A stretch of 64,000 nt of DNA. It comes from Cellulosimicrobium marinum. Lineage in GTDB: Bacteria; Actinomycetota; Actinomycetes; Actinomycetales; Cellulomonadaceae. Shown piece after piece: positions 1 to 64,000 of the stretch. The notes under the pieces were generated by a model. That model saw only the letters and a list, made by a program, of their open reading frames with translations, was not told where the DNA came from and made no database searches. A program made the position numbers and the translations under genes. Within the stretch, counting starts at the first letter, position 1, and every line of letters begins with the position of its first letter. The stretch is from positions 124,001 to 188,000 of the forward strand of contig NZ_JAJBZH010000005.1 in the NCBI RefSeq assembly GCF_020551945.1, in the 5' to 3' direction.

Positions 1-1
1 G

Positions 2-526
2 GGCATCCTGCAGGAGCGCGGCGGTGTCGACCTGCCCGTCGACGAGATCGTCGGGTTCCTCCTGCGCCGCGTCGTCGAGCAGGTCCGCGTGGCGGTCCCG
101 TGGCAGCCGGGCGCGCGCGAGCTGCTGGCGTCGCTGCGGGACGCGGGCGTCCCGTGCGCGCTCGTCACCATGTCCTACCGGGAGCTCGCCGTCCCGGTGG
201 CCGAGCTCGCCCCGGAGGGGTCGTTCGCGACGCTCGTGTGCGGGGACGACGTCGAGCACGGCAAGCCGCACCCGGAGCCGTACCTCGAGGCGGCGCGCCG
301 ACTGGGTGTGGACGTGACGCGCTGCGTCGCGATCGAGGACTCGCCGACGGGCATCGCGTCCGCACGAGCGGCCGGCGCGGCGACGCTCGGCGTCCAGGCC
401 GTCGTCCCGGTGACGGCCGCGCCCGGGCTGAGCCGCACGCCCTCGCTCGAGCTCGTCGACGTCCCGCTCCTCGGTCGGTTGGTCGGGGGCGACACGGTGG
501 ACCTGCTGACCGACGACGCGGCGTAG
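2..526 (+). CDS. HAD-superfamily phosphatase, 5' end outside the window
   Basis: Predicted Mg-dependent phosphatase of HAD subfamily IA (beta-phosphoglucomutase/phosphoglycolate phosphatase-like); the substrate cannot be told. The frame is already open at base 2, so the start and the DxDxT nucleophile motif lie upstream of the window. Visible motifs: VTMSYR (motif II Ser/Thr), KPHPEPY (motif III Lys) and CVAIEDSPTG (motif IV acidic pair), followed by the usual AARAAG-type helix. The protein ends with TAG. The next gene starts 56 bp downstream from its own promoter, so they are probably separate transcription units. Confidence 0.85.
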   Translation, partial: GILQERGGVDLPVDEIVGFLLRRVVEQVRVAVPWQPGARELLASLRDAGVPCALVTMSYRELAVPVAELAPEGSFATLVCGDDVEHGKPHPEPYLEAARRLGVDVTRCVAIEDSPTGIASARAAGAATLGVQAVVPVTAAPGLSRTPSLELVDVPLLGRLVGGDTVDLLTDDAA

Positions 527-570
527 CCGACCGAGGCGACGCGCTGTCACGTCCGTCCCCGGCGAGCGCA

Positions 571-576
571 TACCCT
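571..576 (+). promoter_or_regulatory. -10 element TACCCT, leaderless promoter
   Basis: TACCCT ends 6 nt before the GTG at 583, so transcription probably begins at or next to the start codon. There is no Shine-Dalgarno sequence between them. Confidence 0.5.
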
Positions 577-582
577 TTCGGG

Positions 583-1752
583 GTGGACGGACCCGAGCCC
601 CGAGACACCCGCACGCCCGCCGGCCCGCGCACGAAGGGCTGGGTCATCGGCCGGGTCGTCGGAGCCCCGGTGATCCTCACGCCGTCGTGGTTCCTCGCCG
701 CCGCGGTGCTCACCGTCCTCTTCGCCCCGACCGTGCAGCGCCTCGCGCCGCGCCTGGGCGGCGAGATCTACCTCGTCTCCTTCGCGTTCGTCCTCCTGCT
801 CTTCGCGTCCGTGTTCCTCCACGAGGTTGCGCACGCGGTCGTCGCGCGAGCCCGCGGCCAGCACGTCACCGAGCTCGCCGTCACCCTCTGGGGCGGGCAC
901 ACCGCCTACTCCGGCACCTCGGCGCGCCCCCTCGACGGGTTCCTCATCTCCGTGGTCGGCCCTCTGACGAACCTCGCGCTCGCCGTCGTGTTCTGGCTGA
1001 CGTTCCAGGCCCAGCCCACGTTCTCCGTCCCCGCCCTGCTCCTGTACGCGGCGGCGTTCTCCAACGCCTTCGTCGGGTTCTTCAACCTCCTCCCCGGGCT
1101 CCCGCTCGACGGCGGGCAGATCCTCGAGTCGGCCGTGTGGGCCGCGACGGGCTCGCGCACCAAGGGGACCGTCGCCGCCGGGTGGGTCGGGCGGGCCGTC
1201 GCCGTCGGCGTCGTCGCCTGGGCGCTGCTGTGGCCGCTCACGCTCGGCGTGCGGCCGGACCTGTGGACCGTGGCGTGGGCCGCGCTCATCGGCGCGTTCC
1301 TGTGGTCCGGCGCGGGCCAGGCCATCGCCGCGGGTCGCACGCGCGAGGCCGTCGCCGGGCTGTCCGTGCGGGCGCTCGCGGGGCCGGCGGTCCCCGTCGC
1401 GGCCGGAGTCAGCGTCGCCGCCGCCGGGGCCGAGGTGGGCCGCGCCGGCGGGCCGCACGTCCTCGCCGTCGTGGTCGACGCCGCGGGCGCGCCCGTCGGG
1501 TACGTCGACCCCGCCGCGGCGGCCGCCGTCCCCCCGGCCGACGCCGCCACGACACCCGTCTCCGCCGTCGTGGTGCCGCTGCCGCCCGGGGCGAGCGTCG
1601 ACGTCGGGCTCTCCGGGCAGGACATGCTCGCGGCGCTGTCCCGCGCCGGCCGGCAGGCGGCCGTCGTGGCCGTGACCGACGGCGGGCGCGTCGTCGGGGT
1701 GCTCGAGGTCGCCCGGGTCGTCACCGCGCTGCGCGACGCCCGCGCCCGCTGA
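583..1752 (+). CDS. Site-2 protease family (M50) membrane metalloprotease with C-terminal CBS-like region
   Basis: Integral-membrane zinc protease of the S2P/M50 class, 389 aa. The zinc motif is HEVAH at residues 80-84 inside a hydrophobic helix. The second signature, NLLPGLPLDGG (about 168-178), supplies the third ligand Asp. Several membrane helices lie between residues 30 and 250. The remaining roughly 130 residues form two weak CBS-like repeats (for example VPVAAGVSVAAA and AVTDGGRVVGVLEVARV), an arrangement known in the M50B/SpoIVFB-like group. GTG 583 was chosen because it follows a -10 element and is the first start before the conserved WVIGRVVGAPV region. Such proteases cleave membrane-bound anti-sigma or signalling proteins; the target here is unknown. 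The gene sits just ahead of the proteasome cluster but is not obviously co-transcribed with it. Confidence 0.88.
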   Translation: MDGPEPRDTRTPAGPRTKGWVIGRVVGAPVILTPSWFLAAAVLTVLFAPTVQRLAPRLGGEIYLVSFAFVLLLFASVFLHEVAHAVVARARGQHVTELAVTLWGGHTAYSGTSARPLDGFLISVVGPLTNLALAVVFWLTFQAQPTFSVPALLLYAAAFSNAFVGFFNLLPGLPLDGGQILESAVWAATGSRTKGTVAAGWVGRAVAVGVVAWALLWPLTLGVRPDLWTVAWAALIGAFLWSGAGQAIAAGRTREAVAGLSVRALAGPAVPVAAGVSVAAAGAEVGRAGGPHVLAVVVDAAGAPVGYVDPAAAAAVPPADAATTPVSAVVVPLPPGASVDVGLSGQDMLAALSRAGRQAAVVAVTDGGRVVGVLEVARVVTALRDARAR

Positions 1753-1803
1753 CCCACGGGCGGGGCCGACCGGCCGCGCCGGACGGTGCGGCCGGTCGGC
1801 CCG

Positions 1804-1809
1804 TAGGAT
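1804..1809 (+). promoter_or_regulatory. -10 element TAGGAT ahead of trmI
   Basis: TAGGAT ends 8 nt before GTG 1818 with no ribosome binding site, consistent with a leaderless transcript that could serve the following arc gene as well. Confidence 0.5.
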
Positions 1810-1817
1810 GGTCGCCC

Positions 1818-2939
1818 GTGACCCACGAGCCGAGCGCCACGACCCCGCCCACCGCACCCGGCCCCGCACGTCCGGACGGCCCCGCCCGCACCGCGACCGG
1901 AGCCGACGAACGACGCGGCCCGCTCCGCGTGGGCGACAAGGTGCAGCTCACGGACCCGCGCGGGCGCCTGCACACCATCACCCTCGCCCCCGGCGCCACG
2001 TTCCACACGCACAAGGGCTACCTGCGTCACGACGACCTCATCGGGAGCCCCGAGGGCACGGTCGTGCGCAACACCGCCGAGATCGAGTACCTCGCGCTGC
2101 GGCCCCTGCTGTCCGACTACGTGCTGTCCATGCCGCGCGGCGCCGCTGTCGTCTACCCCAAGGACGCGGGCCAGATCGTCGCCATGGCGGACGTCTTCCC
2201 CGGCGCGCGGGTCGTCGAGGCCGGTGTCGGGTCGGGCGCGCTGACCATGTCGCTGCTGCGCGCCGTCGGCGACGCGGGCGAGCTGCACTCCATCGAGCGG
2301 CGCGAGGACTTCGCCGCCATCGCGCGCGGCAACGTCGAGACCTTCTTCGGCGGCGAGCACCCCGCCTGGACGCTCTCCGTGGGCGACCTCGCCGACGTCC
2401 TGCCCACGGTCGCCCCCGACGGGACCGTCGACCGGGTCGTGCTCGACATGCTCGCCCCCTGGGAGAACCTCGACGTCGTGGCCCGCGCGCTCGTCCCCGG
2501 CGGGGTGCTCGTCTGCTACGTCGCCACCACCACCCAGCTCTCGCGCCTCGCCGAGGACCTGCGCGCCGACGGCCGGTACGCCGAGCCCGTCGCGTGGGAG
2601 TCCATGGTCCGCGGCTGGCACCTCGAAGGCCTCGCCGTGCGCCCCCAGCACCGCATGATCGGCCACACCGGCTTCCTGATCACCGCGCGCCGGCTCGCCG
2701 ACGGCGTCGCGCCGCCCGAGCGCAAGCGTCGCCCCGCGAAGGGCGCCTACCCCACCGACGGCGAGCAGTGGTCGCCCGAGGAGCTGGGGGAGCGGCCCGT
2801 CTCCGAGAAGAAGATCCGCCGCGTGCGCCGCGACGTCGGCCAGGCGCCCGACACCGCACCCGACGGCCACACCGCGGACGACGGCGGCGGCAGCACCGCG
2901 CCCGCGGCCGACGCCGCACCGGACGAGTCGGGCGCGTGA
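1818..2939 (+). CDS. trmI: tRNA (adenine-58-N1)-methyltransferase TrmI
   Basis: SAM-dependent enzyme that makes m1A at position 58 in the T-loop of tRNA. 373 aa. The N-terminal barrel carries the family block HTHKGYLRHDDLIG. The SAM-binding motif I is VVEAGVGSGALT. The later motif VVLDMLAPWENL and the AVRPQHRMIGHTGFL block are also typical. The last 80 or so residues are charged and low in complexity and lie beyond the usual family end (about 280-300 aa). GTG 1818 was preferred because a -10 element lies 8 nt upstream. In many actinobacteria this gene directly precedes the proteasomal ATPase, as here (arc starts 104 bp downstream). Confidence 0.93.
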   Translation: MTHEPSATTPPTAPGPARPDGPARTATGADERRGPLRVGDKVQLTDPRGRLHTITLAPGATFHTHKGYLRHDDLIGSPEGTVVRNTAEIEYLALRPLLSDYVLSMPRGAAVVYPKDAGQIVAMADVFPGARVVEAGVGSGALTMSLLRAVGDAGELHSIERREDFAAIARGNVETFFGGEHPAWTLSVGDLADVLPTVAPDGTVDRVVLDMLAPWENLDVVARALVPGGVLVCYVATTTQLSRLAEDLRADGRYAEPVAWESMVRGWHLEGLAVRPQHRMIGHTGFLITARRLADGVAPPERKRRPAKGAYPTDGEQWSPEELGERPVSEKKIRRVRRDVGQAPDTAPDGHTADDGGGSTAPAADAAPDESGA

Positions 2940-3011
2940 CGGTCGCGTAACGATCCGTCGCACGTCGTCTCAGCCCGGGTGTCGTCCGTGTACGCGCGGA
3001 AGAATTGTGTC

Positions 3012-3017
3012 TATGGT
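3012..3017 (+). promoter_or_regulatory. Possible -10 element for arc
   Basis: TATGGT lies 26 nt before the arc start codon and a GAGAGGGG ribosome binding site lies in between. No convincing -35 is visible. Readthrough from trmI is equally possible. Confidence 0.3.
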
Positions 3018-3043
3018 CGACACCCGGCGAGAGGGGACACCCG

Positions 3044-4696
3044 ATGAGCGAGACATTCGGCCGCGGTGACGAGAGCACGACGAGCACGGCGCGCGAGCTC
3101 GCCCTGCTCTCCGCGAAGAACGAACGGCTCGCGGAGGCCCTGCGGGCCGCCCGCGACCAGATCCTCGACCTCAAGCGGCAGATCGACGAGCTCGCGAAGC
3201 CTCCGGGCACGTACGCCGTCTTCCTCGCCGCCCACCCCGACGGCTCCGTCGACGTCTCCGCCTCCGGGCGCAAAATGCACGTCGGCGCGAGCCCCAGCCT
3301 CGACGTCGAACGCCTGCGCCCCGGCCAGGAGGTCAAGCTCAACGAGGCCATGACCGTCGTCGCCGCGGGCGGGTACGAGCAGACCGGCGAGATCGTCACG
3401 ATCAAGGAGATCCTCGACGCCGAGCGCGTCCTCGTCGTCGGGCGCGCCGACGAGGAACGCGTCGTGCGGCTCGCCGGCTCCGTCGCCCACACCGCGCTGC
3501 GCGTCGGCGACTCCCTGACCATCGACACGCGCAGCGGGTTCGTCTTCGAGGTCATCCCGAAGTCCGAGGTCGAGGAGCTCGTCCTCGAAGAGGTCCCCGA
3601 CATCCGGTACGAGGACATCGGCGGGCTCGGCCCCCAGATCGAGCAGATCCGCGACGCCGTCGAGCTCCCCTTCACCCACCCCGACCTGTTCCGCGAGCAC
3701 GGCCTCCGCCCGCCCAAGGGCGTCCTGCTCTACGGTCCGCCCGGGTGCGGCAAGACCCTCATCGCCAAGGCCGTCGCCAACTCCCTCGCGCACACCGTCG
3801 CCCGCTCCCGCGGCGAGACCCTCGAGCCCGGCACCGCCAAGAGCTACTTCCTCAACGTCAAGGGCCCCGAGCTGCTCAACAAGTACGTCGGCGAGACCGA
3901 GCGGCACATCCGCCTCATCTTCGCCCGCGCCCGCGAGAAGGCCTCCCAGGGCACCCCCGTCGTCGTGTTCTTCGACGAGATGGAGTCCCTGTTCCGCACC
4001 CGCGGCACCGGCCTGTCCTCCGACGTCGAGACCACGATCGTGCCCCAGCTCCTCTCCGAGATCGACGGCGTCGAACGCCTCGACAACGTCATCGTCATCG
4101 GCGCGTCCAACCGCGAGGACATGATCGACCCCGCGATCCTGCGCCCCGGCCGCCTCGACGTGAAGATCAAGATCGAACGCCCCGACGCCGAGGGCGCCAA
4201 GGAGATCTTCGCGAAGTACCTCACCGACGACCTGCCCATCCACGCCGCCGACGTCGCCGAGCACGGCGGGGACCAGCGCGAGGCCCTCGACGCCATGATC
4301 CGGTCCGTCGTCGAGCGCATGTACTCCGAGGACGAGGAGAACCAGTTCCTCGAGGTCACCTACGCCTCCGGCGACAAGGAGATCCTCTACTTCAAGGACT
4401 TCAACTCCGGCGCGATGATCCAGAACGTCGTCGACCGGGCCAAGAAGTCCGCCATCAAGGACCTCCTCGCCACCGGCCAGCGCGGCATCCGCGTCGACCA
4501 CCTCCTCGCCGCCTGCGTCGACGAGTTCAAGGAGAACGAGGACCTGCCCAACACCACCAACCCCGACGACTGGGCGCGCATCAGCGGCAAGAAGGGCGAG
4601 CGCATCGTCTTCATCCGCACGATCGTCCAGAAGAAGGGCGAGGGCGGCTCCCCGCGCACCATCGACACCGTGACGAACACCGGCCAGTACCTGTAG
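3044..4696 (+). CDS. arc: Proteasome-associated AAA ATPase ARC/Mpa
   Basis: Hexameric unfoldase that recognises Pup on tagged proteins and feeds them into the 20S proteasome. 550 aa, full length. Residues 15-55 form the N-terminal coiled coil that binds Pup. Two OB-fold domains follow (about 56-180). The AAA domain has Walker A GPPGCGKT (231-238), Walker B VVVFFDE (D311, E312) and the arginine-finger region after ILRPGRLD. The C-terminus is GQYL, with the penultimate Tyr that opens the proteasome gate. ATG 3044 has the ribosome binding site GAGAGGGG. The gene lies between trmI and dop; the 655-bp gap to dop is unusually long for this locus. Confidence 0.97.
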
Positions 4697-4730
4697 CGCG
4701 ACGGTTCGCCGCGTCGGTCGTCGTGGTGGT

Positions 4731-4808
4731 CGCCGGGACGGGGTCGGCTGTCGGGTTCGTCGCCGGGACGGGGTCGGCTGTCGGGTTCGTCGCCGGGACG
4801 AGGTCGGA
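4731..4808 (+). repeat. 30-bp tandem repeat, about 2.6 copies
   Basis: Units at 4731-4760 and 4761-4790 are identical; a third, partial unit begins at 4791 and departs after 10 bases (GACGAGG instead of GACGGGG). Each unit begins CGCCGGGACG and ends TCGGGTTCGT. The period is a multiple of three, but no gene is evident. Confidence 0.95.
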
Positions 4809-4906
4809 GGGCGGCGGCCGTGCCGGGTCTACCATCCGCGCCGCTCGTTCCTCGCGTCGCTCCCGCCAGACCCACCACGACCCGGCACGGCCGCCGCCCT
4901 CCGACC
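4802..4906 (+). repeat. Perfect 28-bp inverted repeat with 49-bp loop
   Basis: Left arm 4802-4829 and right arm 4879-4906 are exact reverse complements (left arm begins GGTCGGAGGG and ends GCCGGGTC). The left arm overlaps the partial third copy of the tandem repeat. The arms would form a very stable hairpin in RNA from either strand. Confidence 0.95.
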
Positions 4907-5051
4907 CCCTCCCGGCTCGGCCGCGTCCGGGCCGTCACCTCGTGAGCACCGATCGGGGCCGACGGCGCCGGCTCGCCTCCCGCAGCCGACTCGCCCGGGC
5001 GACCCGCCGGACGAGGCCGGGGCACGACGTCGGACAGGGCGAGTCGTGAGA

Positions 5052-5146
5052 GATGGTGACGTGCCGGGCGAGCGGGCGGTGCGGCGTCGGCCCTGTCGGG
5101 CTGGGGCGATGGTGACGTGCCGGGCGAGCGGGCGGTGCGGCGTCGG
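5052..5146 (+). repeat. 39-bp direct repeat, two identical copies
   Basis: Copies at 5052-5090 and 5108-5146 are identical over 39 bases (starting GATGGTGACG and ending GCGGCGTCGG), with a 56-bp period. The 17-bp spacer contains GCCCTGTCGGG, which can pair imperfectly with CGGACAGGGC near 5030. The structure resembles a repetitive extragenic element. Confidence 0.95.
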
Positions 5147-5339
5147 ATGCGAAGGGCGTCGAGCCGCGCGCGACGACCGACGGCCGAGAGACCAGGGTGA
5201 CGGCGCGGCAGCCCGAGCACCGAGGTCGCTCCGCCCGCGCACCCGACCCCAGGCGCGCGACGGAACCACCCGACACGCCCGACCACCGGCAGCGCTCCGG
5301 GCCCGTGGACACGGCCGTCGCGTCGTCGCAGGTCCGACG

Positions 5340-5345
5340 TAGGGT
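5340..5345 (+). promoter_or_regulatory. -10 element TAGGGT, leaderless dop promoter
   Basis: TAGGGT ends 6 nt before the dop GTG at 5352; no Shine-Dalgarno sequence is present. Confidence 0.55.
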
Positions 5346-5351
5346 GGGCGC

Positions 5352-6992
5352 GTGAGCGTTCGACGGGTCATGGGCATCGAGACCGAGTACGGCGTGCTGC
5401 AGCCCGGGCAGCCCTTGGCGAACCCGATGCTCATGTCGAGCCAGGTGGTCACGACGTACCGTGCGCTCGCGGCGCGCAGCGACGGTGCGCGGGGTCGGGC
5501 ACGGTGGGACTACGACGACGAGGACCCGCTGCAGGACGCGCGCGGGTTCCACGTGCCGCGGGCGTCGGCGCACCCGTCGCTGCTCACGGACGACCCGGCC
5601 GCTCCGGCGCCGTCGGGCCCGGTGGCGGGGCAGCGTGAGGGCACGTTCCAGGAGGTGGCGCGGCCGACGACGGAGGAGTACGACGACCCGAGCGCGGCGA
5701 ACGTCATCCTGACGAACGGGGCGCGGTTGTACGTCGACCACGCGCACCCGGAGTACTCGTCGCCGGAGGTGACGGTGCCGCACGACGTGGTGTGCTGGGA
5801 CGTGGCGGGGGAGCGGGTGATGCTGGCGGCGTCGCGGGAGCTGGCGAACGCTCCGGGGGCGCCGGTGGTGCTGTACAAGAACAACGTGGACGGCAAGGGT
5901 GCCAGCTACGGCACGCACGAGAACTACCTGGTGGAGCGGGACGTGCCGTTCGGCGTGGTGGTGGAGGTGCTGACGCCGTTCCTCGTGACGCGGCAGGTGT
6001 TCGCGGGGTCGGGCCGGGTGGGTCTGGGGCCGACGGGCGACGAGCAGGGGTTCCAGGTCTCGCAGCGGGCGGACTACGTCGAGGCGGAGGTGGGCCTGGA
6101 GACGACGTTGCGGCGCCCGATCGTGAACACGCGGGACGAGCCGCACGCGGACCGGGCGCGGTGGCGGCGGCTGCACCTGATCATCGGGGACGCGAACCTG
6201 TTCGAGACGGCGACGTACCTCAAGACGGGCACGGCGTCGTTGGTGCTGTTCGTGGTGGAGAACCTGGACGCCCTGGGCGCGGAGGTGCGTGCGCGGCTCG
6301 CGGGGCTGCGGCTGGCGGACCCGGTGGCCGACGTCGCGCGCGTGAGCCGGGACCTGGACCTGACGCGCAGGCTGTCGTTGGCTGACGGTCGTGCGCTGAC
6401 GGCGCTGGAGATCCAGCGGGAGTACCTGGAGGTGGCGGCGTCCGCGGTGCGTGACCTCGCGGGCCCGGGCGGGGTGGACGCGCCGACGCGGGACGTGCTG
6501 GAGCGGTGGGACTCGGTGCTGACGCGGCTCGCGACGGACCGGGACGGGTGCGCGCGCGACGTGGAGTGGGTCGCGAAGCTGCGGCTGCTGGACCGGTTGC
6601 GCGAGCGGGACGGGCTGGACTGGGGGCACCCGCGGCTGGCGGCCCTGGACCTGCAGTGGTCGGACGTGCGGCCGGAGCGGGGGATCTACCACCGGCTCCT
6701 CGCGGCGGGCGCGGTCGACCGGGTGGTCGACGAGCGCGAGGTCGGTGCGGCGGTGCACCACGCGCCGGAGGACACGCGGGCGTACTTCCGCGGCGAGGTG
6801 ATGGCCCGGTACGGCGACCAGGTGTCGGCGGCGAGCTGGGACTCGGTGATCTTCGACGTGCCCGGTGCGCCGTCGTTGCAGCGGGTGCCGATGATGGACC
6901 CGCTGCGGGGGACGCGGGCGCACATCGGGGCGCTGCTCGACGCGAGCCCGGACGCGGCCGCCCTCCTGGCGGGTCTGGCGGCACCGGGCTGA
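5352..6992 (+). CDS. dop: Pup deamidase/depupylase Dop
   Basis: Glutamine-synthetase-fold enzyme that removes Pup from substrates and, in species whose Pup ends in Gln, deamidates it. 546 aa. The N-terminal Mg/ATP motif is GIETEYGV, and D129 in LYVDHAHPEY is the conserved catalytic Asp. The KNNVDGKGASYGTHENYL and NTRDEPHAD blocks match both Dop and PafA. The Dop-loop insertion after residue 40 separates it from PafA and is enlarged by a Pro/Ala-rich stretch (about 76-105), which makes the protein longer than the usual 500 or so aa. The leaderless GTG start is set by the -10 at 5340. The following pup gene is 134 bp downstream. Its Pup ends in Glu, so only depupylation should be needed here. 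Confidence 0.96.
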   Translation: MSVRRVMGIETEYGVLQPGQPLANPMLMSSQVVTTYRALAARSDGARGRARWDYDDEDPLQDARGFHVPRASAHPSLLTDDPAAPAPSGPVAGQREGTFQEVARPTTEEYDDPSAANVILTNGARLYVDHAHPEYSSPEVTVPHDVVCWDVAGERVMLAASRELANAPGAPVVLYKNNVDGKGASYGTHENYLVERDVPFGVVVEVLTPFLVTRQVFAGSGRVGLGPTGDEQGFQVSQRADYVEAEVGLETTLRRPIVNTRDEPHADRARWRRLHLIIGDANLFETATYLKTGTASLVLFVVENLDALGAEVRARLAGLRLADPVADVARVSRDLDLTRRLSLADGRALTALEIQREYLEVAASAVRDLAGPGGVDAPTRDVLERWDSVLTRLATDRDGCARDVEWVAKLRLLDRLRERDGLDWGHPRLAALDLQWSDVRPERGIYHRLLAAGAVDRVVDEREVGAAVHHAPEDTRAYFRGEVMARYGDQVSAASWDSVIFDVPGAPSLQRVPMMDPLRGTRAHIGALLDASPDAAALLAGLAAPG

Positions 6993-7126
6993 GCTCCGGC
7001 GACTAGGCTGGAGGCACGACGGCGCCCCGCCCCTCGGGGCGTCGCGTGCGAGCAGGAACCGTCCGGGGCCACGGGCCGCGGCGGGTCGTGACGAGCGCCG
7101 GCGCGCCGGCGGACGAGGAGGCAACC

Positions 7127-7327
7127 ATGGCGGGTACGGAACGCACCCACGCGTCGCACGAGGACCGACGTCCGGACGACGAGCCGGACGTCCCGGCGGT
7201 CCCGACGGGCGGTCAGGCGCAGGCGCGGGACGCCGAGGTGGACGCCCTCCTCGAGGAGATCGACGAGGTGCTGGAGACGAACGCGGAGTCCTTCGTCCGG
7301 GGCTTCGTGCAGAAGGGCGGCGAGTAG
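7127..7327 (+). CDS. pup: Prokaryotic ubiquitin-like protein Pup
   Basis: Small, mostly disordered protein modifier, 66 aa. Its C-terminal Glu is linked by PafA to target lysines. The conserved C-terminal half ([18 protein letters not shown], then [12 protein letters not shown]) holds the helix that binds the ARC coiled coil. The chain ends in Gly-Gly-Glu, so it is already competent without deamidation. ATG 7127 was chosen over upstream starts because GAGGAGG sits 6-12 nt before it and the length matches the family (60-70 aa). prcB starts 19 bp later. Confidence 0.97.
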
Positions 7328-7346
7328 GAAGGGTGGCCGACCGCTG

Positions 7347-8195
7347 ATGAGCACCCACATGCCCGGACGGCTGCCCGACGCCTTCACGACGCCGGGGTCG
7401 TCGTCGTTCCTCGACTTCCTCGGCGGGCACGCGCCGGACCTGCTGCCGTCGCGGCTCGCCGCGGCGGGCGGTGGCGCCCCGGACGCGCCGCACGCCACGA
7501 CGATCGTCTCGGCCGTGTTCGGTCCCGACGGCGCTGGCGGCGTCGTCATGGCCGGTGACCGGCGCGCGACGATGGGCTCGATGATCGCGCACCGGGAGAT
7601 CGAGAAGGTGTTCCCGGCGGACGAGTTCTCCGCGGTCGGCATCGCCGGCACGGCGGGGATCGCGGTCGAGCTGGTGCGGCTCTTCCAGCTCGAGCTGGAG
7701 CACTACGAGAAGATCGAGGGCACGCTGCTGTCGCTCGACGGCAAGGCGAACCGCCTGTCGACGATGATCCGGCAGAACCTGGGCCTGGCGATGCAGGGCC
7801 TGGCCGTGGTGCCGTTGTTCGCCGGGTTCGACCTGGACCGCGGGCAGGGACGCCTCTTCTCCTACGACGTCACCGGCGGCCGGTACGAGGAGCGCGACCA
7901 CCACAGCGTGGGGTCGGGCTCGGCGTTCGCGCGCGGTGCGCTGAAGAAGCTGTGGCGTCCGGGCCTGGACCGGGACGCGGTGGTGCGGGTCGCGGTCGAG
8001 GCGCTGTACGACGCCGCGGACGACGACTCCGCGACGGGCGGGCCGGACACGGTCCGCCGCATCTGGCCGGTGGTCGCGGTCGTGACGAGCGCCGGGTACG
8101 AGCGGGTCGAGGACGACGTCCTCGCTGCCGTGGTCGAGGACGTCGTCGCGCGGCGCCGGGACGCGCACGCCGAGCAGGGAGGTGGACCCGCATGA
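7347..8195 (+). CDS. prcB: Proteasome beta subunit PrcB
   Basis: Catalytic subunit of the 20S proteasome; 282 aa before processing. The propeptide is about 50 residues. The mature enzyme is predicted to begin at Thr51 in HATTIV, leaving the N-terminal Thr nucleophile. The catalytic Asp and Lys equivalents are seen in VMAGDRRAT and REIEKVF. The residue before the cleavage point is Ala50 where mycobacterial PrcB has Gly. ATG 7347 follows a GGAAGGGTGG ribosome binding region. It overlaps prcA by ATGA, so the two subunits are translationally coupled. Confidence 0.96.
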
Positions 8196-8911
8196 CGATG
8201 CCGTTCTACGTCTCGCCCGAGCAGCTCATGAAGGACCGGGCGGACTTCGCGCGCAAGGGCATCGCGCGCGGCCGTTCCGTCGTGGTGCTCGCGTTCGACG
8301 ACGGGATCGCGTTCGCCACGGAGAACCCGTCGCGCGCGCTGCACAAGATCTCCGAGATCTACGACCGGATCGCGTTCGCCGCGGTGGGCAAGTACAACGA
8401 GTTCGAGAACCTGCGCGTCGCGGGGGTGCGGTACGCGGACCTGCGCGGGTACTCCTACGACCGTACCGACGTGAACGCGCGCGGCCTCGCGAACGCGTAC
8501 GCCCAGACCCTGGGCACGGTGTTCACCACCGAGTCGAAGCCGTTGGAGGTCGAGATCGTCGTGGCCGAGGTGGGCCCGACATCGGCGCAGGACCAGATCT
8601 ACCGCATCTCCTACGACGGGTCCGTCGCGGACGAGCAGGGCTACGTGGTCATGGGCGGGCGCTCGGAGCAGCTCGGCGGCGTGCTCGCCGAGGGCTGGGA
8701 GCCGGGCCTCGGGCTCGGCGAGGTGCTGGCGCTCGCGGTGCGCGCGCTCGGTACGGGCGGTGACGGCGAGGAGGTGCGCGAGATCCCGGCGAACGAGCTG
8801 GAGGTCGCGGTCCTCGACCGGACGCGGCCGCGGCGGGCGTTCCGCCGACTGTCGGGCACCGTCCTCGACGAGCTCCTGGGCACGTCGGGCGCCGCCGGGA
8901 CCGGGGGGTAG
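8192..8911 (+). CDS. prcA: Proteasome alpha subunit PrcA
   Basis: Non-catalytic outer-ring subunit of the 20S proteasome, 239 aa. It begins [20 protein letters not shown], the conserved gate-forming N-terminus and first helix. [18 protein letters not shown] corresponds to the alpha-type strand, and no N-terminal Thr is exposed. The ATG overlaps the prcB TGA (ATGA) and has GGAGGTGG upstream. ARC docks onto the ring formed by this subunit. pafA begins 4 bp after its stop. Confidence 0.96.
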
Positions 8912-8914
8912 GGG

Positions 8915-10276
8915 ATGGACCGCAGGATATTCGGTCTGGAGACCGAGTACGGCGTGACGTGCGCCGCCGACGACGGCCGCGGGCTGTCGGCGGACGAGGT
9001 GGCGCGCTACCTGTTCCGCAAGGTCGTCGCGTGGGGGCGGTCGTCGAACGTCTTCCTGCGCAACGGGTCCCGGCTGTACCTCGACGTCGGGTCGCACCCG
9101 GAGTACGCGACCGCGGAGTGCGACGACGTGCGCCAGCTCGTCGCGTACGACCGCGGGGGCGAGCGCATCCTCGAGGGGCTCGTCGCGGACGCCCAGCAGC
9201 GCCTGGAGCACGAGGGGCTCCCGGGGCGCATCCACCTGTTCAAGAACAACACGGACTCGGCGGGCAACTCCTACGGGTGCCACGAGAACTACCTCGTGCG
9301 GCGGCAGGGCGACTTCTCGCGCCTGTCCGACGTCCTGGTCCCGTTCCTCATCACGCGGCAGGTCCTCACGGGCGCGGGCAAGGTGCTCATGACGCCGCGC
9401 GGGGCCGTGTACTGCCTGTCGCAGCGCGCCGACCACATCTGGGAGGCGGTGTCGAGCGCGACGACCCGGTCGCGGCCGATCATCAACACGCGCGACGAGC
9501 CGCACGCGGACGCGGAGAGCTACCGGCGCCTGCACGTCATCGTCGGGGACTCGTCGATGGCGGAGACCACGACGATGCTCAAGGTCGGCTCGACGGACCT
9601 CATCCTGCGGATGGTCGAGGCGGGCCTGCCGATCCGTGACCTCGCGCTGGAGAACCCGATCCGGTCGATCCGCGAGATCAGCCACGACATGACGGGCAAG
9701 CACCCGGTGCAGCTCGCGAGCGGGCGCACCGTGACCGCGATCGACCTGCAGGGCGAGTACCTGCAGCGGGTCAAGGAGTTCGTGGAGTCCGACGTCTCGC
9801 CGACGCCGGTCGTCAAGCAGGTGCTCGACCTGTGGGAGCGGGGGCTGCGCGCCCTGGAGACGGGCGACCTGTCGCTCGTCGACCGCGAGCTGGACTGGGT
9901 CATCAAGTACCGCCTGATCCAGCGGTACCAGGCCAAGCACGGCCTGGAGCTCGACGACCCGCGGGTCGCGCGTCTCGACCTCGCGTACCACGACATCTCG
10001 CGGACCGAGGGGCTGTACAACCTGCTCGCGGCCCGCGGCATGGTCGAGCGGGTCACGACGGACCTCGAGGTGTTCGAGTCGACGGCCGTCCCGCCCCAGA
10101 CGACGCGGGCGAAGCTCCGCGGCGACTTCGTGCGCGCCGCGCAGGAGGCGCGCCGCGACTACACGGTCGACTGGGTGCACCTCAAGCTCAACGACCAGGC
10201 GCAGCGCACCGTGCTGTGCAAGGACCCGTTCCGCAGCGTGGACGAGCGCGTGGACCGCCTCATCGAGTCGATGTGA
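8915..10276 (+). CDS. pafA: Pup-protein ligase PafA
   Basis: ATP-dependent ligase that phosphorylates the C-terminal Glu of Pup and transfers it to a lysine of the target. 453 aa, the normal length. FGLETEYGV (E9 region) binds Mg-ATP and D57 in [11 protein letters not shown] is the catalytic base. [17 protein letters not shown] and [13 protein letters not shown] are the other glutamine-synthetase-fold signatures. It lacks the Dop-specific loop, which distinguishes it from the related dop product. It follows prcA by 4 bp with a GGGGTAGGGG ribosome binding region and closes the proteasome cluster. Confidence 0.97.
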
Positions 10277-10291
10277 CGTGCGGGGCGTGAT

Positions 10292-11329
10292 GTGAGGACC
10301 GTGCCCGTCACGGCCGCCGGACCCCCCGTGGGGACCGCGCGGCCGCTCCCTCGTCGTGCACGGCTGCTGCGCGGTGTCGCGGCGCTCCTGTCCGTCGTGC
10401 TCGCGCTCGTGCTCGGTGCGTGCCGAGAGCCGGAGGACGTGCCCCCGACGCCGCTGAACACCGAGCTGGAGGTGACCGGGTCGGCGGGTGCGCCTCCCGC
10501 GCTCGTGTACGACGAGCCCCTCGACGTGCCAGAGACGCGTACCGAGGTCGTGTGGCCGGGCACGGGCCGCGTGCTGGAGGACGACGGCCCGCTCCTGCTC
10601 AACCTCTACGCGGAGGACGCCGCCGCCGGGACCGTGCTGCAGAACACGTACGCCGACGCCCCCCAGTGGCTCCGCCTCACGGACGAGTCCGTGGGGACGG
10701 AGCTCGCGGACCTCCTGCGGGGGCAGCGCGTGGGCGCGCGCCTCCTTCTCGTCGAGGAGGACGACGGCGTCCCGGTGGTCCTGGTCGCCGACGTCCTGCC
10801 GACGCGCGCGGACGGGGAGGTCGTCGCGCCGCCCGACGCGGACGGCGTCCCCACCGTCGAGCTCGCGGAGGACGGCGCCCCGACGATCACCGTCCCCGCC
10901 GACACGCCCCCGCCGACCGACCTCGGCGTCCGCACGCTGGTCCGAGGCTCCGGCGCCCAGGTGGAGGCCGGGCAGGTCGTCACCGTCCGGTACACGGGCG
11001 TGCGCTGGTCGGACGGGGCGGTGGTCGACTCCTCGTGGGCCGACGACGCCGCCCCGTCGTCGGTGATGATCGGGATCGGCGAGGTCGTCGAGGGCTGGGA
11101 GCAGGGCCTGCTCGAGCAGTCGGTGGGCAGCCAGGTGCTGCTCGTCGTCCCGCCCGAGCTGGGGTACGAGGGGACCGCGAACCCGCTCGCGGAGGAGACG
11201 CTCGTCTACGTCGTCGACGTCCTCGACGCGCACTTCCCCGTGTCCGCCGAGGAGGCGGCGGGGGGTGCCGACGACGCCGCACCGGACCAGACCGGCGACG
11301 CGCCGGCCGACGAAGGAGAGAACCCATGA
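10292..11329 (+). CDS. FKBP-type peptidyl-prolyl isomerase, predicted lipoprotein
   Basis: Secreted, lipid-anchored FKBP-type prolyl isomerase, 345 aa. An Arg-rich n-region and a hydrophobic helix end in the lipobox LGAC, with Cys44 as the lipidated residue. An N-terminal FKBP-like half (about 90-180) shows [13 protein letters not shown]. The C-terminal half is a clear FKBP domain: [20 protein letters not shown], then [18 protein letters not shown] and PPELGYEG. The last 35 residues are acidic and Ala-rich. GTG 10292 is used; GTG 10301 is an alternative. Its presence directly after pafA is common in actinobacteria. It overlaps hisF by ATGA. Confidence 0.88.
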
Positions 11330-12096
11330 CCGTCGCGATCCGTGTGATCCCGTGCCTCGACGTCGACGCGGGCCGCGTCGTCAAGGGCGTGAACTTCGAG
11401 AACCTGCGGGACGCGGGGGACCCGGTCGAGCTCGCCGCCCGGTACGACAGCGAGGGCGCCGACGAGCTGACGTTCCTCGACGTCTCGGCGTCGTCGGGCA
11501 ACCGGGAGACCACCTACGACGTGGTGCGGCGCACGGCGGAGCAGGTGTTCGTCCCTCTCACCGTCGGCGGCGGGGTGCGCACGGTCGACGACGTCGACCG
11601 GCTCCTGCGCGCCGGTGCCGACAAGGTCGGGGTGAACACGGCGGCGATCGCCCGCCCCGAGCTCGTGGCGGAGATCGCGGACCGGTTCGGCAGCCAGGTG
11701 CTGGTCCTGTCCGTGGACGCGCGGCGTACGACGGGCGACACCCGCACGGAGTCGGGGTACGAGGTGACGACGCACGGCGGGCGGCGCGGGACCGGCATCG
11801 ACGCCGTCGGGTGGGCGGTGCGAGCCGCGGAGCTCGGTGCGGGCGAGATCCTGCTCAACTCCATGGACGCGGACGGCACGACCGCCGGGTTCGACCTGGA
11901 GATGCTCTCGACGGTGCGCCGCGAGGTGCGGGTGCCGCTCGTCGCGAGCGGCGGCGCGGGCACCCCGGGGCACTTCGTCGACGCCGCGCGCACCGGCGCC
12001 GACGCGGTCCTCGCGGCGAGCGTGTTCCACTTCGGCACCCTCACCGTCGGCGAGGTCAAGGGCGCCCTGTGGGAGGCCGACGTCACGGTCCGGTAG
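11326..12096 (+). CDS. hisF: Imidazole glycerol phosphate synthase cyclase subunit HisF
   Basis: TIM-barrel cyclase subunit of IGP synthase, working with HisH (not in this window) to make imidazole glycerol phosphate and AICAR in histidine synthesis. 256 aa. Catalytic Asp12 sits in [13 protein letters not shown] and Asp131 in SVDARR. Phosphate-binding loops are VGGGVR and ASGGAG. ATG 11326 overlaps the stop of the FKBP gene (ATGA) and has a strong AAGGAGAG site, so it is probably translated from the same message. In related genomes hisF and hisI are neighbours; here an ABC exporter pair lies between them. Confidence 0.97.
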
Positions 12097-12161
12097 GCCC
12101 CGGAGGCGTGGGTCGCCTGTGAGAAGATCGTCGCATCCCGACGAAAGACGAGGTACGTCCC

Positions 12162-14204
12162 GTGCCCGGCAGCACGACGCGCCCGACCGGTGCCGACGCC
12201 CAGCCCTCCCCGCCCTCTCCCGACACCCTCCCCGCCGAGCCGCACGTCCGCCGAGCACACGCGCTGACCGGCTCGCGCGTCCGCCGATCCCTCGCCCTCA
12301 TGGGGCGCGGGCTGCGCGACGAGTGGCGCACCTACGTCCTCGCGATCGGCTCGTCCGCGCTCTTCGGCGCCCTGACCGTCGGGGTGAGCCGGGCGATCGG
12401 GACGGTCACCGACGAGGTCGTGGTGCCGGCCCTCGCGGGCGACGAGGTCGCGCGCGGCCGCATCGGGGTAGCCGGTCTCGTCCTCGCGGGCATCGCGGTC
12501 ACCCTGGCGGCGAGCGTCGCCGCGCGCCGCATCTTCGCCGGCAACGGGTACGCGGCCCTGCAGGCCCGGCACCGCACGGCCGTGACCCGCCAGTACCTGC
12601 GGCTGCCGATGTCCTGGCACAGGTCCCACCCCGCGGGCCAGCTCCTGTCGAACGCCAGCTCCGACGTCGAGGCCGCCACGGGCGTGTTCAACCCGCTGCC
12701 GTTCGCGCTCGGCGTCGTGGTGATGATCGGGGTCGCCGCGGTCATGCTCTTCCGGGTCGACGTGTGGCTCGCGTGCGCCGCGCTTCTCGTCATCCCGGTC
12801 GCCGTCGCGGTCAACGTCGTGTTCCAGCGCTACATGTCCCCGGCGGTCACGCGTGCGCAGCAGCTGCGCGCCGAGGTCGCGGACGTCGCGCACGAGAGCT
12901 TCGAGGCCGCCCTCCTCGTGACGTCGCTCGGCACCGCGGACCGGGAGGAGCGCCGGTTCGCCGAGCGCACCGACGCGCTGCGCGCCGCGAACGTGCGGGT
13001 CGGCGTCGTGCGCGCGTTCTTCGACCCCGTCATCGAGCTCCTGCCCTCGCTCGGCACGCTCCTCGTGCTCGGCGTCGGGACCGTGCGCCTCGCCGCCGGC
13101 GGCCTCGAGGCCGGCGACATCGTCACCGCGGCCTACCTCCTCACGATCATGGCCGTGCCCGTGCGGGCGTTCGGCTGGGTCCTCGGCGAGCTGCCCCGCG
13201 GTCTCGTCGGGTACGAGCGCATCAGCCGGGTCGTGGACGCGGGCGGCGTGCTGGCTCCCGGCACGGGACCGCTCCCCGGCACCGGGGGCGTGCGCGTCCG
13301 CCTCGAGGGCGTGGGCGTCGACGTGCGCGCCGCAGGCCGTGCCGTGACCCTCCTGCACGACGTCGACCTCGACCTCGCGCCCGGGTCCACCGTCGCGGTC
13401 GTCGGCTCGACCGGAGCCGGCAAGACGACGCTCGTCTCCCTCCTCGCCCGCCTGTCCGACCCGACCCGCGGCCGCGTGACCCTCGACGGGACCGACGTGC
13501 GCGACGTGCGCGAGGCCGACCTCACGGCCCAGGTGGCGCTCGTCGCGCAGCAGGCGTTCGTGTTCGAGGACACCGTGCGCGCGAACGTCACCCTCGCCGA
13601 CGACGGCGACGGGCCGGACGACGACCGGGTGTGGGACGCGCTGCGCCTCGCGCGCGTCGCCGACGTCGTCGAGCGCCTGCCCGACGGTCTCGACGCCCCG
13701 CTGGGCGAGCGGGGTGCGAACCTGTCCGGCGGCCAGCGTCAACGCCTCGCGATCGCCCGCGCCCTCGTCCGCCGCCCCCGCCTGCTCGTGCTGGACGACG
13801 CGACGTCGGCCGTCGACCCGCGCGTCGAGCAGCAGATCCTCGCCGGGCTGCGGCACGAGAGGGCGGACCGGCCGACGGTCGTCATGGTCGCCTACCGCAT
13901 GGCGAGCGTGGCGCTCGCGGACGTCGTCGTGCACGTCGAGTCCGGCCGCGTGGTCGACGTCGGGACGCACGACGCGCTGCTCGCGCGCGACCCCGGCTAC
14001 CGGGCCCTGGCGACGGCGTACGCGCGCGAGGCGGAGCGGCGCGCGGCCGACGAGCAGGACGCGACGGACGACGAGATCCGCAGGCGCGAGGCGCGGGACG
14101 CCGACGCGACCGCGGAGGTGCCGGACGACGAGGTCGACCGGCGCGAGGACGAGGAAGCGGACGACCTGGCCCGTCGGGCCGAGGCAGGGGCGCTGGAGGA
14201 GTGA
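12162..14204 (+). CDS. ABC exporter half-transporter with degenerate ATPase site (partner of next gene)
   Basis: Type IV ABC exporter, membrane domain followed by nucleotide-binding domain, 680 aa. Six predicted helices cover about residues 60-350. The NBD has Walker [11 protein letters not shown]-loop VAQQAFVF and an intact signature LSGGQRQR. The Walker B is LLVLDDATS, with Asp in place of the catalytic Glu, and the H-loop position reads VMVAYRMAS, with Tyr in place of His. These changes are typical of the non-hydrolysing half of heterodimeric exporters. A charged tail of about 55 residues follows. GTG 12162 has GACGAGG upstream. The gene overlaps the partner by GTGA. The substrate is unknown; multidrug or peptide export is typical of the family. 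Confidence 0.93.
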
Positions 14205-16021
14205 GCACCACGACCACGGAGGCGCGCATCGCCTCGGCGAGCACGCTGGGCGTGCTCGCGACCCTGCGCCGCGGCGTGCAGGTCTCGCCGCAGATCCTCG
14301 ACGGCCTGTGGGTCACGCTCGGGCTCGCGGTCGCGGCCGCGCTCGGACGCATCGTCGTGCCGGTCGCCGTCCAGCAGACCATCGACACCGGCGTGCTCGC
14401 GGACGGCGGCCCGGACACGGGCCGCGTCGCGCTGCTCGTGGGCGCGGCGGCCGCGGTCCTCGTGGTCGCGGGGCTGTGCTCGGCGTTCGTCAACGTCCGC
14501 CTGTTCCGCTCGACGGAGGCCGGCCTGGCGAACCTGCGCGTGCGCGCGTTCCGCCACGTCCACGACCTGTCGGTGCTCACCCAGAGCACCGAGCGCCGCG
14601 GCTCGCTCGTCTCGCGCGTGACGAGCGACGTCGACACCATCTCGCTGTTCGTGCAGTGGGGCGGCATCATGCTGCTCGTCTCCGTGCTGCAGATCGGTGC
14701 GGCGACCGTGCTCATGGCGATCTACTCGTGGCAGCTCACGCTCGTCGTGTGGGCGTGCTTCGTGCCGCTCTTCCTCGTGCTGCGACCCGCCCAGCGGCGC
14801 GTCAACGAGGCGTACACGACCGTGCGGGCGCGCGTCGGCGCGATGCTCGGCGCGATCTCCGAGTCCGTCGTCGGCGCCGAGACGATCCGTGCCTACGGCG
14901 TGGGCGCGCGCACCGCGCGACGCATCGACGCCGCCGTCGACGGGACGCGGCGGGCCATGGTGCGCGCGCAGAAGCTCGTCGCCGTCGTGTTCTCGAGCGG
15001 CGTCCTCGTCGCGAACCTCGTGCTCGCCGTCGTCGTCGTGGTCGGCTCCCTGCTCGGCGTCGCGGGGGACATCTCCGTGGGCCGACTCCTCGCGTTCCTG
15101 TTCCTCGTCCAGCTCTTCACCGGCCCCGTCCAGATGGCGACGGAGATCCTCAACGAGCTGCAGAACGCCGTCGCCGGCTGGCGCCGCGTGCTCGCGGTGC
15201 TCGAGACGCCCGTCGAGGTCGTCGACCCGGGGGACGCCGGCACGACGAGCCCGCGCGGCCCGGCGCACGTGCGCCTGGAGGGCGTGCGGTTCGCCTACCC
15301 GGACGGGCCGGAGGTGCTGCACGGCGTCGACCTCGACCTGCCCGCGCGCGCGTCCGTCGCGGTCGTCGGCGCGACCGGATCGGGCAAGACGACGATCGCG
15401 AAGCTCGTCACGCGGCTCATGGACCCCACGGCGGGCCGCGTGCTGCTCGACGACGTCGACCTGCGCGAGATCCGGGGCGCGAGCCTGCGCGAGCGCGTCG
15501 TCCTCGTGCCGCAGGAGGGGTTCCTCTTCGACGGCACCCTCGCCGAGAACGTCGCCTACGGGCTGCGCGGCGAGGTCGGCGACCCCGGGCCGGGCACGCC
15601 CGAGCGCGCGCGGATCGAGGCCGCCGTCGACCGGCTCGGCCTGGTGGACTGGGTCGCGGACCTGCCCGACGGACTGGACTCCGCCGTGGGCCAGCGCGGG
15701 GAGTCGTTGTCGGCCGGCGAGCGACAGCTCGTCGCGCTGCTGCGTGCCTACCTCGCCGAGGCGGACCTGCTCGTGCTCGACGAGGCGACCTCCGCCGTCG
15801 ACCCGGCGACGGAGGTCCGCATCGCCCGTGCCCTCGCGTCGCTGACCGCCGGCCGCTCGACGATCACGATCGCGCACCGCCTCTCGACGGCCGAGGCGGC
15901 CGACCTCGTCGTCGTGGTCGATGCGGGCCACGTCGTCGAGGTGGGCCACCACGACACCCTGGTGCGCGCGGGCGGCGTCTACGCCCGCATGCACGACGCG
16001 TGGGTCGCGCAGACGCGGTGA
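14201..16021 (+). CDS. ABC exporter half-transporter with active Walker B (partner of previous gene)
   Basis: Second half of a heterodimeric type IV ABC exporter, 606 aa, with six helices in residues 40-325 and a C-terminal NBD. It has Walker [11 protein letters not shown]-loop VPQEGFLF, Walker [10 protein letters not shown] with the catalytic Glu, and H-loop ITIAHRLST with the switch His. Its signature is [10 protein letters not shown] rather than LSGGQ. In the heterodimer this altered signature would face the altered Walker B of the first subunit, giving one degenerate and one working site. The GTG overlaps the upstream TGA and follows GGAGGA, so the two subunits are coupled. No regulator is visible nearby. 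Confidence 0.93.
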
Positions 16022-16077
16022 GCGCCGGACCACGCCCGGGCGGCGAGACGTGGCGCCCGGTGCCCCGCGGCGTCTGG

Positions 16078-16083
16078 CAGGAT
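16078..16083 (+). promoter_or_regulatory. -10 element CAGGAT, leaderless hisI/trp promoter
   Basis: CAGGAT ends 6 nt before GTG 16090. It would drive hisI, trpE and the Trp-associated membrane gene, which are joined by stop-start overlaps. Confidence 0.5.
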
Positions 16084-16089
16084 TCTCGG

Positions 16090-16536
16090 GTGCCCGACGA
16101 CACGACCCTCCCCGCGCCGGCCCCGTCCCTCGACCCTGCCGTCGCGTCGCGCCTCAAGCGCGACGACGCCGGTCTCGTCGCCGCGATCGTCCAGCAGCAC
16201 GACACCGGTGACGTGCTCATGCTGGGCTGGATGGACGACGAGGCCCTGCACCGCACCCTGACGAGCGGGCGCGTGACGTTCTGGAGCCGGTCCCGGCAGG
16301 AGTACTGGCGCAAGGGCGACACGTCCGGGCACGTCCAGGTCGTGCGGTCCGTCGCGCTCGACTGCGACGGTGACGCCCTGCTCGTGCGCGTGGACCAGGT
16401 GGGCGCCGCGTGCCACACCGGCACCCGCACGTGCTTCGAGGCCGGGGGCGACCTCGGCGCCGTGGTCGGCGCGCTGCCCGGTGCCCCCGGGACCCCCGAC
16501 GCGCCCGCGACCGACCCCGAGGAGGAGGACCAGTGA
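16090..16536 (+). CDS. hisI: Phosphoribosyl-AMP cyclohydrolase HisI
   Basis: Zn/Mg-dependent hydrolase that opens the adenine ring of phosphoribosyl-AMP in histidine synthesis. 148 aa, the single-domain form without HisE. Signatures are [31 protein letters not shown] (substrate binding) and the metal-binding DCDGD and CHTGTRTCF blocks, in which the Cys and Asp ligands are present. GTG 16090 is set by the -10 at 16078. The last 30 residues are acidic and Pro-rich. It overlaps trpE by GTGA, which links a histidine gene to the tryptophan genes, as in several actinobacteria. Confidence 0.96.
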
Positions 16537-18104
16537 CCGCGACCGGCACCACGGAGCCCACGACCGTCCCGCAGGGAGGACCCGCCTGGGGCGAGACGTG
16601 GCCCGCGGTGGACGGCTTCCGCGCACTGGCGTCGTCGCGGCGCGTCGTGCCCGTGGTGCGTCGCCTGCTGGCCGACGACGTCACGCCCGTCGGCCTGTAC
16701 CGCAGCCTCGCGCAGGGCCGGCCGGGCACCTTCGTCCTGGAGTCCGCGGAGTCGGACGGCACCTGGGGGCGCTGGTCGTTCGTCGGCGCGTCGTCGCTCG
16801 CGACGCTCACGTCCCGCGACGGCCGCGCCGTCTGGTCCGGCGACGTCCCGGTGGGCATCCCGACCGAGGGCGACGTCGTCGACGTGCTCGAGGCGACGCT
16901 CGAGGCGCTGCGCACCCCGCCGGTCGACGGCCTGCCGCCCCTGACCGGCGGTCTCGCCGGGGCGATCGGGTGGGACGTGATCCGGCACTGGGAGCCCACG
17001 CTTCCCGCCGCTGCTCCCGACGAGCTGGGCGTCCCCGAGCTCACGCTCTGCCTCGCCACGGACCTCGCGGCGGTCGACCACCGCGAGGGCAGCGTCTGGC
17101 TCGTCGCCAACGCGATCAACGTCGACGGCACGGACGAGCGGGTCGACGAGGCGTACGCGGACGCCGTCGCGCGCCTCGATGCGATGCAGGCGCGCCTCGC
17201 GTCCGGGATGTCCTCCGTGGTGTCGGTCGCGTCGGGGGAGCCGGAGCCCGAGCTCGAGTTCCGGTCGACGCGCGAGGAGTTCGAGGCGTCCGTCGTCGCG
17301 GGCAAGGACGCGATCCGCGAGGGCGAGGTGTTCCAGGTCGTGCTGTCGCAGCGCCTCGACCTCGACTGCCCGGCCGAGCCCCTCGACGTCTACCGCGCGC
17401 TGCGCACCATCAACCCCAGCCCGTACATGTACTACTTCCAGCTCACCGACGCGGACGGACGCGACTTCGCCGTCGTCGGGTCGAGCCCGGAGACGCTCGT
17501 CAAGGTCACCGCCGGTCGCGTCGTGACGTTCCCCATCGCGGGCTCGCGCCCGCGCGGGGCGACGCCGGAGGAGGACGTCGCGCTGGGGGAGGAGCTCCTC
17601 GCCGACCCGAAGGAGCGCGCCGAGCACATCATGCTCGTCGACCTCTCGCGCAACGACCTCGTGAAGGTGTGCGAGCCGACGTCCGTCGAGGTCGTCGAGT
17701 TCATGGCGACCAAGCGCTTCAGCCACATCATGCACCTGTGCTCGACCGTCGTCGGGACGCTGCGGGACGGCGCGAGCGCGCTCGACGCGTTCCGTGCGAC
17801 GTTCCCCGCCGGGACGCTCTCCGGTGCGCCCAAGCCGCGTGCGATCGCGCTCATCGACGAGCTCGAGCCCGCGCGTCGCGGGATCTACGGCGGCACCGCC
17901 GGTTACTTCGACTTCGCGGGCGACATGGACATGGCGATCGCGATCCGGACCGCGCTCGTCCGCGACGGGCGCGCGAGCGTCCAGGCGGGCGGCGGGATCG
18001 TCGCCGACTCGGTGCCCGCCCTGGAGTACGCCGAGTCGCGCAACAAGGCCGCCGCGGCGGTCCGGGCGGTCCAGGTGGCGGCCGGGCTGCGGAGCCTCGC
18101 ATGA
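16533..18104 (+). CDS. trpE: Anthranilate synthase component I TrpE
   Basis: Converts chorismate to anthranilate with ammonia from TrpG, which is not in this window. 523 aa. The N-terminal regulatory lobe has the FVLESAE motif of the tryptophan-binding LLES type. The C-terminal chorismate-binding domain shows [41 protein letters not shown] and [18 protein letters not shown] 16533 overlaps the hisI stop. The next gene overlaps its stop by ATGA. No Trp-rich leader is seen directly before it, because hisI occupies that place. Confidence 0.96.
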
Positions 18105-18736
18105 CGTCGCGCGGGCCGTCGCGCCGCGCGGCGATCTGGGTCCTCCTGCTCCTCGGCGGCGCGACGCTCGCCGTGTCCGCCGTCACGTGGTCGACGACGA
18201 CGGGCGCGACCGCGCTCGAGCCCGTCGTGGACGTCGCGGTGAGCGGCACGACCGCGGCCCCGGGCGTCGGGGCGGCCGCCCTCGTCCTCGTCGCGGCCGC
18301 CCTCGCGCTCGGCCTCGTGGGCCGGGTCGGGCGGTGGGTCGTGCTCGCCGTCGCCGCGGCCAGCGGCGTCGTCACGACGGCCTCCGCGCTCGGTGTCGCC
18401 CTCGACCCGGAGACGTCGGCCCGGTCCGCCGTCGCGGACGCGACGGGCGTGACCGAGCTCACCGCCCCGGTGACGCTCACGCCCGCGCCCTGGGCCGCCG
18501 TCGTCCTCGGCGTGCTGACCGTGCTCGTCGTGGCAGGGGTCGCGGTCGCCGCCCGGGGCTGGACGAGCGCCTCGACGCGGCACGAGCGCGACGCCTCCGC
18601 GGCGCCCGCAGCAGCCTCCGCCGGAGCCTCCGGTGACGAGGGGCCCGGTGCGGCGACGCAGGACGCCGCGCTGAGCGACCACGACGCCTGGGACGCCCTC
18701 TCGCGTGGCGAGGACCCGACCGACACGTCCCGCTGA
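18101..18736 (+). CDS. Trp-biosynthesis-associated membrane protein (TIGR02234 family)
   Basis: Predicted membrane protein of 211 aa found between trpE and trpC in actinobacteria. Four hydrophobic segments are visible: about 10-30 (IWVLLLLGGATLAVSAVTW), 50-75, 80-100 and 132-155. The extracytoplasmic segment between the last two is Asp/Thr-rich. A soluble Ala/Ser/Asp-rich tail of 55 residues follows. The W-x-T-type motif TWSTTTG after the first helix is typical of the family. The ATG overlaps the trpE stop (ATGA). The molecular role is unknown; conservation beside trp genes suggests a link to tryptophan metabolism or its membrane handling. Confidence 0.88.
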   Translation: MTSRGPSRRAAIWVLLLLGGATLAVSAVTWSTTTGATALEPVVDVAVSGTTAAPGVGAAALVLVAAALALGLVGRVGRWVVLAVAAASGVVTTASALGVALDPETSARSAVADATGVTELTAPVTLTPAPWAAVVLGVLTVLVVAGVAVAARGWTSASTRHERDASAAPAAASAGASGDEGPGAATQDAALSDHDAWDALSRGEDPTDTSR

Positions 18737-18755
18737 CCGCCCCTCCGAGGTCGGA

Positions 18756-18761
18756 TAGTCT
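18756..18761 (+). promoter_or_regulatory. -10 element TAGTCT
   Basis: TAGTCT lies 32 nt before ATG 18794. A start of transcription near 18768 would place the GAAAGG site (18778-18783) in a short leader. Confidence 0.4.
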
Positions 18762-18793
18762 GGGCGCACATCATGACGAAAGGCACCACCCTC

Positions 18794-19042
18794 ATGGCCG
18801 AGAACCAGAAGACCGAGATCGCGTACCTGCCGCCCGCCGCGCCGCCCACCAACCACGGTCACACCGTCGCCGCGTGGACGACGATGATCGGGATCATCCT
18901 GGGGACGCTCGTCGCGGCCGTCGGCGTGGTGATCGCCGCGGTCTGGCTCTTCTGGGTCGGCATGGGCGTCGTCGCCGCGAGCCTCGTCGTCGGGGTCGTG
19001 CTCCGCAACATGGGGTACGGCCAGAAGACCGTCCGCCGCTGA
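18794..19042 (+). CDS. HGxxPAAW-family small membrane protein
   Basis: 82-aa protein with two hydrophobic helices (TMIGIILGTLVAAVGVVIAA and FWVGMGVVAASLVVGVVL) and the family motif HGHTVAAW near residue 22, a variant of HGxTPAAW in which the usual Pro is Val. Function unknown; the family is restricted to actinobacteria and usually lies in the trp region. ATG 18794 is preferred because GAAAGG lies 10 nt upstream; ATG 18773 in the same frame is possible but would fall only 11 nt after the -10 element. The DUF2752 gene follows 11 bp later. Confidence 0.85.
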   Translation: MAENQKTEIAYLPPAAPPTNHGHTVAAWTTMIGIILGTLVAAVGVVIAAVWLFWVGMGVVAASLVVGVVLRNMGYGQKTVRR

Positions 19043-19053
19043 CGCTCGCGGCC

Positions 19054-19515
19054 GTGACGCACCCGGGCACCCCTGCGGGCACGGCAGCGGTCGTGCCGCG
19101 CGGGCTGCGCGGTGCCACGGCGCCGGTCGTGACGGGTGCCGTCGTCGTCGCGGCGGTCCTCTACGTCGCGCTGACCGACCCGCACCGCCCGGGTGGCTTC
19201 CTCACGTGCCCGCTCCTCGCGCTGACGGGCCTGGCGTGCCCGGGGTGCGGGGGCCTGCGCGCGACGTACGACATGGTCCACCTGGACCTCGCGGGCGCGT
19301 GGTCGATGAACCCGCTCTGGGTGCTCGTCGCGCCGGTCCTCGTGGTCCTGTGGGGCGCGTGGCTCGTCCGGGCGTGGCGCGGCAGGCCGGGGCCGCTCCT
19401 CTCGCCGAGGGTGTCACCGACGGTCGCGTGGACCGCGCTCGTGGTGCTCGTCGCCTTCGGCGTGCTGCGCAACGTGCCGGTCCTCGAGGCGTGGCTGGGG
19501 CCCGCCGCCGGATGA
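19054..19515 (+). CDS. DUF2752 membrane protein
   Basis: 153-aa protein with the DUF2752 core: CPLLALTGLACPGCGGLRA followed by NPLW about 35 residues later. The paired Cys of CPGCG are conserved in the family and suggest a redox or metal site, but no biochemical role is established to my knowledge. Hydrophobic stretches occur at about 28-45, 88-108 and 125-143. GTG 19054 is the first start after the preceding stop and has no strong ribosome binding site, so translation may be coupled to the upstream gene 11 bp away. It is the last gene before the trpC promoter region. Confidence 0.85.
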   Translation: MTHPGTPAGTAAVVPRGLRGATAPVVTGAVVVAAVLYVALTDPHRPGGFLTCPLLALTGLACPGCGGLRATYDMVHLDLAGAWSMNPLWVLVAPVLVVLWGAWLVRAWRGRPGPLLSPRVSPTVAWTALVVLVAFGVLRNVPVLEAWLGPAAG

Positions 19516-19579
19516 GCCGCAGGAGGGCTCGCCCCGTCTCGTGAGGTGGGCCGTGGTCAAGGTCACGCGAGCACGGCCC

Positions 19580-19585
19580 TACGAT
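19580..19585 (+). promoter_or_regulatory. -10 element TACGAT ahead of trpC
   Basis: TACGAT in the 192-bp gap before trpC gives a predicted start near 19592 and a leader of about 115 nt. A weak -35-like TGGTCA at 19554-19559 is 20 bp away, longer than ideal. Confidence 0.4.
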
Positions 19586-19627
19586 GGCAGGAACCTCCGT
19601 GTCAACGGTCGGGGCCAGAACCTGTGG

Positions 19628-19711
19628 ATGATCATCGTGTGGATGGTCACGGCCCGGACCACCGACGACGGAGCCGAGGGGACGAGCACGGGGAGTGTGA
19701 TGGGGCGATGA
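19628..19711 (+). CDS. Candidate 27-codon leader peptide overlapping trpC
   Basis: ATG 19628 opens a 27-residue frame that begins MIIVWMV, contains one Trp codon (TGG 19640-19642), and ends with a TGA that overlaps the trpC ATG as ATGA. A 10-codon frame from GTG 19599 ends with a TGA that in turn overlaps ATG 19628. The chained overlaps would couple translation of the leader to trpC. Neither frame has a good ribosome binding site and only one Trp is encoded, so classical attenuation is not shown; chance open frames of this size are common at this GC content. Confidence 0.3.
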
Positions 19712-20520
19712 CGGTTCTGGACGACATCGTCGCGGGCGTACGCGAGGATCTCGCGGTGCGCCAGGCGGCGACCTCGCTGGACGAGCTGAAGGAGCGCGCG
19801 GCGCGGGTGCCCGGTGCGCTCGAGTGCGTGAGCCGCCTCAAGGCCGAGGACGCCGTGGCGGTCATCGCCGAGGTGAAGCGCTCCAGCCCGAGCAAGGGGG
19901 CGCTGGCGTCGATCGCCGACCCCGCCGAGCTCGCGGGCGAGTACGAGAAGGGCGGCGCGTCCGCGATCTCCGTCCTCACCGAGCAGCGGCGCTTCAACGG
20001 CAGCCTCGCCGACCTCGACGCGGTCCGGGCCCGTGTGGACGTGCCGGTGCTGCGCAAGGACTTCGTCGTCACGCCGTACCAGGTGTGGGAAGCCCGGGCC
20101 CACGGCGCGGACATCGTGCTCCTCATCGTCGCGGCCCTGGAGCAGACCGTGCTCACCTCGCTCGTCGAGCGGGTCCACTCGCTCGGCATGACGGCGCTGG
20201 TCGAGGTGCACACCCTCGACGAGGTGGAGCGCGCGCTCGATGCGGGGGCACGCGTCGTCGGGGTGAACTCGCGCGACCTCAAGACCCTCGACGTCGACCG
20301 GACGACCTTCGCCCGGCTCGCGCCCGCGATCCCCGACGACGTCGTGCGCGTCGCCGAGTCCGGCGTGCGCGGGCCCCACGACGTCATGGACTACGCCCGC
20401 TCCGGTGCGCACGCCGTCCTGGTCGGCGAGGCGCTCGTGACCGACGACGCCCCGCGCGCGTCCGTGGCCGACCTGGTCGCGGCAGGGGCGCACCCGTCGC
20501 TGTGGTCCGTGCGGCCCTGA
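19708..20520 (+). CDS. trpC: Indole-3-glycerol phosphate synthase TrpC
   Basis: TIM-barrel enzyme that closes the indole ring from carboxyphenylamino-deoxyribulose phosphate. 270 aa, single-function form without a fused TrpF. Catalytic lysines and glutamates are in [20 protein letters not shown] and [24 protein letters not shown] and AESGVRG bind the substrate. ATG 19708 was chosen because the conserved [14 protein letters not shown] start begins there and GGGGCG lies just before it. trpB follows after 112 bp that include a run of 19 C. Confidence 0.96.
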
Positions 20521-20561
20521 GGTCCGGCCCGAGCCGCCGACCGCAGGGCCGCGCCCCCGTT

Positions 20562-20580
20562 CCCCCCCCCCCCCCCCCCC
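20562..20580 (+). repeat. Homopolymer run of 19 C between trpC and trpB
   Basis: An uninterrupted run of 19 C bases lies 53 bp before the trpB start. Such a run is rare even in GC-rich genomes and is prone to slippage, both in the cell and in sequencing, so its exact length is uncertain. A second C-rich stretch (GCGCCCCCGTT) directly precedes it. Confidence 0.9.
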
Positions 20581-20632
20581 GCCGCGCCCGCGCCCCGGTC
20601 CCGCCCACCCACCACGCAGGAGGTCCGGCCCC

Positions 20633-21967
20633 GTGCCCGACTCGACACCCCGCCCGCCGGCGCCCGCCGGTGCCGTCCCCGGCTCCGTGCGCGCCGACCT
20701 GACCCGCTCCCTCGCGAACCACGAGGGCCCCTACTACGGCGACTTCGGCGGACGGTTCGTCCCCGAGGCGCTCATCGCCGCGCTCGACGAGCTGGAGACC
20801 GAGTACCGCAAGGCGCTCGACGACCCGGCCTTCGTGGGCGAGCTCGCGCGTCTGCAGCGCGAGTACACGGGGCGGCCGAGCCCGCTGACGGAGGTCCCGC
20901 GCTTCGCCGCCGAGATGGGCGGGGATCCGGGCGCCGTCCGCGTGTTCCTCAAGCGCGAGGACCTCAACCACACGGGGTCCCACAAGATCAACAACGTCCT
21001 CGGCCAGGCGCTCCTCGTCAAGCGCATGGGCAAGACGCGCGTCATCGCCGAGACCGGTGCCGGCCAGCACGGCGTCGCCACCGCCACCGCCGCCGCCCTG
21101 CTGGACCTCGAGTGCGTCGTGTACATGGGCGAGGAGGACACGCGGCGCCAGGCGCTCAACGTCGCCCGGATGCGGCTCCTCGGCGCCGAGGTCGTCCCCG
21201 TGTCGATCGGCCAGCGCACGCTCAAGGACGCGATCAACGAGGCGTTGCGCGACTGGGTCGCGAACGTCGAGTCCACGCACTACCTGCTCGGCACCGTCAC
21301 CGGGCCGCACCCCTTCCCGGAGATGGTGCGCGAGTTCCACCGCGTCATCGGCGAGGAGGCGCGGGCCCAGATCCTCGACCGTGTGGGTCGGCTCCCCGAC
21401 GCCGTCGCCGCGTGCGTGGGCGGCGGGTCGAACGCGCTCGGGATCTTCAACGCCTTCCTCGACGACGACGGCGTGGAGCTGTACGGCTTCGAGGCCGGGG
21501 GCGAGGGCGTGGAGACGGGCCGCCACGCGGCGCGGTTCAGCGGCGGGGCACCCGGGGTGCTGCACGGTGCGCGGTCGTACCTGCTCCAGGACGACGACGG
21601 CCAGACGCTCCCGAGCCACTCCGTCTCGGCGGGGCTCGACTACCCCAGCGTGGGGCCCGCGCACTCGTGGCTCCACGACCTCGGCCGGGCGACGTACCGG
21701 CCGGTGACGGACGACGAGGCGATGGAAGCGTTCCGGCTCCTGTGCCGCACGGAGGGCATCATCCCGGCGATCGAGTCCGCGCACGCGCTCGCCGGGGCGC
21801 TGAAGGTCGGACGGGAGGCCGTCGCGGCCGGACGGACGGACCAGGTCCTGCTCGTGAACCTCTCCGGCCGGGGGGACAAGGACGTCGCGACCGCCGCTCG
21901 GTGGTTCGACCTCGTGGACGACGACGCGATCGCCGAGACGGCGACGGGCACGGAGGGAGAGCTGTGA
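20633..21967 (+). CDS. trpB: Tryptophan synthase beta subunit TrpB
   Basis: PLP enzyme joining indole and serine to form tryptophan in the alpha2beta2 complex. 444 aa. Lys118 in HTGSHKINN forms the Schiff base; [12 protein letters not shown] binds the cofactor and substrate; GGGSNALG is the phosphate loop; the FGGRFVPE N-terminal motif is present. The N-terminus has about 25 extra Pro/Ala-rich residues. GTG 20633 follows CAGGAGG. It overlaps trpA by GTGA, so the two subunits are coupled. The run of 19 C lies just upstream in what would be its leader. Confidence 0.97.
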
Positions 21968-22833
21968 ACCACGCGCAGGACGTCGCCGGGACGGCCGGGC
22001 CACCGGCCGCCGTGCGCTCGCGCACCGCGGAGCGGCTGGCCGAGGTGCGGGCCGAGGGGCGTGCCGCGCTCGTCGGCTATCTCCCGGTCGGGTTCCCGAC
22101 GGTCGAGCGGTCGGTCGAGGCCGCGCTCACGCTCGTCGACTCCGGTGTCGACGTGCTCGAGCTCGGCATCCCGTACACGGACCCCGTGATGGACGGGCCC
22201 GTCATCCAGGCCGCGGCGCAGACCGCGATCGACGCAGGGCTGCGCGTGGCCGACGTCCTCGGAGTCGTCGCGGCGGTCGCGGAGCACACCGACGGCCGCG
22301 TGCCGGTGCTCGTCATGACCTACTGGAACCCGGTGCTGCGCTACGGCGTCGACGCGTTCGCGCGCGACCTCGCCGCGGCCGGGGGAGCGGGGCTCATCAC
22401 GCCCGACCTCATCCCCGACGAGGGGCGCGACTGGGTCGAGGCGGCGGACCGCCACGGCCTGGACCGGGTGTTCCTCGTCGCGCCGAGCTCGACGCCCGAG
22501 CGGCTGCGTCTCACGGTGAACGCCTCGCGGGGCTTCGTGTACGCCGCGTCGACCATGGGCGTGACGGGCGAGCGCACGCAGGTGGGCCCGCGCGCGGAGC
22601 AGCTCGTCGCGGACACGCGCGCCGCGGGCGCGTCGTTCGTGTGCGTGGGCCTCGGCGTGTCGACCGCGGAGCAGGCGGCACAGGTCGCCCGGTTCGCCGA
22701 CGGCGTCATCGTCGGCTCGGCGTTCGTGCGCCCGCTGCTCACGGACGCGCCGTGGGGCGAGCGGCTGGCCGCGCTGCGGTCCGTCGCGTCCTCGATCGCG
22801 GCCGGTGTCGCGTCGGGCGAGGTGGTCGCATGA
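21964..22833 (+). CDS. trpA: Tryptophan synthase alpha subunit TrpA
   Basis: TIM-barrel subunit that releases indole from indole-3-glycerol phosphate and channels it to TrpB. 289 aa. The catalytic Glu and Asp are in [39 protein letters not shown] and the phosphate-binding GVSTAEQA and [10 protein letters not shown] blocks are typical. The GTG overlaps the trpB stop and follows a GGAGAG site. lgt begins at its stop (ATGA), so trpB, trpA and lgt form a coupled set. Confidence 0.96.
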
Positions 22834-23840
22834 GCGCCGCCCTCGCCGTCGCGCAGGTCGTGGACGCCGCGGCCGTGCTGCCTGCCGCGATCCCCAGCCC
22901 GCCCCAGCACACGTGGTACCTCGGTCCCTTCCCGGTCCGCGCCTACGCGCTCGCGATCCTCGCGGGGATCGCCGTCGCGCTCTGGCTGACCCGACGACGT
23001 TGGGTCGCCCGCGGCGGGGAGGCGGACGACGTCCTCGAGATCGCGTTCTGGGCGGTGCCGTTCGGCATCGTCGGCGGGCGGATCTACCACGTGTTCTCGA
23101 CGCCGGACCCGTACTGGGGGCCCGACGGCGACCCCGTGCGTGCCCTGTACGTGTGGGAGGGTGGCCTCGGGATCTGGGGCGCGGTCGCGCTCGGCGCGGT
23201 CGGCGCCTACATCGGCTGCCGCCGGCAGAAGGTGAGCTTCCCCGCGTTCGCCGACGCCCTGGCGCCGGGGCTCCTGCTCGCGCAGGCCGTCGGTCGCCTC
23301 GGCAACTGGTTCAACCAGGAGCTGTTCGGCTCGCCGACGACGCTCCCGTGGGGCCTGCGCGTGGACGACAGCGTCGCCGCGGCGGCCGGGTATCCTCCCG
23401 GGACGCTGTTCCACCCCACGTTCCTGTACGAGATGGTCTGGAACATCGGGGCTGCCCTGCTCCTGATCTACGTAGACCGTCGGTTCCGCCTGGGTCATGG
23501 TCGGGTATTCTGGTTGTACGTGTTCGTCTACACGCTCGGTCGGGTGTGGATCGAGATGTTGCGCATCGACGAGGCGGAGCTCGTCCTCGGCCTCCGGCTC
23601 AACGTCTGGACCTCGATCCTCGTCGGTCTTGGTGCGTTGGTAGCGTTTATCGTTGTCGGGCGCCGCCACCCGGGGCGCGAGGAATCGGTGTCCCTCGTGG
23701 AGTCACCCGAGGAGACGACGACCACGGCGTCCGAGGAGCCGGTCGAGGGTTCGACCGACGACGACGACGAGAAGGGCACCTCCGCCGCGGCGGAGGAGTC
23801 CGAGGAGACGGGTGCCGCGCGACCAGACCCAGGTCGCTGA
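22830..23840 (+). CDS. lgt: Prolipoprotein diacylglyceryl transferase Lgt
   Basis: Membrane enzyme that transfers diacylglycerol from phosphatidylglycerol to the lipobox Cys of prolipoproteins, the first step in lipoprotein maturation. 336 aa. The signature GRLGNWFNQELFG and the GGRIYHV and HPTFLYEMVWN blocks are intact, with about seven hydrophobic segments. The last 55 residues form an acidic Glu/Thr/Ser-rich tail, longer than usual and common in actinobacterial Lgt. The part around 23455-23660 uses more A/T-ending codons than its surroundings. A likely client nearby is the FKBP lipoprotein at 10292. Confidence 0.95.
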   Translation: MSAALAVAQVVDAAAVLPAAIPSPPQHTWYLGPFPVRAYALAILAGIAVALWLTRRRWVARGGEADDVLEIAFWAVPFGIVGGRIYHVFSTPDPYWGPDGDPVRALYVWEGGLGIWGAVALGAVGAYIGCRRQKVSFPAFADALAPGLLLAQAVGRLGNWFNQELFGSPTTLPWGLRVDDSVAAAAGYPPGTLFHPTFLYEMVWNIGAALLLIYVDRRFRLGHGRVFWLYVFVYTLGRVWIEMLRIDEAELVLGLRLNVWTSILVGLGALVAFIVVGRRHPGREESVSLVESPEETTTTASEEPVEGSTDDDDEKGTSAAAEESEETGAARPDPGR

Positions 23841-23939
23841 GCCCCTGTCGTTCGACGGCGAATCCGCTGAGCGACCGCTCGGCGGGTTCTGTCATGTCCG
23901 TAGGGCCGAAGACGTCCCGAATCCCCCCAGCTGGAAACA

Positions 23940-23959
23940 GCCCGGCCTCGCGGCCGGGC
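23940..23959 (+). terminator. Hairpin after lgt
   Basis: An 8-bp GC stem (GCCCGGCC / GGCCGGGC) with a 4-nt loop lies between lgt and gltB. There is no T-run, so it could act as a Rho-independent-like actinobacterial terminator or as leader structure for gltB. Confidence 0.5.
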
Positions 23960-23978
23960 GCCTGTGAGGACGGTGTTG

Positions 23979-26900
23979 ATGACCACGCCGCAGCATCGGG
24001 AGACCGGCAGGGCTCGCGCCCTGACCGCCCCTCCCACGGCTCTCGGTCTGTACGACCCCGCCGCCGAGCACGACGCGTGCGGCGTCGCCTTCGTGGCGAC
24101 GCTCCGCGGCACGCCCGGGCGCGACATCGTTGACGCGGGGCTGACCGCCCTGCTCAACCTCGACCACCGCGGCGCCGTCGGCGCCGAGGAGAACAGTGGC
24201 GACGGCGCCGGGATCCTCACGCAGATCCCCGACGCGTTCGTGCGCGACGTGGTCGACGCCGAGCTGCCGCCCGCCGGCCACTACGCCATCGGCATGGCGT
24301 TCCTCCCCCAGGACGGGGAGGCGGCGGCCGCGGCCGCGCGCGGGGTCGAGGCCATCGCGGCCGAGGAGAAGCTCGACGTCCTCGCGTGGCGCGACGTGCC
24401 CGTCACGGCCGACCTCGTCGGACCGTCGGCCCGTGCCTCCATGCCGACGTTCCGGCAGCTCGTCGTCGCCGACCCGGCGCGCGAGCTCTCGGGTCTCGAC
24501 CTGGACCGGCGTGCCTACCGTCTGCGCAAGCGGGCAGAGAACGAGCTGGGCCTGTTCTTCGCGTCGCTGTCCGCACGGACCCTGACGTACAAGGGCATGC
24601 TGACGACGGCGCAGCTCGAGCCGTTCTTCCCGGACCTGTCCGACCCGCGGTACGCGAGCGAGATCGCGCTCGTGCACTCGCGCTTCTCGACGAACACGTT
24701 CCCGTCGTGGCCGCTCGCGCAGCCGTTCCGGATGATCGCGCACAACGGCGAGATCAACACCGTGCGGGGCAACCGCAACTGGATGGCGGCGCGCGAGGGG
24801 ACGCTGGAGAGCGACGCCCTGGGTGACCTCGCCCCGCTGCTGCCCGTCTGCTCCGACGGGTCGAGCGACTCGGCGAGCTTCGACGAAGTGCTCGAGCTGC
24901 TCCACCTGTCGGGGCGGCCGCTGCCGCACGCCGTGCTCATGATGATCCCGGAGGCGTGGGAGAACCACGCCGAGATGGACCCGGACCTCCGCGCGTTCTA
25001 CGAGTACCACGCGACGCTGATGGAGCCCTGGGACGGGCCGGCCTGCCTGAACTTCACCGACGGCACGCTCATCGGTGCCGTGCTCGACCGCAACGGGCTG
25101 CGCCCGGGCCGCTACTGGGTCACCGAGGACGGCCTCGTGGTGCTCGCGAGCGAGGCGGGCGTGCTCGACCTCGACCCGGCGACCATCGTCCGCAAGGGCC
25201 GCCTCGAGCCGGGCCGCATGTTCCTCGTCGACACCGGCCAGGGCCGGATCGTCGAGGACGAGGAGATCAAGGCGCAGCTCGCCGCGAAGCGTCCCTACGC
25301 GCAGTGGGTCGCGGACAACTCGGTCTACCTCGACCAGCTCCCCGAGCGCGAGCACGTGGCGCACAGCCCCGCGTCGGTGCAGCGCCGCCAGCGGGCGTTC
25401 GGGTACACCGAGGAAGAGCTCAAGGTCATCCTCAGCCCCATGGGCAACACCGGGGCGGAGCCCCTGGGCGCCATGGGCACGGACACGCCCGTCGCGGTGC
25501 TCTCGCAGCGCCCGCGCCTGCTGTTCGACTACTTCACCCAGATGTTCGCCCAGGTGACGAACCCGCCGCTCGACGCGATCCGCGAGGAGCTCGTCACCTC
25601 GATCGGCGGCGCGATCGGGCCTGAGCCGAACCTGCTCGTCGACACCCCCGACCACGCGCGCAAGCTCGTGCTGCCGTTCCCGGTGCTCGACAACGACCAG
25701 CTCGCCAAGATCATCCGCGTCGACAAGGACCCGAGCCTCGCCGGGGTGTTCCGCTCCGTGACGGTCAAGGGCCTGTACCGCGTCGCCGGAGGGGGAGAGG
25801 CGCTCCTCGCGCGCCTCGAGGAGATCTTCGCGGAGGTCGACCAGCACGTGGAGGCGGGGGCGAGCTTCATCGTCCTGTCGGACCGCGACTCCGACTCCGA
25901 GCTCGCGCCGATCCCGTCGCTGCTCCTGTCGAGCGCGGTGCACCACCACCTGCTGCGCCGGCACACGCGGACCCAGGTCTCGCTCGTCGTCGAGGCCGGC
26001 GACGTGCGCGAGACCCACCACGTGGCGCTGCTCATCGGGTACGGCGCGGCCGCGGTCAACCCGTACCTCGCCATGGAGACCGTCGAGGACCTCGCCCGGC
26101 GAGGTCACCTCGCGGTCGCCCCGGAGAAGGCCGTCGCGAACCTCATCAAGGCGCTCGGCAAGGGCGTGCTCAAGGTCATGAGCAAGATGGGCATCTCGAC
26201 CATCTCCTCGTACCGCGGTGCGCAGGTGTTCGAGGCCGTCGGGCTCTCGCACGACCTCGTGCGCGACTACTTCGCGGGCACGACCTCCCGGCTCGGCGGT
26301 ATCGGCCTCGACGTCATCGCGGCGGAGGTCGCGGCGCGCCACGCCGAGGCGTACCCGGCGTCGGGCAACCACCAGGCGCACGTGCGCCTCACCACGGGCG
26401 GCGAGTACCAGTGGCGCCGCGACGGCGAGGAGCACCTCTTCGACCCGGAGACCGTGTTCCGCCTGCAGCACTCGACGCGCGAGCGCCGGTTCGACATCTT
26501 CCGCCAGTACACGGGACGCGTCGACGAGCAGTCGTCGCGCCTCATGACGCTGCGCGGTCTCCTCGAGCTGCGCGAGGGCGAGCGCCCTGCCGTGCCGCTC
26601 GACGAGGTCGAGCCGGTGAGCGAGATCGTCAAGCGGTTCAACACCGGCGCGATGTCCTACGGCTCCATCTCGGCCGAGGCGCACGAGACGCTCGCCGTCG
26701 CGATGAACCGCCTCGGCGGACGCTCGAACACGGGAGAGGGCGGCGAGGACCCCGAGCGCCTGTACGACCCCGAGCGGCGCTCCAAGGTCAAGCAGATCGC
26801 CTCGGGCCGCTTCGGCGTCACGAGCGAGTACCTGACGAACGCGGACGACATCCAGATCAAGCTCGCCCAGGGCGCCAAGCCCGGCGAGGGCGGTCAGCTC

Positions 26901-28562
26901 CCCGGGCACAAGGTGTACCCGTGGGTCGCGAAGACCCGGCACTCCACGCCGGGCGTCGGCCTCATCTCGCCGCCGCCGCACCACGACATCTACTCCATCG
27001 AGGACCTCGCGCAGCTCATCCACGACGCGAAGAACGCGAACCCGTCCGCACGCATCCACGTCAAGCTCGTCTCCGAGTTCGGCGTGGGCACGGTCGCGAC
27101 GGGCGTGTCCAAGGCGCACGCGGACGTCGTGCTCATCTCGGGGCACGACGGCGGCACGGGCGCGAGCCCGCTGACCTCGCTCAAGCACGCGGGCACCCCG
27201 TGGGAGATCGGCCTCGCCGAGACCCAGCAGACGCTCGTGCTCAACAACCTGCGCGACCGCATCGTCGTGCAGGTCGACGGTCAGATGAAGACCGGCCGCG
27301 ACGTGGTCGTGGCGGCGCTGCTCGGGGCGGAGGAGTTCGGCTTCGCGACCGCGCCCATGGTGGTCTCGGGCTGCGTCATGATGCGCGTCTGCCACCTCGA
27401 CACCTGTCCCGTCGGCGTCGCGACGCAGAACCCGGAGCTGCGCTCGCGGTTCACCGGCAAGCCCGAGTTCGTCGTGAACTTCTTCGAGTTCATCGCCGAG
27501 GAGGTCCGCGAGTACCTTGCACGCCTGGGCTTCCGGAGCGTCGAGGAGGCCGTCGGCCACGTCGAGATGCTCGACACCCGCCAGGCGGTCGACCACTGGA
27601 AGGCGCAGGGCCTGGACCTCGGTCCGGTCCTCGAGCGTCCCGTCCCCGTCGAGGGCTCGTCCCTGCGCAACACCACGACGCAGGACCACGGCCTCGACAA
27701 GGCGCTGGACAACCAGCTCGTCGCGCTCGCCGCCGACGCCCTGGAGCGACGCGAGCCGGTCCGCATCTCGGTGCCGGTGCGCAACGTCAACCGCACCGTC
27801 GGCACGATGCTCGGCCACGAGGTGACCAAGCGGTACCGCGGCGAGGGCCTGCCCGACGACACGATCGACGTGACCCTCACGGGGTCCGCCGGGCAGTCGT
27901 TCGGCGCGTTCGTGCCGCGCGGCGTCACCCTGCGTCTCTTCGGCGACGCGAACGACTACGTCGGCAAGGGGCTCTCGGGCGGGCGGATCGTCGTGCGCCC
28001 GGACCGCAGCGCCGTCCTCACCGGGTCGAGCAACGTGGTGGCGGGCAACGTCATCGGCTACGGCGCGACGTCGGGCGAGATCTTCCTGCGCGGTCGTGTG
28101 GGCGAGCGCTTCGGCGTGCGCAACTCGGGTGCGACGCTCGTCGTGGAGGGCGTGGGCGACCACGGCTGCGAGTACATGACGGGCGGCACGGTGCTGGTCC
28201 TCGGGCCGACCGGCCGCAACTTCGGCGCCGGCATGTCCGGCGGGACCGCGTACGTCCTGGACCTGCGCGAGGGGGCCGTGAACGGCAGCGCCCTCGCGAC
28301 GGGCGAGCTGGGCCTGGGCCCGCTCGAGGACGCCGAGGTGGAGCTCGTCGAGCAGCTCGTGCGGCGGCACCACGAGGAGACCGGGTCGCCGCTCGCGGCG
28401 GAGCTCCTCGCCGACTTCCCCGCGGCGGCGCGACGCTTCACGCGCGTGCTGCCGACCGACTTCGCGCGCATGCGCTCCGCGCTGGAGAAGGCCGAGTCCT
28501 CGGGTCTCGACCCGGCGGCCCCCGGCGTGTGGGACCAGATTCTGGAGGTGGCCCGTGGCTGA
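23979..28562 (+). CDS. gltB: Glutamate synthase (NADPH) large subunit GltB
   Basis: Takes the amide of glutamine and makes two glutamates from 2-oxoglutarate, together with GltD. 1527 aa. The Ntn glutaminase domain begins after a short propeptide; the nucleophile is the Cys in HDACGVAF. The central and FMN-binding domains follow, with the 3Fe-4S Cys pattern [12 protein letters not shown] (C-x5-C-x4-C). The C-terminal beta-helix GXGXG domain spans about 1260-1500. ATG 23979 has GAGGAC 8 nt upstream and is preferred over GTG 23964. It overlaps gltD by 8 bp. Confidence 0.97.
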
Positions 28563-30021
28563 CCCCCGTGGCTTTCTGAAGGTGCGGGAGCGCGAGCTCC
28601 CGCCGAACCGCCCGGTGGCCGTGCGCCTGCGGGACTGGAAGGACGTGCACGCCCACCTCGAGGACGGCCAGGTCTTCCTCAAAGAGCAGGCGGGCCGCTG
28701 CATGGACTGCGGCATCCCGTTCTGCCACCAGGGCTGCCCGCTCGGCAACCTCATCCCCGAGTGGAACGACCTCGTGTACCGCGAGCAGTGGGCCGAGGCG
28801 ATCGACCGGCTCCACGCGACGAACAACTTCCCGGAGTTCACGGGCCGCGTGTGCCCCGCGCCGTGCGAGTCGAGCTGCGTGCTCGGCATCAACCAGCCCG
28901 CGGTGACCATCAAGAACGTCGAGGTCTCGATCATCGACGAGGCGTTCGCCCGCGGGTACGTGACCCCGCAGGTGCCGCAGCGCCTGACGGGGTGGACGGT
29001 CGCGGTCGTCGGGTCGGGGCCGGCCGGTCTGGCCGCGGCCCAGCAGCTCACCCGTGCCGGGCACACCGTCGCGGTGTACGAGCGGGACGACGCGATCGGC
29101 GGCCTGCTGCGGTACGGCATCCCCGACTTCAAGCTCGAGAAGGTCCACATCGACCGGCGCATCGCCCAGATGGAGGCCGAGGGCACCCGGTTCCGGCCGG
29201 GTGTCGAGATCGGCGTCGACATCACGTGGGACGAGCTGCGCGCTCGGTACGACGCGGTCGTCGTCGCGACGGGCGCCACGGTCCCGCGCGACCTGTCGAT
29301 CCCCGGGCGCGAGCTCGGCGGCATCCACTTCGCGATGGAGTTCCTGCACCAGGCGAACGCCGTCGTCGGCGGCCGCGAGGTCCCCGAGCAGATCACGGCG
29401 GAGGGCAAGCACGTCATCGTCATCGGCGGCGGCGACACCGGCTCGGACTGCCTCGGCACGTCGCTGCGCCAGGGCGCGGCGAGCGTCACGACGCTGGCGA
29501 TCGGCAAGCAGCCGCCGCTGGAGCGAGCGGCGAACCAGCCGTGGCCCACGGACCCGATCCTGTTCGAGGTGTCGTCCTCGCACGAGGAGGGCGGCGAGCG
29601 CGAGTACCTCGCGTCGACCGTGGAGTTCGTCGGCGACGCGTCGGGCACCGTGCGTGCGCTGCGGGTCGCCGAGACCGAGTACCTGCCCGACGGGCGTCGC
29701 GTGCCCCGGGAGGGGACGGAGCGCGAGATCCCCGCGGACCTCGTGCTCGTCGCCATGGGCTTCACCGGGCCCGAGACGGAATCGCTCACCGCGCAGGCCG
29801 GGGCCGGGCTGACGGGCCGTGGGCTCGTCGCGCGGGACGACGACTTCGCGTCGGACCTGCCCGGCGTGTTCGTGGCCGGGGACGCCGGCCGGGGGCAGTC
29901 GCTGATCGTGTGGGCGATCGCCGAGGGACGCGCAGCGGCGGCGTCCGTCGACGCCTACCTGCAGGGAGGGACGGAGCTGCCCGCGCCGGTGCGCGCGAGC
30001 ACGGTGTCCCTGCGCGCCTGA
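28555..30021 (+). CDS. gltD: Glutamate synthase small subunit GltD
   Basis: FAD flavoprotein that passes electrons from NADPH to GltB through iron-sulfur clusters. 488 aa. The N-terminal cluster ligands are in [17 protein letters not shown] and CPAPCESSC. The FAD site is [12 protein letters not shown] and the NADPH site [33 protein letters not shown] is the C-terminal FAD motif. GTG 28555 lies inside the gltB end, with TGGAGG upstream, so the subunits are translationally coupled. Many predicted clients of such oxidoreductases look alike, but the adjacency to gltB settles the assignment. Confidence 0.96.
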
Positions 30022-30029
30022 CGTGCACC

Positions 30030-30055
30030 CCCGACGTCGGATGTCCGGCGTCGGG
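30030..30055 (+). terminator. Hairpin after gltD
   Basis: CCCGACG and CGTCGGG arms separated by 12 nt lie 8 bp after the gltD stop. No T-run follows. It plausibly separates gltBD from pyk. Confidence 0.4.
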
Positions 30056-30136
30056 ACGATGAGCGGGGCATCCTTGGGAGGGGCACCCCGCGACGATGAT
30101 CGGCCCCGGCCGGTCGGAGGACTAGAGGCTGGAGAT

Positions 30137-31567
30137 ATGCGCAGAGCAAAGATCGTCTGCACCATCGGACCCGCGACCGCGTCGAAGGAGCAGCTCCGTG
30201 CGCTCGTCGACGCCGGCATGGACGTCGCACGCATCAACCGGAGCCACGGCAGCGCCGAGGAGCACGAGGCCGTCTACCACGGCGTCCGCGAGGCGGCCGC
30301 GGCGTCGGGCCGCTCCGTCGCCGTGCTCGTCGACCTGCAGGGCCCGAAGATCCGCCTGGGCCGGTTCGGCGGCGACGAGAAGCACTGGCTGGACGTCGGC
30401 GACGAGTTCGTCATCACCACCGAGGACGTCGTCGGGACCAAGGAGCTCGTCTCCACGACGCACAAGGGCCTGCCGGGCGACGCCCGTGTCGGGGACCCGA
30501 TCCTCATCGACGACGGCAAGGTGCTCGTCCGCGTCACCGCGGTCGAGGGGCCGCGCGTCGTGACCCGTGTCGAGGTCGCGGGCCCCGTGTCCAACAACAA
30601 GGGCCTGAACCTCCCGGGCGTCGCGGTCTCCGTGCCTGCGCTGTCCGACAAGGACACCGAGGACCTGCGCTGGGCGCTGCGTCTCGGCACCGACTTCATC
30701 GCCCTGTCGTTCGTCCGGTCCGCGAAGGACTTCGACGACGTCAAGCGGATCATGGAGGAGGAGGGGCGCACCGTCCCCGTCGTCGCCAAGATCGAGAAGC
30801 CGCAGGCCGTCGACAACCTCGCCGAGATCGTCGACGCGTTCGACGGCGTCATGGTCGCCCGTGGCGACCTGGCGGTCGAGCTCCCGCTCGAGCAGGTCCC
30901 GCTCGTGCAGAAGCGCATCGTCGAGCTCGCGCGCCGCAACGCCAAGCCGGTCATCGTGGCGACGCAGGTCCTCGAGTCCATGACGACGAACCCGCGGCCG
31001 ACGCGCGCCGAGGCGTCCGACTGCGCCAACGCCGTGCTCGACGGCGCGGACGCGGTCATGCTCTCGGGCGAGACGAGCGTGGGCGACTACCCGATCGTCA
31101 CCGTCCAGACGATGGCGCGGATCATCGAGGCGACGGAGGAGGCGGGCCGCGAGCGCATCGCCCCCCTCGGCTCCACCCCGCACACGCGCGGTGGCGCGAT
31201 CACGCGGGCGGCGGCCGAGGTCGGCGAGATCCTCGGCGTGAAGTACCTCGTGACGTTCACGCAGTCGGGCGACTCGGCGCGCCGCATGTCGCGCCTGCGC
31301 TCGTCGATCCCGCTGCTGGCGTTCACGCCGCGCGAGCACGTGCGCAACGTCCTGTCGCTCACGTGGGGCACGCAGACGTACCAGGTGCCCGAGGTGGAGA
31401 ACACCGACGCGATGGTCGGTCAGGTCGACACGACGCTCCAGGCCAACGGTCTCGCCGAGGTGGGCGACCTCGTCGTCGTCGTGTCGGGCGCGCCCGTGGG
31501 CCAGCCCGGGACGACCAACTCGATCCTCGTGCACAAGATCGGTGACCACTCCGACACGCGCAAGTGA
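30137..31567 (+). CDS. pyk: Pyruvate kinase
   Basis: Final ATP-forming step of glycolysis, from phosphoenolpyruvate to pyruvate; cytosolic tetramer. 476 aa. Substrate and metal motifs: RRAKIVCTIGPAT, RINRSHGSAEEH (Arg/Asn/Ser of the active site), VAKIEKPQAVDNL (catalytic Lys), VMVARGDLAVELPLE and TRAEASDCANAVLDG. The C-terminal allosteric domain is present. ATG 30137 has GGAG 6 nt upstream, and a GAGGCT -10-like hexamer sits 6 nt before it, so a very short leader is possible. Strong hairpins follow the gene and separate it from the convergent glycosyltransferase. Confidence 0.97.
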   Translation: MRRAKIVCTIGPATASKEQLRALVDAGMDVARINRSHGSAEEHEAVYHGVREAAAASGRSVAVLVDLQGPKIRLGRFGGDEKHWLDVGDEFVITTEDVVGTKELVSTTHKGLPGDARVGDPILIDDGKVLVRVTAVEGPRVVTRVEVAGPVSNNKGLNLPGVAVSVPALSDKDTEDLRWALRLGTDFIALSFVRSAKDFDDVKRIMEEEGRTVPVVAKIEKPQAVDNLAEIVDAFDGVMVARGDLAVELPLEQVPLVQKRIVELARRNAKPVIVATQVLESMTTNPRPTRAEASDCANAVLDGADAVMLSGETSVGDYPIVTVQTMARIIEATEEAGRERIAPLGSTPHTRGGAITRAAAEVGEILGVKYLVTFTQSGDSARRMSRLRSSIPLLAFTPREHVRNVLSLTWGTQTYQVPEVENTDAMVGQVDTTLQANGLAEVGDLVVVVSGAPVGQPGTTNSILVHKIGDHSDTRK

Positions 31568-31571
31568 TCCG

Positions 31572-31589
31572 CCGCCCCCACGGGGGCGG
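31572..31589 (+). terminator. Hairpin directly after pyk
   Basis: CCGCCCC / GGGGCGG, a 7-bp stem with a CACG loop, starts 4 bp after the pyk stop. Confidence 0.55.
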
Positions 31590-31597
31590 TCCGCAGC

Positions 31598-31642
31598 ACG
31601 CCGGACGGCGGCGCTCCTTCACGGGGTGCCGCCGTCCGGCGT
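31598..31642. terminator. 15-bp bidirectional terminator between pyk and glycosyltransferase
   Basis: Arms 31598-31612 and 31628-31642 are perfect 15-bp complements with a 15-nt loop, followed by TTCCC. The position between converging genes supports termination from both sides. Confidence 0.75.
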
Positions 31643-31665
31643 TCCCGACGCGAGCACGGGGTCGG

Positions 31666-31724
31666 GCCGAGCACGGGGTTGGTGCCGTTCCGGGGCTGTT
31701 GCCGACAACAACCTCGTGCTCGGC
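31666..31724. terminator. Second long hairpin near the end of the glycosyltransferase gene
   Basis: Arms 31666-31681 (GCCGAGCACGGGGTTG) and 31709-31724 are complementary over 16 bp with one mismatch and a 27-nt loop. It lies 20 bp beyond the minus-strand stop at 31744 and probably ends that operon. Confidence 0.55.
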
Positions 31725-31743
31725 GTCAGCACGCCTCCGGCGG

Positions 31744-33069
31744 TCACACCGCGGCGGGCTCCCAGGGGGTGAGCCAGGCAGGGGCGTCGGGGGTGAGCGC
31801 GAGCGAGCGCAGCATGGCGTCGAGCACGGCGGCGCGGTCGAACTGCAGGGCGTGGGTGCGGGCGGCCTCGCGCGCCCGGGCGCGCTCGTCCGGGGTCGCG
31901 CCGAGCACGTCGTCGAGGGCGCGGGCGATCGCGTCGGGGTCGCCCACGGGCACGATGGTCGCGTGGTCGCCGACGGCCTCGCCGATGCCGCCGGTGTCCG
32001 TCGTGATGACGGGGCCCCCGCCGGCGAGCATGGACTCGACGAGCGCGATGCCGAACGTCTCGACGAACTCGGGGCGGGGCTTGCTCGGCAGGACGAACGC
32101 GGCGCTGGCGGCCATGAGGTGCGGCTTCTCGGCGTCGTCGACGTCGTCGAGGAAGACGACCCGTTCGGCGACGGCGCTCGCCGCGGCCTGGGCGCGCAGC
32201 TCCGCCTCCTGCGGGCCGCGGCCCGCGACGACGAGCCGGTGCGTCGTCGCGGCTCCGGAGCGGGCGAACCCGTCGAGGAGGTCGTCGACGCCCTTGGCGG
32301 CGGCGAGGCGGGACAGGTAGAGCACGTAGCCGTCGGCGTCGAGGCCGCGGCGCGCGAGGATGTCGGCGGTCCGGGTGGGGTCGAGCCCCGTGTAGGCGGC
32401 GGTGTCGATCGCCGGGTAGGACACGCGGACGCGCTCGCGGAGCTGGGCGGCGAAGAAGGTGCCGTGGCGCTCGTCGACCTGCTGCGCGCACTCGACCACG
32501 AGGTCGCGCGTGTAGCGCGAGACGGCGACGCACAGGTCGTTCGCGAGGTAGTCGGACAGGACGTGCGCCGCGGCGCCGAAGCGTCCGGCCTCCACGCACG
32601 ACCGGACGACGTTGGTCACGTCGGACCCGACGGCCTCCGCGACGGTGGCGACGTCGACGGGCAGCCCGGTGCTGCGCGCGACCCGCACGGCGTCGGTGAC
32701 CGCGGTGGTGTGGGGGCTGAGGTAGAGCGACAGGCAGACCGTGGGGACGCCGTCGGTGAACAGCTCGACGAGGCGGCCGGTGAGACCGGCGAGGTACCGC
32801 GCGTCGGGCACCTTGTAGTCGCCCACGGGCTCGGGCCGCTCCACGGTGATGCCGGGGCTGTAGGGCAGCACGGTGTCGAGCGGCTTGAGGGGGAGGCCGG
32901 CCTCGCGGAGCCGGTCGAGCGGCCACGTGACGATCCGCACGTCGGTGAACCCGCGGTCGAGCGCGGCCTCGGCGAGGTTGCGCGCCTCGCCGGAGTGGCC
33001 GCAGATCACGGGGTCGGCGCGGACGACGACGACGAGACGGCGGTCGCGGGGTGCGTCGGTGGGGTTCAT
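31744..33069 (-). CDS. GT4-type glycosyltransferase
   Basis: Predicted retaining GT-B glycosyltransferase, 441 aa. The N-terminal domain contains GHSGEARNLAEAA, the Gly-rich acceptor loop. The C-terminal GT4 domain has VLYLSRLAAAKGVDDLLDGF, LVVAGRGPQEAEL and EFVETFGIALVESMLAGGGPVI, the family E-x7-E motif, followed by TDTGGIGEAV. Donor and acceptor cannot be told. The ATG overlaps the stop of the upstream GH92 gene (ATGA), so the two are translated as a pair. That pairing suggests a role with a mannose-containing glycan, but this is inference only. Confidence 0.87.
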   Translation of the reverse strand: MNPTDAPRDRRLVVVVRADPVICGHSGEARNLAEAALDRGFTDVRIVTWPLDRLREAGLPLKPLDTVLPYSPGITVERPEPVGDYKVPDARYLAGLTGRLVELFTDGVPTVCLSLYLSPHTTAVTDAVRVARSTGLPVDVATVAEAVGSDVTNVVRSCVEAGRFGAAAHVLSDYLANDLCVAVSRYTRDLVVECAQQVDERHGTFFAAQLRERVRVSYPAIDTAAYTGLDPTRTADILARRGLDADGYVLYLSRLAAAKGVDDLLDGFARSGAATTHRLVVAGRGPQEAELRAQAAASAVAERVVFLDDVDDAEKPHLMAASAAFVLPSKPRPEFVETFGIALVESMLAGGGPVITTDTGGIGEAVGDHATIVPVGDPDAIARALDDVLGATPDERARAREAARTHALQFDRAAVLDAMLRSLALTPDAPAWLTPWEPAAV

Positions 33070-35312
33070 GGCGTCTCCCGGGGTGCGGTGGTGGGTGGTG
33101 CGGGGGGCGGGGTCGACGGTGGCCGGTCGGCCGGGTCGGTGCCCCACGCGGAGGGTTCCGGGCCGAGCTCGAGCAGCAGGCGTCCGCCGCGGCGGACGGT
33201 GCTCGCGGGGAGCCAGGTCCGGGTGAGGGGGCGGCCGTCGAGCCAGGCCGCCCGGACGTACTGCGGCGGGGTGTCGGGCCCCGGTGGTGCGAACCCGGTC
33301 GTCTCGACGGTCAGGACGCCGCCCGGCAGGTGCAGCCGGGACTCGCAGAACGCCGGGGCGTTGACGAGGAAGAGGGCCTGCCCGGCGACGGGGAAGAGCC
33401 CGAGCGACGCCCAGACGTACCAGGAGCTCAGCGCGCCGGAGTCGTCGTTGCCGGGCAGGCCGCCCGGACCGGTGCCGAACCGCTGGTGCACGGCGGCGTG
33501 CACGACCTCCGCTGTGCGGTCGGGACGGCCCGCGTAGTGGTAGGCCCAGGGGGCTTCCATGTCGGGCTCGTTGTTGAGCCCTTCGAACCGGTCGAGGGCG
33601 TACCCGGCGGCCATCTCGGCGGGGCCGGGCCGTTCCCCGGGCTGGACGACGGGCTCGGCGCCGTAGCCGAAGAAGCGGTCGAGGAGCGCGACGAACGCGT
33701 CGTCGCCGCCGGCGAGGGCGATCCGTCCGGCCATGTCGTGCAGCAGGCGGAACGAGTAGTTCCAGCGTCCGCCCTCGTAGTACGTCGAGTCGCGCAGGAG
33801 ACCGGTACCGGGGTCGAAGGCGTTGACCCAGCCGGCGGCGAGCCGGGCGAGCTCGTCGGCGAGCGCGGCGTCGCCCACGCGACGCGCGACGCGCTCGGTG
33901 CACCAGTAGCCGAACGCGAGGTCGAGCGTGTGGCTGATCGGGTGCGCGACGCCCTGCAGGAGGTAGTCCTCGCCGTAGGTGCGGCGCAGGTCGTTGTGCA
34001 TGTGCACGAGCGCCCAGTCCCAGTCGAGGCCGGGCAGGTCGAGCGCGCACAGGTCGGCGAGGAACGTCTGGGCGAGGGCGCTCGCCTGGCGGGAGAAGCG
34101 GTCCGCGCCGCGGGCCATGCGGTATCCGACGGGGAAGTTGCCCTCCTCCTCGCAGATGTGCAGCAGGGCGGTCGCGAGCTCGACGGCCCGCTCGGGCCAG
34201 AACGTGGTGAGCAGGGGGAGCTGGGTGCGGTAGATGTCCCACATCGTCGACAGGTCGTAGGCGAACGGTCCGTCGGTCGGCCAGAAGGGGCTCTCGTCGG
34301 GGGCGAGGCAGGGCTTGACGAGCGAGTGGTAGAGGGCGGTGGCGAACACCGAGCGGCGGTCGTCGTCGACGCCGTCGACCTCGACGAGCTCGAGGTGGTC
34401 GTCCCACGTCGTCGACGTCGTCGCGCGGCGCACCGTGAACGACTCCGGGCCGGGTCCGCAGTCGGCGACGAGGTTGTCGTGCGCCTGGTCGGTGCCGCGC
34501 AGGGAGAACCCGATCCGCAGCTCGACGACCTGCCCGGCGCGGGTCGGTCCGGCCCAGACGAGGCCGAAGGGCCGCAGCGTCGTGGGCCGGATGTCGCCGA
34601 ACTCGAGCCGGGTGCTGCCCGGCATGAGGCGCCGGTCGTACCAGAGCATCTGCCGCCAGCGCGGGGCGTCGCACTCGAGGTGCGCGGCGAGCGGGGCACC
34701 CTCGACGACGATCTCGCCCGCCGCGGCACCGGGGCCGAGGGTCGCCAGGTGGGCGCGCAGCGGGACGGTCGCGCCGTAGGGGATGGCGAGGCCGCCGAGC
34801 GAGAGGTCGACGACGACGCGCGCGTCACGGTGCTCGGGGAAGGTGAAGCGGTGGACCGCGCTCTTGGGCCCGACGGTCACCTCGCAGCGCACGCCGCTGC
34901 CGAGCGTCGCCGCGTAGTACCCGGGGACGGCCACCTCGTCGTGCAGGGCCCAGGTGCGACCGAGGGCGTCGAGCGGCTCGAGCATCGGGGTGACGCGCAG
35001 GTAGTTGTAGTACTTGCGGATCGCGCCGGTGCCCGACTGCTGGAAGTGGGTGACGCCGGACGCGACGTGCTCGTCGACGAGCGCCGTCGGCAGGCCCTCG
35101 GTGCTGATGTCGTAGCGCCCGTACCCGGTGGGGTAGGCGCCGGAGTAGGCGCACGCGGACACCATGCCGAGGGGGTGGCACGCGCCGGGGTGGGTGTTGC
35201 CGACCTGCGGCTTGGGCGCCCACCACGTGGCGGCGATCCCCGTGGCGGGGGGCAGCGCCGTCGCCTCCGTCCCGACGAACGGGTCGACGTGGTCGAGCAT
35301 CCTCCCGCTCAT
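33066..35312 (-). CDS. GH92-family alpha-mannosidase
   Basis: Predicted Ca-dependent inverting exo-alpha-mannosidase of family GH92, 748 aa. N-terminal VDPFVGTEATAL and HPLGMVSACAYSGAYPTGYG match the family beta-domain. The catalytic domain has FWPTDGPFAYDLSTMWDIYR, GLNNEPDMEAPWAYHY and GNDDSGALSSWYVWASLGLF. No signal peptide or membrane anchor is visible at the N-terminus (MSGRMLDHVDPF), so a cytosolic location is likely, whereas many GH92 enzymes are secreted. ATG 35312 has GGGAGAGGGGG 7 nt upstream. It diverges from the NRPS gene across 180 bp and is coupled to the downstream glycosyltransferase. Confidence 0.9.
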   Translation of the reverse strand: MSGRMLDHVDPFVGTEATALPPATGIAATWWAPKPQVGNTHPGACHPLGMVSACAYSGAYPTGYGRYDISTEGLPTALVDEHVASGVTHFQQSGTGAIRKYYNYLRVTPMLEPLDALGRTWALHDEVAVPGYYAATLGSGVRCEVTVGPKSAVHRFTFPEHRDARVVVDLSLGGLAIPYGATVPLRAHLATLGPGAAAGEIVVEGAPLAAHLECDAPRWRQMLWYDRRLMPGSTRLEFGDIRPTTLRPFGLVWAGPTRAGQVVELRIGFSLRGTDQAHDNLVADCGPGPESFTVRRATTSTTWDDHLELVEVDGVDDDRRSVFATALYHSLVKPCLAPDESPFWPTDGPFAYDLSTMWDIYRTQLPLLTTFWPERAVELATALLHICEEEGNFPVGYRMARGADRFSRQASALAQTFLADLCALDLPGLDWDWALVHMHNDLRRTYGEDYLLQGVAHPISHTLDLAFGYWCTERVARRVGDAALADELARLAAGWVNAFDPGTGLLRDSTYYEGGRWNYSFRLLHDMAGRIALAGGDDAFVALLDRFFGYGAEPVVQPGERPGPAEMAAGYALDRFEGLNNEPDMEAPWAYHYAGRPDRTAEVVHAAVHQRFGTGPGGLPGNDDSGALSSWYVWASLGLFPVAGQALFLVNAPAFCESRLHLPGGVLTVETTGFAPPGPDTPPQYVRAAWLDGRPLTRTWLPASTVRRGGRLLLELGPEPSAWGTDPADRPPSTPPPAPPTTAPRETP

Positions 35313-35417
35313 GGTCGTCCCCCTCTCCCGTGGGCCGCGGCGGCGCGTCGTGCTGCGACGGTACGGCCGCGGTGTGTCGGGGGCGTTTCCGCGAGGTGTC
35401 GCCGGGGTCGGGTGCCG

Positions 35418-35427
35418 GACACGTGTC
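35418..35427. promoter_or_regulatory. Palindrome GACACGTGTC, possible operator
   Basis: A perfect 10-bp palindrome sits in the divergent GH92-NRPS gap, just upstream of where the -35 of the NRPS promoter would be. It may bind a regulator, but short palindromes are frequent in GC-rich DNA. Confidence 0.25.
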
Positions 35428-35454
35428 GTCCACCCGCCGTGCACCGACCCGGAC

Positions 35455-35460
35455 TACCCT
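35455..35460 (+). promoter_or_regulatory. -10 element TACCCT for the Pls-like NRPS gene
   Basis: TACCCT lies 32 nt before GTG 35493; the start of transcription would be near 35467, leaving a short leader with a GGAG site. Confidence 0.4.
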
Positions 35461-35492
35461 TCGCCCAGAAGCGTCCCCGGCCCTGGAGCAGC

Positions 35493-38400
35493 GTGCAGCC
35501 CACCTCGACCTCGCCCGACCCCCTCCTCGCGGGGTACCGGGCCCCGGCGCCACGGACGCTGCTCGACGTCCTCGCGGCCACCGCGCAGGCCTACCCGGAC
35601 GCCCCCGCGATCGACGACGGCACGGTGCTCACGTACCGCCAGCTGGAAGCGGAGGTGGGGCGCCGGGCGGCCCGTCTGGTCGACCAGGGGGTCGGGCCGG
35701 GCGAGCGGGTGGGGGTGCGTGCGACGTCGGGCCGGGCGGACCTGTACCTGTCGGTGCTCGCGGTGCTCGCGGCGGGCGGCGCCTACGTCCCCGTCGACAA
35801 GGACGACCCGCCGGAGCGTGCGGAGCTCGTCTTCACCGAGGCAGGGGTGCGCGCCGTCGTGGGCGACGACGGGAGCCTCGCGGTGCTGCCCGACACCGAC
35901 GCGGGCCCGCGGGCGGGTGAGCGCCCCGGACCCGGGGACGACGCGTGGGTGATCTTCACGTCCGGGTCGACGGGCACGCCCAAGGGCGTCGCCGTGACGC
36001 ACCGCAGCGCGGCGGCGTTCGTCGACGCCGAGGCGAGCCTCTTCCTGCGCGACGCGCCCCTGGGCCCGGGGGACCGGGTCCTCGCGGGGCTGTCGGTCGC
36101 GTTCGACGCCTCGTGCGAAGAGATGTGGCTGGCGTGGCGCCACGGCGCGTGCCTCGTTCCCGCGCCGCGCGCCCTGGTGCGCACCGGCGCGGACCTGGGC
36201 CCGTGGGTCGCGGAGCGGGGGATCACCGTCGTCTCGACCGTGCCGACCCTGGCGGGGCTCCTCCCGCCGGAGTCGTTGCGGTCGGTGCGGCTGCTCATCT
36301 TCGGCGGGGAGGCCTGCCCGCCGGAGCTCGCCGACCGTCTCGCCGTCCCGGGCCGCGAGGTGTGGAACACCTACGGGCCCACGGAGGCCACGGTCGTCGC
36401 GTGCGCGGCGCCGCTCGGCGGCCCCGGCCCCGTGCGGATCGGGCTCCCCCTGGACGGGTGGGACCTCGCGGTCGTCGGGCCCGACGGCGCGCCGGTCGCC
36501 CCGGGCGCCACGGGCGAGCTGGTGATCGGCGGCGTCGGGCTCGCCCGGTACCTGGACCCCGCGAAGGACGCCGAGAAGTACGCCCCGCACCCCGGCCTGG
36601 GCTGGGAACGCGCCTACCGGTCGGGCGACCTCGTCGTGCGCGACGACGCGGGCCTGCTCTTCGTCGGCCGCGCCGACGACCAGGTGAAGGTCGGCGGGCG
36701 GCGCATCGAGCTCGGGGAGATCGACGCGGCCCTGCTCGCCCTCGACGGGGTCGGCGCGGCCGCGAGCGCGGTGCGCCGCTCCGACGCGGGGACCTCGGTC
36801 CTCGTGGGCTACCTCGTCCCCGAGGCCGCCCGGTCGGACGCGCTCGACGCCCGGGCGTGCGTCGACGCCCTGCGCCACGTCCTGCCCGCCGCGCTCGTGC
36901 CGCTCCTCGCGGTCGTCGACGAGATCCCGACCCGGACGTCCGGCAAGGTCGACCGCGACGCGCTCCCGTGGCCGCTGCCGGAGGGTGCACGGCTCGCGGC
37001 GCAGACGACGGCCACCGACGACGCACCGCACCTCACGGGGACCGAGGAGTGGGTCGCGGGCATCTGGCAGCGCGTGCTCGGGGCCGAGCCGCGCGTCGCC
37101 GACGACGACTTCTTCGAGCTCGGCGGCGGGAGCCTCACCGCTGCCCAGGTCGTCTCGGCGCTGCGCGAACGGCTACCGAGCGTCACCGTCGCCGACCTGT
37201 ACGACAACCCGTCGGTGGGGGAGCTCGCCGCGCTCGTCGACGACGGGTCCGCGGGGACGCCGGCGAGCGGGCCGGTCCACGAGGGGGCGTCGCCGGGGTC
37301 GCGTGGCGCACCGGCCTTGCCCGTGCCGCGGCGCACGCAGGCCGTGCAGCTGCTCGTGCTGCTCGCCCTGCGCACCGTCGCCGGGCTGCGCTGGCTGGTC
37401 TGGGTCGCGGCGCTGGGTAACGTCCTCGCCGCCACGACAGCGCTGCCCTTCGTGCGCCCGGTGTCCTGGTGGTGGGTCGTCGCGGGCTGGCTCCTGCTCG
37501 TCAGCCCGCCGGGCCGGATGCTCGTGTCCGCCGTCGGTGCCCGCCTCCTCCTGCGGGGCCTGCGACCGGGGCGCTACCCGCGCGGCGGTTCCGTCCACCT
37601 GCGGCTGTGGGCGGCGGAGGGCCTGGTCGGCGCGAGCGGCGGCGTGACGGTCGCGGGCGCCCCGCTCGTCGGGCTCTACGCCCGCCTCCTCGGCGCGACC
37701 GTGGGCCGCGACGTCGAGCTGCACGCCCTGCCCCCGGTCACGGGGATGCTCACCCTCGGGGCCGGGAGCGCGGTGGAGCCCGAGGTCGACCTGTCGGGCC
37801 ACTGGCTCGACGGGGACACGCTCCACGTCGGGCGCGTCCGCGTGGGCGCCGGCGCGACCGTCGGGGCACGGTCCACCCTGCTGCCGGGCGCGCGCGTCGG
37901 CAAGGGCGCCGACGTCGCCGCCGGGTCCTGCGTCGCCGGCCGCGTCGGCGCCCGCGAGTACTGGGCGGGCTCGCCCGCCGTGCGCGTGCGGAGCGAGGTC
38001 AGGCACCCCTGGCCCGACGAGCGGCCGCCGCGCCGACGACGCTGGGCGCTCGCCTACGGGCTGAGCGGGCTCGGGCTGAGCCTGCTCCCGGTCGTCGCGG
38101 TCGGCGTCGGGCTCGTCGTGCTGCTCGCGGGCGTGCCCCTCACGGTCGGATCGCCCGGGCTGGGCGAGCTCGTGGGCCCCCTCGCGGCGTGGGTCCCGGC
38201 CGCGGCGCTCGCGGCCGCCGCGACCTACGCGGCGCTCGTCCTCGGCTGCGTGCGGCTCCTCGCGGTCGGCCTGCACGAGGGGTACCACCCCGCGCACAGC
38301 CGGCAGGGCTGGCAGGCGTGGGTGACGCAGCGGCTCATGGACGCGGCGCGCACCTCCCTGTTCCCGCTCTACTCGAGCGTCTTCACCCCGGGGTGGCTGC

Positions 38401-39458
38401 GGCTCCTCGGTGCGCGCGTGGGGCGCGACGTCGAGGCGTCGACCGTCGTCGGCCTGCCGTCGATGATGGAGGTCGCGCGCGGGGCCTTCCTCGCCGACGA
38501 CACGATGGTGGCGCCCTACGAGCTCGGCGGCGGGTGGGTGCGCGTGGCCCGCGCGCGCGTCGGCAAGCGCGCGTTCCTCGGCAACTCCGGGATCACCGCA
38601 CCGGGACGGTCGGTGCCCAAGAACGGGCTCGTCGCGGTGCTGTCCGCCGCCCCGCCCAAGGCCAAGGCGGGCTCGTCGTGGCTCGGCAGCCCGCCCACGC
38701 GGCTGCGGCGCGTCGCGCAGGGCGACGCGGACGAGTCCCGCACCTTCGCGCCGCCGCCCCGCCTGCTCGCCGCGCGCGGTGCGTTCGAGGTGCTCCGCTG
38801 GGCCGCCGCGGTGTGCTCGGCGTACCTCGCGGTGGCCGTGGTCGCCGCCCTCCTGCACCTCGCGGACACGTGGGGGCCCGGGTGGGCGGCCGCGTCGTCC
38901 GGCGCCGTCCTCCTCGCCGCCGGCGGGGTGGCCGCGCTGCTCACCACGGCCGTGAAGGGGCTGCTCGTCGGCCGGTTCCGGACGGGCGACCACCCGCTGT
39001 GGAGCTCGTTCGTGTGGCGCAACGAGCTCCAGGACACGTTCGTCGAGGTCGTCGCCGCGCCCTGGTTCGCCGAGCACGCCTACGGCACGCCCCTGCTCAC
39101 CGGGTGGCTGCGCACCCTCGGTGCGCGGGTCGGCCGAGGCGTGTGGTGCGAGACGTACTGGCTCCCGGAGGCGGACCTCGTCCACCTCGCCGACGGCGCG
39201 ACCGTGGGACGCGGCTGCGTCCTGCAGACGCACCTCTTCCACGACCGCGTGATGAGCCTCGACACGGTCGAGGTGGGCCCGGGCGCGTCGGTCGGGCCGC
39301 ACAGCGTCGTCCTGCCCGCCGCCGTCGTCGCCGACGGCGCGCGCGTCGGCCCGGCGTCCCTCGTGATGCGGGGCGAGGTCGTGCCGACCGGCTCGGCCTG
39401 GCACGGGAACCCGATCGTGCCGTGGGACACCGACCCGGCCGTCGCCGGGCAGCGGTGA
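35493..39458 (+). CDS. Pls/PosA-family membrane NRPS (epsilon-poly-lysine synthetase-like)
   Basis: 1321-aa single-module NRPS with an unusual membrane C-terminus. Residues 1-500 are the adenylation domain (A3 FTSGSTGTPKG, A5 VWNTYGPTEA, A10 Lys in TRTSGKVDRDALP). The carrier domain follows, with Ser547 in FFELGGGSLTAAQ for the phosphopantetheine arm. The rest has six hydrophobic helices in three pairs alternating with three hexapeptide-repeat/acyltransferase-like domains (each begins LLGATVGRDVE, LLGARVGRDVE or TLGARVGRGVW). This A-T-TM architecture is that of Streptomyces Pls, which makes epsilon-poly-L-lysine without condensation or thioesterase domains. Aligning to GrsA by eye gives a specificity code of D-A-E-S-I-G-T-V-V-K, close to lysine-type codes as I remember them. 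GTG 35493 has GGAG 6 nt upstream. Confidence 0.88.
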   Translation: MQPTSTSPDPLLAGYRAPAPRTLLDVLAATAQAYPDAPAIDDGTVLTYRQLEAEVGRRAARLVDQGVGPGERVGVRATSGRADLYLSVLAVLAAGGAYVPVDKDDPPERAELVFTEAGVRAVVGDDGSLAVLPDTDAGPRAGERPGPGDDAWVIFTSGSTGTPKGVAVTHRSAAAFVDAEASLFLRDAPLGPGDRVLAGLSVAFDASCEEMWLAWRHGACLVPAPRALVRTGADLGPWVAERGITVVSTVPTLAGLLPPESLRSVRLLIFGGEACPPELADRLAVPGREVWNTYGPTEATVVACAAPLGGPGPVRIGLPLDGWDLAVVGPDGAPVAPGATGELVIGGVGLARYLDPAKDAEKYAPHPGLGWERAYRSGDLVVRDDAGLLFVGRADDQVKVGGRRIELGEIDAALLALDGVGAAASAVRRSDAGTSVLVGYLVPEAARSDALDARACVDALRHVLPAALVPLLAVVDEIPTRTSGKVDRDALPWPLPEGARLAAQTTATDDAPHLTGTEEWVAGIWQRVLGAEPRVADDDFFELGGGSLTAAQVVSALRERLPSVTVADLYDNPSVGELAALVDDGSAGTPASGPVHEGASPGSRGAPALPVPRRTQAVQLLVLLALRTVAGLRWLVWVAALGNVLAATTALPFVRPVSWWWVVAGWLLLVSPPGRMLVSAVGARLLLRGLRPGRYPRGGSVHLRLWAAEGLVGASGGVTVAGAPLVGLYARLLGATVGRDVELHALPPVTGMLTLGAGSAVEPEVDLSGHWLDGDTLHVGRVRVGAGATVGARSTLLPGARVGKGADVAAGSCVAGRVGAREYWAGSPAVRVRSEVRHPWPDERPPRRRRWALAYGLSGLGLSLLPVVAVGVGLVVLLAGVPLTVGSPGLGELVGPLAAWVPAAALAAAATYAALVLGCVRLLAVGLHEGYHPAHSRQGWQAWVTQRLMDAARTSLFPLYSSVFTPGWLRLLGARVGRDVEASTVVGLPSMMEVARGAFLADDTMVAPYELGGGWVRVARARVGKRAFLGNSGITAPGRSVPKNGLVAVLSAAPPKAKAGSSWLGSPPTRLRRVAQGDADESRTFAPPPRLLAARGAFEVLRWAAAVCSAYLAVAVVAALLHLADTWGPGWAAASSGAVLLAAGGVAALLTTAVKGLLVGRFRTGDHPLWSSFVWRNELQDTFVEVVAAPWFAEHAYGTPLLTGWLRTLGARVGRGVWCETYWLPEADLVHLADGATVGRGCVLQTHLFHDRVMSLDTVEVGPGASVGPHSVVLPAAVVADGARVGPASLVMRGEVVPTGSAWHGNPIVPWDTDPAVAGQR

Positions 39459-39475
39459 GCGGCGCCGTCGTCGCG

Positions 39476-39481
39476 TACGAT
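39476..39481 (+). promoter_or_regulatory. -10 element TACGAT ahead of the M1 peptidase
   Basis: TACGAT lies 17 bp after the NRPS stop and 32 nt before GTG 39514, giving a short leader that holds AGGAGGA. The peptidase may therefore have its own promoter as well as readthrough. Confidence 0.4.
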
Positions 39482-39513
39482 GCGGCGCACCCGACCCAGG
39501 AGGACGCCGGACC

Positions 39514-40875
39514 GTGGCCCACCGCCGACCGATGAACGGCCCCGACCCGTACGCCCCGCACCGCGGGACGACCGACCACCACGTGGACCGCTACCGGCTC
39601 GACCTGACGTACCGCGTGCGGCCCAACCGCCTCGACGGCGTGGCGACGCTCGACGTCGTGCTCGACGCGGACGTCGACGTCGTCGAGCTCGACCTCGTCC
39701 ACCTCAAGGCCGGTCGGGTGCGGGTCGACGGCGCGACGGCACGCTTCGCGCACGCGGGGGGCAGGCTCCGGGTCCGGCTCGGCCGGACCGTCGCGGCGGG
39801 CACCGCGCTGCAGGTGGAGGTCGAGTACGGGGGGCGCCCGCGGCCCTGGATCGGCCCGTGGGGCGACGTCGGGTGGGAGGAGCTCACGGAGGGCTCGCTC
39901 GTCGCCGGCCAGCCCGACGGCGCCCCGACCTGGTTCCCGTGCAACGACACCCCGGCGCACAAGGCCGTGTTCGAGATCACCGTGACGACGGACGCCGGGT
40001 ACACCGTGGTGGCGAACGGCCCTCTCCTCGACGTCTCGCGCCGCGCCTCGACCCGGACCTGGCGCCACGGCCCCACCGCGCCGATGTGCACGTACCTCGC
40101 GACGGTCGTCGTCGGGCGGTTCGACGAGCTGGACGTCGCACGGCGTCCCGGTCCCGCGGGGCTGGTCGACGCGCTGCGGCGCACGGTCCACCAGACGGCG
40201 CTCGCTCACGCCGGGCAGCGCGACGCCGTGCGTCGCGACCTCGCCCGGCACGGCGAGACGATGGCGGCGTTCGAGTCGATGTTCGGCCCGTACCCGTTCG
40301 CGGAGGGGTACCGGGTCGTCGTCACCGAGGACGAGCTCGAGATCCCGCTGGAGGCGCAGGGTCTGTCCATCTTCGGCGCGAACCACCTCGACGGCGCCGG
40401 GACGTGGGACCGCCTCGTGGCCCACGAGCTGGCCCACCAGTGGTTCGGCAACAGCGTCTCCGTGGCGCGGTGGCAGGACATCTGGCTCAACGAGGGGTTC
40501 GCCTGCTACGCCGAGTGGCTGTGGTCCGAGGCCGCGGGCCGCGAGACCGCCGACGCGCACGCCCGGGCCGCCCACGACCGGCTCGCCGGGCTGTCCCAGG
40601 ACCTCGTGATCGCCGACCCCGGCCCCGCGTCGATGTTCGACGACCGGCTGTACAAGCGCGGCGCGCTCACGCTGCACGCGCTGCGGCTCACGCTCGGAGA
40701 CCCGGCGTTCTTCGACGTGCTGCGCGGGTGGACCGCGACGCACCGGCACGGGTCGGTGACCACGGGGGACCTGCGGGCGGCGCTGCGGTCCGCGGGGGCC
40801 GACGTCGACGGTCTCCTCGACACGTGGCTCCTCGACGCACGGCTGCCCGCGCTGCCGCCCGCGCCGGACGCCTGA
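39514..40875 (+). CDS. M1-family zinc aminopeptidase, short form
   Basis: Predicted gluzincin aminopeptidase, 453 aa. The zinc site is H304-E305-L-A-H308 with E327 in WLNEGFACYAEW (HEXXH-x18-E). The substrate N-terminus would be held by the Glu of IPLEAQGLSIFG, the position of the GAMEN motif. The catalytic Tyr region is LYKRGALTLHALR. It has the N-terminal beta domain and catalytic domain but lacks the long C-terminal helical domain of PepN (about 850 aa). No signal peptide is seen. GTG 39514 follows AGGAGGA by 9 nt. M1-type enzymes are reported to degrade epsilon-poly-lysine in producers, so its position after the Pls-like gene is suggestive. Confidence 0.9.
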   Translation: MAHRRPMNGPDPYAPHRGTTDHHVDRYRLDLTYRVRPNRLDGVATLDVVLDADVDVVELDLVHLKAGRVRVDGATARFAHAGGRLRVRLGRTVAAGTALQVEVEYGGRPRPWIGPWGDVGWEELTEGSLVAGQPDGAPTWFPCNDTPAHKAVFEITVTTDAGYTVVANGPLLDVSRRASTRTWRHGPTAPMCTYLATVVVGRFDELDVARRPGPAGLVDALRRTVHQTALAHAGQRDAVRRDLARHGETMAAFESMFGPYPFAEGYRVVVTEDELEIPLEAQGLSIFGANHLDGAGTWDRLVAHELAHQWFGNSVSVARWQDIWLNEGFACYAEWLWSEAAGRETADAHARAAHDRLAGLSQDLVIADPGPASMFDDRLYKRGALTLHALRLTLGDPAFFDVLRGWTATHRHGSVTTGDLRAALRSAGADVDGLLDTWLLDARLPALPPAPDA

Positions 40876-40939
40876 GTCGCACGGCCCGACGTCGGCGGGA
40901 GAGGGACGCTCGTGGGTGGAGCGTCGACGAGCGAGAGGG

Positions 40940-41013
40940 TGCCCCGGGTGGGATTCGAACCCACACTGGATCGGGTTTGAGCCGAACGCCTCTGCCGGTT
41001 GGGCTACCGGGGC
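40940..41013 (-). tRNA. tRNA with anticodon CAA (Leu) and short variable region
   Basis: 74-nt gene on the minus strand. The acceptor stem GCCCCGG/CCGGGGC is perfect, the discriminator is A, and no CCA is encoded. The T-arm is GTGGG-TTCGAAT-CCCAC. The D-arm is a 3-bp GCC/GGC stem with a large loop. The anticodon loop is CTCAAAC with anticodon CAA at 40977-40979. The anticodon stem contains a U-U mismatch one pair from its outer end. The variable region is only 5 nt (CCAGT), whereas bacterial tRNA-Leu normally has a long variable arm. It may be an atypical leucine isoacceptor or may be charged with something else. It converges on the M1 peptidase gene. Confidence 0.85.
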
Positions 41014-41131
41014 TTGCGCGGGCGTGCCGCGCGGGCTCCATCGAACCACACGCGAGGGCGCGGCACGGACACCGACCGGGATCACAGTCCGCGCCGGGCG
41101 AAACCCGGGGGCGGCAGGGGGTGGTGCGCAC

Positions 41132-41137
41132 TACGAT
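41132..41137 (+). promoter_or_regulatory. -10 element TACGAT, leaderless pdtaR promoter
   Basis: TACGAT ends 7 nt before GTG 41145 with no Shine-Dalgarno sequence. Confidence 0.55.
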
Positions 41138-41144
41138 GTTCAGC

Positions 41145-41822
41145 GTGAGTGACGAGACAGCGCAGCCCGAGGACAAGAAGCCGCTCGACCTGCCCCCGAT
41201 GATCGAGCCCCAGCCCGCCGAGACGCCGCAGCCGTCGACGGGTCGTCCCGCGCGTCGCGCGGTCGTCGCCGAGGACGAGGCGCTCATCCGCCTCGACGTC
41301 GTCGAGACGCTGCGCGAGGCCGGGTTCGACGTGGTCGGCGAGGCCGGCGACGGCGCGACGGCGGTCAAGCTGGCGCTGGAGCTCAAGCCGGACGTCGTGG
41401 TCATGGACGTGAAGATGCCCGAGCTCGACGGCATCTCCGCGGCCGAGCAGATCGGCAAGGCGCACGCCGCGCCGGTCGTCCTGCTCACCGCGTTCTCCCA
41501 GGCCGAGCTCGTCGAGCGCGCGCGGGACGCCGGCGCCATGGCGTACGTGGTCAAGCCCTTCACCCCGGCCGACCTGCTCCCCGCGGTCGAGATCGCGATC
41601 TCGCGCTACTCGCAGATCTCGGCGCTCGAGTCCGAGGTCGCCGACCTCGCGGAGCGGTTCGAGACGCGCAAGCGCGTGGACCGTGCCAAGGGCCTGCTCA
41701 TGACGAAGATGGGCCTGTCGGAGCCGGAGTCGTTCCGCTGGATCCAGAAGACGTCGATGGACCGTCGCCTCACGATGCGCGAGGTCGCGGACGCCGTCAT
41801 CGAGCAGGTCGGCGGGGCCTGA
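41145..41822 (+). CDS. pdtaR: ANTAR-domain response regulator (PdtaR-like antiterminator)
   Basis: 225 aa. An N-terminal Pro/Glu-rich extension of about 35 residues precedes a receiver domain (RRAVVAEDEALIRLD, with the phospho-acceptor Asp in DVVVMDVKMPELDG, Thr in LLTAFSQ and Lys in YVVKPF). A coiled linker leads to a C-terminal ANTAR domain (RKRVDRAKGLLMTKMGLSE, then SFRWIQKTSMDRRLTMREVA), which binds RNA and prevents termination when activated. In M. tuberculosis the orthologue PdtaR (Rv1626) pairs with the kinase PdtaS and lies upstream of polA, as here. No kinase gene is in this window. GTG 41145 is set by the -10. Confidence 0.93.
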   Translation: MSDETAQPEDKKPLDLPPMIEPQPAETPQPSTGRPARRAVVAEDEALIRLDVVETLREAGFDVVGEAGDGATAVKLALELKPDVVVMDVKMPELDGISAAEQIGKAHAAPVVLLTAFSQAELVERARDAGAMAYVVKPFTPADLLPAVEIAISRYSQISALESEVADLAERFETRKRVDRAKGLLMTKMGLSEPESFRWIQKTSMDRRLTMREVADAVIEQVGGA

Positions 41823-41866
41823 CGGCCCGGGCGACCGCGCTCGGCCCGCACGGCTGAACTGGACCT

Positions 41867-41895
41867 TTGTCACGTGGCCCCGGCCGGGCTATCGT
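41867..41895 (+). promoter_or_regulatory. Sigma-A-type promoter TTGTCA-N17-TATCGT
   Basis: TTGTCA at 41867-41872 and TATCGT at 41890-41895 are 17 bp apart, the best full consensus match in the window. Transcription would start near 41902, giving a leader of about 147 nt before the GNAT gene. ACTGGCGTCCAGT (41901-41913), an inverted repeat, covers the predicted start. Confidence 0.65.
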
Positions 41896-41954
41896 CTTGG
41901 ACTGGCGTCCAGTAGTTCCGGGGCGGTGAACGCGGTCGCCACGTAGTGCTCGAG

Positions 41955-41970
41955 GTCGGCGGCCGCCGAC
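41955..41970. repeat. Perfect 16-bp palindrome in the GNAT leader
   Basis: GTCGGCGGCCGCCGAC is its own reverse complement. In RNA it can form a hairpin only with strained pairing at the centre; in DNA it could be an operator for a dimeric regulator. Confidence 0.6.
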
Positions 41971-42048
41971 GTCGTCGCAGCGACGTGGTCTTCCTCACCC
42001 CCCACGTCCTCGATGTCGCGGCCCACGGTGCGAACGAGGAGGAACGGC

Positions 42049-42714
42049 GTGCGTCCAGCAGTCGAGGTCCGTCCGGCGGTCGGTGACGACCTGCCCGGCA
42101 TCGCCGCCCTGTGCGCCGAGGCACGCGCGGAGTCCGCGTCCGGCGCCCAGATCTGCGCTCCCGACGAGGACCGCCTGGTGCGGCACCTGTCGGTGCTCCT
42201 CGCGCTGCCCGGCGGCGGTGTGCTCGTCGCTCTCCAGGAGGGTCGCCCGGTCGGCTTCGTGCTCGCCCGCGTGCTCGACCCGCACCTCTTCGCGGACGAG
42301 CCGAGCCTCTACGTGGAGGCCGTGTACGTCGGGGAGGAGTCCCGACGCCGCGGCGTGGGTCACGCGCTGCTCAGCGCGACGGCGGACCTCGCCTCCGCGG
42401 CGGGCGCGACCCACGTGTACTCGGTCCCGATCCCCGGGTCGCGAGGCGTCCAGCGCTTCCTCGCCCGCCTCGGGTTCGGCCCCGTGGCGGGTCACCGGGT
42501 CGTGCAGACCGCGGTGCTCCAGCGGCGCCTCGCCGCCGATCTCGGGCCCGCCCGTCGCGGCACGCGGTCCCTCGAGGACCTCATCGCGCGGCGCCGTCGT
42601 GCGCGCACCGAGGGCCTCAGCGGTCCGGTCGACCTGCGGGAGTTCCAGGCGGAGCACCGTCGGCGGACGGGCGTCGTGACGCCCGCCGCCGAGCGCGAGA
42701 CGCTCCCCGGCTGA
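42049..42714 (+). CDS. GNAT-family N-acetyltransferase
   Basis: 221 aa. The GNAT core is residues 1-150: VEVRPAVGDDLPGIAALCAEA at the N-terminus, LYVEAVYVGEESRRRGVGHALL with the acetyl-CoA pyrophosphate loop (R-R-R-G-V-G), and VQRFLARLGFG near the end of the fold. The remaining 60 residues are Arg-rich and not part of a known domain that I recognise. GTG 42049 was chosen because GAGGAGG ends 6 nt before it. Earlier in-frame ATG 42013 lacks a ribosome binding site. Substrate unknown. The long structured leader suggests regulated expression. Confidence 0.85.
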   Translation: MRPAVEVRPAVGDDLPGIAALCAEARAESASGAQICAPDEDRLVRHLSVLLALPGGGVLVALQEGRPVGFVLARVLDPHLFADEPSLYVEAVYVGEESRRRGVGHALLSATADLASAAGATHVYSVPIPGSRGVQRFLARLGFGPVAGHRVVQTAVLQRRLAADLGPARRGTRSLEDLIARRRRARTEGLSGPVDLREFQAEHRRRTGVVTPAAERETLPG

Positions 42715-42719
42715 CGCCC

Positions 42720-42734
42720 GCCGGGCAGCCCGGC
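42720..42734. terminator. Short hairpin between convergent GNAT and thioesterase genes
   Basis: GCCGGG / CCCGGC, a 6-bp stem with a 3-nt loop, lies in the 25-bp gap between two stop codons. Confidence 0.45.
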
Positions 42735-42739
42735 CCGTC

Positions 42740-43210
42740 TCAGGCGGGGCCGAGGACCATGCAGCTCAGGCGCGCCGTGCACACGCGCCGCCCCGCGTCG
42801 TCGGACACCACGATCTCGTAGCTGGCCGTCGTGCGCCCGAGGTGCACCGCCGTGGCCTCCCCGTGCACCCAGCCCTCCCGCACGGCCCGGTGGTGGGTCG
42901 CGTTGACCTCCGTGCCGACGGCGGCCCGGCCCGCCCCCGCGTGGAGCTGCGCCGCGACGGAGCCGAGCGTCTCCGCGAGCACCACCGACGCCCCGCCGTG
43001 CAGCAGCCCGGCCGGCTGCGTGTTCCCCGCGACGGGCATGCGGGCCGTCACCCGCTCCGCGGACACCTCCTGGAGCTCGATGCCCATGCGCTCGATGAGC
43101 GTGCCCCGCGTCCGCAGGCCCAGGGCCTCGTAGGCGTCACGAGGCTCGGTGGGCTGCTCGGTGGGCTGCCCGGTGGCGGGCTCGGGCGCGGGTCCGTGCG
43201 TGTCGGTCAT
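42740..43210 (-). CDS. Hotdog-fold thioesterase (PaaI/YbdB type)
   Basis: 156 aa. The hotdog signature AGLLHGGASVVLAETLGSVA carries the HGG motif and the catalytic acidic residue. ERMGIELQEVSAERVTARMPV is the typical first strand region. GTEVNATHHRAVREGWVHGEA and TARLSCMVL complete the fold. Such enzymes hydrolyse acyl-CoA or aryl-CoA esters; the substrate is not evident. ATG 43210 was chosen because it begins after an overlapping divergent promoter and leaves the usual 25-30 residue lead. The polA start is only 20 bp away on the other strand. Confidence 0.88.
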   Translation of the reverse strand: MTDTHGPAPEPATGQPTEQPTEPRDAYEALGLRTRGTLIERMGIELQEVSAERVTARMPVAGNTQPAGLLHGGASVVLAETLGSVAAQLHAGAGRAAVGTEVNATHHRAVREGWVHGEATAVHLGRTTASYEIVVSDDAGRRVCTARLSCMVLGPA

Positions 43211-43216
43211 GGGCGA

Positions 43217-43223
43217 TAGGTTG
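43217..43223. promoter_or_regulatory. Overlapping -10 elements for polA and the divergent thioesterase
   Basis: On the plus strand TAGGTT (43217-43222) ends 7 nt before the polA GTG. On the minus strand CAACCT (43223-43218) ends 7 nt before the thioesterase ATG. The same seven bases would serve both leaderless genes. Confidence 0.45.
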
Positions 43224-43229
43224 GCACCC

Positions 43230-45914
43230 GTGACGACCTCCGCGCGACCCCGCCTCCTGCTCATCGACGGACACTCGATGGCCTACCGCGCGTTCTTCGC
43301 GCTCCCGGCCGAGAACTTCTCGACCACGACGGGGCAGCACACCAACGCCGTCTACGGCTTCACGTCGATGCTCATCAACCTCCTGCGCGACGAGGAGCCC
43401 ACGCACGTGGCGGTCGCGTTCGACGCCGGCCGGCAGTCGTTCCGCACCGAGATGCTCCCGAGCTACAAGGGCACGCGCGAGTCCACGCCCGAGCCGTTCC
43501 GCGGACAGGTGCCGCTCATCAAGGAGATCCTCGAGACGCTGCGGATCCCCACGCTGGAGCGCGAGGGGTACGAGGCGGACGACATCTTCGCGACGCTCGC
43601 CACGCAGGGTGCCGCGGCGGGCATGGAGGTGCTCGTCTGCTCCGGGGATCGCGACGCGTTCCAGCTCATCGGGCAGGACGTCACGGTCCTCTACCCGAAG
43701 AAGGGCGTCTCCGAGCTCGCGCGCATGGACTCCGCGGCAGTCGTCGACCGGTACGGCGTGCCGCCCGAGCGGTACAGCGACCTCGCGGCGCTCGTCGGCG
43801 AGACGTCGGACAACCTCCCGGGCATCCCGGGCGTGGGGCCCAAGACGGCCGCGAAGTGGATCACCGCGTACGGGGACCTCGAGGCGCTCCTCGACCGCGC
43901 CGACGAGATCAAGGGCAAGGCGGGGGAGAACCTGCGCGCCCACCTCGAGCAGGTGCGGCTCAACCGGCGCCTGAACGCCCTGCTGCGCGACCTCGAGCTG
44001 CCCGTCGGGCCCGACGACCTCGCCGCGCAGCCCTGGGACCGCGAGGCCGTGCACGCCGTGCTCGACGCGCTGGAGTTCCGGGTCCTGCGCGACCGGCTCT
44101 TCGCGATCGCCCCCGAGGGCGAGGTCGAGACCGAGGCGGGGTTCGACGTCGAGCTCGCCACGGTCCTGCCCGGCGGCCTCGGCGCGTGGCTGGCCGAGCA
44201 CGGCGACCGCCGGCTCGGCATGGACGTCTCCGGCAAGGCCGTCCCCGCGGGCGGGGACGCGTGGGCGCTCGCGCTGTCCGACGACGCCGGGTCGGCCGTG
44301 GCGTTCGAGCTCGCCGACCTCGGCCCCGCCGACGACGAGGCGCTCGCCGCGTGGCTGCGCGACCCGGCGCGACCGAAGGTCGTGCACGGCGCGAAGTCGG
44401 CGTCCCACGAGCTCGCCGCCCGCGGGTACGCGCTGCACGGCGTCGCCTTCGACACCGAACTCGCGGCGTACCTGTGCCACCCGGACCAGCGCGGCTACGA
44501 CCTCGGCGACCTCGTCGTGCGGCACCTGCACCGCGAGCTCCGCCCGGACACCGAGGGCGGCGGCGACGCGCAGGGCGCGCTCGACCTCTCGCTCGACGGC
44601 GGCGGGGAGCAGGAGCGCGACGCGGTGCGCGCGCTCGCCGTCGCCCAGCTCGCCGACGTGCTGGCGGGAGAGCTCGACGACCGGGGCGCCTCCGGCCTCC
44701 TCACGGAGCTCGAGCTCCCCCTCACCGGGGTGCTCGCGCGCATGGAGCGCACCGGCATCGCCGCCGACGTGGAGTACCTGCGCGAGCTCGAGAGCCACTT
44801 CGGCGACCTCGTCGTCACGGCCGCGTCGGAGGCCTACGCGGTCATCGGCCGCGAGGTGAACCTCGGCTCGCCGAAGCAGCTCCAGGAGGTGCTGTTCGAC
44901 CAGCTCGGCATGCCGAAGACGAAGAAGATCAAGACGGGGTACACCACCGACGCTGCGGCGCTCGCGGACCTGTTCGTCAAGACGCAGCACCCGTTCCTCG
45001 AGCACCTGCTCGCGCACCGGGACGCCTCCCGGCTGCGCCAGACCGTCGACGGCCTGCTCAAGTCGGTCGCCGACGACGGGCGCATCCACACGACGTTCCA
45101 GCAGACCATCGCGGCGACGGGCCGGCTGAGCTCGACCGAGCCGAACCTGCAGAACATCCCGATCCGCACCGAGGCCGGCCGGCGGATCCGGCGCGCGTTC
45201 GTCGTCGGTGACGGCTACGAGACCCTCATGACGGCGGACTACAGCCAGATCGAGATGCGGATCATGGCCCACCTGTCGGGCGACGAGGGGCTCATCGCCG
45301 CGTTCCGCTCCGGCGAGGACCTGCACAGCTATGTCGGGTCGCGCGTGTTCGAGGTCCCCGCCGCCGACGTCAACCCGGCCATGCGGTCGAAGATCAAGGC
45401 GATGTCCTACGGCCTCGCCTACGGGCTGTCGGCGTTCGGCCTCTCGCAGCAGCTCACCATCGAGGTGGGCGAGGCGCAGAAGCTCATGGACGACTACTTC
45501 GAGCGGTTCGGCGGCGTGCGCGACTACCTCACCGGCGTGGTCGACGAGGCCCGCGCCACCGGGTACACGGCGACGCTCCTCGGCCGGCGCCGCTACCTGC
45601 CCGATCTCACGAGCGACAACCGCCAGCGCCGCCAGATGGCCGAGCGCATGGCGCTCAACGCCCCCATCCAGGGCAGCGCCGCCGACCTCATCAAGGTCGC
45701 GATGCTCGGCGTGCAGCGCGCGCTCGACGAGCAGGGCCTGCGCTCGCGGCTGCTCCTGCAGGTGCACGACGAACTCGTCGTCGAGGTGGCCGCGGGCGAG
45801 CGGGACGCCGTCGAGGCGGTCCTGCGGACCGAGATGGGGGCCGCGGCGCAGCTCGACGTGCCGCTCGACGTGTCCGTCGGCGTCGGGACCACGTGGCACG
45901 ACGCCGGGCACTGA
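43230..45914 (+). CDS. polA: DNA polymerase I
   Basis: Repair and Okazaki-fragment polymerase, 894 aa. The N-terminal 5'-nuclease domain has LLLIDGHSMAYRAFFAL, TEMLPSYKGTR and GVGPKTAAKWI. The middle domain keeps the fold but reads LGMDVSGKAV where an active 3'-5' exonuclease has D-x-E, so proofreading is probably lost, as in other actinobacterial Pol I. The polymerase domain has motif A MTADYSQIEMRI, motif B RSKIKAMSYGLAYG and motif C QVHDELVVEV. GTG 43230 follows the shared -10. It converges on the methyltransferase gene with a 22-bp gap. Confidence 0.97.
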   Translation: MTTSARPRLLLIDGHSMAYRAFFALPAENFSTTTGQHTNAVYGFTSMLINLLRDEEPTHVAVAFDAGRQSFRTEMLPSYKGTRESTPEPFRGQVPLIKEILETLRIPTLEREGYEADDIFATLATQGAAAGMEVLVCSGDRDAFQLIGQDVTVLYPKKGVSELARMDSAAVVDRYGVPPERYSDLAALVGETSDNLPGIPGVGPKTAAKWITAYGDLEALLDRADEIKGKAGENLRAHLEQVRLNRRLNALLRDLELPVGPDDLAAQPWDREAVHAVLDALEFRVLRDRLFAIAPEGEVETEAGFDVELATVLPGGLGAWLAEHGDRRLGMDVSGKAVPAGGDAWALALSDDAGSAVAFELADLGPADDEALAAWLRDPARPKVVHGAKSASHELAARGYALHGVAFDTELAAYLCHPDQRGYDLGDLVVRHLHRELRPDTEGGGDAQGALDLSLDGGGEQERDAVRALAVAQLADVLAGELDDRGASGLLTELELPLTGVLARMERTGIAADVEYLRELESHFGDLVVTAASEAYAVIGREVNLGSPKQLQEVLFDQLGMPKTKKIKTGYTTDAAALADLFVKTQHPFLEHLLAHRDASRLRQTVDGLLKSVADDGRIHTTFQQTIAATGRLSSTEPNLQNIPIRTEAGRRIRRAFVVGDGYETLMTADYSQIEMRIMAHLSGDEGLIAAFRSGEDLHSYVGSRVFEVPAADVNPAMRSKIKAMSYGLAYGLSAFGLSQQLTIEVGEAQKLMDDYFERFGGVRDYLTGVVDEARATGYTATLLGRRRYLPDLTSDNRQRRQMAERMALNAPIQGSAADLIKVAMLGVQRALDEQGLRSRLLLQVHDELVVEVAAGERDAVEAVLRTEMGAAAQLDVPLDVSVGVGTTWHDAGH

Positions 45915-45936
45915 CCCGTCGAGGTCGGGGTCGGGC

Positions 45937-46785
45937 TCAGCCGGGGCGGCGGGCGCGGAAGATCGCCGTCCCGGGCAGGAGGGCGCCCCGCACCGGGCCC
46001 CACCCGCCCCAGACCTCCGTGTGGCCCTCCGGCCAGGCGGGCTCGACCACGTCGACCAGCTCCAGGCCCGCGCCGACGAGCTCGCGCACGTGGTCGCCGA
46101 ACGTCCGGTGGTACTCGGCGTACACGACTCGTCCCGCGGCGTCGGTCTCCACGTAGGGCCGCCGGTCGAGGTAGGGGCGGTTCGCCGTGAGCCCGTGCTC
46201 GCCCGGGTCGTCGGGAAAGGCCCAGCGCACCGGGTGGGTGACGGAGAACGTCCACGTGCCGCCCGGCCGCAGGACGCGCGCTACCTCGCGGTGGACCGCC
46301 TCGGCGTCGGGGACGAAGGGGATGGCGCCGAACGCCGTGAACGCGACGTCGAACGCCGCGTCGGCGAACGGGAGCCGGCGGGCGTCGGCCTGGACGAGCG
46401 GCACGTGCACGCCCGTGCTGCGGTCCAGGGCGCGGGCGGTCCTCAGCATCCCGGCGGACACGTCCGTCGCGACCACCTGCACGCCCTGCGTCACGAGCCA
46501 CCGCGAGCACTGCGCCGCCCCGGAGCCGACCTCGAGGACGCGCCGTCCGGCGAGGTCCCCGAGCAGGTGCGCGTCGTGCTCGCGGAGCCCTTCGGGGCAC
46601 CAGCAGAAGTCCGTCGCGCCGAGGAAGTCGCCGTGCTCGTCGAGGTACTCGTCCGCGTTCGCGTCCCACCAGGAGCGGCCCGCCCGGCCGCCCTCCGTGG
46701 CGGGGACGTCGCGGTACCCGGCGTGCGCCGTCGGTCCGGGCGGCGTGCTGCGGTCGGGCGGTGCGCTCGGGTCGGGCTCGTGCAT
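45937..46785 (-). CDS. Class I SAM-dependent methyltransferase
   Basis: 282 aa. Motif I is VLEVGSGAAQCSRWL; the acidic ribose-binding residue is the Asp in VVATDVS; motif II is LPFADAAFDVAFTAFGAIPF, and HREVARVLRPGGTWTFS follows. The N-terminal SWWDANADEYLDEHGDFLG block and the C-terminal aromatic stretch (EVWGGWGPVRG) resemble a group common in actinobacteria next to polA. The substrate is unknown. The ATG at 46785 is leaderless (-10 at 46797-46792). Confidence 0.87.
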   Translation of the reverse strand: MHEPDPSAPPDRSTPPGPTAHAGYRDVPATEGGRAGRSWWDANADEYLDEHGDFLGATDFCWCPEGLREHDAHLLGDLAGRRVLEVGSGAAQCSRWLVTQGVQVVATDVSAGMLRTARALDRSTGVHVPLVQADARRLPFADAAFDVAFTAFGAIPFVPDAEAVHREVARVLRPGGTWTFSVTHPVRWAFPDDPGEHGLTANRPYLDRRPYVETDAAGRVVYAEYHRTFGDHVRELVGAGLELVDVVEPAWPEGHTEVWGGWGPVRGALLPGTAIFRARRPG

Positions 46786-46791
46786 GACGGC

Positions 46792-46797
46792 ATTCTG
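46792..46797 (-). promoter_or_regulatory. -10 element CAGAAT, leaderless methyltransferase promoter
   Basis: CAGAAT on the minus strand ends 6 nt before ATG 46785. Confidence 0.45.
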
Positions 46798-46897
46798 CCG
46801 GAGCCGACGACGGTCCTTCCGTCCGTCGCGTGCGGGACCTTGGTCGTCGGCGCGCCCGGATGGCAGGACGGGTCCGGGGTGACGCGCGCCACCTGGC

Positions 46898-46903
46898 TAG
46901 GGT
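46898..46903 (+). promoter_or_regulatory. -10 element TAGGGT for pfkA
   Basis: TAGGGT predicts transcription from about 46910 and a leader of some 75 nt that contains GGCGCGTCACGCGCC, a potential hairpin. Confidence 0.4.
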
Positions 46904-46986
46904 GGTGCCGACGCGGCGCCGCGGGGCAGCGCCCCGTCCGCCGCCGGGCGCGTCACGCGCCGGGAGACGACGAGACGGAGGACCAG

Positions 46987-48012
46987 GTGCGCATCGGACT
47001 TCTCACGGGCGGCGGCGACTGCCCCGGGCTCAACGCGGCGATCCGTGCCGTGGTGAAGCAGGGGACGGGGGAGTACGGGCACACGATCATCGGCTTCCGC
47101 AACGGGTGGCGCGGCGTGGTCGACGGGGACGTGTTCCCCCTCGGGCGCCAGGACATCCGCAACGTGCTGCCCGTCGGCGGCACGCTGCTCGGGACGGCCC
47201 GCTTCCACCCGAGCACCGAGGACGGGAGCATGGACGCGGTGCTCGCGACGGTCGAGGCCGAGCGTCTCGACGCGCTCATCTGCATCGGCGGGGACGGCAC
47301 GCTGCACGCCGCGAGCCGGGTCGGCGAGGCGGGTGTCCCGATCGTCGCGATCCCCAAGACGATCGACAACGACGTCGAGGGCACGGACCTGTCGATCGGC
47401 TTCCACACCGCGGTGAACATCGCGACCGAGGCGCTCGACCGCGTGCACACGACGGCGGAGAGCCACAACCGGGTGATGGTCGTCGAGGTGATGGGTCGGC
47501 ACGCGGGGTGGATCGCGGTGAACTCGGGCATCGCGGGCGGTGCCGAGGTGGTGCTGGCGCCCGAGGAGCCGTTCGACATCGACCAGGTGGTGAAGTTCCT
47601 GCGGCACCGGCACCGCGCCCACGCGAACTTCTCGATCGTCGTGGTCGCGGAGGGTGCCGTGCCGCGCGCGGGGTCGTCGATGGAGTTCACGCAGCAGCTC
47701 GGGCGGTACGGGGAGATCGTCGCCGGCTCCGTGGGGGAGAGGGTCAGCGCCGAGATCGCCGAGCGCACGGGGTTCGACACCCGCCTCACGGTGCTGGGCC
47801 ACGTGCAGCGCGGCGGCGAGCCGACCCCGACGGACCGGATCCTCGGCAGCCGGTTCGGGGTGGCGGCGGTGGACGCGGTGAGCGCGGGCACGACGGGCGT
47901 CATGACGGCGCTGCGCGGCGAGCGCGTCGAGCTGGTCCCGCTGGCCGAGGTCGCCGGCCGGCCCAAGCGCGTCCCGGCCGAGCTCCTGCGGGTCGCGCAG
48001 GTCCTCGCCTGA
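46987..48012 (+). CDS. pfkA: 6-phosphofructokinase
   Basis: Phosphorylates fructose 6-phosphate to the 1,6-bisphosphate in glycolysis. 341 aa, the group III type usual in actinobacteria. Motifs: LLTGGGDCPGLNAAIR (phosphate donor loop), ICIGGDGTL, AIPKTIDNDVEGTD, VEVMGRHAGWIA and GHVQRGGEPT. The Gly in GGDG is the residue found in ATP-dependent enzymes; PPi-dependent relatives have Asp there. It therefore should use ATP although the PKTIDND motif is shared with the PPi group. GTG 46987 has CGGAGGACC upstream. Confidence 0.95.
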   Translation: MRIGLLTGGGDCPGLNAAIRAVVKQGTGEYGHTIIGFRNGWRGVVDGDVFPLGRQDIRNVLPVGGTLLGTARFHPSTEDGSMDAVLATVEAERLDALICIGGDGTLHAASRVGEAGVPIVAIPKTIDNDVEGTDLSIGFHTAVNIATEALDRVHTTAESHNRVMVVEVMGRHAGWIAVNSGIAGGAEVVLAPEEPFDIDQVVKFLRHRHRAHANFSIVVVAEGAVPRAGSSMEFTQQLGRYGEIVAGSVGERVSAEIAERTGFDTRLTVLGHVQRGGEPTPTDRILGSRFGVAAVDAVSAGTTGVMTALRGERVELVPLAEVAGRPKRVPAELLRVAQVLA

Positions 48013-48027
48013 GGACTCCGACCCGCG

Positions 48028-48057
48028 TTGACCCTGCGGTCGGCGCACGCGTAGGAT
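48028..48057 (+). promoter_or_regulatory. rpsA promoter TTGACC-N18-TAGGAT
   Basis: TTGACC (48028-48033) and TAGGAT (48052-48057) give a strong sigma-A promoter. Transcription from about 48064 leaves a leader of about 169 nt ahead of rpsA. Confidence 0.65.
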
Positions 48058-48232
48058 GGACGGCGGTGCATTGCGCCTGCCGTCTTGCCGTCCGACGTTC
48101 GACGCCCCGTCCGCCTGCCCCCGCAGGAGAGGTCCGGGACGTCCTGCGGTCGGGCGACCGTCCCGACGTCCTCGCGATCGCCGCACACCCTATCCGCACG
48201 ACTTCCCTGTCCGCATCGGAGCATCGAACTCA

Positions 48233-49726
48233 ATGACCATCTCTACCCCCGCGAAGTCCGCACCCCAGGTCGCCGTCAACGACATCGGCACCGAGGAGGA
48301 CTTCCTCGCCGCCGTCGACGCGACCATCAAGTACTTCAACGACGGCGACATCGTCGAAGGCACGATCGTCAAGGTGGACCGCGACGAGGTCCTCCTCGAC
48401 ATCGGCTACAAGACCGAGGGCGTCATCCCCTCCCGCGAGCTGTCCATCAAGCACGACGTGGACCCCGGTGAGGTCGTCAACGTCGGCGACGCGGTCGAGG
48501 CCCTCGTCCTCCAGAAGGAGGACAAGGAAGGCCGTCTGATCCTGTCCAAGAAGCGCGCCCAGTACGAGCGCGCGTGGGGCACGATCGAGAAGATCAAGGA
48601 AGAGGACGGCGTCGTCACCGGCACCGTCATCGAGGTCGTCAAGGGTGGCCTCATCCTCGACATCGGCCTGCGCGGCTTCCTCCCGGCCTCCCTCGTGGAG
48701 ATGCGTCGCGTCCGCGACCTCCAGCCGTACGTCGGCAAGGAGATCGAGGCGAAGATCATCGAGCTCGACAAGAACCGCAACAACGTCGTGCTCTCGCGCC
48801 GTGCGTGGCTCGAGCAGACGCAGTCCGAGGTCCGCTCCACCTTCCTGCAGACGCTGCAGAAGGGCCAGGTGCGCCCCGGTGTCGTCTCCTCGATCGTCAA
48901 CTTCGGTGCGTTCGTGGACCTCGGCGGCGTCGACGGCCTCGTGCACGTCTCCGAGCTGTCCTGGAAGCACATCGACCACCCGTCCGAGGTCGTCGAGGTC
49001 GGCCAGGAGGTCACGGTCGAGGTCCTCGACGTCGACTTCGACCGCGAGCGCGTCTCCCTGTCGCTCAAGGCGACGCAGGAGGACCCGTGGCAGACGTTCG
49101 CCCGGACCCACGCGATCGGTCAGGTCGTGCCGGGCAAGGTCACCAAGCTCGTCCCGTTCGGTGCGTTCGTGCGCGTCGAGGACGGCATCGAGGGCCTCGT
49201 GCACATCTCCGAGCTCGCCGTCCGCCACGTCGAGCTGCCGGAGCAGGTCGTCAACGTCGGTGACGAGGTCTTCGTCAAGGTCATCGACATCGACCTCGAG
49301 CGTCGCCGCATCTCGCTGTCGCTCAAGCAGGCCAACGAGGGCGTGGACCCGGAGTCCGAGGACTTCGACCCGGCGCTCTACGGCATGGCCGCCGAGTACG
49401 ACGAGCAGGGGAACTACAAGTACCCCGAGGGCTTCGACCCCGAGACCAACGAGTGGCTCGAGGGCTTCGAGGCGCAGCGCGAGGCGTGGGAGGCGGAGTA
49501 CGCCAAGGCGCACGAGCGCTGGGAGGCGCACCGCAAGCAGGTCGCCGAGGCGCTCAAGGCCGACTACGAGTCCGCGTCGGGCGACACCGCCGCGTCGTCG
49601 TCCTCGTCGTCGTCGTCCGCGGGCGGCAGCACGTCCTACTCGTCGGCCCCGGCCGCCGAGGCCACGGGCACGCTCGCCTCGGACGAGGCGCTCGCCGCGC
49701 TCCGCGAGAAGCTCACCGGCAACTGA
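48233..49726 (+). CDS. rpsA: 30S ribosomal protein S1
   Basis: RNA-binding protein of the small subunit that helps mRNA loading. 497 aa. It has four S1 domains of about 70 residues each (starting near DIVEGTIVKVDRDEVLLDIG, GVVTGTVIEVVKGGLILDIG, GVVSSIVNFGAFVDLGGVDG and GKVTKLVPFGAFVRVEDGIE), the actinobacterial number, against six in E. coli. The tail beyond residue 370 is acidic, then a poly-Ser stretch of eight residues encoded by a TCG repeat. ATG 48233 lacks a Shine-Dalgarno sequence (GCATCGAACTCA precedes it), which suits S1 autoregulation as known in other bacteria. A strong terminator follows. Confidence 0.97.
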   Translation: MTISTPAKSAPQVAVNDIGTEEDFLAAVDATIKYFNDGDIVEGTIVKVDRDEVLLDIGYKTEGVIPSRELSIKHDVDPGEVVNVGDAVEALVLQKEDKEGRLILSKKRAQYERAWGTIEKIKEEDGVVTGTVIEVVKGGLILDIGLRGFLPASLVEMRRVRDLQPYVGKEIEAKIIELDKNRNNVVLSRRAWLEQTQSEVRSTFLQTLQKGQVRPGVVSSIVNFGAFVDLGGVDGLVHVSELSWKHIDHPSEVVEVGQEVTVEVLDVDFDRERVSLSLKATQEDPWQTFARTHAIGQVVPGKVTKLVPFGAFVRVEDGIEGLVHISELAVRHVELPEQVVNVGDEVFVKVIDIDLERRRISLSLKQANEGVDPESEDFDPALYGMAAEYDEQGNYKYPEGFDPETNEWLEGFEAQREAWEAEYAKAHERWEAHRKQVAEALKADYESASGDTAASSSSSSSSAGGSTSYSSAPAAEATGTLASDEALAALREKLTGN

Positions 49727-49764
49727 TCCCGCCGCGGCCCGCACCGGGCCGCGACCGGACAGCA

Positions 49765-49800
49765 CGAAGGCCCGTCACCCCTCGGGGTGGCGGGCCTTCG
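49765..49800. terminator. Bidirectional terminator between rpsA and ABC exporter
   Basis: CGAAGGCCCG ... CGGGCCTTCG forms the outer stem, continued inward by a T-G wobble and CACCC/GGGTG around a CTCG loop. It lies between convergent genes and can serve both. Confidence 0.75.
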
Positions 49801-49842
49801 CCGTGGGTGGCGTTCGGCGCGGCGCGCTCCCTTGCCGCGGCG

Positions 49843-51759
49843 TCAGGCGGCGGGCAGCGCAGATTCTGCGAACTGCGTGCGGTAGAGCGCGGCGTACCGA
49901 CCGTCGGCGGCCAGCAGGTCGGCGTGGGTACCGGTCTCCACGACCCGGCCGGCGTCGAGGACGACGATGAGGTCGGCCTCGCGGACCGTCGAGAGGCGGT
50001 GGGCGATGACGAGCGAGGTCCGCCCTCGCAGCGCCTCGGCGAGCGCCGCCTGGACGGCCGCCTCCGACCCCGAGTCGAGGTGCGCCGTCGCCTCGTCGAG
50101 CACGACCAGGTCCGGGGCCTTGAGGAAGACGCGGGCGATCGCGAGGCGCTGGCGCTCCCCGCCGGAGAGGCGGTACCCCCGGTCGCCGACGACGGTCTCG
50201 AGCCCGGCCGGGAGCCTGGCGACGACGTCCCACACGTGCGCGCGACGCAGCGCCGTCTCGATCTCGGCGTCCGTCGCGTCGTGCTTGGCGTAGCGCAGGT
50301 TCTCCGCGATCGTGTCGTGGAAGAGGTGGGCCTCCTGCGTGACCACGCCGACGGCGTCGTGCAGGCTCGCCTGGGAGACGTCGCGCAGGTCGCGTCCGGC
50401 GATGCGCACGCTGCCGCCCGTCGGGTCGTACATGCGGGTCACGAGCTGGGAGACGGTCGTCTTGCCCGCGCCGGAGGCGCCGACGAGCGCGACCATGGAC
50501 CCGGCGGGGACGGCGAAGGACACGTCGGTGATCGTGTCGCCCGTCGGCTCGACCCCGTCGAGGGCGACGGACTCGAGGGACGCGAGGGACACCTCGGCCG
50601 CGGCGGGGTAGCGGAACGTCACGTGGTCGAGCTCGAGGCTCGCCCCCGCCCGGTCGACGTCGTCGGCGAGGTCGCGAGCGTCCGGCGCGTCGGTCACGGT
50701 GGGTTCGAGATCGAGGACCTCGAGGACGCGCTCGAAGCTCACGAGCGCGGTCATGACGTCGACCTGGACGTTGGACATCGCGGTGAGCGGGCCGTAGAGC
50801 CGCCCGAGGTAGGCGGTGAGGGCGACCACCGTCCCGACCGTCAGGGAGCCGCCGATCGCCATGACGCCGCCGATGCCGTAGACGATCGCGACGGCGACGG
50901 ACGCTACGACGGTGAGCCCGACGCGGAAGACGGTCCCGTACATGGCCTGGCGCACGCCGATGTCGCGTACCCGGCCGGCCTGCGAGGCGAAGCGGGCGGA
51001 CTCGCGGCCCGGGTCGCCGAACACCTTGACGAGGTGGGCGCCCGCGACGTTGAAGCGCTCGTTCATCGTCTGCGCGGCCTCGGCGTTGAGCTCGTAGCTC
51101 TCCCGGGTGATCGCGGCGAGGCGTCGGCCGACCCAGCGGGCCGGGAGCACGAACGCGGGGAGGAGCGTGAGCGCGAGGAGCGTGAGCTGCCAGGACATGG
51201 TGAGCATGGCGGCGAGCACGAAGACGACCGTGAGGAGGTTGGAGAAGACGTTCGACAGCGTGGAGGTGAACGCCTGCTGCGCGCCGAGCACGTCCCCGTT
51301 GAGGCGTTGGACGAGCGCGCCGGTGCGCGTGCGGCTGAAGAAGGCGAGGGGCATGCGCTGGACGTGGTCGAAGACGGCGGTGCGCAGGTCGACGATGAGC
51401 CCTTCCCCGATGCGTGCCGAGAACCAGCGCTGGGCGACGCCGAGCGCTCCGGACAGCACGGCGATCCCGGCGGCCACGAGGGCGAGGCGCACGACGACGT
51501 CGGTGCGGCCCGGGGTGATGCCGTCGTCGATGATCCGCTGGAAGAGGAGGGGGGTGACCGCGCCGGCGGCCGCGTCGACGGAGATGAGAACGAGGAAGGC
51601 GGCGAGAGCGCCCCGGTAGGGTCGGGCGAAGCCGAGCACGCGTCGGACGGTGCCGCGGTGCAGCCGCTGCCGGGCGACGGTGGCGTCCTGGCGGAACGAG
51701 CGCATGCCGCGGCCGCCCGGACCGGTTCCTGCCGCCGCGAAGGGGGAGTGGTACGTCAT
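49843..51759 (-). CDS. ABC-type exporter (membrane-ATPase fusion), MarR-linked
   Basis: 638 aa half-transporter expected to work as a homodimer. A membrane domain with six helices (about 60-350) precedes an NBD with canonical Walker A GASGAGKTT, Q-loop VTQEAHLF, signature RLSGGERQR, Walker B LVVLDEATA and H-loop LVIAHRLST. The family includes lipid and multidrug exporters. ATG 51759 is preceded by GGGAGG. It diverges from a MarR-family gene, and a clear palindromic site lies between the two starts, so drug- or ligand-induced expression is likely. Confidence 0.92.
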   Translation of the reverse strand: MTYHSPFAAAGTGPGGRGMRSFRQDATVARQRLHRGTVRRVLGFARPYRGALAAFLVLISVDAAAGAVTPLLFQRIIDDGITPGRTDVVVRLALVAAGIAVLSGALGVAQRWFSARIGEGLIVDLRTAVFDHVQRMPLAFFSRTRTGALVQRLNGDVLGAQQAFTSTLSNVFSNLLTVVFVLAAMLTMSWQLTLLALTLLPAFVLPARWVGRRLAAITRESYELNAEAAQTMNERFNVAGAHLVKVFGDPGRESARFASQAGRVRDIGVRQAMYGTVFRVGLTVVASVAVAIVYGIGGVMAIGGSLTVGTVVALTAYLGRLYGPLTAMSNVQVDVMTALVSFERVLEVLDLEPTVTDAPDARDLADDVDRAGASLELDHVTFRYPAAAEVSLASLESVALDGVEPTGDTITDVSFAVPAGSMVALVGASGAGKTTVSQLVTRMYDPTGGSVRIAGRDLRDVSQASLHDAVGVVTQEAHLFHDTIAENLRYAKHDATDAEIETALRRAHVWDVVARLPAGLETVVGDRGYRLSGGERQRLAIARVFLKAPDLVVLDEATAHLDSGSEAAVQAALAEALRGRTSLVIAHRLSTVREADLIVVLDAGRVVETGTHADLLAADGRYAALYRTQFAESALPAA

Positions 51760-51847
51760 CTGGCCTCCCGGGGGGTGGGAGCGCAGCGTCACCGTCGCGG
51801 CGGGGGCGCCGCGACGGGGTGCGGGCAGGGCTCGCAGTGCGCAGATC

Positions 51848-51880
51848 GATAGTGAGCGTAACTCACTATGAGTGACTATC
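51848..51880. promoter_or_regulatory. MarR-type operator, overlapping palindromes
   Basis: ATAGTGAG-CGTAA-CTCACTAT (51849-51869) is a perfect dyad. A second dyad, CACT-ATG-AGTG, overlaps its right side, and outer GATAGT/ACTATC arms span 51848-51880. It is AT-richer than its surroundings and sits between the ABC exporter and marR starts. Confidence 0.75.
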
Positions 51881-51900
51881 ACAACGGTGACTGATCCCGG

Positions 51901-51906
51901 TAGGCT
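51901..51906 (+). promoter_or_regulatory. -10 element TAGGCT, leaderless marR promoter
   Basis: TAGGCT ends 6 nt before GTG 51913. The operator lies directly upstream, over the -35 region. Confidence 0.5.
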
Positions 51907-51912
51907 CGCGCC

Positions 51913-52401
51913 GTGAGCGACCACGAGTCCCCGGGCCCGGCGGACACCGCGGTGCCCGCGGCGGAGATCCCGGTGCCGGAGGAGGCCGACGAGTTCCTCG
52001 CCCTCCTGCACACCGCGCTGCACGCGGTGCGCCGCGAGGCGAGCGAGCACCTCGGTCCCACGGGGACCACCCCGGGCCAGTACCGGCTCCTGCGCCACCT
52101 CGCCCGGTGCGACGCCCCCTGTCGGCTGGGTGCCGTCGCGGCCGCGCTCGACGTCGCACCACGGTCGGTGACCTCGAAGGTGGACGACGCCGAGGCGGCC
52201 GGCCTCGTGGAGCGCACCCCGGATCCGGCGGACCGGCGCGCCACGCTCGTCGCGCTCACGTCGCGCGGCCGGGACGTCGTCGCGCAGGTCGGTGCGCGGA
52301 GGTCGGACGGCGCGGGGACGCTCCTGGCGCGCCTCGGCCCGGACGACCGGCGCGAGCTGCTCCGCCTCCTGCGGACCGTCGCCGGCACCGCGACCGGCTG
52401 A
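51913..52401 (+). CDS. MarR-family transcriptional regulator
   Basis: Dimeric winged-helix regulator, 162 aa. The helix-turn-helix and wing are in GQYRLLRHLARCDAPCRLGA, DVAPRSVTSKVDDAEAAGLV and RTPDPADRRATLVALTSRG (the D-x-R-R wing signature). Terminal helices form the dimer interface. It probably represses itself and the divergent ABC exporter through the dyad at 51848-51880. The inducer is unknown. GTG 51913 is leaderless. The next gene, coaE, is independently initiated 50 bp later. Confidence 0.92.
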   Translation: MSDHESPGPADTAVPAAEIPVPEEADEFLALLHTALHAVRREASEHLGPTGTTPGQYRLLRHLARCDAPCRLGAVAAALDVAPRSVTSKVDDAEAAGLVERTPDPADRRATLVALTSRGRDVVAQVGARRSDGAGTLLARLGPDDRRELLRLLRTVAGTATG

Positions 52402-52439
52402 CCGGATCCGCCCGGCGTTGCCGCGGGCGCCCCGGCTGG

Positions 52440-52445
52440 CAGGAT
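52440..52445 (+). promoter_or_regulatory. -10 element CAGGAT, leaderless coaE promoter
   Basis: CAGGAT ends 6 nt before ATG 52452. Confidence 0.5.
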
Positions 52446-52451
52446 GGGTCC

Positions 52452-53078
52452 ATGTTCCGCATCGGCCTGACCGGAGGGATCGCGGCCGGCAAGTCCGTCG
52501 CCCTCGCACGCTTCGCCGAGCAGGGTGCGGTCGTGATCGACTACGACCTGCTCTCCCGGGAGGCGGTCGCCCCGGGGAGCGTGGGCCTCGACGAGGTCGT
52601 CGAGGCTTTCGGGGCCGACGTGCTCGCCGCCGACGGCTCGCTCGACCGCGCCGCCCTCGGCGACAGGGTCTTCGCCGACGCCGCCGCACGGGAGCGCCTC
52701 AACGCGGTCGTGCACCCCGAGGTACGGCGCCTGGCGGCGGAGCGCGAGGCCGCGGCCGCCGCCGCCGACCCCCGCGCCGTCGTCGTGCACGACGTCCCGC
52801 TGCTCGTCGAGACGGGTGACCCCGACCACTTCCATCTCGTCGTCGTCGTGCACACGCCAGCGGACCAGCGCGCCGAGCGGCTCGCCGCGCGCGGCCTCGA
52901 CGAGGACGCGGCGCGGGCTCGCCTCGCCGCCCAGGCCGACGACGACGCGCGCCTCGCGGTCGCGGACGTGACGCTCGACGGCACGGGCTCCCCGGACGAC
53001 CTGCGCGCGCAGGTCGACGAGCTGTGGGCGAAGGTCTGCCACGAGCTCGACGAGGAGAGCGCGGAGGACGAGGCATGA
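52452..53078 (+). CDS. coaE: Dephospho-CoA kinase
   Basis: Last step of coenzyme A synthesis: phosphorylates the 3'-OH of dephospho-CoA. 208 aa. The P-loop is GLTGGIAAGKS, the substrate-binding block VIDYDLLSREAVAPGS, and the LID region is HTPADQRAERLAARGLDEDAARARLAAQ. The C-terminal UPF0157/GrpB domain found in mycobacterial CoaE is absent. It follows the conserved rpsA-coaE-uvrB order, with marR and the exporter inserted. It overlaps the pcp gene by ATGA. Confidence 0.95.
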   Translation: MFRIGLTGGIAAGKSVALARFAEQGAVVIDYDLLSREAVAPGSVGLDEVVEAFGADVLAADGSLDRAALGDRVFADAAARERLNAVVHPEVRRLAAEREAAAAAADPRAVVVHDVPLLVETGDPDHFHLVVVVHTPADQRAERLAARGLDEDAARARLAAQADDDARLAVADVTLDGTGSPDDLRAQVDELWAKVCHELDEESAEDEA

Positions 53079-53692
53079 CGGTCCTCGTGAGCGGGTTCGA
53101 GCCGTTCGGCGGCGGGACGGCGAACCCGTCCTGGGAGACTGCGCGGGAGCTCGCCGCGCGCGGTCGCGAGCTGGTGGGGGTCGACGTCGCGGCCGTCCGG
53201 CTCCCGGTGACGTTCGCCGGGGCGTGGCCCGTGCTCGCGGAGGCGATCCGTGAGCACGGGCCGGACGTCGTGGTGGCGCTCGGGCTCGCCGGAGGCTCGC
53301 GGGGGATGCGTCTGGAGCGGGTCGCGATCGACGTGCTCGACGCCCGTATCCCCGACAACGACGGGGCGGCGCCCGTCGACGAACCGGTCGTCCCCGGCGG
53401 CCCGGCCGCCTACTGGTCCGGGCTCCCGCTGAAGTCCGCGCTCGCCGCGCTGCGGGCGCTCGACGTCCCGGCCGAGGTGTCGAACACGGCGGGGACGTAC
53501 GTCTGCAACGCGACGTTCTACCACCTCATGCACCACGCGGCGGGCACCCCGGGGCTGCGTGCCGGGTTCGTCCACGTGCCGCCCGCCGAGGTCCTGGCGG
53601 TCGACGCGCAGGTCCTCGCGACCGCCGCGGTCGTCCGTGCGGCACTGGTGGGCGGACGCGAGCCCGTGCTCGCGGCGGGCGCCCTGGACTGA
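53075..53692 (+). CDS. pcp: Pyroglutamyl-peptidase I (pyrrolidone carboxyl peptidase)
   Basis: Cysteine peptidase (C15) that removes N-terminal pyroglutamate. 205 aa. The start VLVSGFEPFGG is the family N-terminus. The catalytic Glu is in RLERVAID, the Cys in AGTYVCNATFYHLMH and the His in FVHVPP. The ATG overlaps the coaE stop (ATGA), with GGAGGACGAGG upstream, so the two are coupled. A strong hairpin follows and faces the anchored-protein gene. Confidence 0.95.
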   Translation: MTVLVSGFEPFGGGTANPSWETARELAARGRELVGVDVAAVRLPVTFAGAWPVLAEAIREHGPDVVVALGLAGGSRGMRLERVAIDVLDARIPDNDGAAPVDEPVVPGGPAAYWSGLPLKSALAALRALDVPAEVSNTAGTYVCNATFYHLMHHAAGTPGLRAGFVHVPPAEVLAVDAQVLATAAVVRAALVGGREPVLAAGALD

Positions 53693-53718
53693 GGTCGCGT
53701 CCTCGGCCCGGCACGACG

Positions 53719-53754
53719 ACGGACGGCGCGCCCCCGAGGGAGCGCGCCGTCCGT
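53719..53754. terminator. 13-bp bidirectional terminator after pcp
   Basis: Arms 53719-53731 (ACGGACGGCGCGC) and 53742-53754 are perfectly complementary with a 10-nt loop, between convergent genes. Confidence 0.75.
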
Positions 53755-53793
53755 GCGATCTGCGGAGCCCGTCGCCGGGCGCCGCCGGTGGTG

Positions 53794-55230
53794 TCAGCCC
53801 TGGGCGCGGCGTCGCGCCGCGACGACCAGGAGGACGGCGCCGCCACCGAGGAGGAGCGTGGCGAGCGTCGCGAGCAGGGCGACCGACGCACCGGTCGAGG
53901 CCAGGCCGGAGCCCTCCTCGTCCGCGGTCGTGGGGGTCGACTCCTCGGACGGCGTGGTGTCGTCCTCGTCGGCGACCGGCGTCGCGGTCACGCTCTCCTC
54001 GGGCGCCGGCGTGGTCTCGGGCTCCTCGACGAGCGGGGTGCTCGGGTCCTCCGGCGTCTCGGTGGGCTCCGTCGGGTCCGGCGTCTCGGTGGGCTCGGTC
54101 GGGTCGACCGGCTCCTCGGGCTCGGTGATCTGGGGCTCCGGGGTGCAGTCGAGCTCCTCGGTGCCGGTCCACGGGTAGTTGTGGTGCTCGAGACCGTTGG
54201 TGCCCTCGCCGCCGAAGGTCAGGTCGCCGCCGACCCAGAGCCGGCCGTTGGTGTGCGTGCGCTGCGCCACGACGGAGTCCGCCGACGGCACGAGGACGCT
54301 GCCGACGAGCTGGCTCGGGGCGGAGGCGAGGCCCAGGTCGACGCTGGTCGCGTCGGCGAAGTTCCACAGGGTGCGCGCGGCGGTGTTGCCGATCCCGTCG
54401 GACGCGGGGCCGTCGACCCGGTTCGCGATGTCGTCGACCGCGGTGTGCACGACGCGGTAGTCGACGTCCGTGCCGGAGACGTTGACGACGACCGGGGCGG
54501 AGCCCGTGCCGACGAACAGCAGCTCGGTCGCGGTCGCGAGCTGCGCGGCCGTGACGTCGAAGACGTGGAGGTCGGCGCCGGCCGAGGCGCGGAGCGTGAG
54601 GCGCGGACGCTCGAAGGTCGTGGTCCCGTTCGCGTCGAGACCGGCGAGGCCGGCGGAGACCGTGCCGAGCGTGTCGACGAGCGCGCCGAGGGAGGCGGCG
54701 ACGTCCGGGCCCTCCTGCGCATACAGGTCCCCGCCGTTGAGCTCGAACGCCGTGCTGGGCTCGATGGCTCCGCCCGCGACCGCGTTGCCGCCGGACGCGC
54801 CGTCCGCGCCGACGATCCCGTGCCCGACGTCGACGCGCGACCCGGTCGCGTCGATCGCTCCGCCCGCGACGAGCATGTCGCTCCCGGCCGGGGGGACGAT
54901 CTGCGAGCCGCCGCCCGCGCGGCCCACGTTGAGCAGGTCGCCGGTGGCGACGCGGACGTCGCCGAGGACGGCGAGGACGCCCTCGCTCTCCTTCGCGCCG
55001 GGGAGCGCGGTGTAGTCGCCGCCGACGAGGACGGCGACGCCGGAGTCGTGGAACAGCGGGTCCGACGTGGAGATGCCGGGGAACGTCCCGTCCGCGGGGC
55101 ACGTGTCGGCCGGGTTCGCCGGCGCGGCGACGGCGACGGACGGTGCGACGAGAGCGGTGGTCACGAGCGCGATCCCGGTGCCGGCGGCAGCGAGGAGGCG
55201 ACCGCGACGGTGCGCGGCAGGACGGGGCAT
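53794..55230 (-). CDS. Choice-of-anchor A family protein with sortase-type anchor
   Basis: Predicted secreted surface protein, 478 aa. Signal peptide: RRGRLLAAAG then GIALVTTALVAPSVAVA, cleaved after AVA or AAP. Residues 45-340 match the choice-of-anchor A domain: VLVGGDYTALPGAKESEGVLAV-type start, GDLLNVGRAGGGSQ, FVGTGSAPVVVNVSGTDVDY and LWVGGDLTFGGEG. A Pro/Thr/Glu-rich wall-spanning region follows (VDPTEPTETP repeats). The end has LASTG, a hydrophobic helix and RRRAQG, the layout of a sortase substrate; LAxTG is typical of class E sortases. No sortase is in the window. The gene has its own promoter and terminator. The function of the ectodomain is unknown. Confidence 0.87.
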   Translation of the reverse strand: MPRPAAHRRGRLLAAAGTGIALVTTALVAPSVAVAAPANPADTCPADGTFPGISTSDPLFHDSGVAVLVGGDYTALPGAKESEGVLAVLGDVRVATGDLLNVGRAGGGSQIVPPAGSDMLVAGGAIDATGSRVDVGHGIVGADGASGGNAVAGGAIEPSTAFELNGGDLYAQEGPDVAASLGALVDTLGTVSAGLAGLDANGTTTFERPRLTLRASAGADLHVFDVTAAQLATATELLFVGTGSAPVVVNVSGTDVDYRVVHTAVDDIANRVDGPASDGIGNTAARTLWNFADATSVDLGLASAPSQLVGSVLVPSADSVVAQRTHTNGRLWVGGDLTFGGEGTNGLEHHNYPWTGTEELDCTPEPQITEPEEPVDPTEPTETPDPTEPTETPEDPSTPLVEEPETTPAPEESVTATPVADEDDTTPSEESTPTTADEEGSGLASTGASVALLATLATLLLGGGAVLLVVAARRRAQG

Positions 55231-55303
55231 GGGTGCTCCAGGGTCACGAGGGGCGGCGGAGGCGCGTCCTCGACCTCGAGGAAGACGGCGCCGTGGTGAC
55301 TGG

Positions 55304-55333
55304 ACCCTAGGGCTAACGCACCACTCCGTCCAA
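55304..55333 (-). promoter_or_regulatory. Promoter of the anchored protein, TTGGAC-N18-TAGGGT
   Basis: On the minus strand TTGGAC (55333-55328) and TAGGGT (55309-55304) are 18 bp apart. A start near 55297 gives a leader of about 67 nt with GGAG before ATG 55230. Confidence 0.5.
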
Positions 55334-55433
55334 ATTACGGGCGGGTGATTTGCCCGAGCGTGCGCCGACCGCTCGACGACCGCTCCGGGCGGGGTGCGGG
55401 GCCGACCGGGCGCCGGTGTGGGCGGCGGGTCGT

Positions 55434-55439
55434 ACGGTG
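55434..55439 (+). promoter_or_regulatory. -10 element TACGGT, leaderless uvrB promoter
   Basis: TACGGT ends 6 nt before ATG 55446. No SOS (LexA) box was recognised beside it. Confidence 0.5.
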
Positions 55440-55445
55440 GGACGC

Positions 55446-57554
55446 ATGCGCCCTGTCACCGACCTCCAGCGAGCCGACGCACGGTTCGAGGTGATCTCCG
55501 AGTACAGCCCGTCCGGCGACCAGCCGACGGCCATCGCGGACCTGTCGGGGCGGGTCCGCGCGGGGGAGAAGGACGTCGTGCTCCTCGGCGCGACGGGGAC
55601 CGGCAAGTCGGCGACGACGGCCTGGCTGATCGAGGAGCTGCAGCGTCCGACGCTCGTCATGGCGCCCAACAAGACCCTCGCCGCGCAGCTCGCGACGGAG
55701 TTCCGCGAGCTGCTGCCGAACAACGCGGTCGAGTACTTCGTGTCGTACTACGACTACTACCAGCCCGAGGCGTACATCGCGCAGACGGACACCTACATCG
55801 AGAAGGACTCGTCGATCAACGACGAGGTCGAGCGGCTGCGGCACTCCGCGACGAGCTCGCTCCTCACGCGGCGCGACGTCGTGGTGGTCGCGTCCGTCTC
55901 GTGCATCTACGGCCTGGGGACGCCGCAGGAGTACGTGGACCGCATGGTCCGGCTCGACGTCGGCACGCAGGTCGAGCGTGACGACCTGCTGCGGCAGTTC
56001 GTCACCATGCAGTACTCGCGCAACGACCTGGCGTTCACGCGCGGCACCTTCCGGGTCCGCGGCGACACGGTCGAGATCATCCCGGTCTACGAGGAGCTCG
56101 CGATCCGGATCGAGTTCTTCGGGGACGAGATCGAGTCCATCCAGACGCTGCACCCCCTCACGGGCGACGTGATCCGTTCGGAGCCGTCGGTCCACGTGTT
56201 CCCCGCGACGCACTACGTCGCCGGCCCCGAGCGCATGGAGCGCGCCATCACCTCCATCGAGGCGGAGCTGGCGGAGCGGCTGGACGAGCTGGAGCGCCAG
56301 AACAAGCTGCTCGAGGCACAGCGCCTGCGCATGCGCACGACGTACGACATCGAGATGATGCGGCAGATCGGCACCTGCTCGGGGATCGAGAACTACTCGC
56401 GGCACATCGACGGGCGCGAGTCCGGCTCGCCGCCGAACACCCTGCTCGACTACTTCCCGGAGGACTTCCTCCTCGTCATCGACGAGTCGCACGTCACGGT
56501 GCCGCAGATCGGGGCGATGTTCGAGGGCGACATGTCCCGCAAGCGGAGCCTCGTGGACCACGGGTTCCGGCTGCCGAGCGCGACGGACAACCGCCCGCTG
56601 CGCTGGGAGGAGTTCGTCGAGCGCATCGGCCAGACCGTCTACCTCTCCGCGACCCCGGGTCCCTACGAGATGTCGATGTCCGACGGCGTGGTGGAGCAGA
56701 TCATCCGCCCCACGGGCCTCGTGGACCCCGAGGTCGTCGTCAAGCCGACGACGGGCCAGATCGACGACCTGCTGCACGAGATCCGGGAGCGGGCGGAGCG
56801 CGACGAGCGCGTGCTCGTCACGACGCTCACGAAGAAGATGGCCGAGGACCTCACCGACTACCTGCTGGAGAAGGACGTGCGGGTGCGCTACCTGCACTCC
56901 GAGGTCGACACGCTGCGCCGCGTCGAGCTCCTGCGCGAGCTGCGCCTCGGGCAGTACGACGTGCTGGTGGGCATCAACCTGCTGCGGGAGGGCCTGGACC
57001 TGCCCGAGGTGTCCCTCGTCGCGATCCTCGACGCCGACAAGGAGGGCTTCCTGCGCTCCCCGACGTCGCTCATCCAGACCATCGGTCGCGCGGCCCGCAA
57101 CGTCTCGGGCGAGGTGCACATGTACGCCGACAAGATCACGCCCGCCATGGCGGCCGCGATCGAGGAGACCGAGCGGCGCCGCGAGAAGCAGGTGGCGTAC
57201 AACCGCGAGCACGGCATCGACCCGACGCCGCTGCGCAAGAAGATCTCCGACGTCACCGACATGCTGGCGCGCGAGGACGTCGACACCGCCGAGCTCCTCG
57301 CGGGCGGCTACCGCCGTCCGGGCAAGGGCGGTCAGGCGAAGGCCCCGGTGCCCGGCGCGCCGAAGGAGGGCGCGACGTCGGGCAACCGGCTCGCGGGTGC
57401 CGCGGCGAGCGACCTGGCGCAGCTCATCCAGGAGCTGAGCGACCAGATGCACGCGGCGGCCGGCGAGCTGCAGTTCGAGCTCGCGGCGCGCCTGCGCGAC
57501 GAGATCTCCGGCCTGAAGAAGGAGCTGCGCCAGATGCAGGCGGCGACGGCCTGA
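55446..57554 (+). CDS. uvrB: Excinuclease ABC subunit B
   Basis: Damage-verifying helicase-like subunit of nucleotide-excision repair. 702 aa. Walker [12 protein letters not shown], the beta-hairpin region with [20 protein letters not shown], the DEAD-like [10 protein letters not shown], motif [18 protein letters not shown] and motif [11 protein letters not shown] are intact. The C-terminal UVR domain ([21 protein letters not shown]) contacts UvrC and UvrA. ATG 55446 is preferred over earlier starts because of the -10 and because the conserved region begins soon after ([17 protein letters not shown]). Confidence 0.97.
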
Positions 57555-57640
57555 CCGTCCGGGCCGGGCCGGGCCGGGTCGGCTCGGGTCGACAGGCACG
57601 CGCACCACGGGACGTCGTGCCCTGGCGGACGTGCATGGCC

Positions 57641-57646
57641 TATGCT
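57641..57646 (+). promoter_or_regulatory. -10 element TATGCT ahead of the riboswitch
   Basis: TATGCT lies just before the yybP-ykoY motif; transcription from about 57653 would place the whole aptamer in the leader. Confidence 0.5.
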
Positions 57647-57651
57647 GGCAC

Positions 57652-57801
57652 CTCGTTGAAGGGGAGTATTCCTCCGCGGTGATGTCGTCATCACGGCCGG
57701 CGTCGTCGTCGGCCCGGTGTCACCGGTCCCGCAACCACCTGCCCGCGCCTCGTGCGGGTGCGCGTGGCGGTGCGTGGCGGAAGAGACCTTCGGTACTCGA
57801 A
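57652..57801 (+). promoter_or_regulatory. yybP-ykoY (manganese) riboswitch
   Basis: The two conserved internal-loop strands are present: GAAGGGGAGTA (57658-57668) and GAAGAGACCTTC (57780-57791). GAAGG pairs with CCTTC, and CGTT (57654-57657) can pair with AACG near 57800. A variable GC-rich arm lies between, with GTGATGTCGTCATCAC as an internal hairpin. This motif is known to bind Mn2+ and to lie ahead of TerC and MntP genes. The ribosome binding site CCGGAGG of the downstream TerC gene is 25 nt after the aptamer, so control of translation or of antitermination are both possible. Confidence 0.85.
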
Positions 57802-57827
57802 CGCACCTACGTACCGGAGGTTCCTGC

Positions 57828-58850
57828 ATGGACGTCCCCGTCTGGGTCTGGGCCATCACCGTCGGCGCCATCCTCGCGATGCTCGCCGTCGACTACGTCG
57901 GCCACGTGCGCACGCCGCACGCGCCGAGCCTGCGCGAGGCGACCCGCTGGTCGATCGCGTACGTGGCGATCGCCGTCGTCTTCGGCGGCATCGTCTGGGC
58001 CGTCTGGGGCGGCACCTACGGCGGGGAGTACTTCGCCGGGTACATCACGGAGAAGAGCCTGTCGGTCGACAACCTCTTCGTGTTCGTCCTCATCATGTCG
58101 AGCTTCCGCGTCCCGCGGGAGTACCAGCAGAAGGTGCTGCTCATCGGCATCACCATCGCGCTGATCCTGCGGACCATCTTCATCTTCCTGGGCGCGGCGA
58201 TCATCGAGAACTGGGCCTGGGTCTTCTACATCTTCGGGGCGTTCCTCATCTGGACCGCGATCTCCCAGGCGCGCGCCGGGACGTCCCACGACGAGGAGTT
58301 CGAGGAGAACGGCGTCCTGCGCCTCACCCGCCGGCTCTTCCCGACGACGGACGACTACGTCGAGGACAAGCTCACGACGAAGATCGACGGGCGACGGTTC
58401 ATCACGCCGATGCTCATCGTCATGATCGCGATCGGCAGCGCCGACCTCCTCTTCGCGGTCGACTCGATCCCCGCGATCTTCGGCCTCACGCAGGAGACCT
58501 ACCTCGTCTTCGCCGCGAACGCGTTCTCGCTGCTGGGTCTTCGCCAGCTCTACTTCCTCATCGACGGCCTGCTCGACCGACTCGTCTACCTCAACTACGG
58601 CCTCGCGGCGATCCTCGGGTTCATCGGCGTCAAGCTGGTCATCCACGCGCTGCACACCAACGAGGTGCCCTTCATCAACGGTGGCGAGCACATCACCGCG
58701 ATCCCGGAGATCTCGACGACCGTGTCGCTGAGCTTCATCGTCGTCGTCCTCGCCATCACGACGATCGCGAGCCTCGCGGCCGACCGGCGCCGGCGCGCGC
58801 TCGTCGCGAGCGAGGACCGCCGCGAGAGCGCGGGGCCTGACGCCGGATGA
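57828..58850 (+). CDS. TerC-family integral membrane protein, first of two
   Basis: 340 aa with about nine hydrophobic segments. TerC signatures: LSVDNLFVFVLIMSSF, with the conserved Asp-Asn, and GSADLLFAVDSIPAIFGLTQ, with acidic residues thought to bind metal. Relatives are implicated in manganese export and in metalation of exported enzymes; older naming links them to tellurite resistance. ATG 57828 was chosen because CCGGAGG lies 7 nt upstream and the riboswitch ends before it; an in-frame upstream start at 57717 would lie inside the aptamer. It overlaps the second TerC gene by ATGA. Confidence 0.93.
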   Translation: MDVPVWVWAITVGAILAMLAVDYVGHVRTPHAPSLREATRWSIAYVAIAVVFGGIVWAVWGGTYGGEYFAGYITEKSLSVDNLFVFVLIMSSFRVPREYQQKVLLIGITIALILRTIFIFLGAAIIENWAWVFYIFGAFLIWTAISQARAGTSHDEEFEENGVLRLTRRLFPTTDDYVEDKLTTKIDGRRFITPMLIVMIAIGSADLLFAVDSIPAIFGLTQETYLVFAANAFSLLGLRQLYFLIDGLLDRLVYLNYGLAAILGFIGVKLVIHALHTNEVPFINGGEHITAIPEISTTVSLSFIVVVLAITTIASLAADRRRRALVASEDRRESAGPDAG

Positions 58851-59998
58851 TCCACGAGCTCCCCCTGTGGTTCGAGTGGGCGTCGCTGGCGGCGCTCGCC
58901 GCGCTGCTGGTCGTCGACCTGCTCGTCGTCGGCCGTCGGCCGCACGTCCCGTCGATGCGGGAGAGCGCGCTGTGGGTGGGGTTCTACGTCGCCCTCGCCC
59001 TCGTGTTCGGCGCGCTCGTGGGAGCCGTGGGGGGAGCCGCCCCGGCGGGGGAGTTCTACGCGGGCTGGCTCACGGAGTACAGCCTGTCGGTCGACAACCT
59101 CTTCGTGTTCGTCATCATCATGTCGAGGTTCGCGGTCCCGCGGGAGCAGCAGCAGCGGGTCCTCATGGTGGGGATCATCGTCGCCCTCGTGCTGCGCGGG
59201 GCGTTCATCCTCGCGGGGGCGGCGATCATCGCCGAGTTCGTGTGGGTGTTCTACCTGTTCGGCGCGTTCCTCGTGTACACGGCGGTCAAGCTCGTGACGG
59301 GCGACGACGACCCGGAGGAGTACCGCGAGAACCGGGCGGTGCGCGCGCTGCGGCGCGTGCTGCCCATCGGCACGCGGTACGACGGCGGGCGGCTGCGCAC
59401 GGTCGAGGACGGCCGGACCGTGTTCACGCCGCTCGTCGTCGTCTTCCTCGCGATCGGCAGCACCGACCTGCTGTTCGCGTTCGACTCGATCCCGGCGATC
59501 TTCGGCCTCACGCAGGACCCGTTCATCGTGTTCACGACGAACGTCTTCGCGCTCATGGGCCTGCGCCAGCTCTACTTCCTGCTCGGTGGGTTGCTGGAGC
59601 GGCTCGTCTACCTGCCGATCGGTCTCGCCGTGATCCTCGGGTTCATCGGCGTCAAGCTCATCCTCGAGGCGCTGCACGAGAACTCCCTGCCGTTCGTGAA
59701 CGGCGGCGAGCACCTCGCGGCGGTGCCGACGGTCCCCATCTGGCTCTCGCTCGTCGTCATCGTCGGCGCGCTCGCGGTGACGACCGTCGCGAGCCTGCTC
59801 CGCACGGGTCGTGGACGACCGGGCACGGAGACGGACGCCGCGTCGCCGCAGACCGTCGACGCGACGGACGGGCCGGACGACGTGGTCGACGAGGTGCACG
59901 ACGCGGTGCGCGACGAGGTGATCGACGACGCTGCCGACGTGGTCGACGGCACGGGCGGCGACACCCCGACCTGGGGGACGCCGCCCGAGCGCCGCTGA
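58847..59998 (+). CDS. TerC-family integral membrane protein, second of two
   Basis: 383 aa paralogue of the preceding gene; the same LSVDNLFVFVIIMSRF and GSTDLLFAFDSIPAIFGLTQ motifs are present and the helix pattern is the same. The C-terminal 70 residues form an acidic cytosolic tail (DDVVDEVHDAVRDEVIDD) not seen in the first copy. The ATG overlaps the upstream stop, with no separate promoter, so both are under the manganese riboswitch. The two proteins may form a hetero-oligomer or have diverged in client or metal. It converges on a YciI gene 4 bp away. Confidence 0.93.
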   Translation: MIHELPLWFEWASLAALAALLVVDLLVVGRRPHVPSMRESALWVGFYVALALVFGALVGAVGGAAPAGEFYAGWLTEYSLSVDNLFVFVIIMSRFAVPREQQQRVLMVGIIVALVLRGAFILAGAAIIAEFVWVFYLFGAFLVYTAVKLVTGDDDPEEYRENRAVRALRRVLPIGTRYDGGRLRTVEDGRTVFTPLVVVFLAIGSTDLLFAFDSIPAIFGLTQDPFIVFTTNVFALMGLRQLYFLLGGLLERLVYLPIGLAVILGFIGVKLILEALHENSLPFVNGGEHLAAVPTVPIWLSLVVIVGALAVTTVASLLRTGRGRPGTETDAASPQTVDATDGPDDVVDEVHDAVRDEVIDDAADVVDGTGGDTPTWGTPPERR

Positions 59999-60002
59999 CG
60001 GG

Positions 60003-60302
60003 TCAGACCCGGTGCGCCCAGTCGCCGATCACGGGCGACCACGGGCGGACCGACCGCTCGGCGACGAGGCCGGCGCGGGCGAACGGGTCCGCGTCGAGGA
60101 GCTCGGCCGCGGCGTCGACGCTCGCGGCGTCGACGATGAGCAGCGCGCCGGCGGGGGCGTCCGCGGTGGCGGCGAGCGGGCCCGACGCGAGGAGCGCGCC
60201 CTGCTCGTGCAGGCCGCGCAGGAAGGCCCGGTGCTCGGGGCGGACGGCGTCGAGCTCGGCGGGTCGGTCGGGGTAGACGTAGGTCACGGCGTGGATCGGC
60301 AT
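60003..60302 (-). CDS. YciI-family protein
   Basis: 99 aa, single alpha/beta ferredoxin-like domain. RPEHRAFLRGLHEQGALLASGPL is the family core, with the conserved His and the G-P turn. DADPFARAGLVAERSVRPW is the second half, with the catalytic-type Asp/Pro. Relatives include dehydrochlorinase-like enzymes, but most have no known reaction. ATG 60302 begins MPIHAVTYVYPDRPAELDAV, in line with family lengths of 90-100 aa. Confidence 0.85.
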   Translation of the reverse strand: MPIHAVTYVYPDRPAELDAVRPEHRAFLRGLHEQGALLASGPLAATADAPAGALLIVDAASVDAAAELLDADPFARAGLVAERSVRPWSPVIGDWAHRV

Positions 60303-60409
60303 GGCGCCATTGAACCAGCGCCGCTCGGGCCGGGTGGCGTCCGTCCGCGGTGCTCCGCCCGGGTGGGCGACCGCCGTCGAATGACGTGGCGGTCGGCGGA
60401 GCGTCCCCC

Positions 60410-60415
60410 TAGGGT
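60410..60415 (+). promoter_or_regulatory. -10 element TAGGGT, leaderless peptidase promoter
   Basis: TAGGGT ends 8 nt before ATG 60424; no ribosome binding site is present. Confidence 0.5.
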
Positions 60416-60423
60416 CGCGTCCC

Positions 60424-61167
60424 ATGGGCGACCTCACGATCCTCGCGACCTCGGGCGGGTACGCGCCCGGGCACCGGACCCGTCTGGCGCTCGGCCCGCT
60501 CGTGCACCACGCGGCCGAGCTGTCGGGCGCCGCGGGAACGCCGCGCGTCTGCCACCTCGGGACGGCGGGCGGGGACCAGACCTGGTTCCACGCCGAGCTG
60601 GACGAGGCCGCGCGGGTCGCCGGGTTCGGTATGTCCCACCTGTCCCTCTTCTCGATGCCGAACGTCAACGACGTCGAGGGGTACCTGCGCGAGCAGGACG
60701 TCGTGTGGGTCGGCGGCGGGTCCGTCGTCAACCTCCTCGCCGTGTGGCGCGCGCACGACCTCCCGCGCGTCCTGCGCGCGGTCGGGGAGTCCGGGGTCGT
60801 GCTCGCGGGGGTCAGCGCGGGATCGATCTGCTGGCACGTGGGTGGACCCACGGACTCGTTCGGGCCCGATCTGCGGCCGGTGACGGACGCGCTGGCGTTC
60901 GTCCCGTTCGGCAACGGCGTCCACTACGACGCCGAGCCCGGGCGGCGTCCGCTGCTGCACCGGCTCGTCGCGGAGGGCGCGCTGCCGACCTCGTACGCGA
61001 GCGACGACGGTGTCGGCCTTGTCTACCGCGGCCCCCGTCTGGTCGAGGCCGTGACCGAGCGGCGCGGCGCCGCGGCGTGGCGGGTGACGCGCGCGTCCGG
61101 TCCGGACGGCGAGGCGACGGCCGAGGAGGCGCGCGTCGAGCCGAGGGTGCTGCCCGGGGCGCGCTGA
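60424..61167 (+). CDS. Peptidase E-like (S51) serine peptidase
   Basis: 247 aa, flavodoxin-like fold of the S51 family (dipeptidase E and cyanophycinase relatives). The nucleophile Ser lies in LAGVSAGSICW. VVWVGGGSVVNLL is the oxyanion-loop region. HLSLFSMPNVNDVEGYL and the C-terminal GVGLVYRG strand are typical. It is closer to the uncharacterised actinobacterial YgaJ-type group than to cyanophycinase, which is longer. Peptidase E cleaves Asp-X dipeptides, but the specificity here is not shown. No signal peptide. Confidence 0.87.
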   Translation: MGDLTILATSGGYAPGHRTRLALGPLVHHAAELSGAAGTPRVCHLGTAGGDQTWFHAELDEAARVAGFGMSHLSLFSMPNVNDVEGYLREQDVVWVGGGSVVNLLAVWRAHDLPRVLRAVGESGVVLAGVSAGSICWHVGGPTDSFGPDLRPVTDALAFVPFGNGVHYDAEPGRRPLLHRLVAEGALPTSYASDDGVGLVYRGPRLVEAVTERRGAAAWRVTRASGPDGEATAEEARVEPRVLPGAR

Positions 61168-61201
61168 CGCGCGTCGTCGTGCTCCGCGGTCGGCCGGCGG
61201 G

Positions 61202-61906
61202 TCACCAGCCGCGGGCGGCCCACGCCGGGAGGTGCGGGCGCTCGGCGCCGAGCGTGGTGTCGGGGCCGTGGCCCGGGTAGACCCAGGTGTCGTCGCCGAA
61301 CCGGTCGAACACGCGGTGGGTGACGTCGTCCAGCAGCCGTGCGAACCGCTCCGGGTCGTGGTCCGTCCTGCCGAGACCGCCGGGGAACAGCGAGTCGCCG
61401 GTGAACACGTGCGCCCGGCCGGGGACGGCCCCGGCCTCCCGGACGGCGTCGGGCTCGGAGTAGCGGAGCGCTATCGAGCCGGGCGTGTGGCCGCGCAGGG
61501 CGACCACCTCGAGCCCGAGGTGCCCGACACCGACCCGGTCGCCGTGGTGCAGGCGTCGCCCGACCGTGACACCGGTCGCGTGCTCGACGGCGTCCGCGTC
61601 CTCCTCCCCGGCGGCGACGGTCGCGCCCGTCGCGGCGACGACCTCGGCGAGGGCGGCGACGTGGTCGCGGTGGCGGTGGGTCGTGACGACCGTCGTGAGC
61701 GGCCCGGGGCCGGCGTCCGTGACGAGGTCGAGGAGCCGCGCGGGCTCGGCCGCGGCGTCGACGAGGAGGTGCTCCCCGGAGCGGCGGCAGGTGAGGAGGT
61801 AGGCGTCGTTCTCCATCGGCCCCACCGCGAGCTTGCGGATCTCGAGGTCGTCCAGCCGGCGCAGGTCCGCCGGCCCGCCCACCGCGACCGCTCCCGTGTA
61901 CGTCAT
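61202..61906 (-). CDS. Metallo-beta-lactamase-fold hydrolase (glyoxalase II-like)
   Basis: 234 aa. Metal ligands: THRHRDH (T-H-x-H-x-D-H type), the His in LRGHTPGSIAL, the Asp in VFTGDSLFPGGLGRTD and the last His in VYPGHGPDTTLG. This is the arrangement of glyoxalase II and related thioester hydrolases; the substrate is not proven. ATG 61906 is leaderless behind CACACT. The gene diverges from uvrA. Confidence 0.9.
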   Translation of the reverse strand: MTYTGAVAVGGPADLRRLDDLEIRKLAVGPMENDAYLLTCRRSGEHLLVDAAAEPARLLDLVTDAGPGPLTTVVTTHRHRDHVAALAEVVAATGATVAAGEEDADAVEHATGVTVGRRLHHGDRVGVGHLGLEVVALRGHTPGSIALRYSEPDAVREAGAVPGRAHVFTGDSLFPGGLGRTDHDPERFARLLDDVTHRVFDRFGDDTWVYPGHGPDTTLGAERPHLPAWAARGW

Positions 61907-61913
61907 GCGGACC

Positions 61914-61919
61914 AGTGTG
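61914..61919 (-). promoter_or_regulatory. -10 element CACACT, leaderless hydrolase promoter
   Basis: CACACT on the minus strand ends 7 nt before ATG 61906. Confidence 0.4.
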
Positions 61920-62016
61920 ACCCGGCCGCGCCGGATGTCGTGCAGGGGCGGGCGACGTCTCGTGGGAGAACGGGGGAGAGACGTCGAACACGTGTGCGAG
62001 TGTCGGAGGGCGGTCG

Positions 62017-62022
62017 TACCAT
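62017..62022 (+). promoter_or_regulatory. -10 element TACCAT, leaderless uvrA promoter
   Basis: TACCAT ends 6 nt before GTG 62029. Confidence 0.5.
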
Positions 62023-62028
62023 CGTGCG

Positions 62029-64000
<1,972 letters not shown>

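Follow-up and report, generated by a model that had tools for sequence, protein, structure and literature searches.

Two adjacent forward-strand genes of Cellulosimicrobium marinum, encoding a Pls-type non-ribosomal peptide synthetase (NRPS; 35493–39458) and a short M1 zinc peptidase (39514–40875), probably constitute a unit for synthesis and turnover of epsilon-poly-L-lysine in which the M1 enzyme most likely resides in the cytosol. Epsilon-poly-lysine is a natural antimicrobial chain of lysines and an industrial food preservative. This locus of the window, the whole stretch of 64,000 nucleotides that was analysed, provides a further example, from an actinobacterial genus, of a lysine-type synthetase together with a likely depolymerase. 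Systems of this kind are already known, pls-pldII of Streptomyces being a published operon. The original prediction linked Pls with zinc aminopeptidases, but only in a loose way, and did not mention the publication of a pls-peptidase operon (PMC8117764).

The synthetase gene opens with a GTG codon preceded by GGAG and encodes 1321 residues. Its membrane region (residues 618–1308) scores 703.7 bits with TIGR02353, the Pls/PosA-family NRPS profile, well above the cut-off of 423.1, and thus does belong to the family proposed for it. Pfam reveals a single A-T module, AMP-binding at residues 28–352 and PP-binding at 519–582, with Hexapep as the only other domain and neither a condensation nor a thioesterase domain. 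Pfam and the pocket alignment place the adenylation domain at 35574–36962, and the thiolation domain spans 37047–37238 with carrier serine Ser547 (codon 37131–37133). Only one hexapeptide stretch (residues 782–816) passes Pfam on its own. In an AlphaFold2 model of residues 601–1321, built from 36 sequences (mean pLDDT 87.3, pTM 0.88), a helix pair, a short helix and a left-handed beta-helix form a unit that occurs three times. Specifically, the helix pairs lie at 37329–37550 (model residues 13–86), 38037–38264 and 38799–38969, and the beta-helix domains at 37695–38000, 38409–38702 and 39123–39401; Foldseek matches the latter to serine and maltose acetyltransferases (best E 6.3e-5). The model and these matches bear out the predicted layout, in which an A-T module is joined to six helices, arranged as three pairs, and three hexapeptide-type domains. 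The third beta-helix domain contains the motif QTHLFHDR, which is invariant across the 36 aligned sequences.

Among solved structures, the synthetase comes closest to the epsilon-poly-L-lysine synthetase of Streptomyces albulus (7WEW), whose A domain it matches with 657 bits. The pocket residues D205, A206, E209, S248, I269, G271, T293, V301, V302 and K485 read DAESIGTVVK and equal those of lysine-specific 7WEW at all ten positions, which suggests L-lysine as the substrate. Position 2 is reported as Met for ornithine, Phe for diaminopropionate or diaminobutyrate and Gly for beta-lysine (PMC10522769); in the window synthetase it is Ala206, and neither the Met of poly-ornithine synthetases nor the Phe of PDAP/PDAB synthetases is present there. 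Across the genome samples, the exact 7WEW pocket occurs in 70/70 synthetases paired with an M1 gene, and the pocket deviates from it in all eight unpaired synthetases with a readable A domain.

A gap of 55 bp (39459–39513), as predicted, separates the synthetase gene from the M1 gene, which has its own ribosome-binding site, AGGAGG (39498–39503, + strand), and no in-frame ATG, GTG or TTG upstream of its start at 39514. Its product, a two-domain PldII-type M1 zinc peptidase of 453 residues by Pfam, kinship and hydropathy, carries Peptidase_M1_N and Peptidase_M1 and no signal peptide. The M1 hallmark residues H304, E305, H308 and E327 (HExxH-18-E; 40423–40494) and the amine-binding E280 are all kept, and HExxH-18-E is present in 70/70 linked M1s of the genome samples. 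An identity as four-domain aminopeptidase N (PepN) was rejected, since TIGR02412 gives only 103.7 bits against 591.2 and the protein has just 453 residues. The two-domain M1 of Deinococcus radiodurans (6a8z, 6ifg) is likewise short and devoid of the C-terminal lid, and aligns with the window M1 at 29–30% identity and a TM-score of 0.85–0.86; no link of it to a Pls appeared in the sources consulted, and going by their titles, its structures contain ordinary amino acids as well as a tripeptide. The M1 of G144 is a single open frame with an insert.

The pairing of pls and M1 recurs far beyond chance, as anticipated for relatives of the window. In 198 genomes of the order, every one of the 54 M1 matches above 350 bits follows a pls in the same orientation, at a match-to-match distance of no more than 186 bp in 53 cases and of 3.5 kb in one, and no M1 above 350 bits was found without a pls. 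In the phylum sample, all 14 M1 matches above 400 bits likewise have a pls upstream on the same strand, within 389 bp. In each genome searched, scoring was confined to the best few first-look candidates, and copies may have been missed for this reason. On the other hand, Pls does not require M1 in cis, since six of 80 named loci (L142, L145, L146, L153, L165 and L200; four in Kitasatospora, with L145 and L165 from one genome) have the exact lysine pocket and more than 2 kb of downstream flank with no M1 beside the synthetase. Pfam annotation of 20 hand-chosen ORFs downstream of these six and of L179, another M1-less locus, revealed no shared replacement peptidase; a DUF6882 protein, a phosphatidylethanolamine-binding protein, an MFS transporter and an opposite-strand M20 peptidase occur once each. 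Additionally, no further gene consistently accompanies the pair when the ORFs of a 12-locus panel are compared with the 80 named loci: the best-recurring neighbour reaches 15 of 79 other loci, which presumably reflects shared gene order of one lineage.

The window M1 appears to be related to PldII, an enzyme described in the literature as degrading epsilon-poly-lysine and encoded beside pls. This kinship was judged through the M1 of L136 as a stand-in for S. albulus PldII. The synthetase A domain of L136 is 92% identical to 7WEW, and its M1 contains all six residues that have been cited for PldII of S. albulus (D44, T45, D173, K174, T194 and E281), which places PldII in the window's M1 family as judged from sequence. 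The L136 and window M1s share 44% identity, and the two Pls enzymes 59% over 1275 aligned residues. A branch with a local support of 99 separates both M1s and the other linked M1s from 20 unlinked short M1s, hand-picked from the same genome samples at 34–42% identity. Around the active site, the linked enzymes keep Pro278 (138/138), Asp376 (99%), Asp377 (93%) and Arg378 (96%), compared with 0%, 30%, 5% and 0% in the 20 unlinked ones. The comparison thereby connects PldII to the M1 family. D44, T45, D173 and K174 have been proposed as PldII zinc ligands (PMC9223678); this assignment is incompatible with an M1 enzyme, and in our view the counterparts of H304, H308 and E327 are the likelier ligands.

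Among known systems, S. albulus pls-pldII shares the synthetase layout, the ten-residue pocket and a PldII-type M1 gene that immediately follows pls in the same orientation. It differs in that L136, its near relative, joins the two genes by an overlapping GTGA instead of 55 bp and a separate ribosome-binding site, in the Tat-like signal of its M1 type, which the window M1 lacks, and in the chain-length residue Trp646 of Pls, to which Phe653 corresponds here. In Corynebacterium variabile, of another genus and compared by description, a peptidase gene likewise shares an operon with the gene for an actinobacterial Pls of coryneform type; this Pls makes epsilon-poly-lysine in S. coelicolor, and no polymer was detected in C. 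variabile itself or in C. glutamicum (PMC8117764). PosA of Acinetobacter baumannii has the same A-T module and six-helix, triple beta-helix domain, but makes poly-ornithine with the pocket DMEHNGTVSK.

We propose that Pls would adenylate L-lysine with ATP and load it onto Ser547, after which the membrane-seated triple beta-helix domain would couple its carboxyl group to a side-chain amine, either that of a free lysine or that of the growing chain. As a PldII-type zinc depolymerase, the M1 enzyme may then cut the isopeptide bonds of the product. In its putative aminopeptidase site, which includes Tyr380, Glu280 would hold the alpha-amine and H304, H308 and E327 would bind the zinc; because a free alpha-amine lies beside every bond of the polymer, such a site could act along the whole chain, for which the missing C-terminal lid would leave space. 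Located in the cytosol, the enzyme would clear or recycle polymer remaining inside the cell. As a point against this reading, a review states that inactivation of Pld and PldII left yield and chain length unchanged (PMC8506220), unlike a CRISPRi study that reported longer chains (PMC9223678). Taken together, pocket identity with the S. albulus enzyme and kinship to PldII support the original prediction of a candidate homopoly-amino acid system and carry the evidence beyond a generic one.

By hydropathy, with a cut-off chosen after the values had been seen, an N-terminal hydrophobic segment is absent from 131/139 linked M1s, which therefore look cytosolic. The window M1 is among them and, having no signal peptide, is most likely cytosolic. 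The other eight carry a Tat-like signal and all belong to one Streptomyces clade of S. albulus type, whose export this signal would explain. S. albulus PldII, reported to sit on the outside of the membrane (PMC9223678, PMC9205021), is the only family member with a published location, and this location counts against a cytosolic reading. A literature search on signal peptides of polylysine-degrading enzymes gave nothing relevant among the matches listed. As a tentative idea, which we hold to be possible but doubtful, epsilon-poly-lysine turnover may be mainly intracellular, with external self-protection by PldII as a derived case. The partner peptidase of Pls would then be cytosolic outside one Streptomyces clade, and the pair would control an internal polycation pool in most pair-bearing actinobacteria, kept as a lysine or nitrogen store, as counter-ion or for protection from polymer that fails to leave; the secreted antimicrobial would be the exception, and the aminopeptidase fold may have been recruited since every polymer residue resembles an N-terminus. 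Should the partner prove to be cytosolic in the majority of lineages, the self-protection role now accepted for PldII would have to be reconsidered.

The same pair might instead give its producer protection on the cell exterior, a role published for S. albulus PldII, if the M1 left the cell by a signal-less route. The reported position of PldII, a relative of the window M1, speaks for this; yet the Tat-like signal accounts for S. albulus-type export and is missing in the window M1 as in most linked M1s, and we regard such an exit as unlikely. There is only a slim chance that the synthetase makes another cationic homopolymer: Pls-family enzymes of the same layout do produce ornithine, diaminobutyrate, diaminopropionate and beta-lysine polymers (PMC10522769, PMC8117764), but with published pockets that differ from the Ala-containing, 7WEW-identical one found here.

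It is similarly improbable that the M1 is an ordinary housekeeping aminopeptidase beside pls by chance or shared regulation. M1 enzymes are common, the 20 unlinked ones among them, but the linked M1s are set apart by the well-supported branch, by active-site residues of their own and by the pls that accompanies every M1 match above 350 bits in the order sample. The C. variabile pls, with no polymer and no Pls protein detected in its own host (PMC8117764), indicates that the window locus may be silent, or it may be non-functional in this strain; a promoter and terminator scan of 35200–41200 returned none, including no sigma-70-type promoter, and is uninformative at such GC content. Against this, which we consider very improbable, both frames are open, the catalytic residues are kept and four genus relatives show 76–88% identity over both proteins. 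The preferred reading is a lysine-polymer unit with a cytosolic M1.

Within the genus, 5 of 17 genomes contain both genes and 12 contain neither; the site could be read in eight of these 12, and neither gene lies there. A tRNA-Leu(CAA) gene on the opposite strand (40938–41013), its 3' end facing the M1 gene, forms the right border of this variable site. Because that 3' end has no repeat of at least 12 bases elsewhere in the window, we do not claim an attachment site or integration at tRNA-Leu. To the left, outside the pair, lie a glycoside hydrolase family 92 gene (33066–35444, − strand) and, as the conserved anchor of the site, a pyruvate kinase gene (30023–31567, + strand).

In the synthetase ORF (35493-39458, + strand; 1321 aa), an adenylation and a carrier domain precede a Pls/PosA terminal domain (TIGR02353), which scores 703.7 bits in a profile search (cut-off 423.1), in line with the original prediction of a Pls-type membrane NRPS; the coordinates given there for the gene pair (35493-40875) proved exact. 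The fusion to six helices and three hexapeptide-type domains, likewise predicted, is borne out by an AlphaFold2 model of residues 601-1321 (mean pLDDT 87.3, pTM 0.88), computed from the window sequence and 35 relatives chosen from the 69 M1-bearing members of the named loci, a set of 80 among the matches listed with the S. albulus sequence as query. Specifically, the terminal region is modelled as three repeats of a helix pair, a short helix and a left-handed beta-helix, a triple-repeat layout with which the PosA model published in PMC10522769 agrees. Of the three hexapeptide-type domains, one stretch passes in Pfam, and structure was used to check the remaining two; the modelled beta-helices match acetyltransferases (Foldseek, E about 1e-4).

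The best solved relative of the synthetase is 7WEW, the A domain of the S. albulus epsilon-poly-L-lysine synthetase. Read off their alignment, the specificity code is DAESIGTVVK in both, the ten positions being placed by the GrsA numbering. PMC10522769 assigns Ala at pocket position 2 to lysine enzymes, Met to ornithine enzymes and Phe to those for shorter diamino acids. Among the named loci, L136 is a near relative of the S. albulus enzyme, with an A domain 92% identical to 7WEW. Counted from one of the candidate start codons, its synthetase carries W646 and L883, described as chain-length residues of Pls in PMC8506220; the corresponding residues of the window Pls are F653 and L897.

Between the NRPS stop and the M1 peptidase ORF (39514-40875, + strand; 453 aa) lie 55 bp with a clear AGGAGG. 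The M1 model (pLDDT 92.2) has a TM-score of 0.86 to the two-domain M1 of Deinococcus radiodurans. For S. albulus, PMC9223678 reports translational coupling between pls and pldII and singles out residues D44, T45, D173, K174, T194 and E281 of PldII. All six are present in the M1 of L136, which is 467 aa long from GTG 10418 and whose start overlaps the pls stop by four bases. Judged from this residue match in L136, S. albulus PldII appears to be the same kind of M1 as that of the window at the sequence level; its E281 would be the Glu that binds the amine in M1 enzymes, which is E280 in the window M1. The zinc ligands given for PldII in PMC9223678 (D44, T45, D173 and K174) misfit an M1 fold and look wrong; we prefer the counterparts of HExxH-18-E, a motif conserved in all 70 linked M1s (M1 genes downstream of pls) of the genome samples.

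Homologous NRPS-M1 pairs, whose conservation in relatives the original prediction had presupposed, were found in the genus, order and phylum samples. In the genus, the synthetase occurs in 5 of 17 genomes with the M1 adjoining it in the same five, and neither gene occurs in the other 12. In the order sample, TIGR02353 was detected in 59 of 198 genomes, in 63 stretches after joining three split hits, and in 55 of these stretches an M1 lies downstream in the same orientation, within 186 bp (hit to hit) in 54 pairs and at 3.5 kb in one. All 54 M1 matches above 350 bits sit in pairs with TIGR02353; the M1 of the 55th pair (genome G144) scored lower, and in pieces, because of an insert. In the phylum sample, whose tables were read by eye, TIGR02353 occurs in 15 of 296 genomes (19 stretches, 14 with an M1), and all 14 M1 matches above 400 bits are paired. 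Genomes G000, G021 and G050 are positives common to both samples, and because only the best few first-look candidates were scored per genome (best 5 and 8 in the order searches, best 3 and 5 in the phylum searches), further copies may exist.

Across the 81 genome-sample loci examined (the window and L056-L135), the M1 is present in 70 and absent from 11. A readable A domain was obtained from 78 loci, 70 with and 8 without M1, and none from L098, L114 and L131. The pocket is DAESIGTVVK in 70/70 M1-bearing loci and exactly so in 0/8 M1-less loci with a readable A domain, which carry DIWQSTADDK (four), DFEYNGTVTK (two), DFEALSVVTK (one) and DAESIGTIIK (one). The named loci lean to lysine enzymes because they were collected with the S. 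albulus sequence; among these listed matches the M1 is present in 69 of 80 and absent from 11, four of which (L138, L178, L182 and L184) end at a contig edge or within about 620 bp. The seven M1-less loci with enough flank carry DAESIGTVVK (L142, L145, L146, L153, L165 and L200) or DAESIGTVIK (L179); four are from Kitasatospora (L145, L146, L153 and L165), and one genome, K. aureofaciens CPD02, holds two M1-less synthetase genes with the exact lysine pocket. These well-flanked loci thus make the M1 a strong, not an obligatory, neighbour of pls. L179 and the genome-sample locus L111 (DAESIGTIIK) share a lysine-like pocket changed at position 8 or 9 and the lack of an M1, and an MFS transporter lies downstream of the L179 synthetase.

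Within the genus, pls and the M1 gene form a two-gene unit that is present or absent among members. All five members with pls have pyruvate kinase upstream of it, and tRNA-Leu(CAA) follows the M1 gene in G015 and G016 as in the window; the G003 locus stops at a contig edge, and the fetched stretch of the G001 locus contains no tRNA. Fetched from 8 of the 12 pls-less members (G005-G009 and G011-G013), the site has neither pls nor M1 in any of the eight and runs pyruvate kinase, GH92 in three cases, tRNA-Leu, GNAT and thioesterase; in G009 and G011, pyruvate kinase and the tRNA are separated by about 2.4-2.8 kb of other sequence. The window GH92 gene (33066-35444), beside pls, is likewise present in some genus members and missing from others at the tRNA-Leu site, which therefore varies in more than one gene. 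In five genomes from four other genera of the family, the surroundings of the pair were found to contain none of the window's neighbours.

Near the M1 active site, P278 occurs in 100% of 138 linked M1s (window excluded) versus 0% of 20 unlinked short M1s, which were hand-picked, mostly as best-scoring, from the order and phylum M1 searches. The same comparison gives 99% versus 30% for D376, 93% versus 5% for D377 and 96% versus 0% for R378, residues that lie, in window M1 numbering, shortly before Tyr380, which we take to be the catalytic tyrosine. The acidic residues appear to suit a lysine polymer. In epsilon-poly-lysine the alpha-amine of every residue stays free and sits next to the carbonyl to be cut, so that an aminopeptidase site could act on internal bonds. 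From this polymer chemistry, we propose that the linked M1 may cut internal epsilon-poly-lysine bonds through its aminopeptidase site, which would explain the endo-type activity of PldII described in PMC9205021. On the effect of PldII on the product, PMC8506220 and PMC9223678 disagree.

To locate the M1, N-terminal regions were scanned from the first in-frame start (counted from a point 70 bases ahead of the pls stop) to about 25 residues into the domain by hydropathy, not a trained predictor, with a divider of 1.2 chosen after viewing the values. In 131 of 139 linked M1 rows, two of which are identical, no 16-residue stretch has a mean hydropathy above 1.07; the window M1 has no earlier in-frame start codon. 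At the N-terminus of seven Streptomyces M1s stands a twin-arginine motif with a hydrophobic stretch (e.g. SRRALLRGAALLPLAA), and the M1 of the named locus L156 has a similar, weaker N-terminal signal (mean hydropathy 1.23). In the FastTree tree the eight group as a single clade (local support 99), and the confinement of the Tat-like signal to it makes the exported S. albulus PldII look like a derived form.

The pls-peptidase pairing is already published, and the window pair is not a new kind: PMC8117764 describes an operon of pls and a peptidase gene, present in both Streptomyces and C. variabile, production of epsilon-poly-lysine by the C. variabile enzyme in S. coelicolor, and Pls in several coryneform genera. 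The present analysis contributes the figures on pairing, the presence/absence site, the PldII-M1 residue match and the signal-peptide split among linked M1s; for this split, a limited literature search found no earlier account.

Related loci depart from this layout in several ways. L122 and L127 (genus g74, probably Streptomyces) and L102 and L113 (family f6) hold split Pls relatives, in which a TIGR02353 protein (open frame about 830-1060 aa) adjoins a second protein that bears the A domain, whose pocket is the non-cationic DIWQSTADDK; in L122 and L127 the TIGR02353 protein also has a carrier domain, and a TauD oxygenase lies beside the split pair in L127. In L086 (1793-5084; genome G049), two tandem 567-aa ORFs, oriented like the flanking pls and M1 genes, lie between them; one matches dynamin weakly (28.1 bits, cut-off 27), and they may represent a membrane-stress partner. 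The Pls relative in L110 (657-3597; genome G083), whose pocket is DFEYNGTVTK, lacks an M1 and is followed by a membrane acyltransferase (HGSNAT/Acyl_transf_3) and a phosphopantetheinyl transferase.

Follow-up and report, generated by a model that had tools for sequence, protein, structure and literature searches.

In this study, we conclude that the 74-nt gene analysed here is very probably the only tRNA-Leu(CAA) of the cell, a working elongator for the rare UUG codon that would belong to an old actinobacterial class I UUR line and be charged by the standard LeuRS. The gene has an ordinary role and an unusual form, and it is typical of its clade. Three features of the window, the whole stretch of 64,000 nucleotides from Cellulosimicrobium marinum, bear on this reading:

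40940..41013, minus strand: tRNA-Leu(CAA), 74 nt, class I (ARAGORN, Rfam, direct reading, covariation)
41045..41050, minus strand: candidate -10 element TGTGGT of the tRNA promoter (inferred, alignment by eye)
41136..41822, plus strand: pdtaR-type response regulator (receiver and ANTAR domains), a conserved neighbour divergent from the tRNA

The short tRNA-Leu(CAA) and the leucine tRNA set

Read on the minus strand from its 5' end at 41013 to the discriminator A73 at 40940, the gene is GCCCCGG UA GCCCAACCGGCAGAGGC G UUCGG CUCAAAC CCGAU CCAGU GUGGG UUCGAAU CCCAC CCGGGGC A. ARAGORN called tRNA-Leu(CAA) at 41013-40940, and Rfam RF00005 matched 40940-41013 at 54.4 bits (gathering score, 29), all stems being free of gaps. 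The acceptor stem (GCCCCGG/CCGGGGC) and T stem (GUGGG/CCCAC) are accompanied by a D stem of 3 bp (GCC/GGC) and an anticodon stem (UUCGG/CCGAU) that carries a U27-U43 mismatch and the loop CUCAAAC. The variable region, CCAGU, has 5 nt, which places the molecule outside class II (variable arm of at least 10 nt). The CAA anticodon, the length, the short variable region, the D stem and the mismatch were thus all present, on the minus strand, as the initial annotation had described them. A 3-bp D stem is normal in leucine tRNA, including the long-armed ones of this genome. The 3' CCA is not encoded, A73 being followed by CCC, and several intact tRNAs of the same genome likewise lack it. In the minimum-energy fold (z = -1.66, from single-strand folding of a GC-rich tRNA), the acceptor and T stems were present and the D-arm was paired differently. 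A plus-strand match to the Rfam family 'Plastid-ycf2' (28.4 bits; cutoff 65.7) corresponds to the complement of the tRNA and was discarded as an artefact.

The genome (3.83 Mb in 14 contigs) has 49 tRNA genes, five of which are for leucine (CAA, UAA, UAG, CAG and GAG). Leu(CAA) and Leu(UAA) are the sole UUR decoders and both have a 5-nt variable region, whereas the CUN readers UAG, CAG and GAG are long-armed, with variable arms of 13, 15 and 17 nt, respectively; variable-arm length in this genome thus follows the codon box, short for UUR and long for CUN. No second tRNA-Leu(CAA) was present among the 49 tRNAs, and the window gene is the only one that decodes UUG by Watson-Crick pairing. Its closest relative is tRNA-Leu(UAA), with 77% identity overall and 94% in the D-arm. 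Over the whole molecule, identity was 65-66% to the long-armed leucine tRNAs versus 65-68% to the other class I tRNAs of the genome, and outside the D-arm the window tRNA is no nearer to the former than to the latter. Assignment of the isotype by whole-molecule similarity was uninformative. Elsewhere in the genome, a tRNA-like gene (L042; G000:C10:97120-97190) has a 6-nt anticodon loop and an anticodon that cannot be assigned; its counterparts in the genus are 73-74 nt long, with 77-85% identity.

All 74 positions were identical in 15 of the 16 other Cellulosimicrobium genomes, the exception being G003 with a match of 86% only. The identical 74 nt were also present in four other genera of the family, and identity was 92-97% in other families of the order. 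Among close relatives, the D loop and the acceptor stem were the variable parts, and most of the stem changes affected both partners of a pair. Across 40 distinct class I CAA sequences, covariation extended to all four helices and 97.9% of pair cells were standard; changes on both sides occurred in 147 cells, compared with 39.6 in shuffles (none of 500 as high), and the covariation score was 0.532, compared with 0.164 in shuffles and 0.04-0.09 in slid controls. The D-stem pair 10-25 appeared as G10-C25, U10-A25 or C10-G25 among the homologues. Genus-wide identity together with compensatory changes in four helices puts the tRNA far beyond chance. Of 102 distinct short CAA sequences, 8 have the U27-U43 mismatch and 41 have a mismatch of some kind in the anticodon stem, most often at 31-39; judged from these alignments, U27-U43 is a trait fixed in the lineage and not damage.

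The pdtaR locus and the tRNA class in Actinomycetes

The candidate -10 element lies within the TGTGGTTCGATGG block, which is kept 5' of the tRNA genus-wide in alignment by eye. A scan of the tRNA-Leu(CAA) locus for a sigma-70 consensus promoter and a terminator found none. In actinobacterial promoters the sigma-70 consensus is often absent. Conservation beside pdtaR, a check that the initial annotation had proposed, was borne out across the class. Among the 118 named-genome loci listed, which were drawn with a class I pattern and are no census, pdtaR lies 24-456 nt from a class I tRNA-Leu(CAA) in 85. At these 85 loci, the tRNA is always upstream of pdtaR, divergent in 73 and codirectional in 12. 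This linkage indicates that tRNA-Leu(CAA) is one orthologous gene, inherited class-wide.

When a pattern covering both tRNA classes was run on the 296 genomes of the class, 246 matched, and the matches listed include class I UUR leucine tRNAs from many families. The named genomes listed with a class I tRNA-Leu(CAA) belong to Mycobacterium, Corynebacterium, Rhodococcus, Gordonia, Streptomyces, Kitasatospora, Bifidobacterium, Gardnerella, Micromonospora, Salinispora, Nocardioides, Amycolatopsis, Geodermatophilus, Planktophila, Actinomyces and others. Both UAA and CAA are class I in Mycobacterium, Corynebacterium, Rhodococcus, Gordonia, Amycolatopsis, Pseudonocardia, Geodermatophilus, Cellulomonas, Actinomyces and Cellulosimicrobium, whereas UAA is class II but CAA class I in Streptomyces (where UAA is bldA), Kitasatospora, Salinispora and Actinoplanes. 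A long-armed bldA (UAA) beside a short-armed CAA was seen in the Streptomyces genomes L172, L195, L200, L210 and L223. Matches to a stricter class I pattern were only sporadic in the other classes of the phylum.

The same pdtaR locus holds a class II tRNA-Leu(CAA) in the families f5, f6, f17 and f19 of the window's order and in genome G024, a member of the window's own family. A long-armed CAA gene at the orthologous locus in relatives indicates that the class was switched in place. When the tRNA class was mapped onto a pdtaR tree (114 rows), no fewer than 4 changes were required, and the well-supported branches alone force 2. Class I has a wider range at the locus than class II, under an uneven sampling in which the class I loci came via the class I pattern. 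The G024 gene (L096, L290) joins an acceptor stem of class I type, GCCCCGG, to a D-arm and variable arm of class II, which suggests that its core was exchanged by recombination and that it is likely a recombinant. We hold with moderate confidence that the UUR tRNA-Leu of most Actinomycetes is a housekeeping class I tRNA, that the class at the pdtaR locus changed two or more times, probably four, with at least one change in the form of a chimera (G024, L096), and that actinobacterial LeuRS would have to recognise both classes solely by the core they share.

Leucine identity, UUG reading and the charging enzyme

In E. coli tRNA-Leu, the long arm is no leucine determinant, and E. coli LeuRS relies on A73, A15-U48, G18G19 and A20a (PMC9976931). 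The idea that the long arm serves LeuRS therefore fails for the E. coli enzyme, the best characterised in bacteria, and the window tRNA keeps all of the actual determinants. Among 221 class I UUR genes, some of them identical, A73 occurs in 215, U48 in 202 and A9 in 193, whereas 14 of 15 class II UUR genes have G9; the D-arm reads GCCC...GGC in class I versus GCGG...CGC in class II. Position 9 and these D-arm positions are involved in base triples and in stacking within the tRNA core; the short form would accordingly appear to be a refitted molecule and no simple truncation. In charging the short tRNA, an ordinary LeuRS would rely on A73 together with the core formed by the D and T loops (A14, A15-U48, G18G19, A20a). 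This core would be held in the class I way, with A9 instead of G9, C12-G23 instead of G12-C23 and the variable loop CCAGU, so that the long arm may not be needed.

TTG is rare, at 22 of the 15,547 codons in the predicted genes of the window, and TTA occurs once. Seven of these 22 TTG codons lie in the Dop (Pup deamidase) gene at 5352-6992; in alignment with solved Dop (depupylase, PDB 4b0r/5lrt), five correspond to Leu, one to Asn and one to Tyr. For 138 TTG codons in the pdtaR genes of class I lineages, 61% of the aligned residues in other species were Leu, and the Leu share in comparison columns was 69% for CTG/CTC, 15% for ATG, 10% for GTG/GTC and 6% for TTC/TTT. TTG columns are thus rich in leucine like those of CTG/CTC and unlike those of ATG, GTG or TTC, and on this codon comparison UUG is read as leucine.

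The genome has two LeuRS genes, of 1002 and 841 aa, which are 37% and 42% identical over two aligned parts. The primary enzyme is full length and matches those of T. thermophilus and E. coli through to the C-terminus. The second, of 841 aa and also full-length, is located on the minus strand at L289:6586-9111 (G000:C12), where it adjoins a gene for a multi-pass membrane protein. It is present in most of Cellulosimicrobium and mainly confined to that genus, but it was not found in the congeneric genomes G006 and G008. This second gene could represent an inhibitor-resistant copy. A single LeuRS was present in 24 of the 25 named genomes with a class I tRNA-Leu(CAA), the exception being C. cellulans PW of the same genus, so one LeuRS would normally serve both tRNA classes. 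Shorter second LeuRS genes, lacking matches to the editing-domain region, were observed in G018 and G022.

Phage biology offers further support. The tRNA-Leu-CAA gene of M. smegmatis is a phage attachment site, overlapped by attB-11. The gene is not restored when phage Gaia integrates, and this phage brings a copy of its own (PMC10865867), which implies that the tRNA is needed. In phage Thibault (Omegavirus), an attP-like 54-nt stretch beside the integrase matches the 3' part of a mycobacterial class I tRNA, with the short variable region.

Several other readings were weighed. A decaying gene, as had initially been considered, might be suspected from the U-U mismatch and the unencoded CCA, but intact tRNAs of the same genome share the latter and other class I leucine tRNAs the former; the identity across 15 of 16 genomes, the compensatory changes in every helix and the status of the gene as the only CAA tRNA contradict decay, to which we give next to no probability. 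A tRNA pseudogene with relaxed constraint and broken stems was accordingly rejected, as conservation rules it out. The place upstream of pdtaR, conserved and mostly divergent, would fit a regulatory or non-translational tRNA-like RNA linked to that gene; yet 12 of the 85 loci run in the same direction and the spacing varies from 24 to 456 nt, which argues that no shared tRNA/pdtaR control region is kept, and the anticodon loop is conserved in what is the genome's sole CAA tRNA. Such a regulatory RNA is very improbable, and the earlier suggestion of a mischarged or regulatory tRNA is without support, the TTG codons standing at conserved leucine positions.

A tRNA of other identity, which would place a non-leucine residue at UUG at least sometimes, is favoured by the class I shape, by the class I Thr, Arg and Met tRNAs as the nearest non-leucine ones (66-68% over the whole molecule) and by the precedent of a human class I 'Leu-CAA' that is in fact a mutated tRNA-Met (PMC8450103). 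Against it stand the leucine features A73, A15-U48, G18G19, A20a and the 3-bp D stem (PMC9976931), the nearer kinship with tRNA-Leu(UAA), the leucine columns at TTG and the plain class II tRNA-Leu(CAA) at the same locus in relatives, so we consider this reading unlikely, though less so than the others. The presence of two LeuRS genes raised the question of a dedicated second enzyme charging the short leucine tRNAs; since the second gene is mainly genus-limited and missing in some members (G006, G008), and 24 of 25 genomes have a single LeuRS, this was rejected as hardly credible. An unusual leucine isoacceptor, also among the initial proposals, is the reading that the class I form, the role as sole CAA decoder and the retained leucine determinants support.

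Known systems and significance

According to the 2023 review by Giege and Eriani, short-armed tRNA-Leu is limited to animal mitochondria (PMC9976931). The window tRNA resembles animal mitochondrial tRNA-Leu(UUR) in UUR reading, the short variable region, A73, A14 and anticodon-stem mismatches (PMC9976931), but it is bacterial, has a full canonical D/T-loop core and strong stems, and its charging would fall to a bacterial LeuRS of full size that handles class II tRNAs as well. With bacterial class II tRNA-Leu (E. coli type; here CAG, GAG and UAG), it shares a Leu anticodon, A73, A14/A15, A15-U48, G18G19, A20a and the 3-bp D stem, whereas it has a 5-nt variable loop without the long arm, and A9, C12-G23 and C13 replace G9, G12-C23 and G13.

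A short-armed tRNA-Leu TAG in a mycobacterial tRNA cluster has been noted once (PMC6582537). The short-armed leucine tRNAs of bacterial tRNA arrays share with the window tRNA the short variable loop and the GUAGCCCAA...GGCAGAGGC D-arm, but they are extra, clustered and mostly redundant, in contrast to a single-copy housekeeping gene beside pdtaR. Apparent arrays with several leucine tRNAs within 8 kb were seen in Chloroflexi, Cyanobacteria, Acidobacteria, Planctomycetes and Sandaracinaceae (L193, L209, L213, L245, L249, L251, L256, L260 and L265) and in Actinomycetes (L203, L214 and L262); array leucine tRNAs of several anticodons, CUN included, often had short variable regions. In M. tuberculosis, only tRNA-Leu-2, 3 and 5 are named as long-armed (PMC11541572); three long-armed tRNAs fit two short ones, of which that paper makes no point. 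We found no description of a chromosomal short UUR tRNA-Leu of actinobacteria in the open-licence literature; as tRNA databases must already list such genes as tRNA-Leu, and only that literature was covered, priority is uncertain.

The textbook long-arm rule thus has a large and little-noticed exception in most of the actinobacteria sampled. The long arm is given as the leucine hallmark in reviews and tools, and it is broken in a housekeeping gene of Mycobacterium, Corynebacterium, Streptomyces and Bifidobacterium. Isotype models and tRNA-seq pipelines built on a long Leu arm therefore call for caution, and the exception is also relevant to toxins and enzymes, such as MenT3, that discriminate between tRNAs by the variable arm. 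The pdtaR locus provides a rare case of tRNA class change at a fixed locus and, with mostly one LeuRS that would serve both classes, these organisms offer a natural test of LeuRS recognition.
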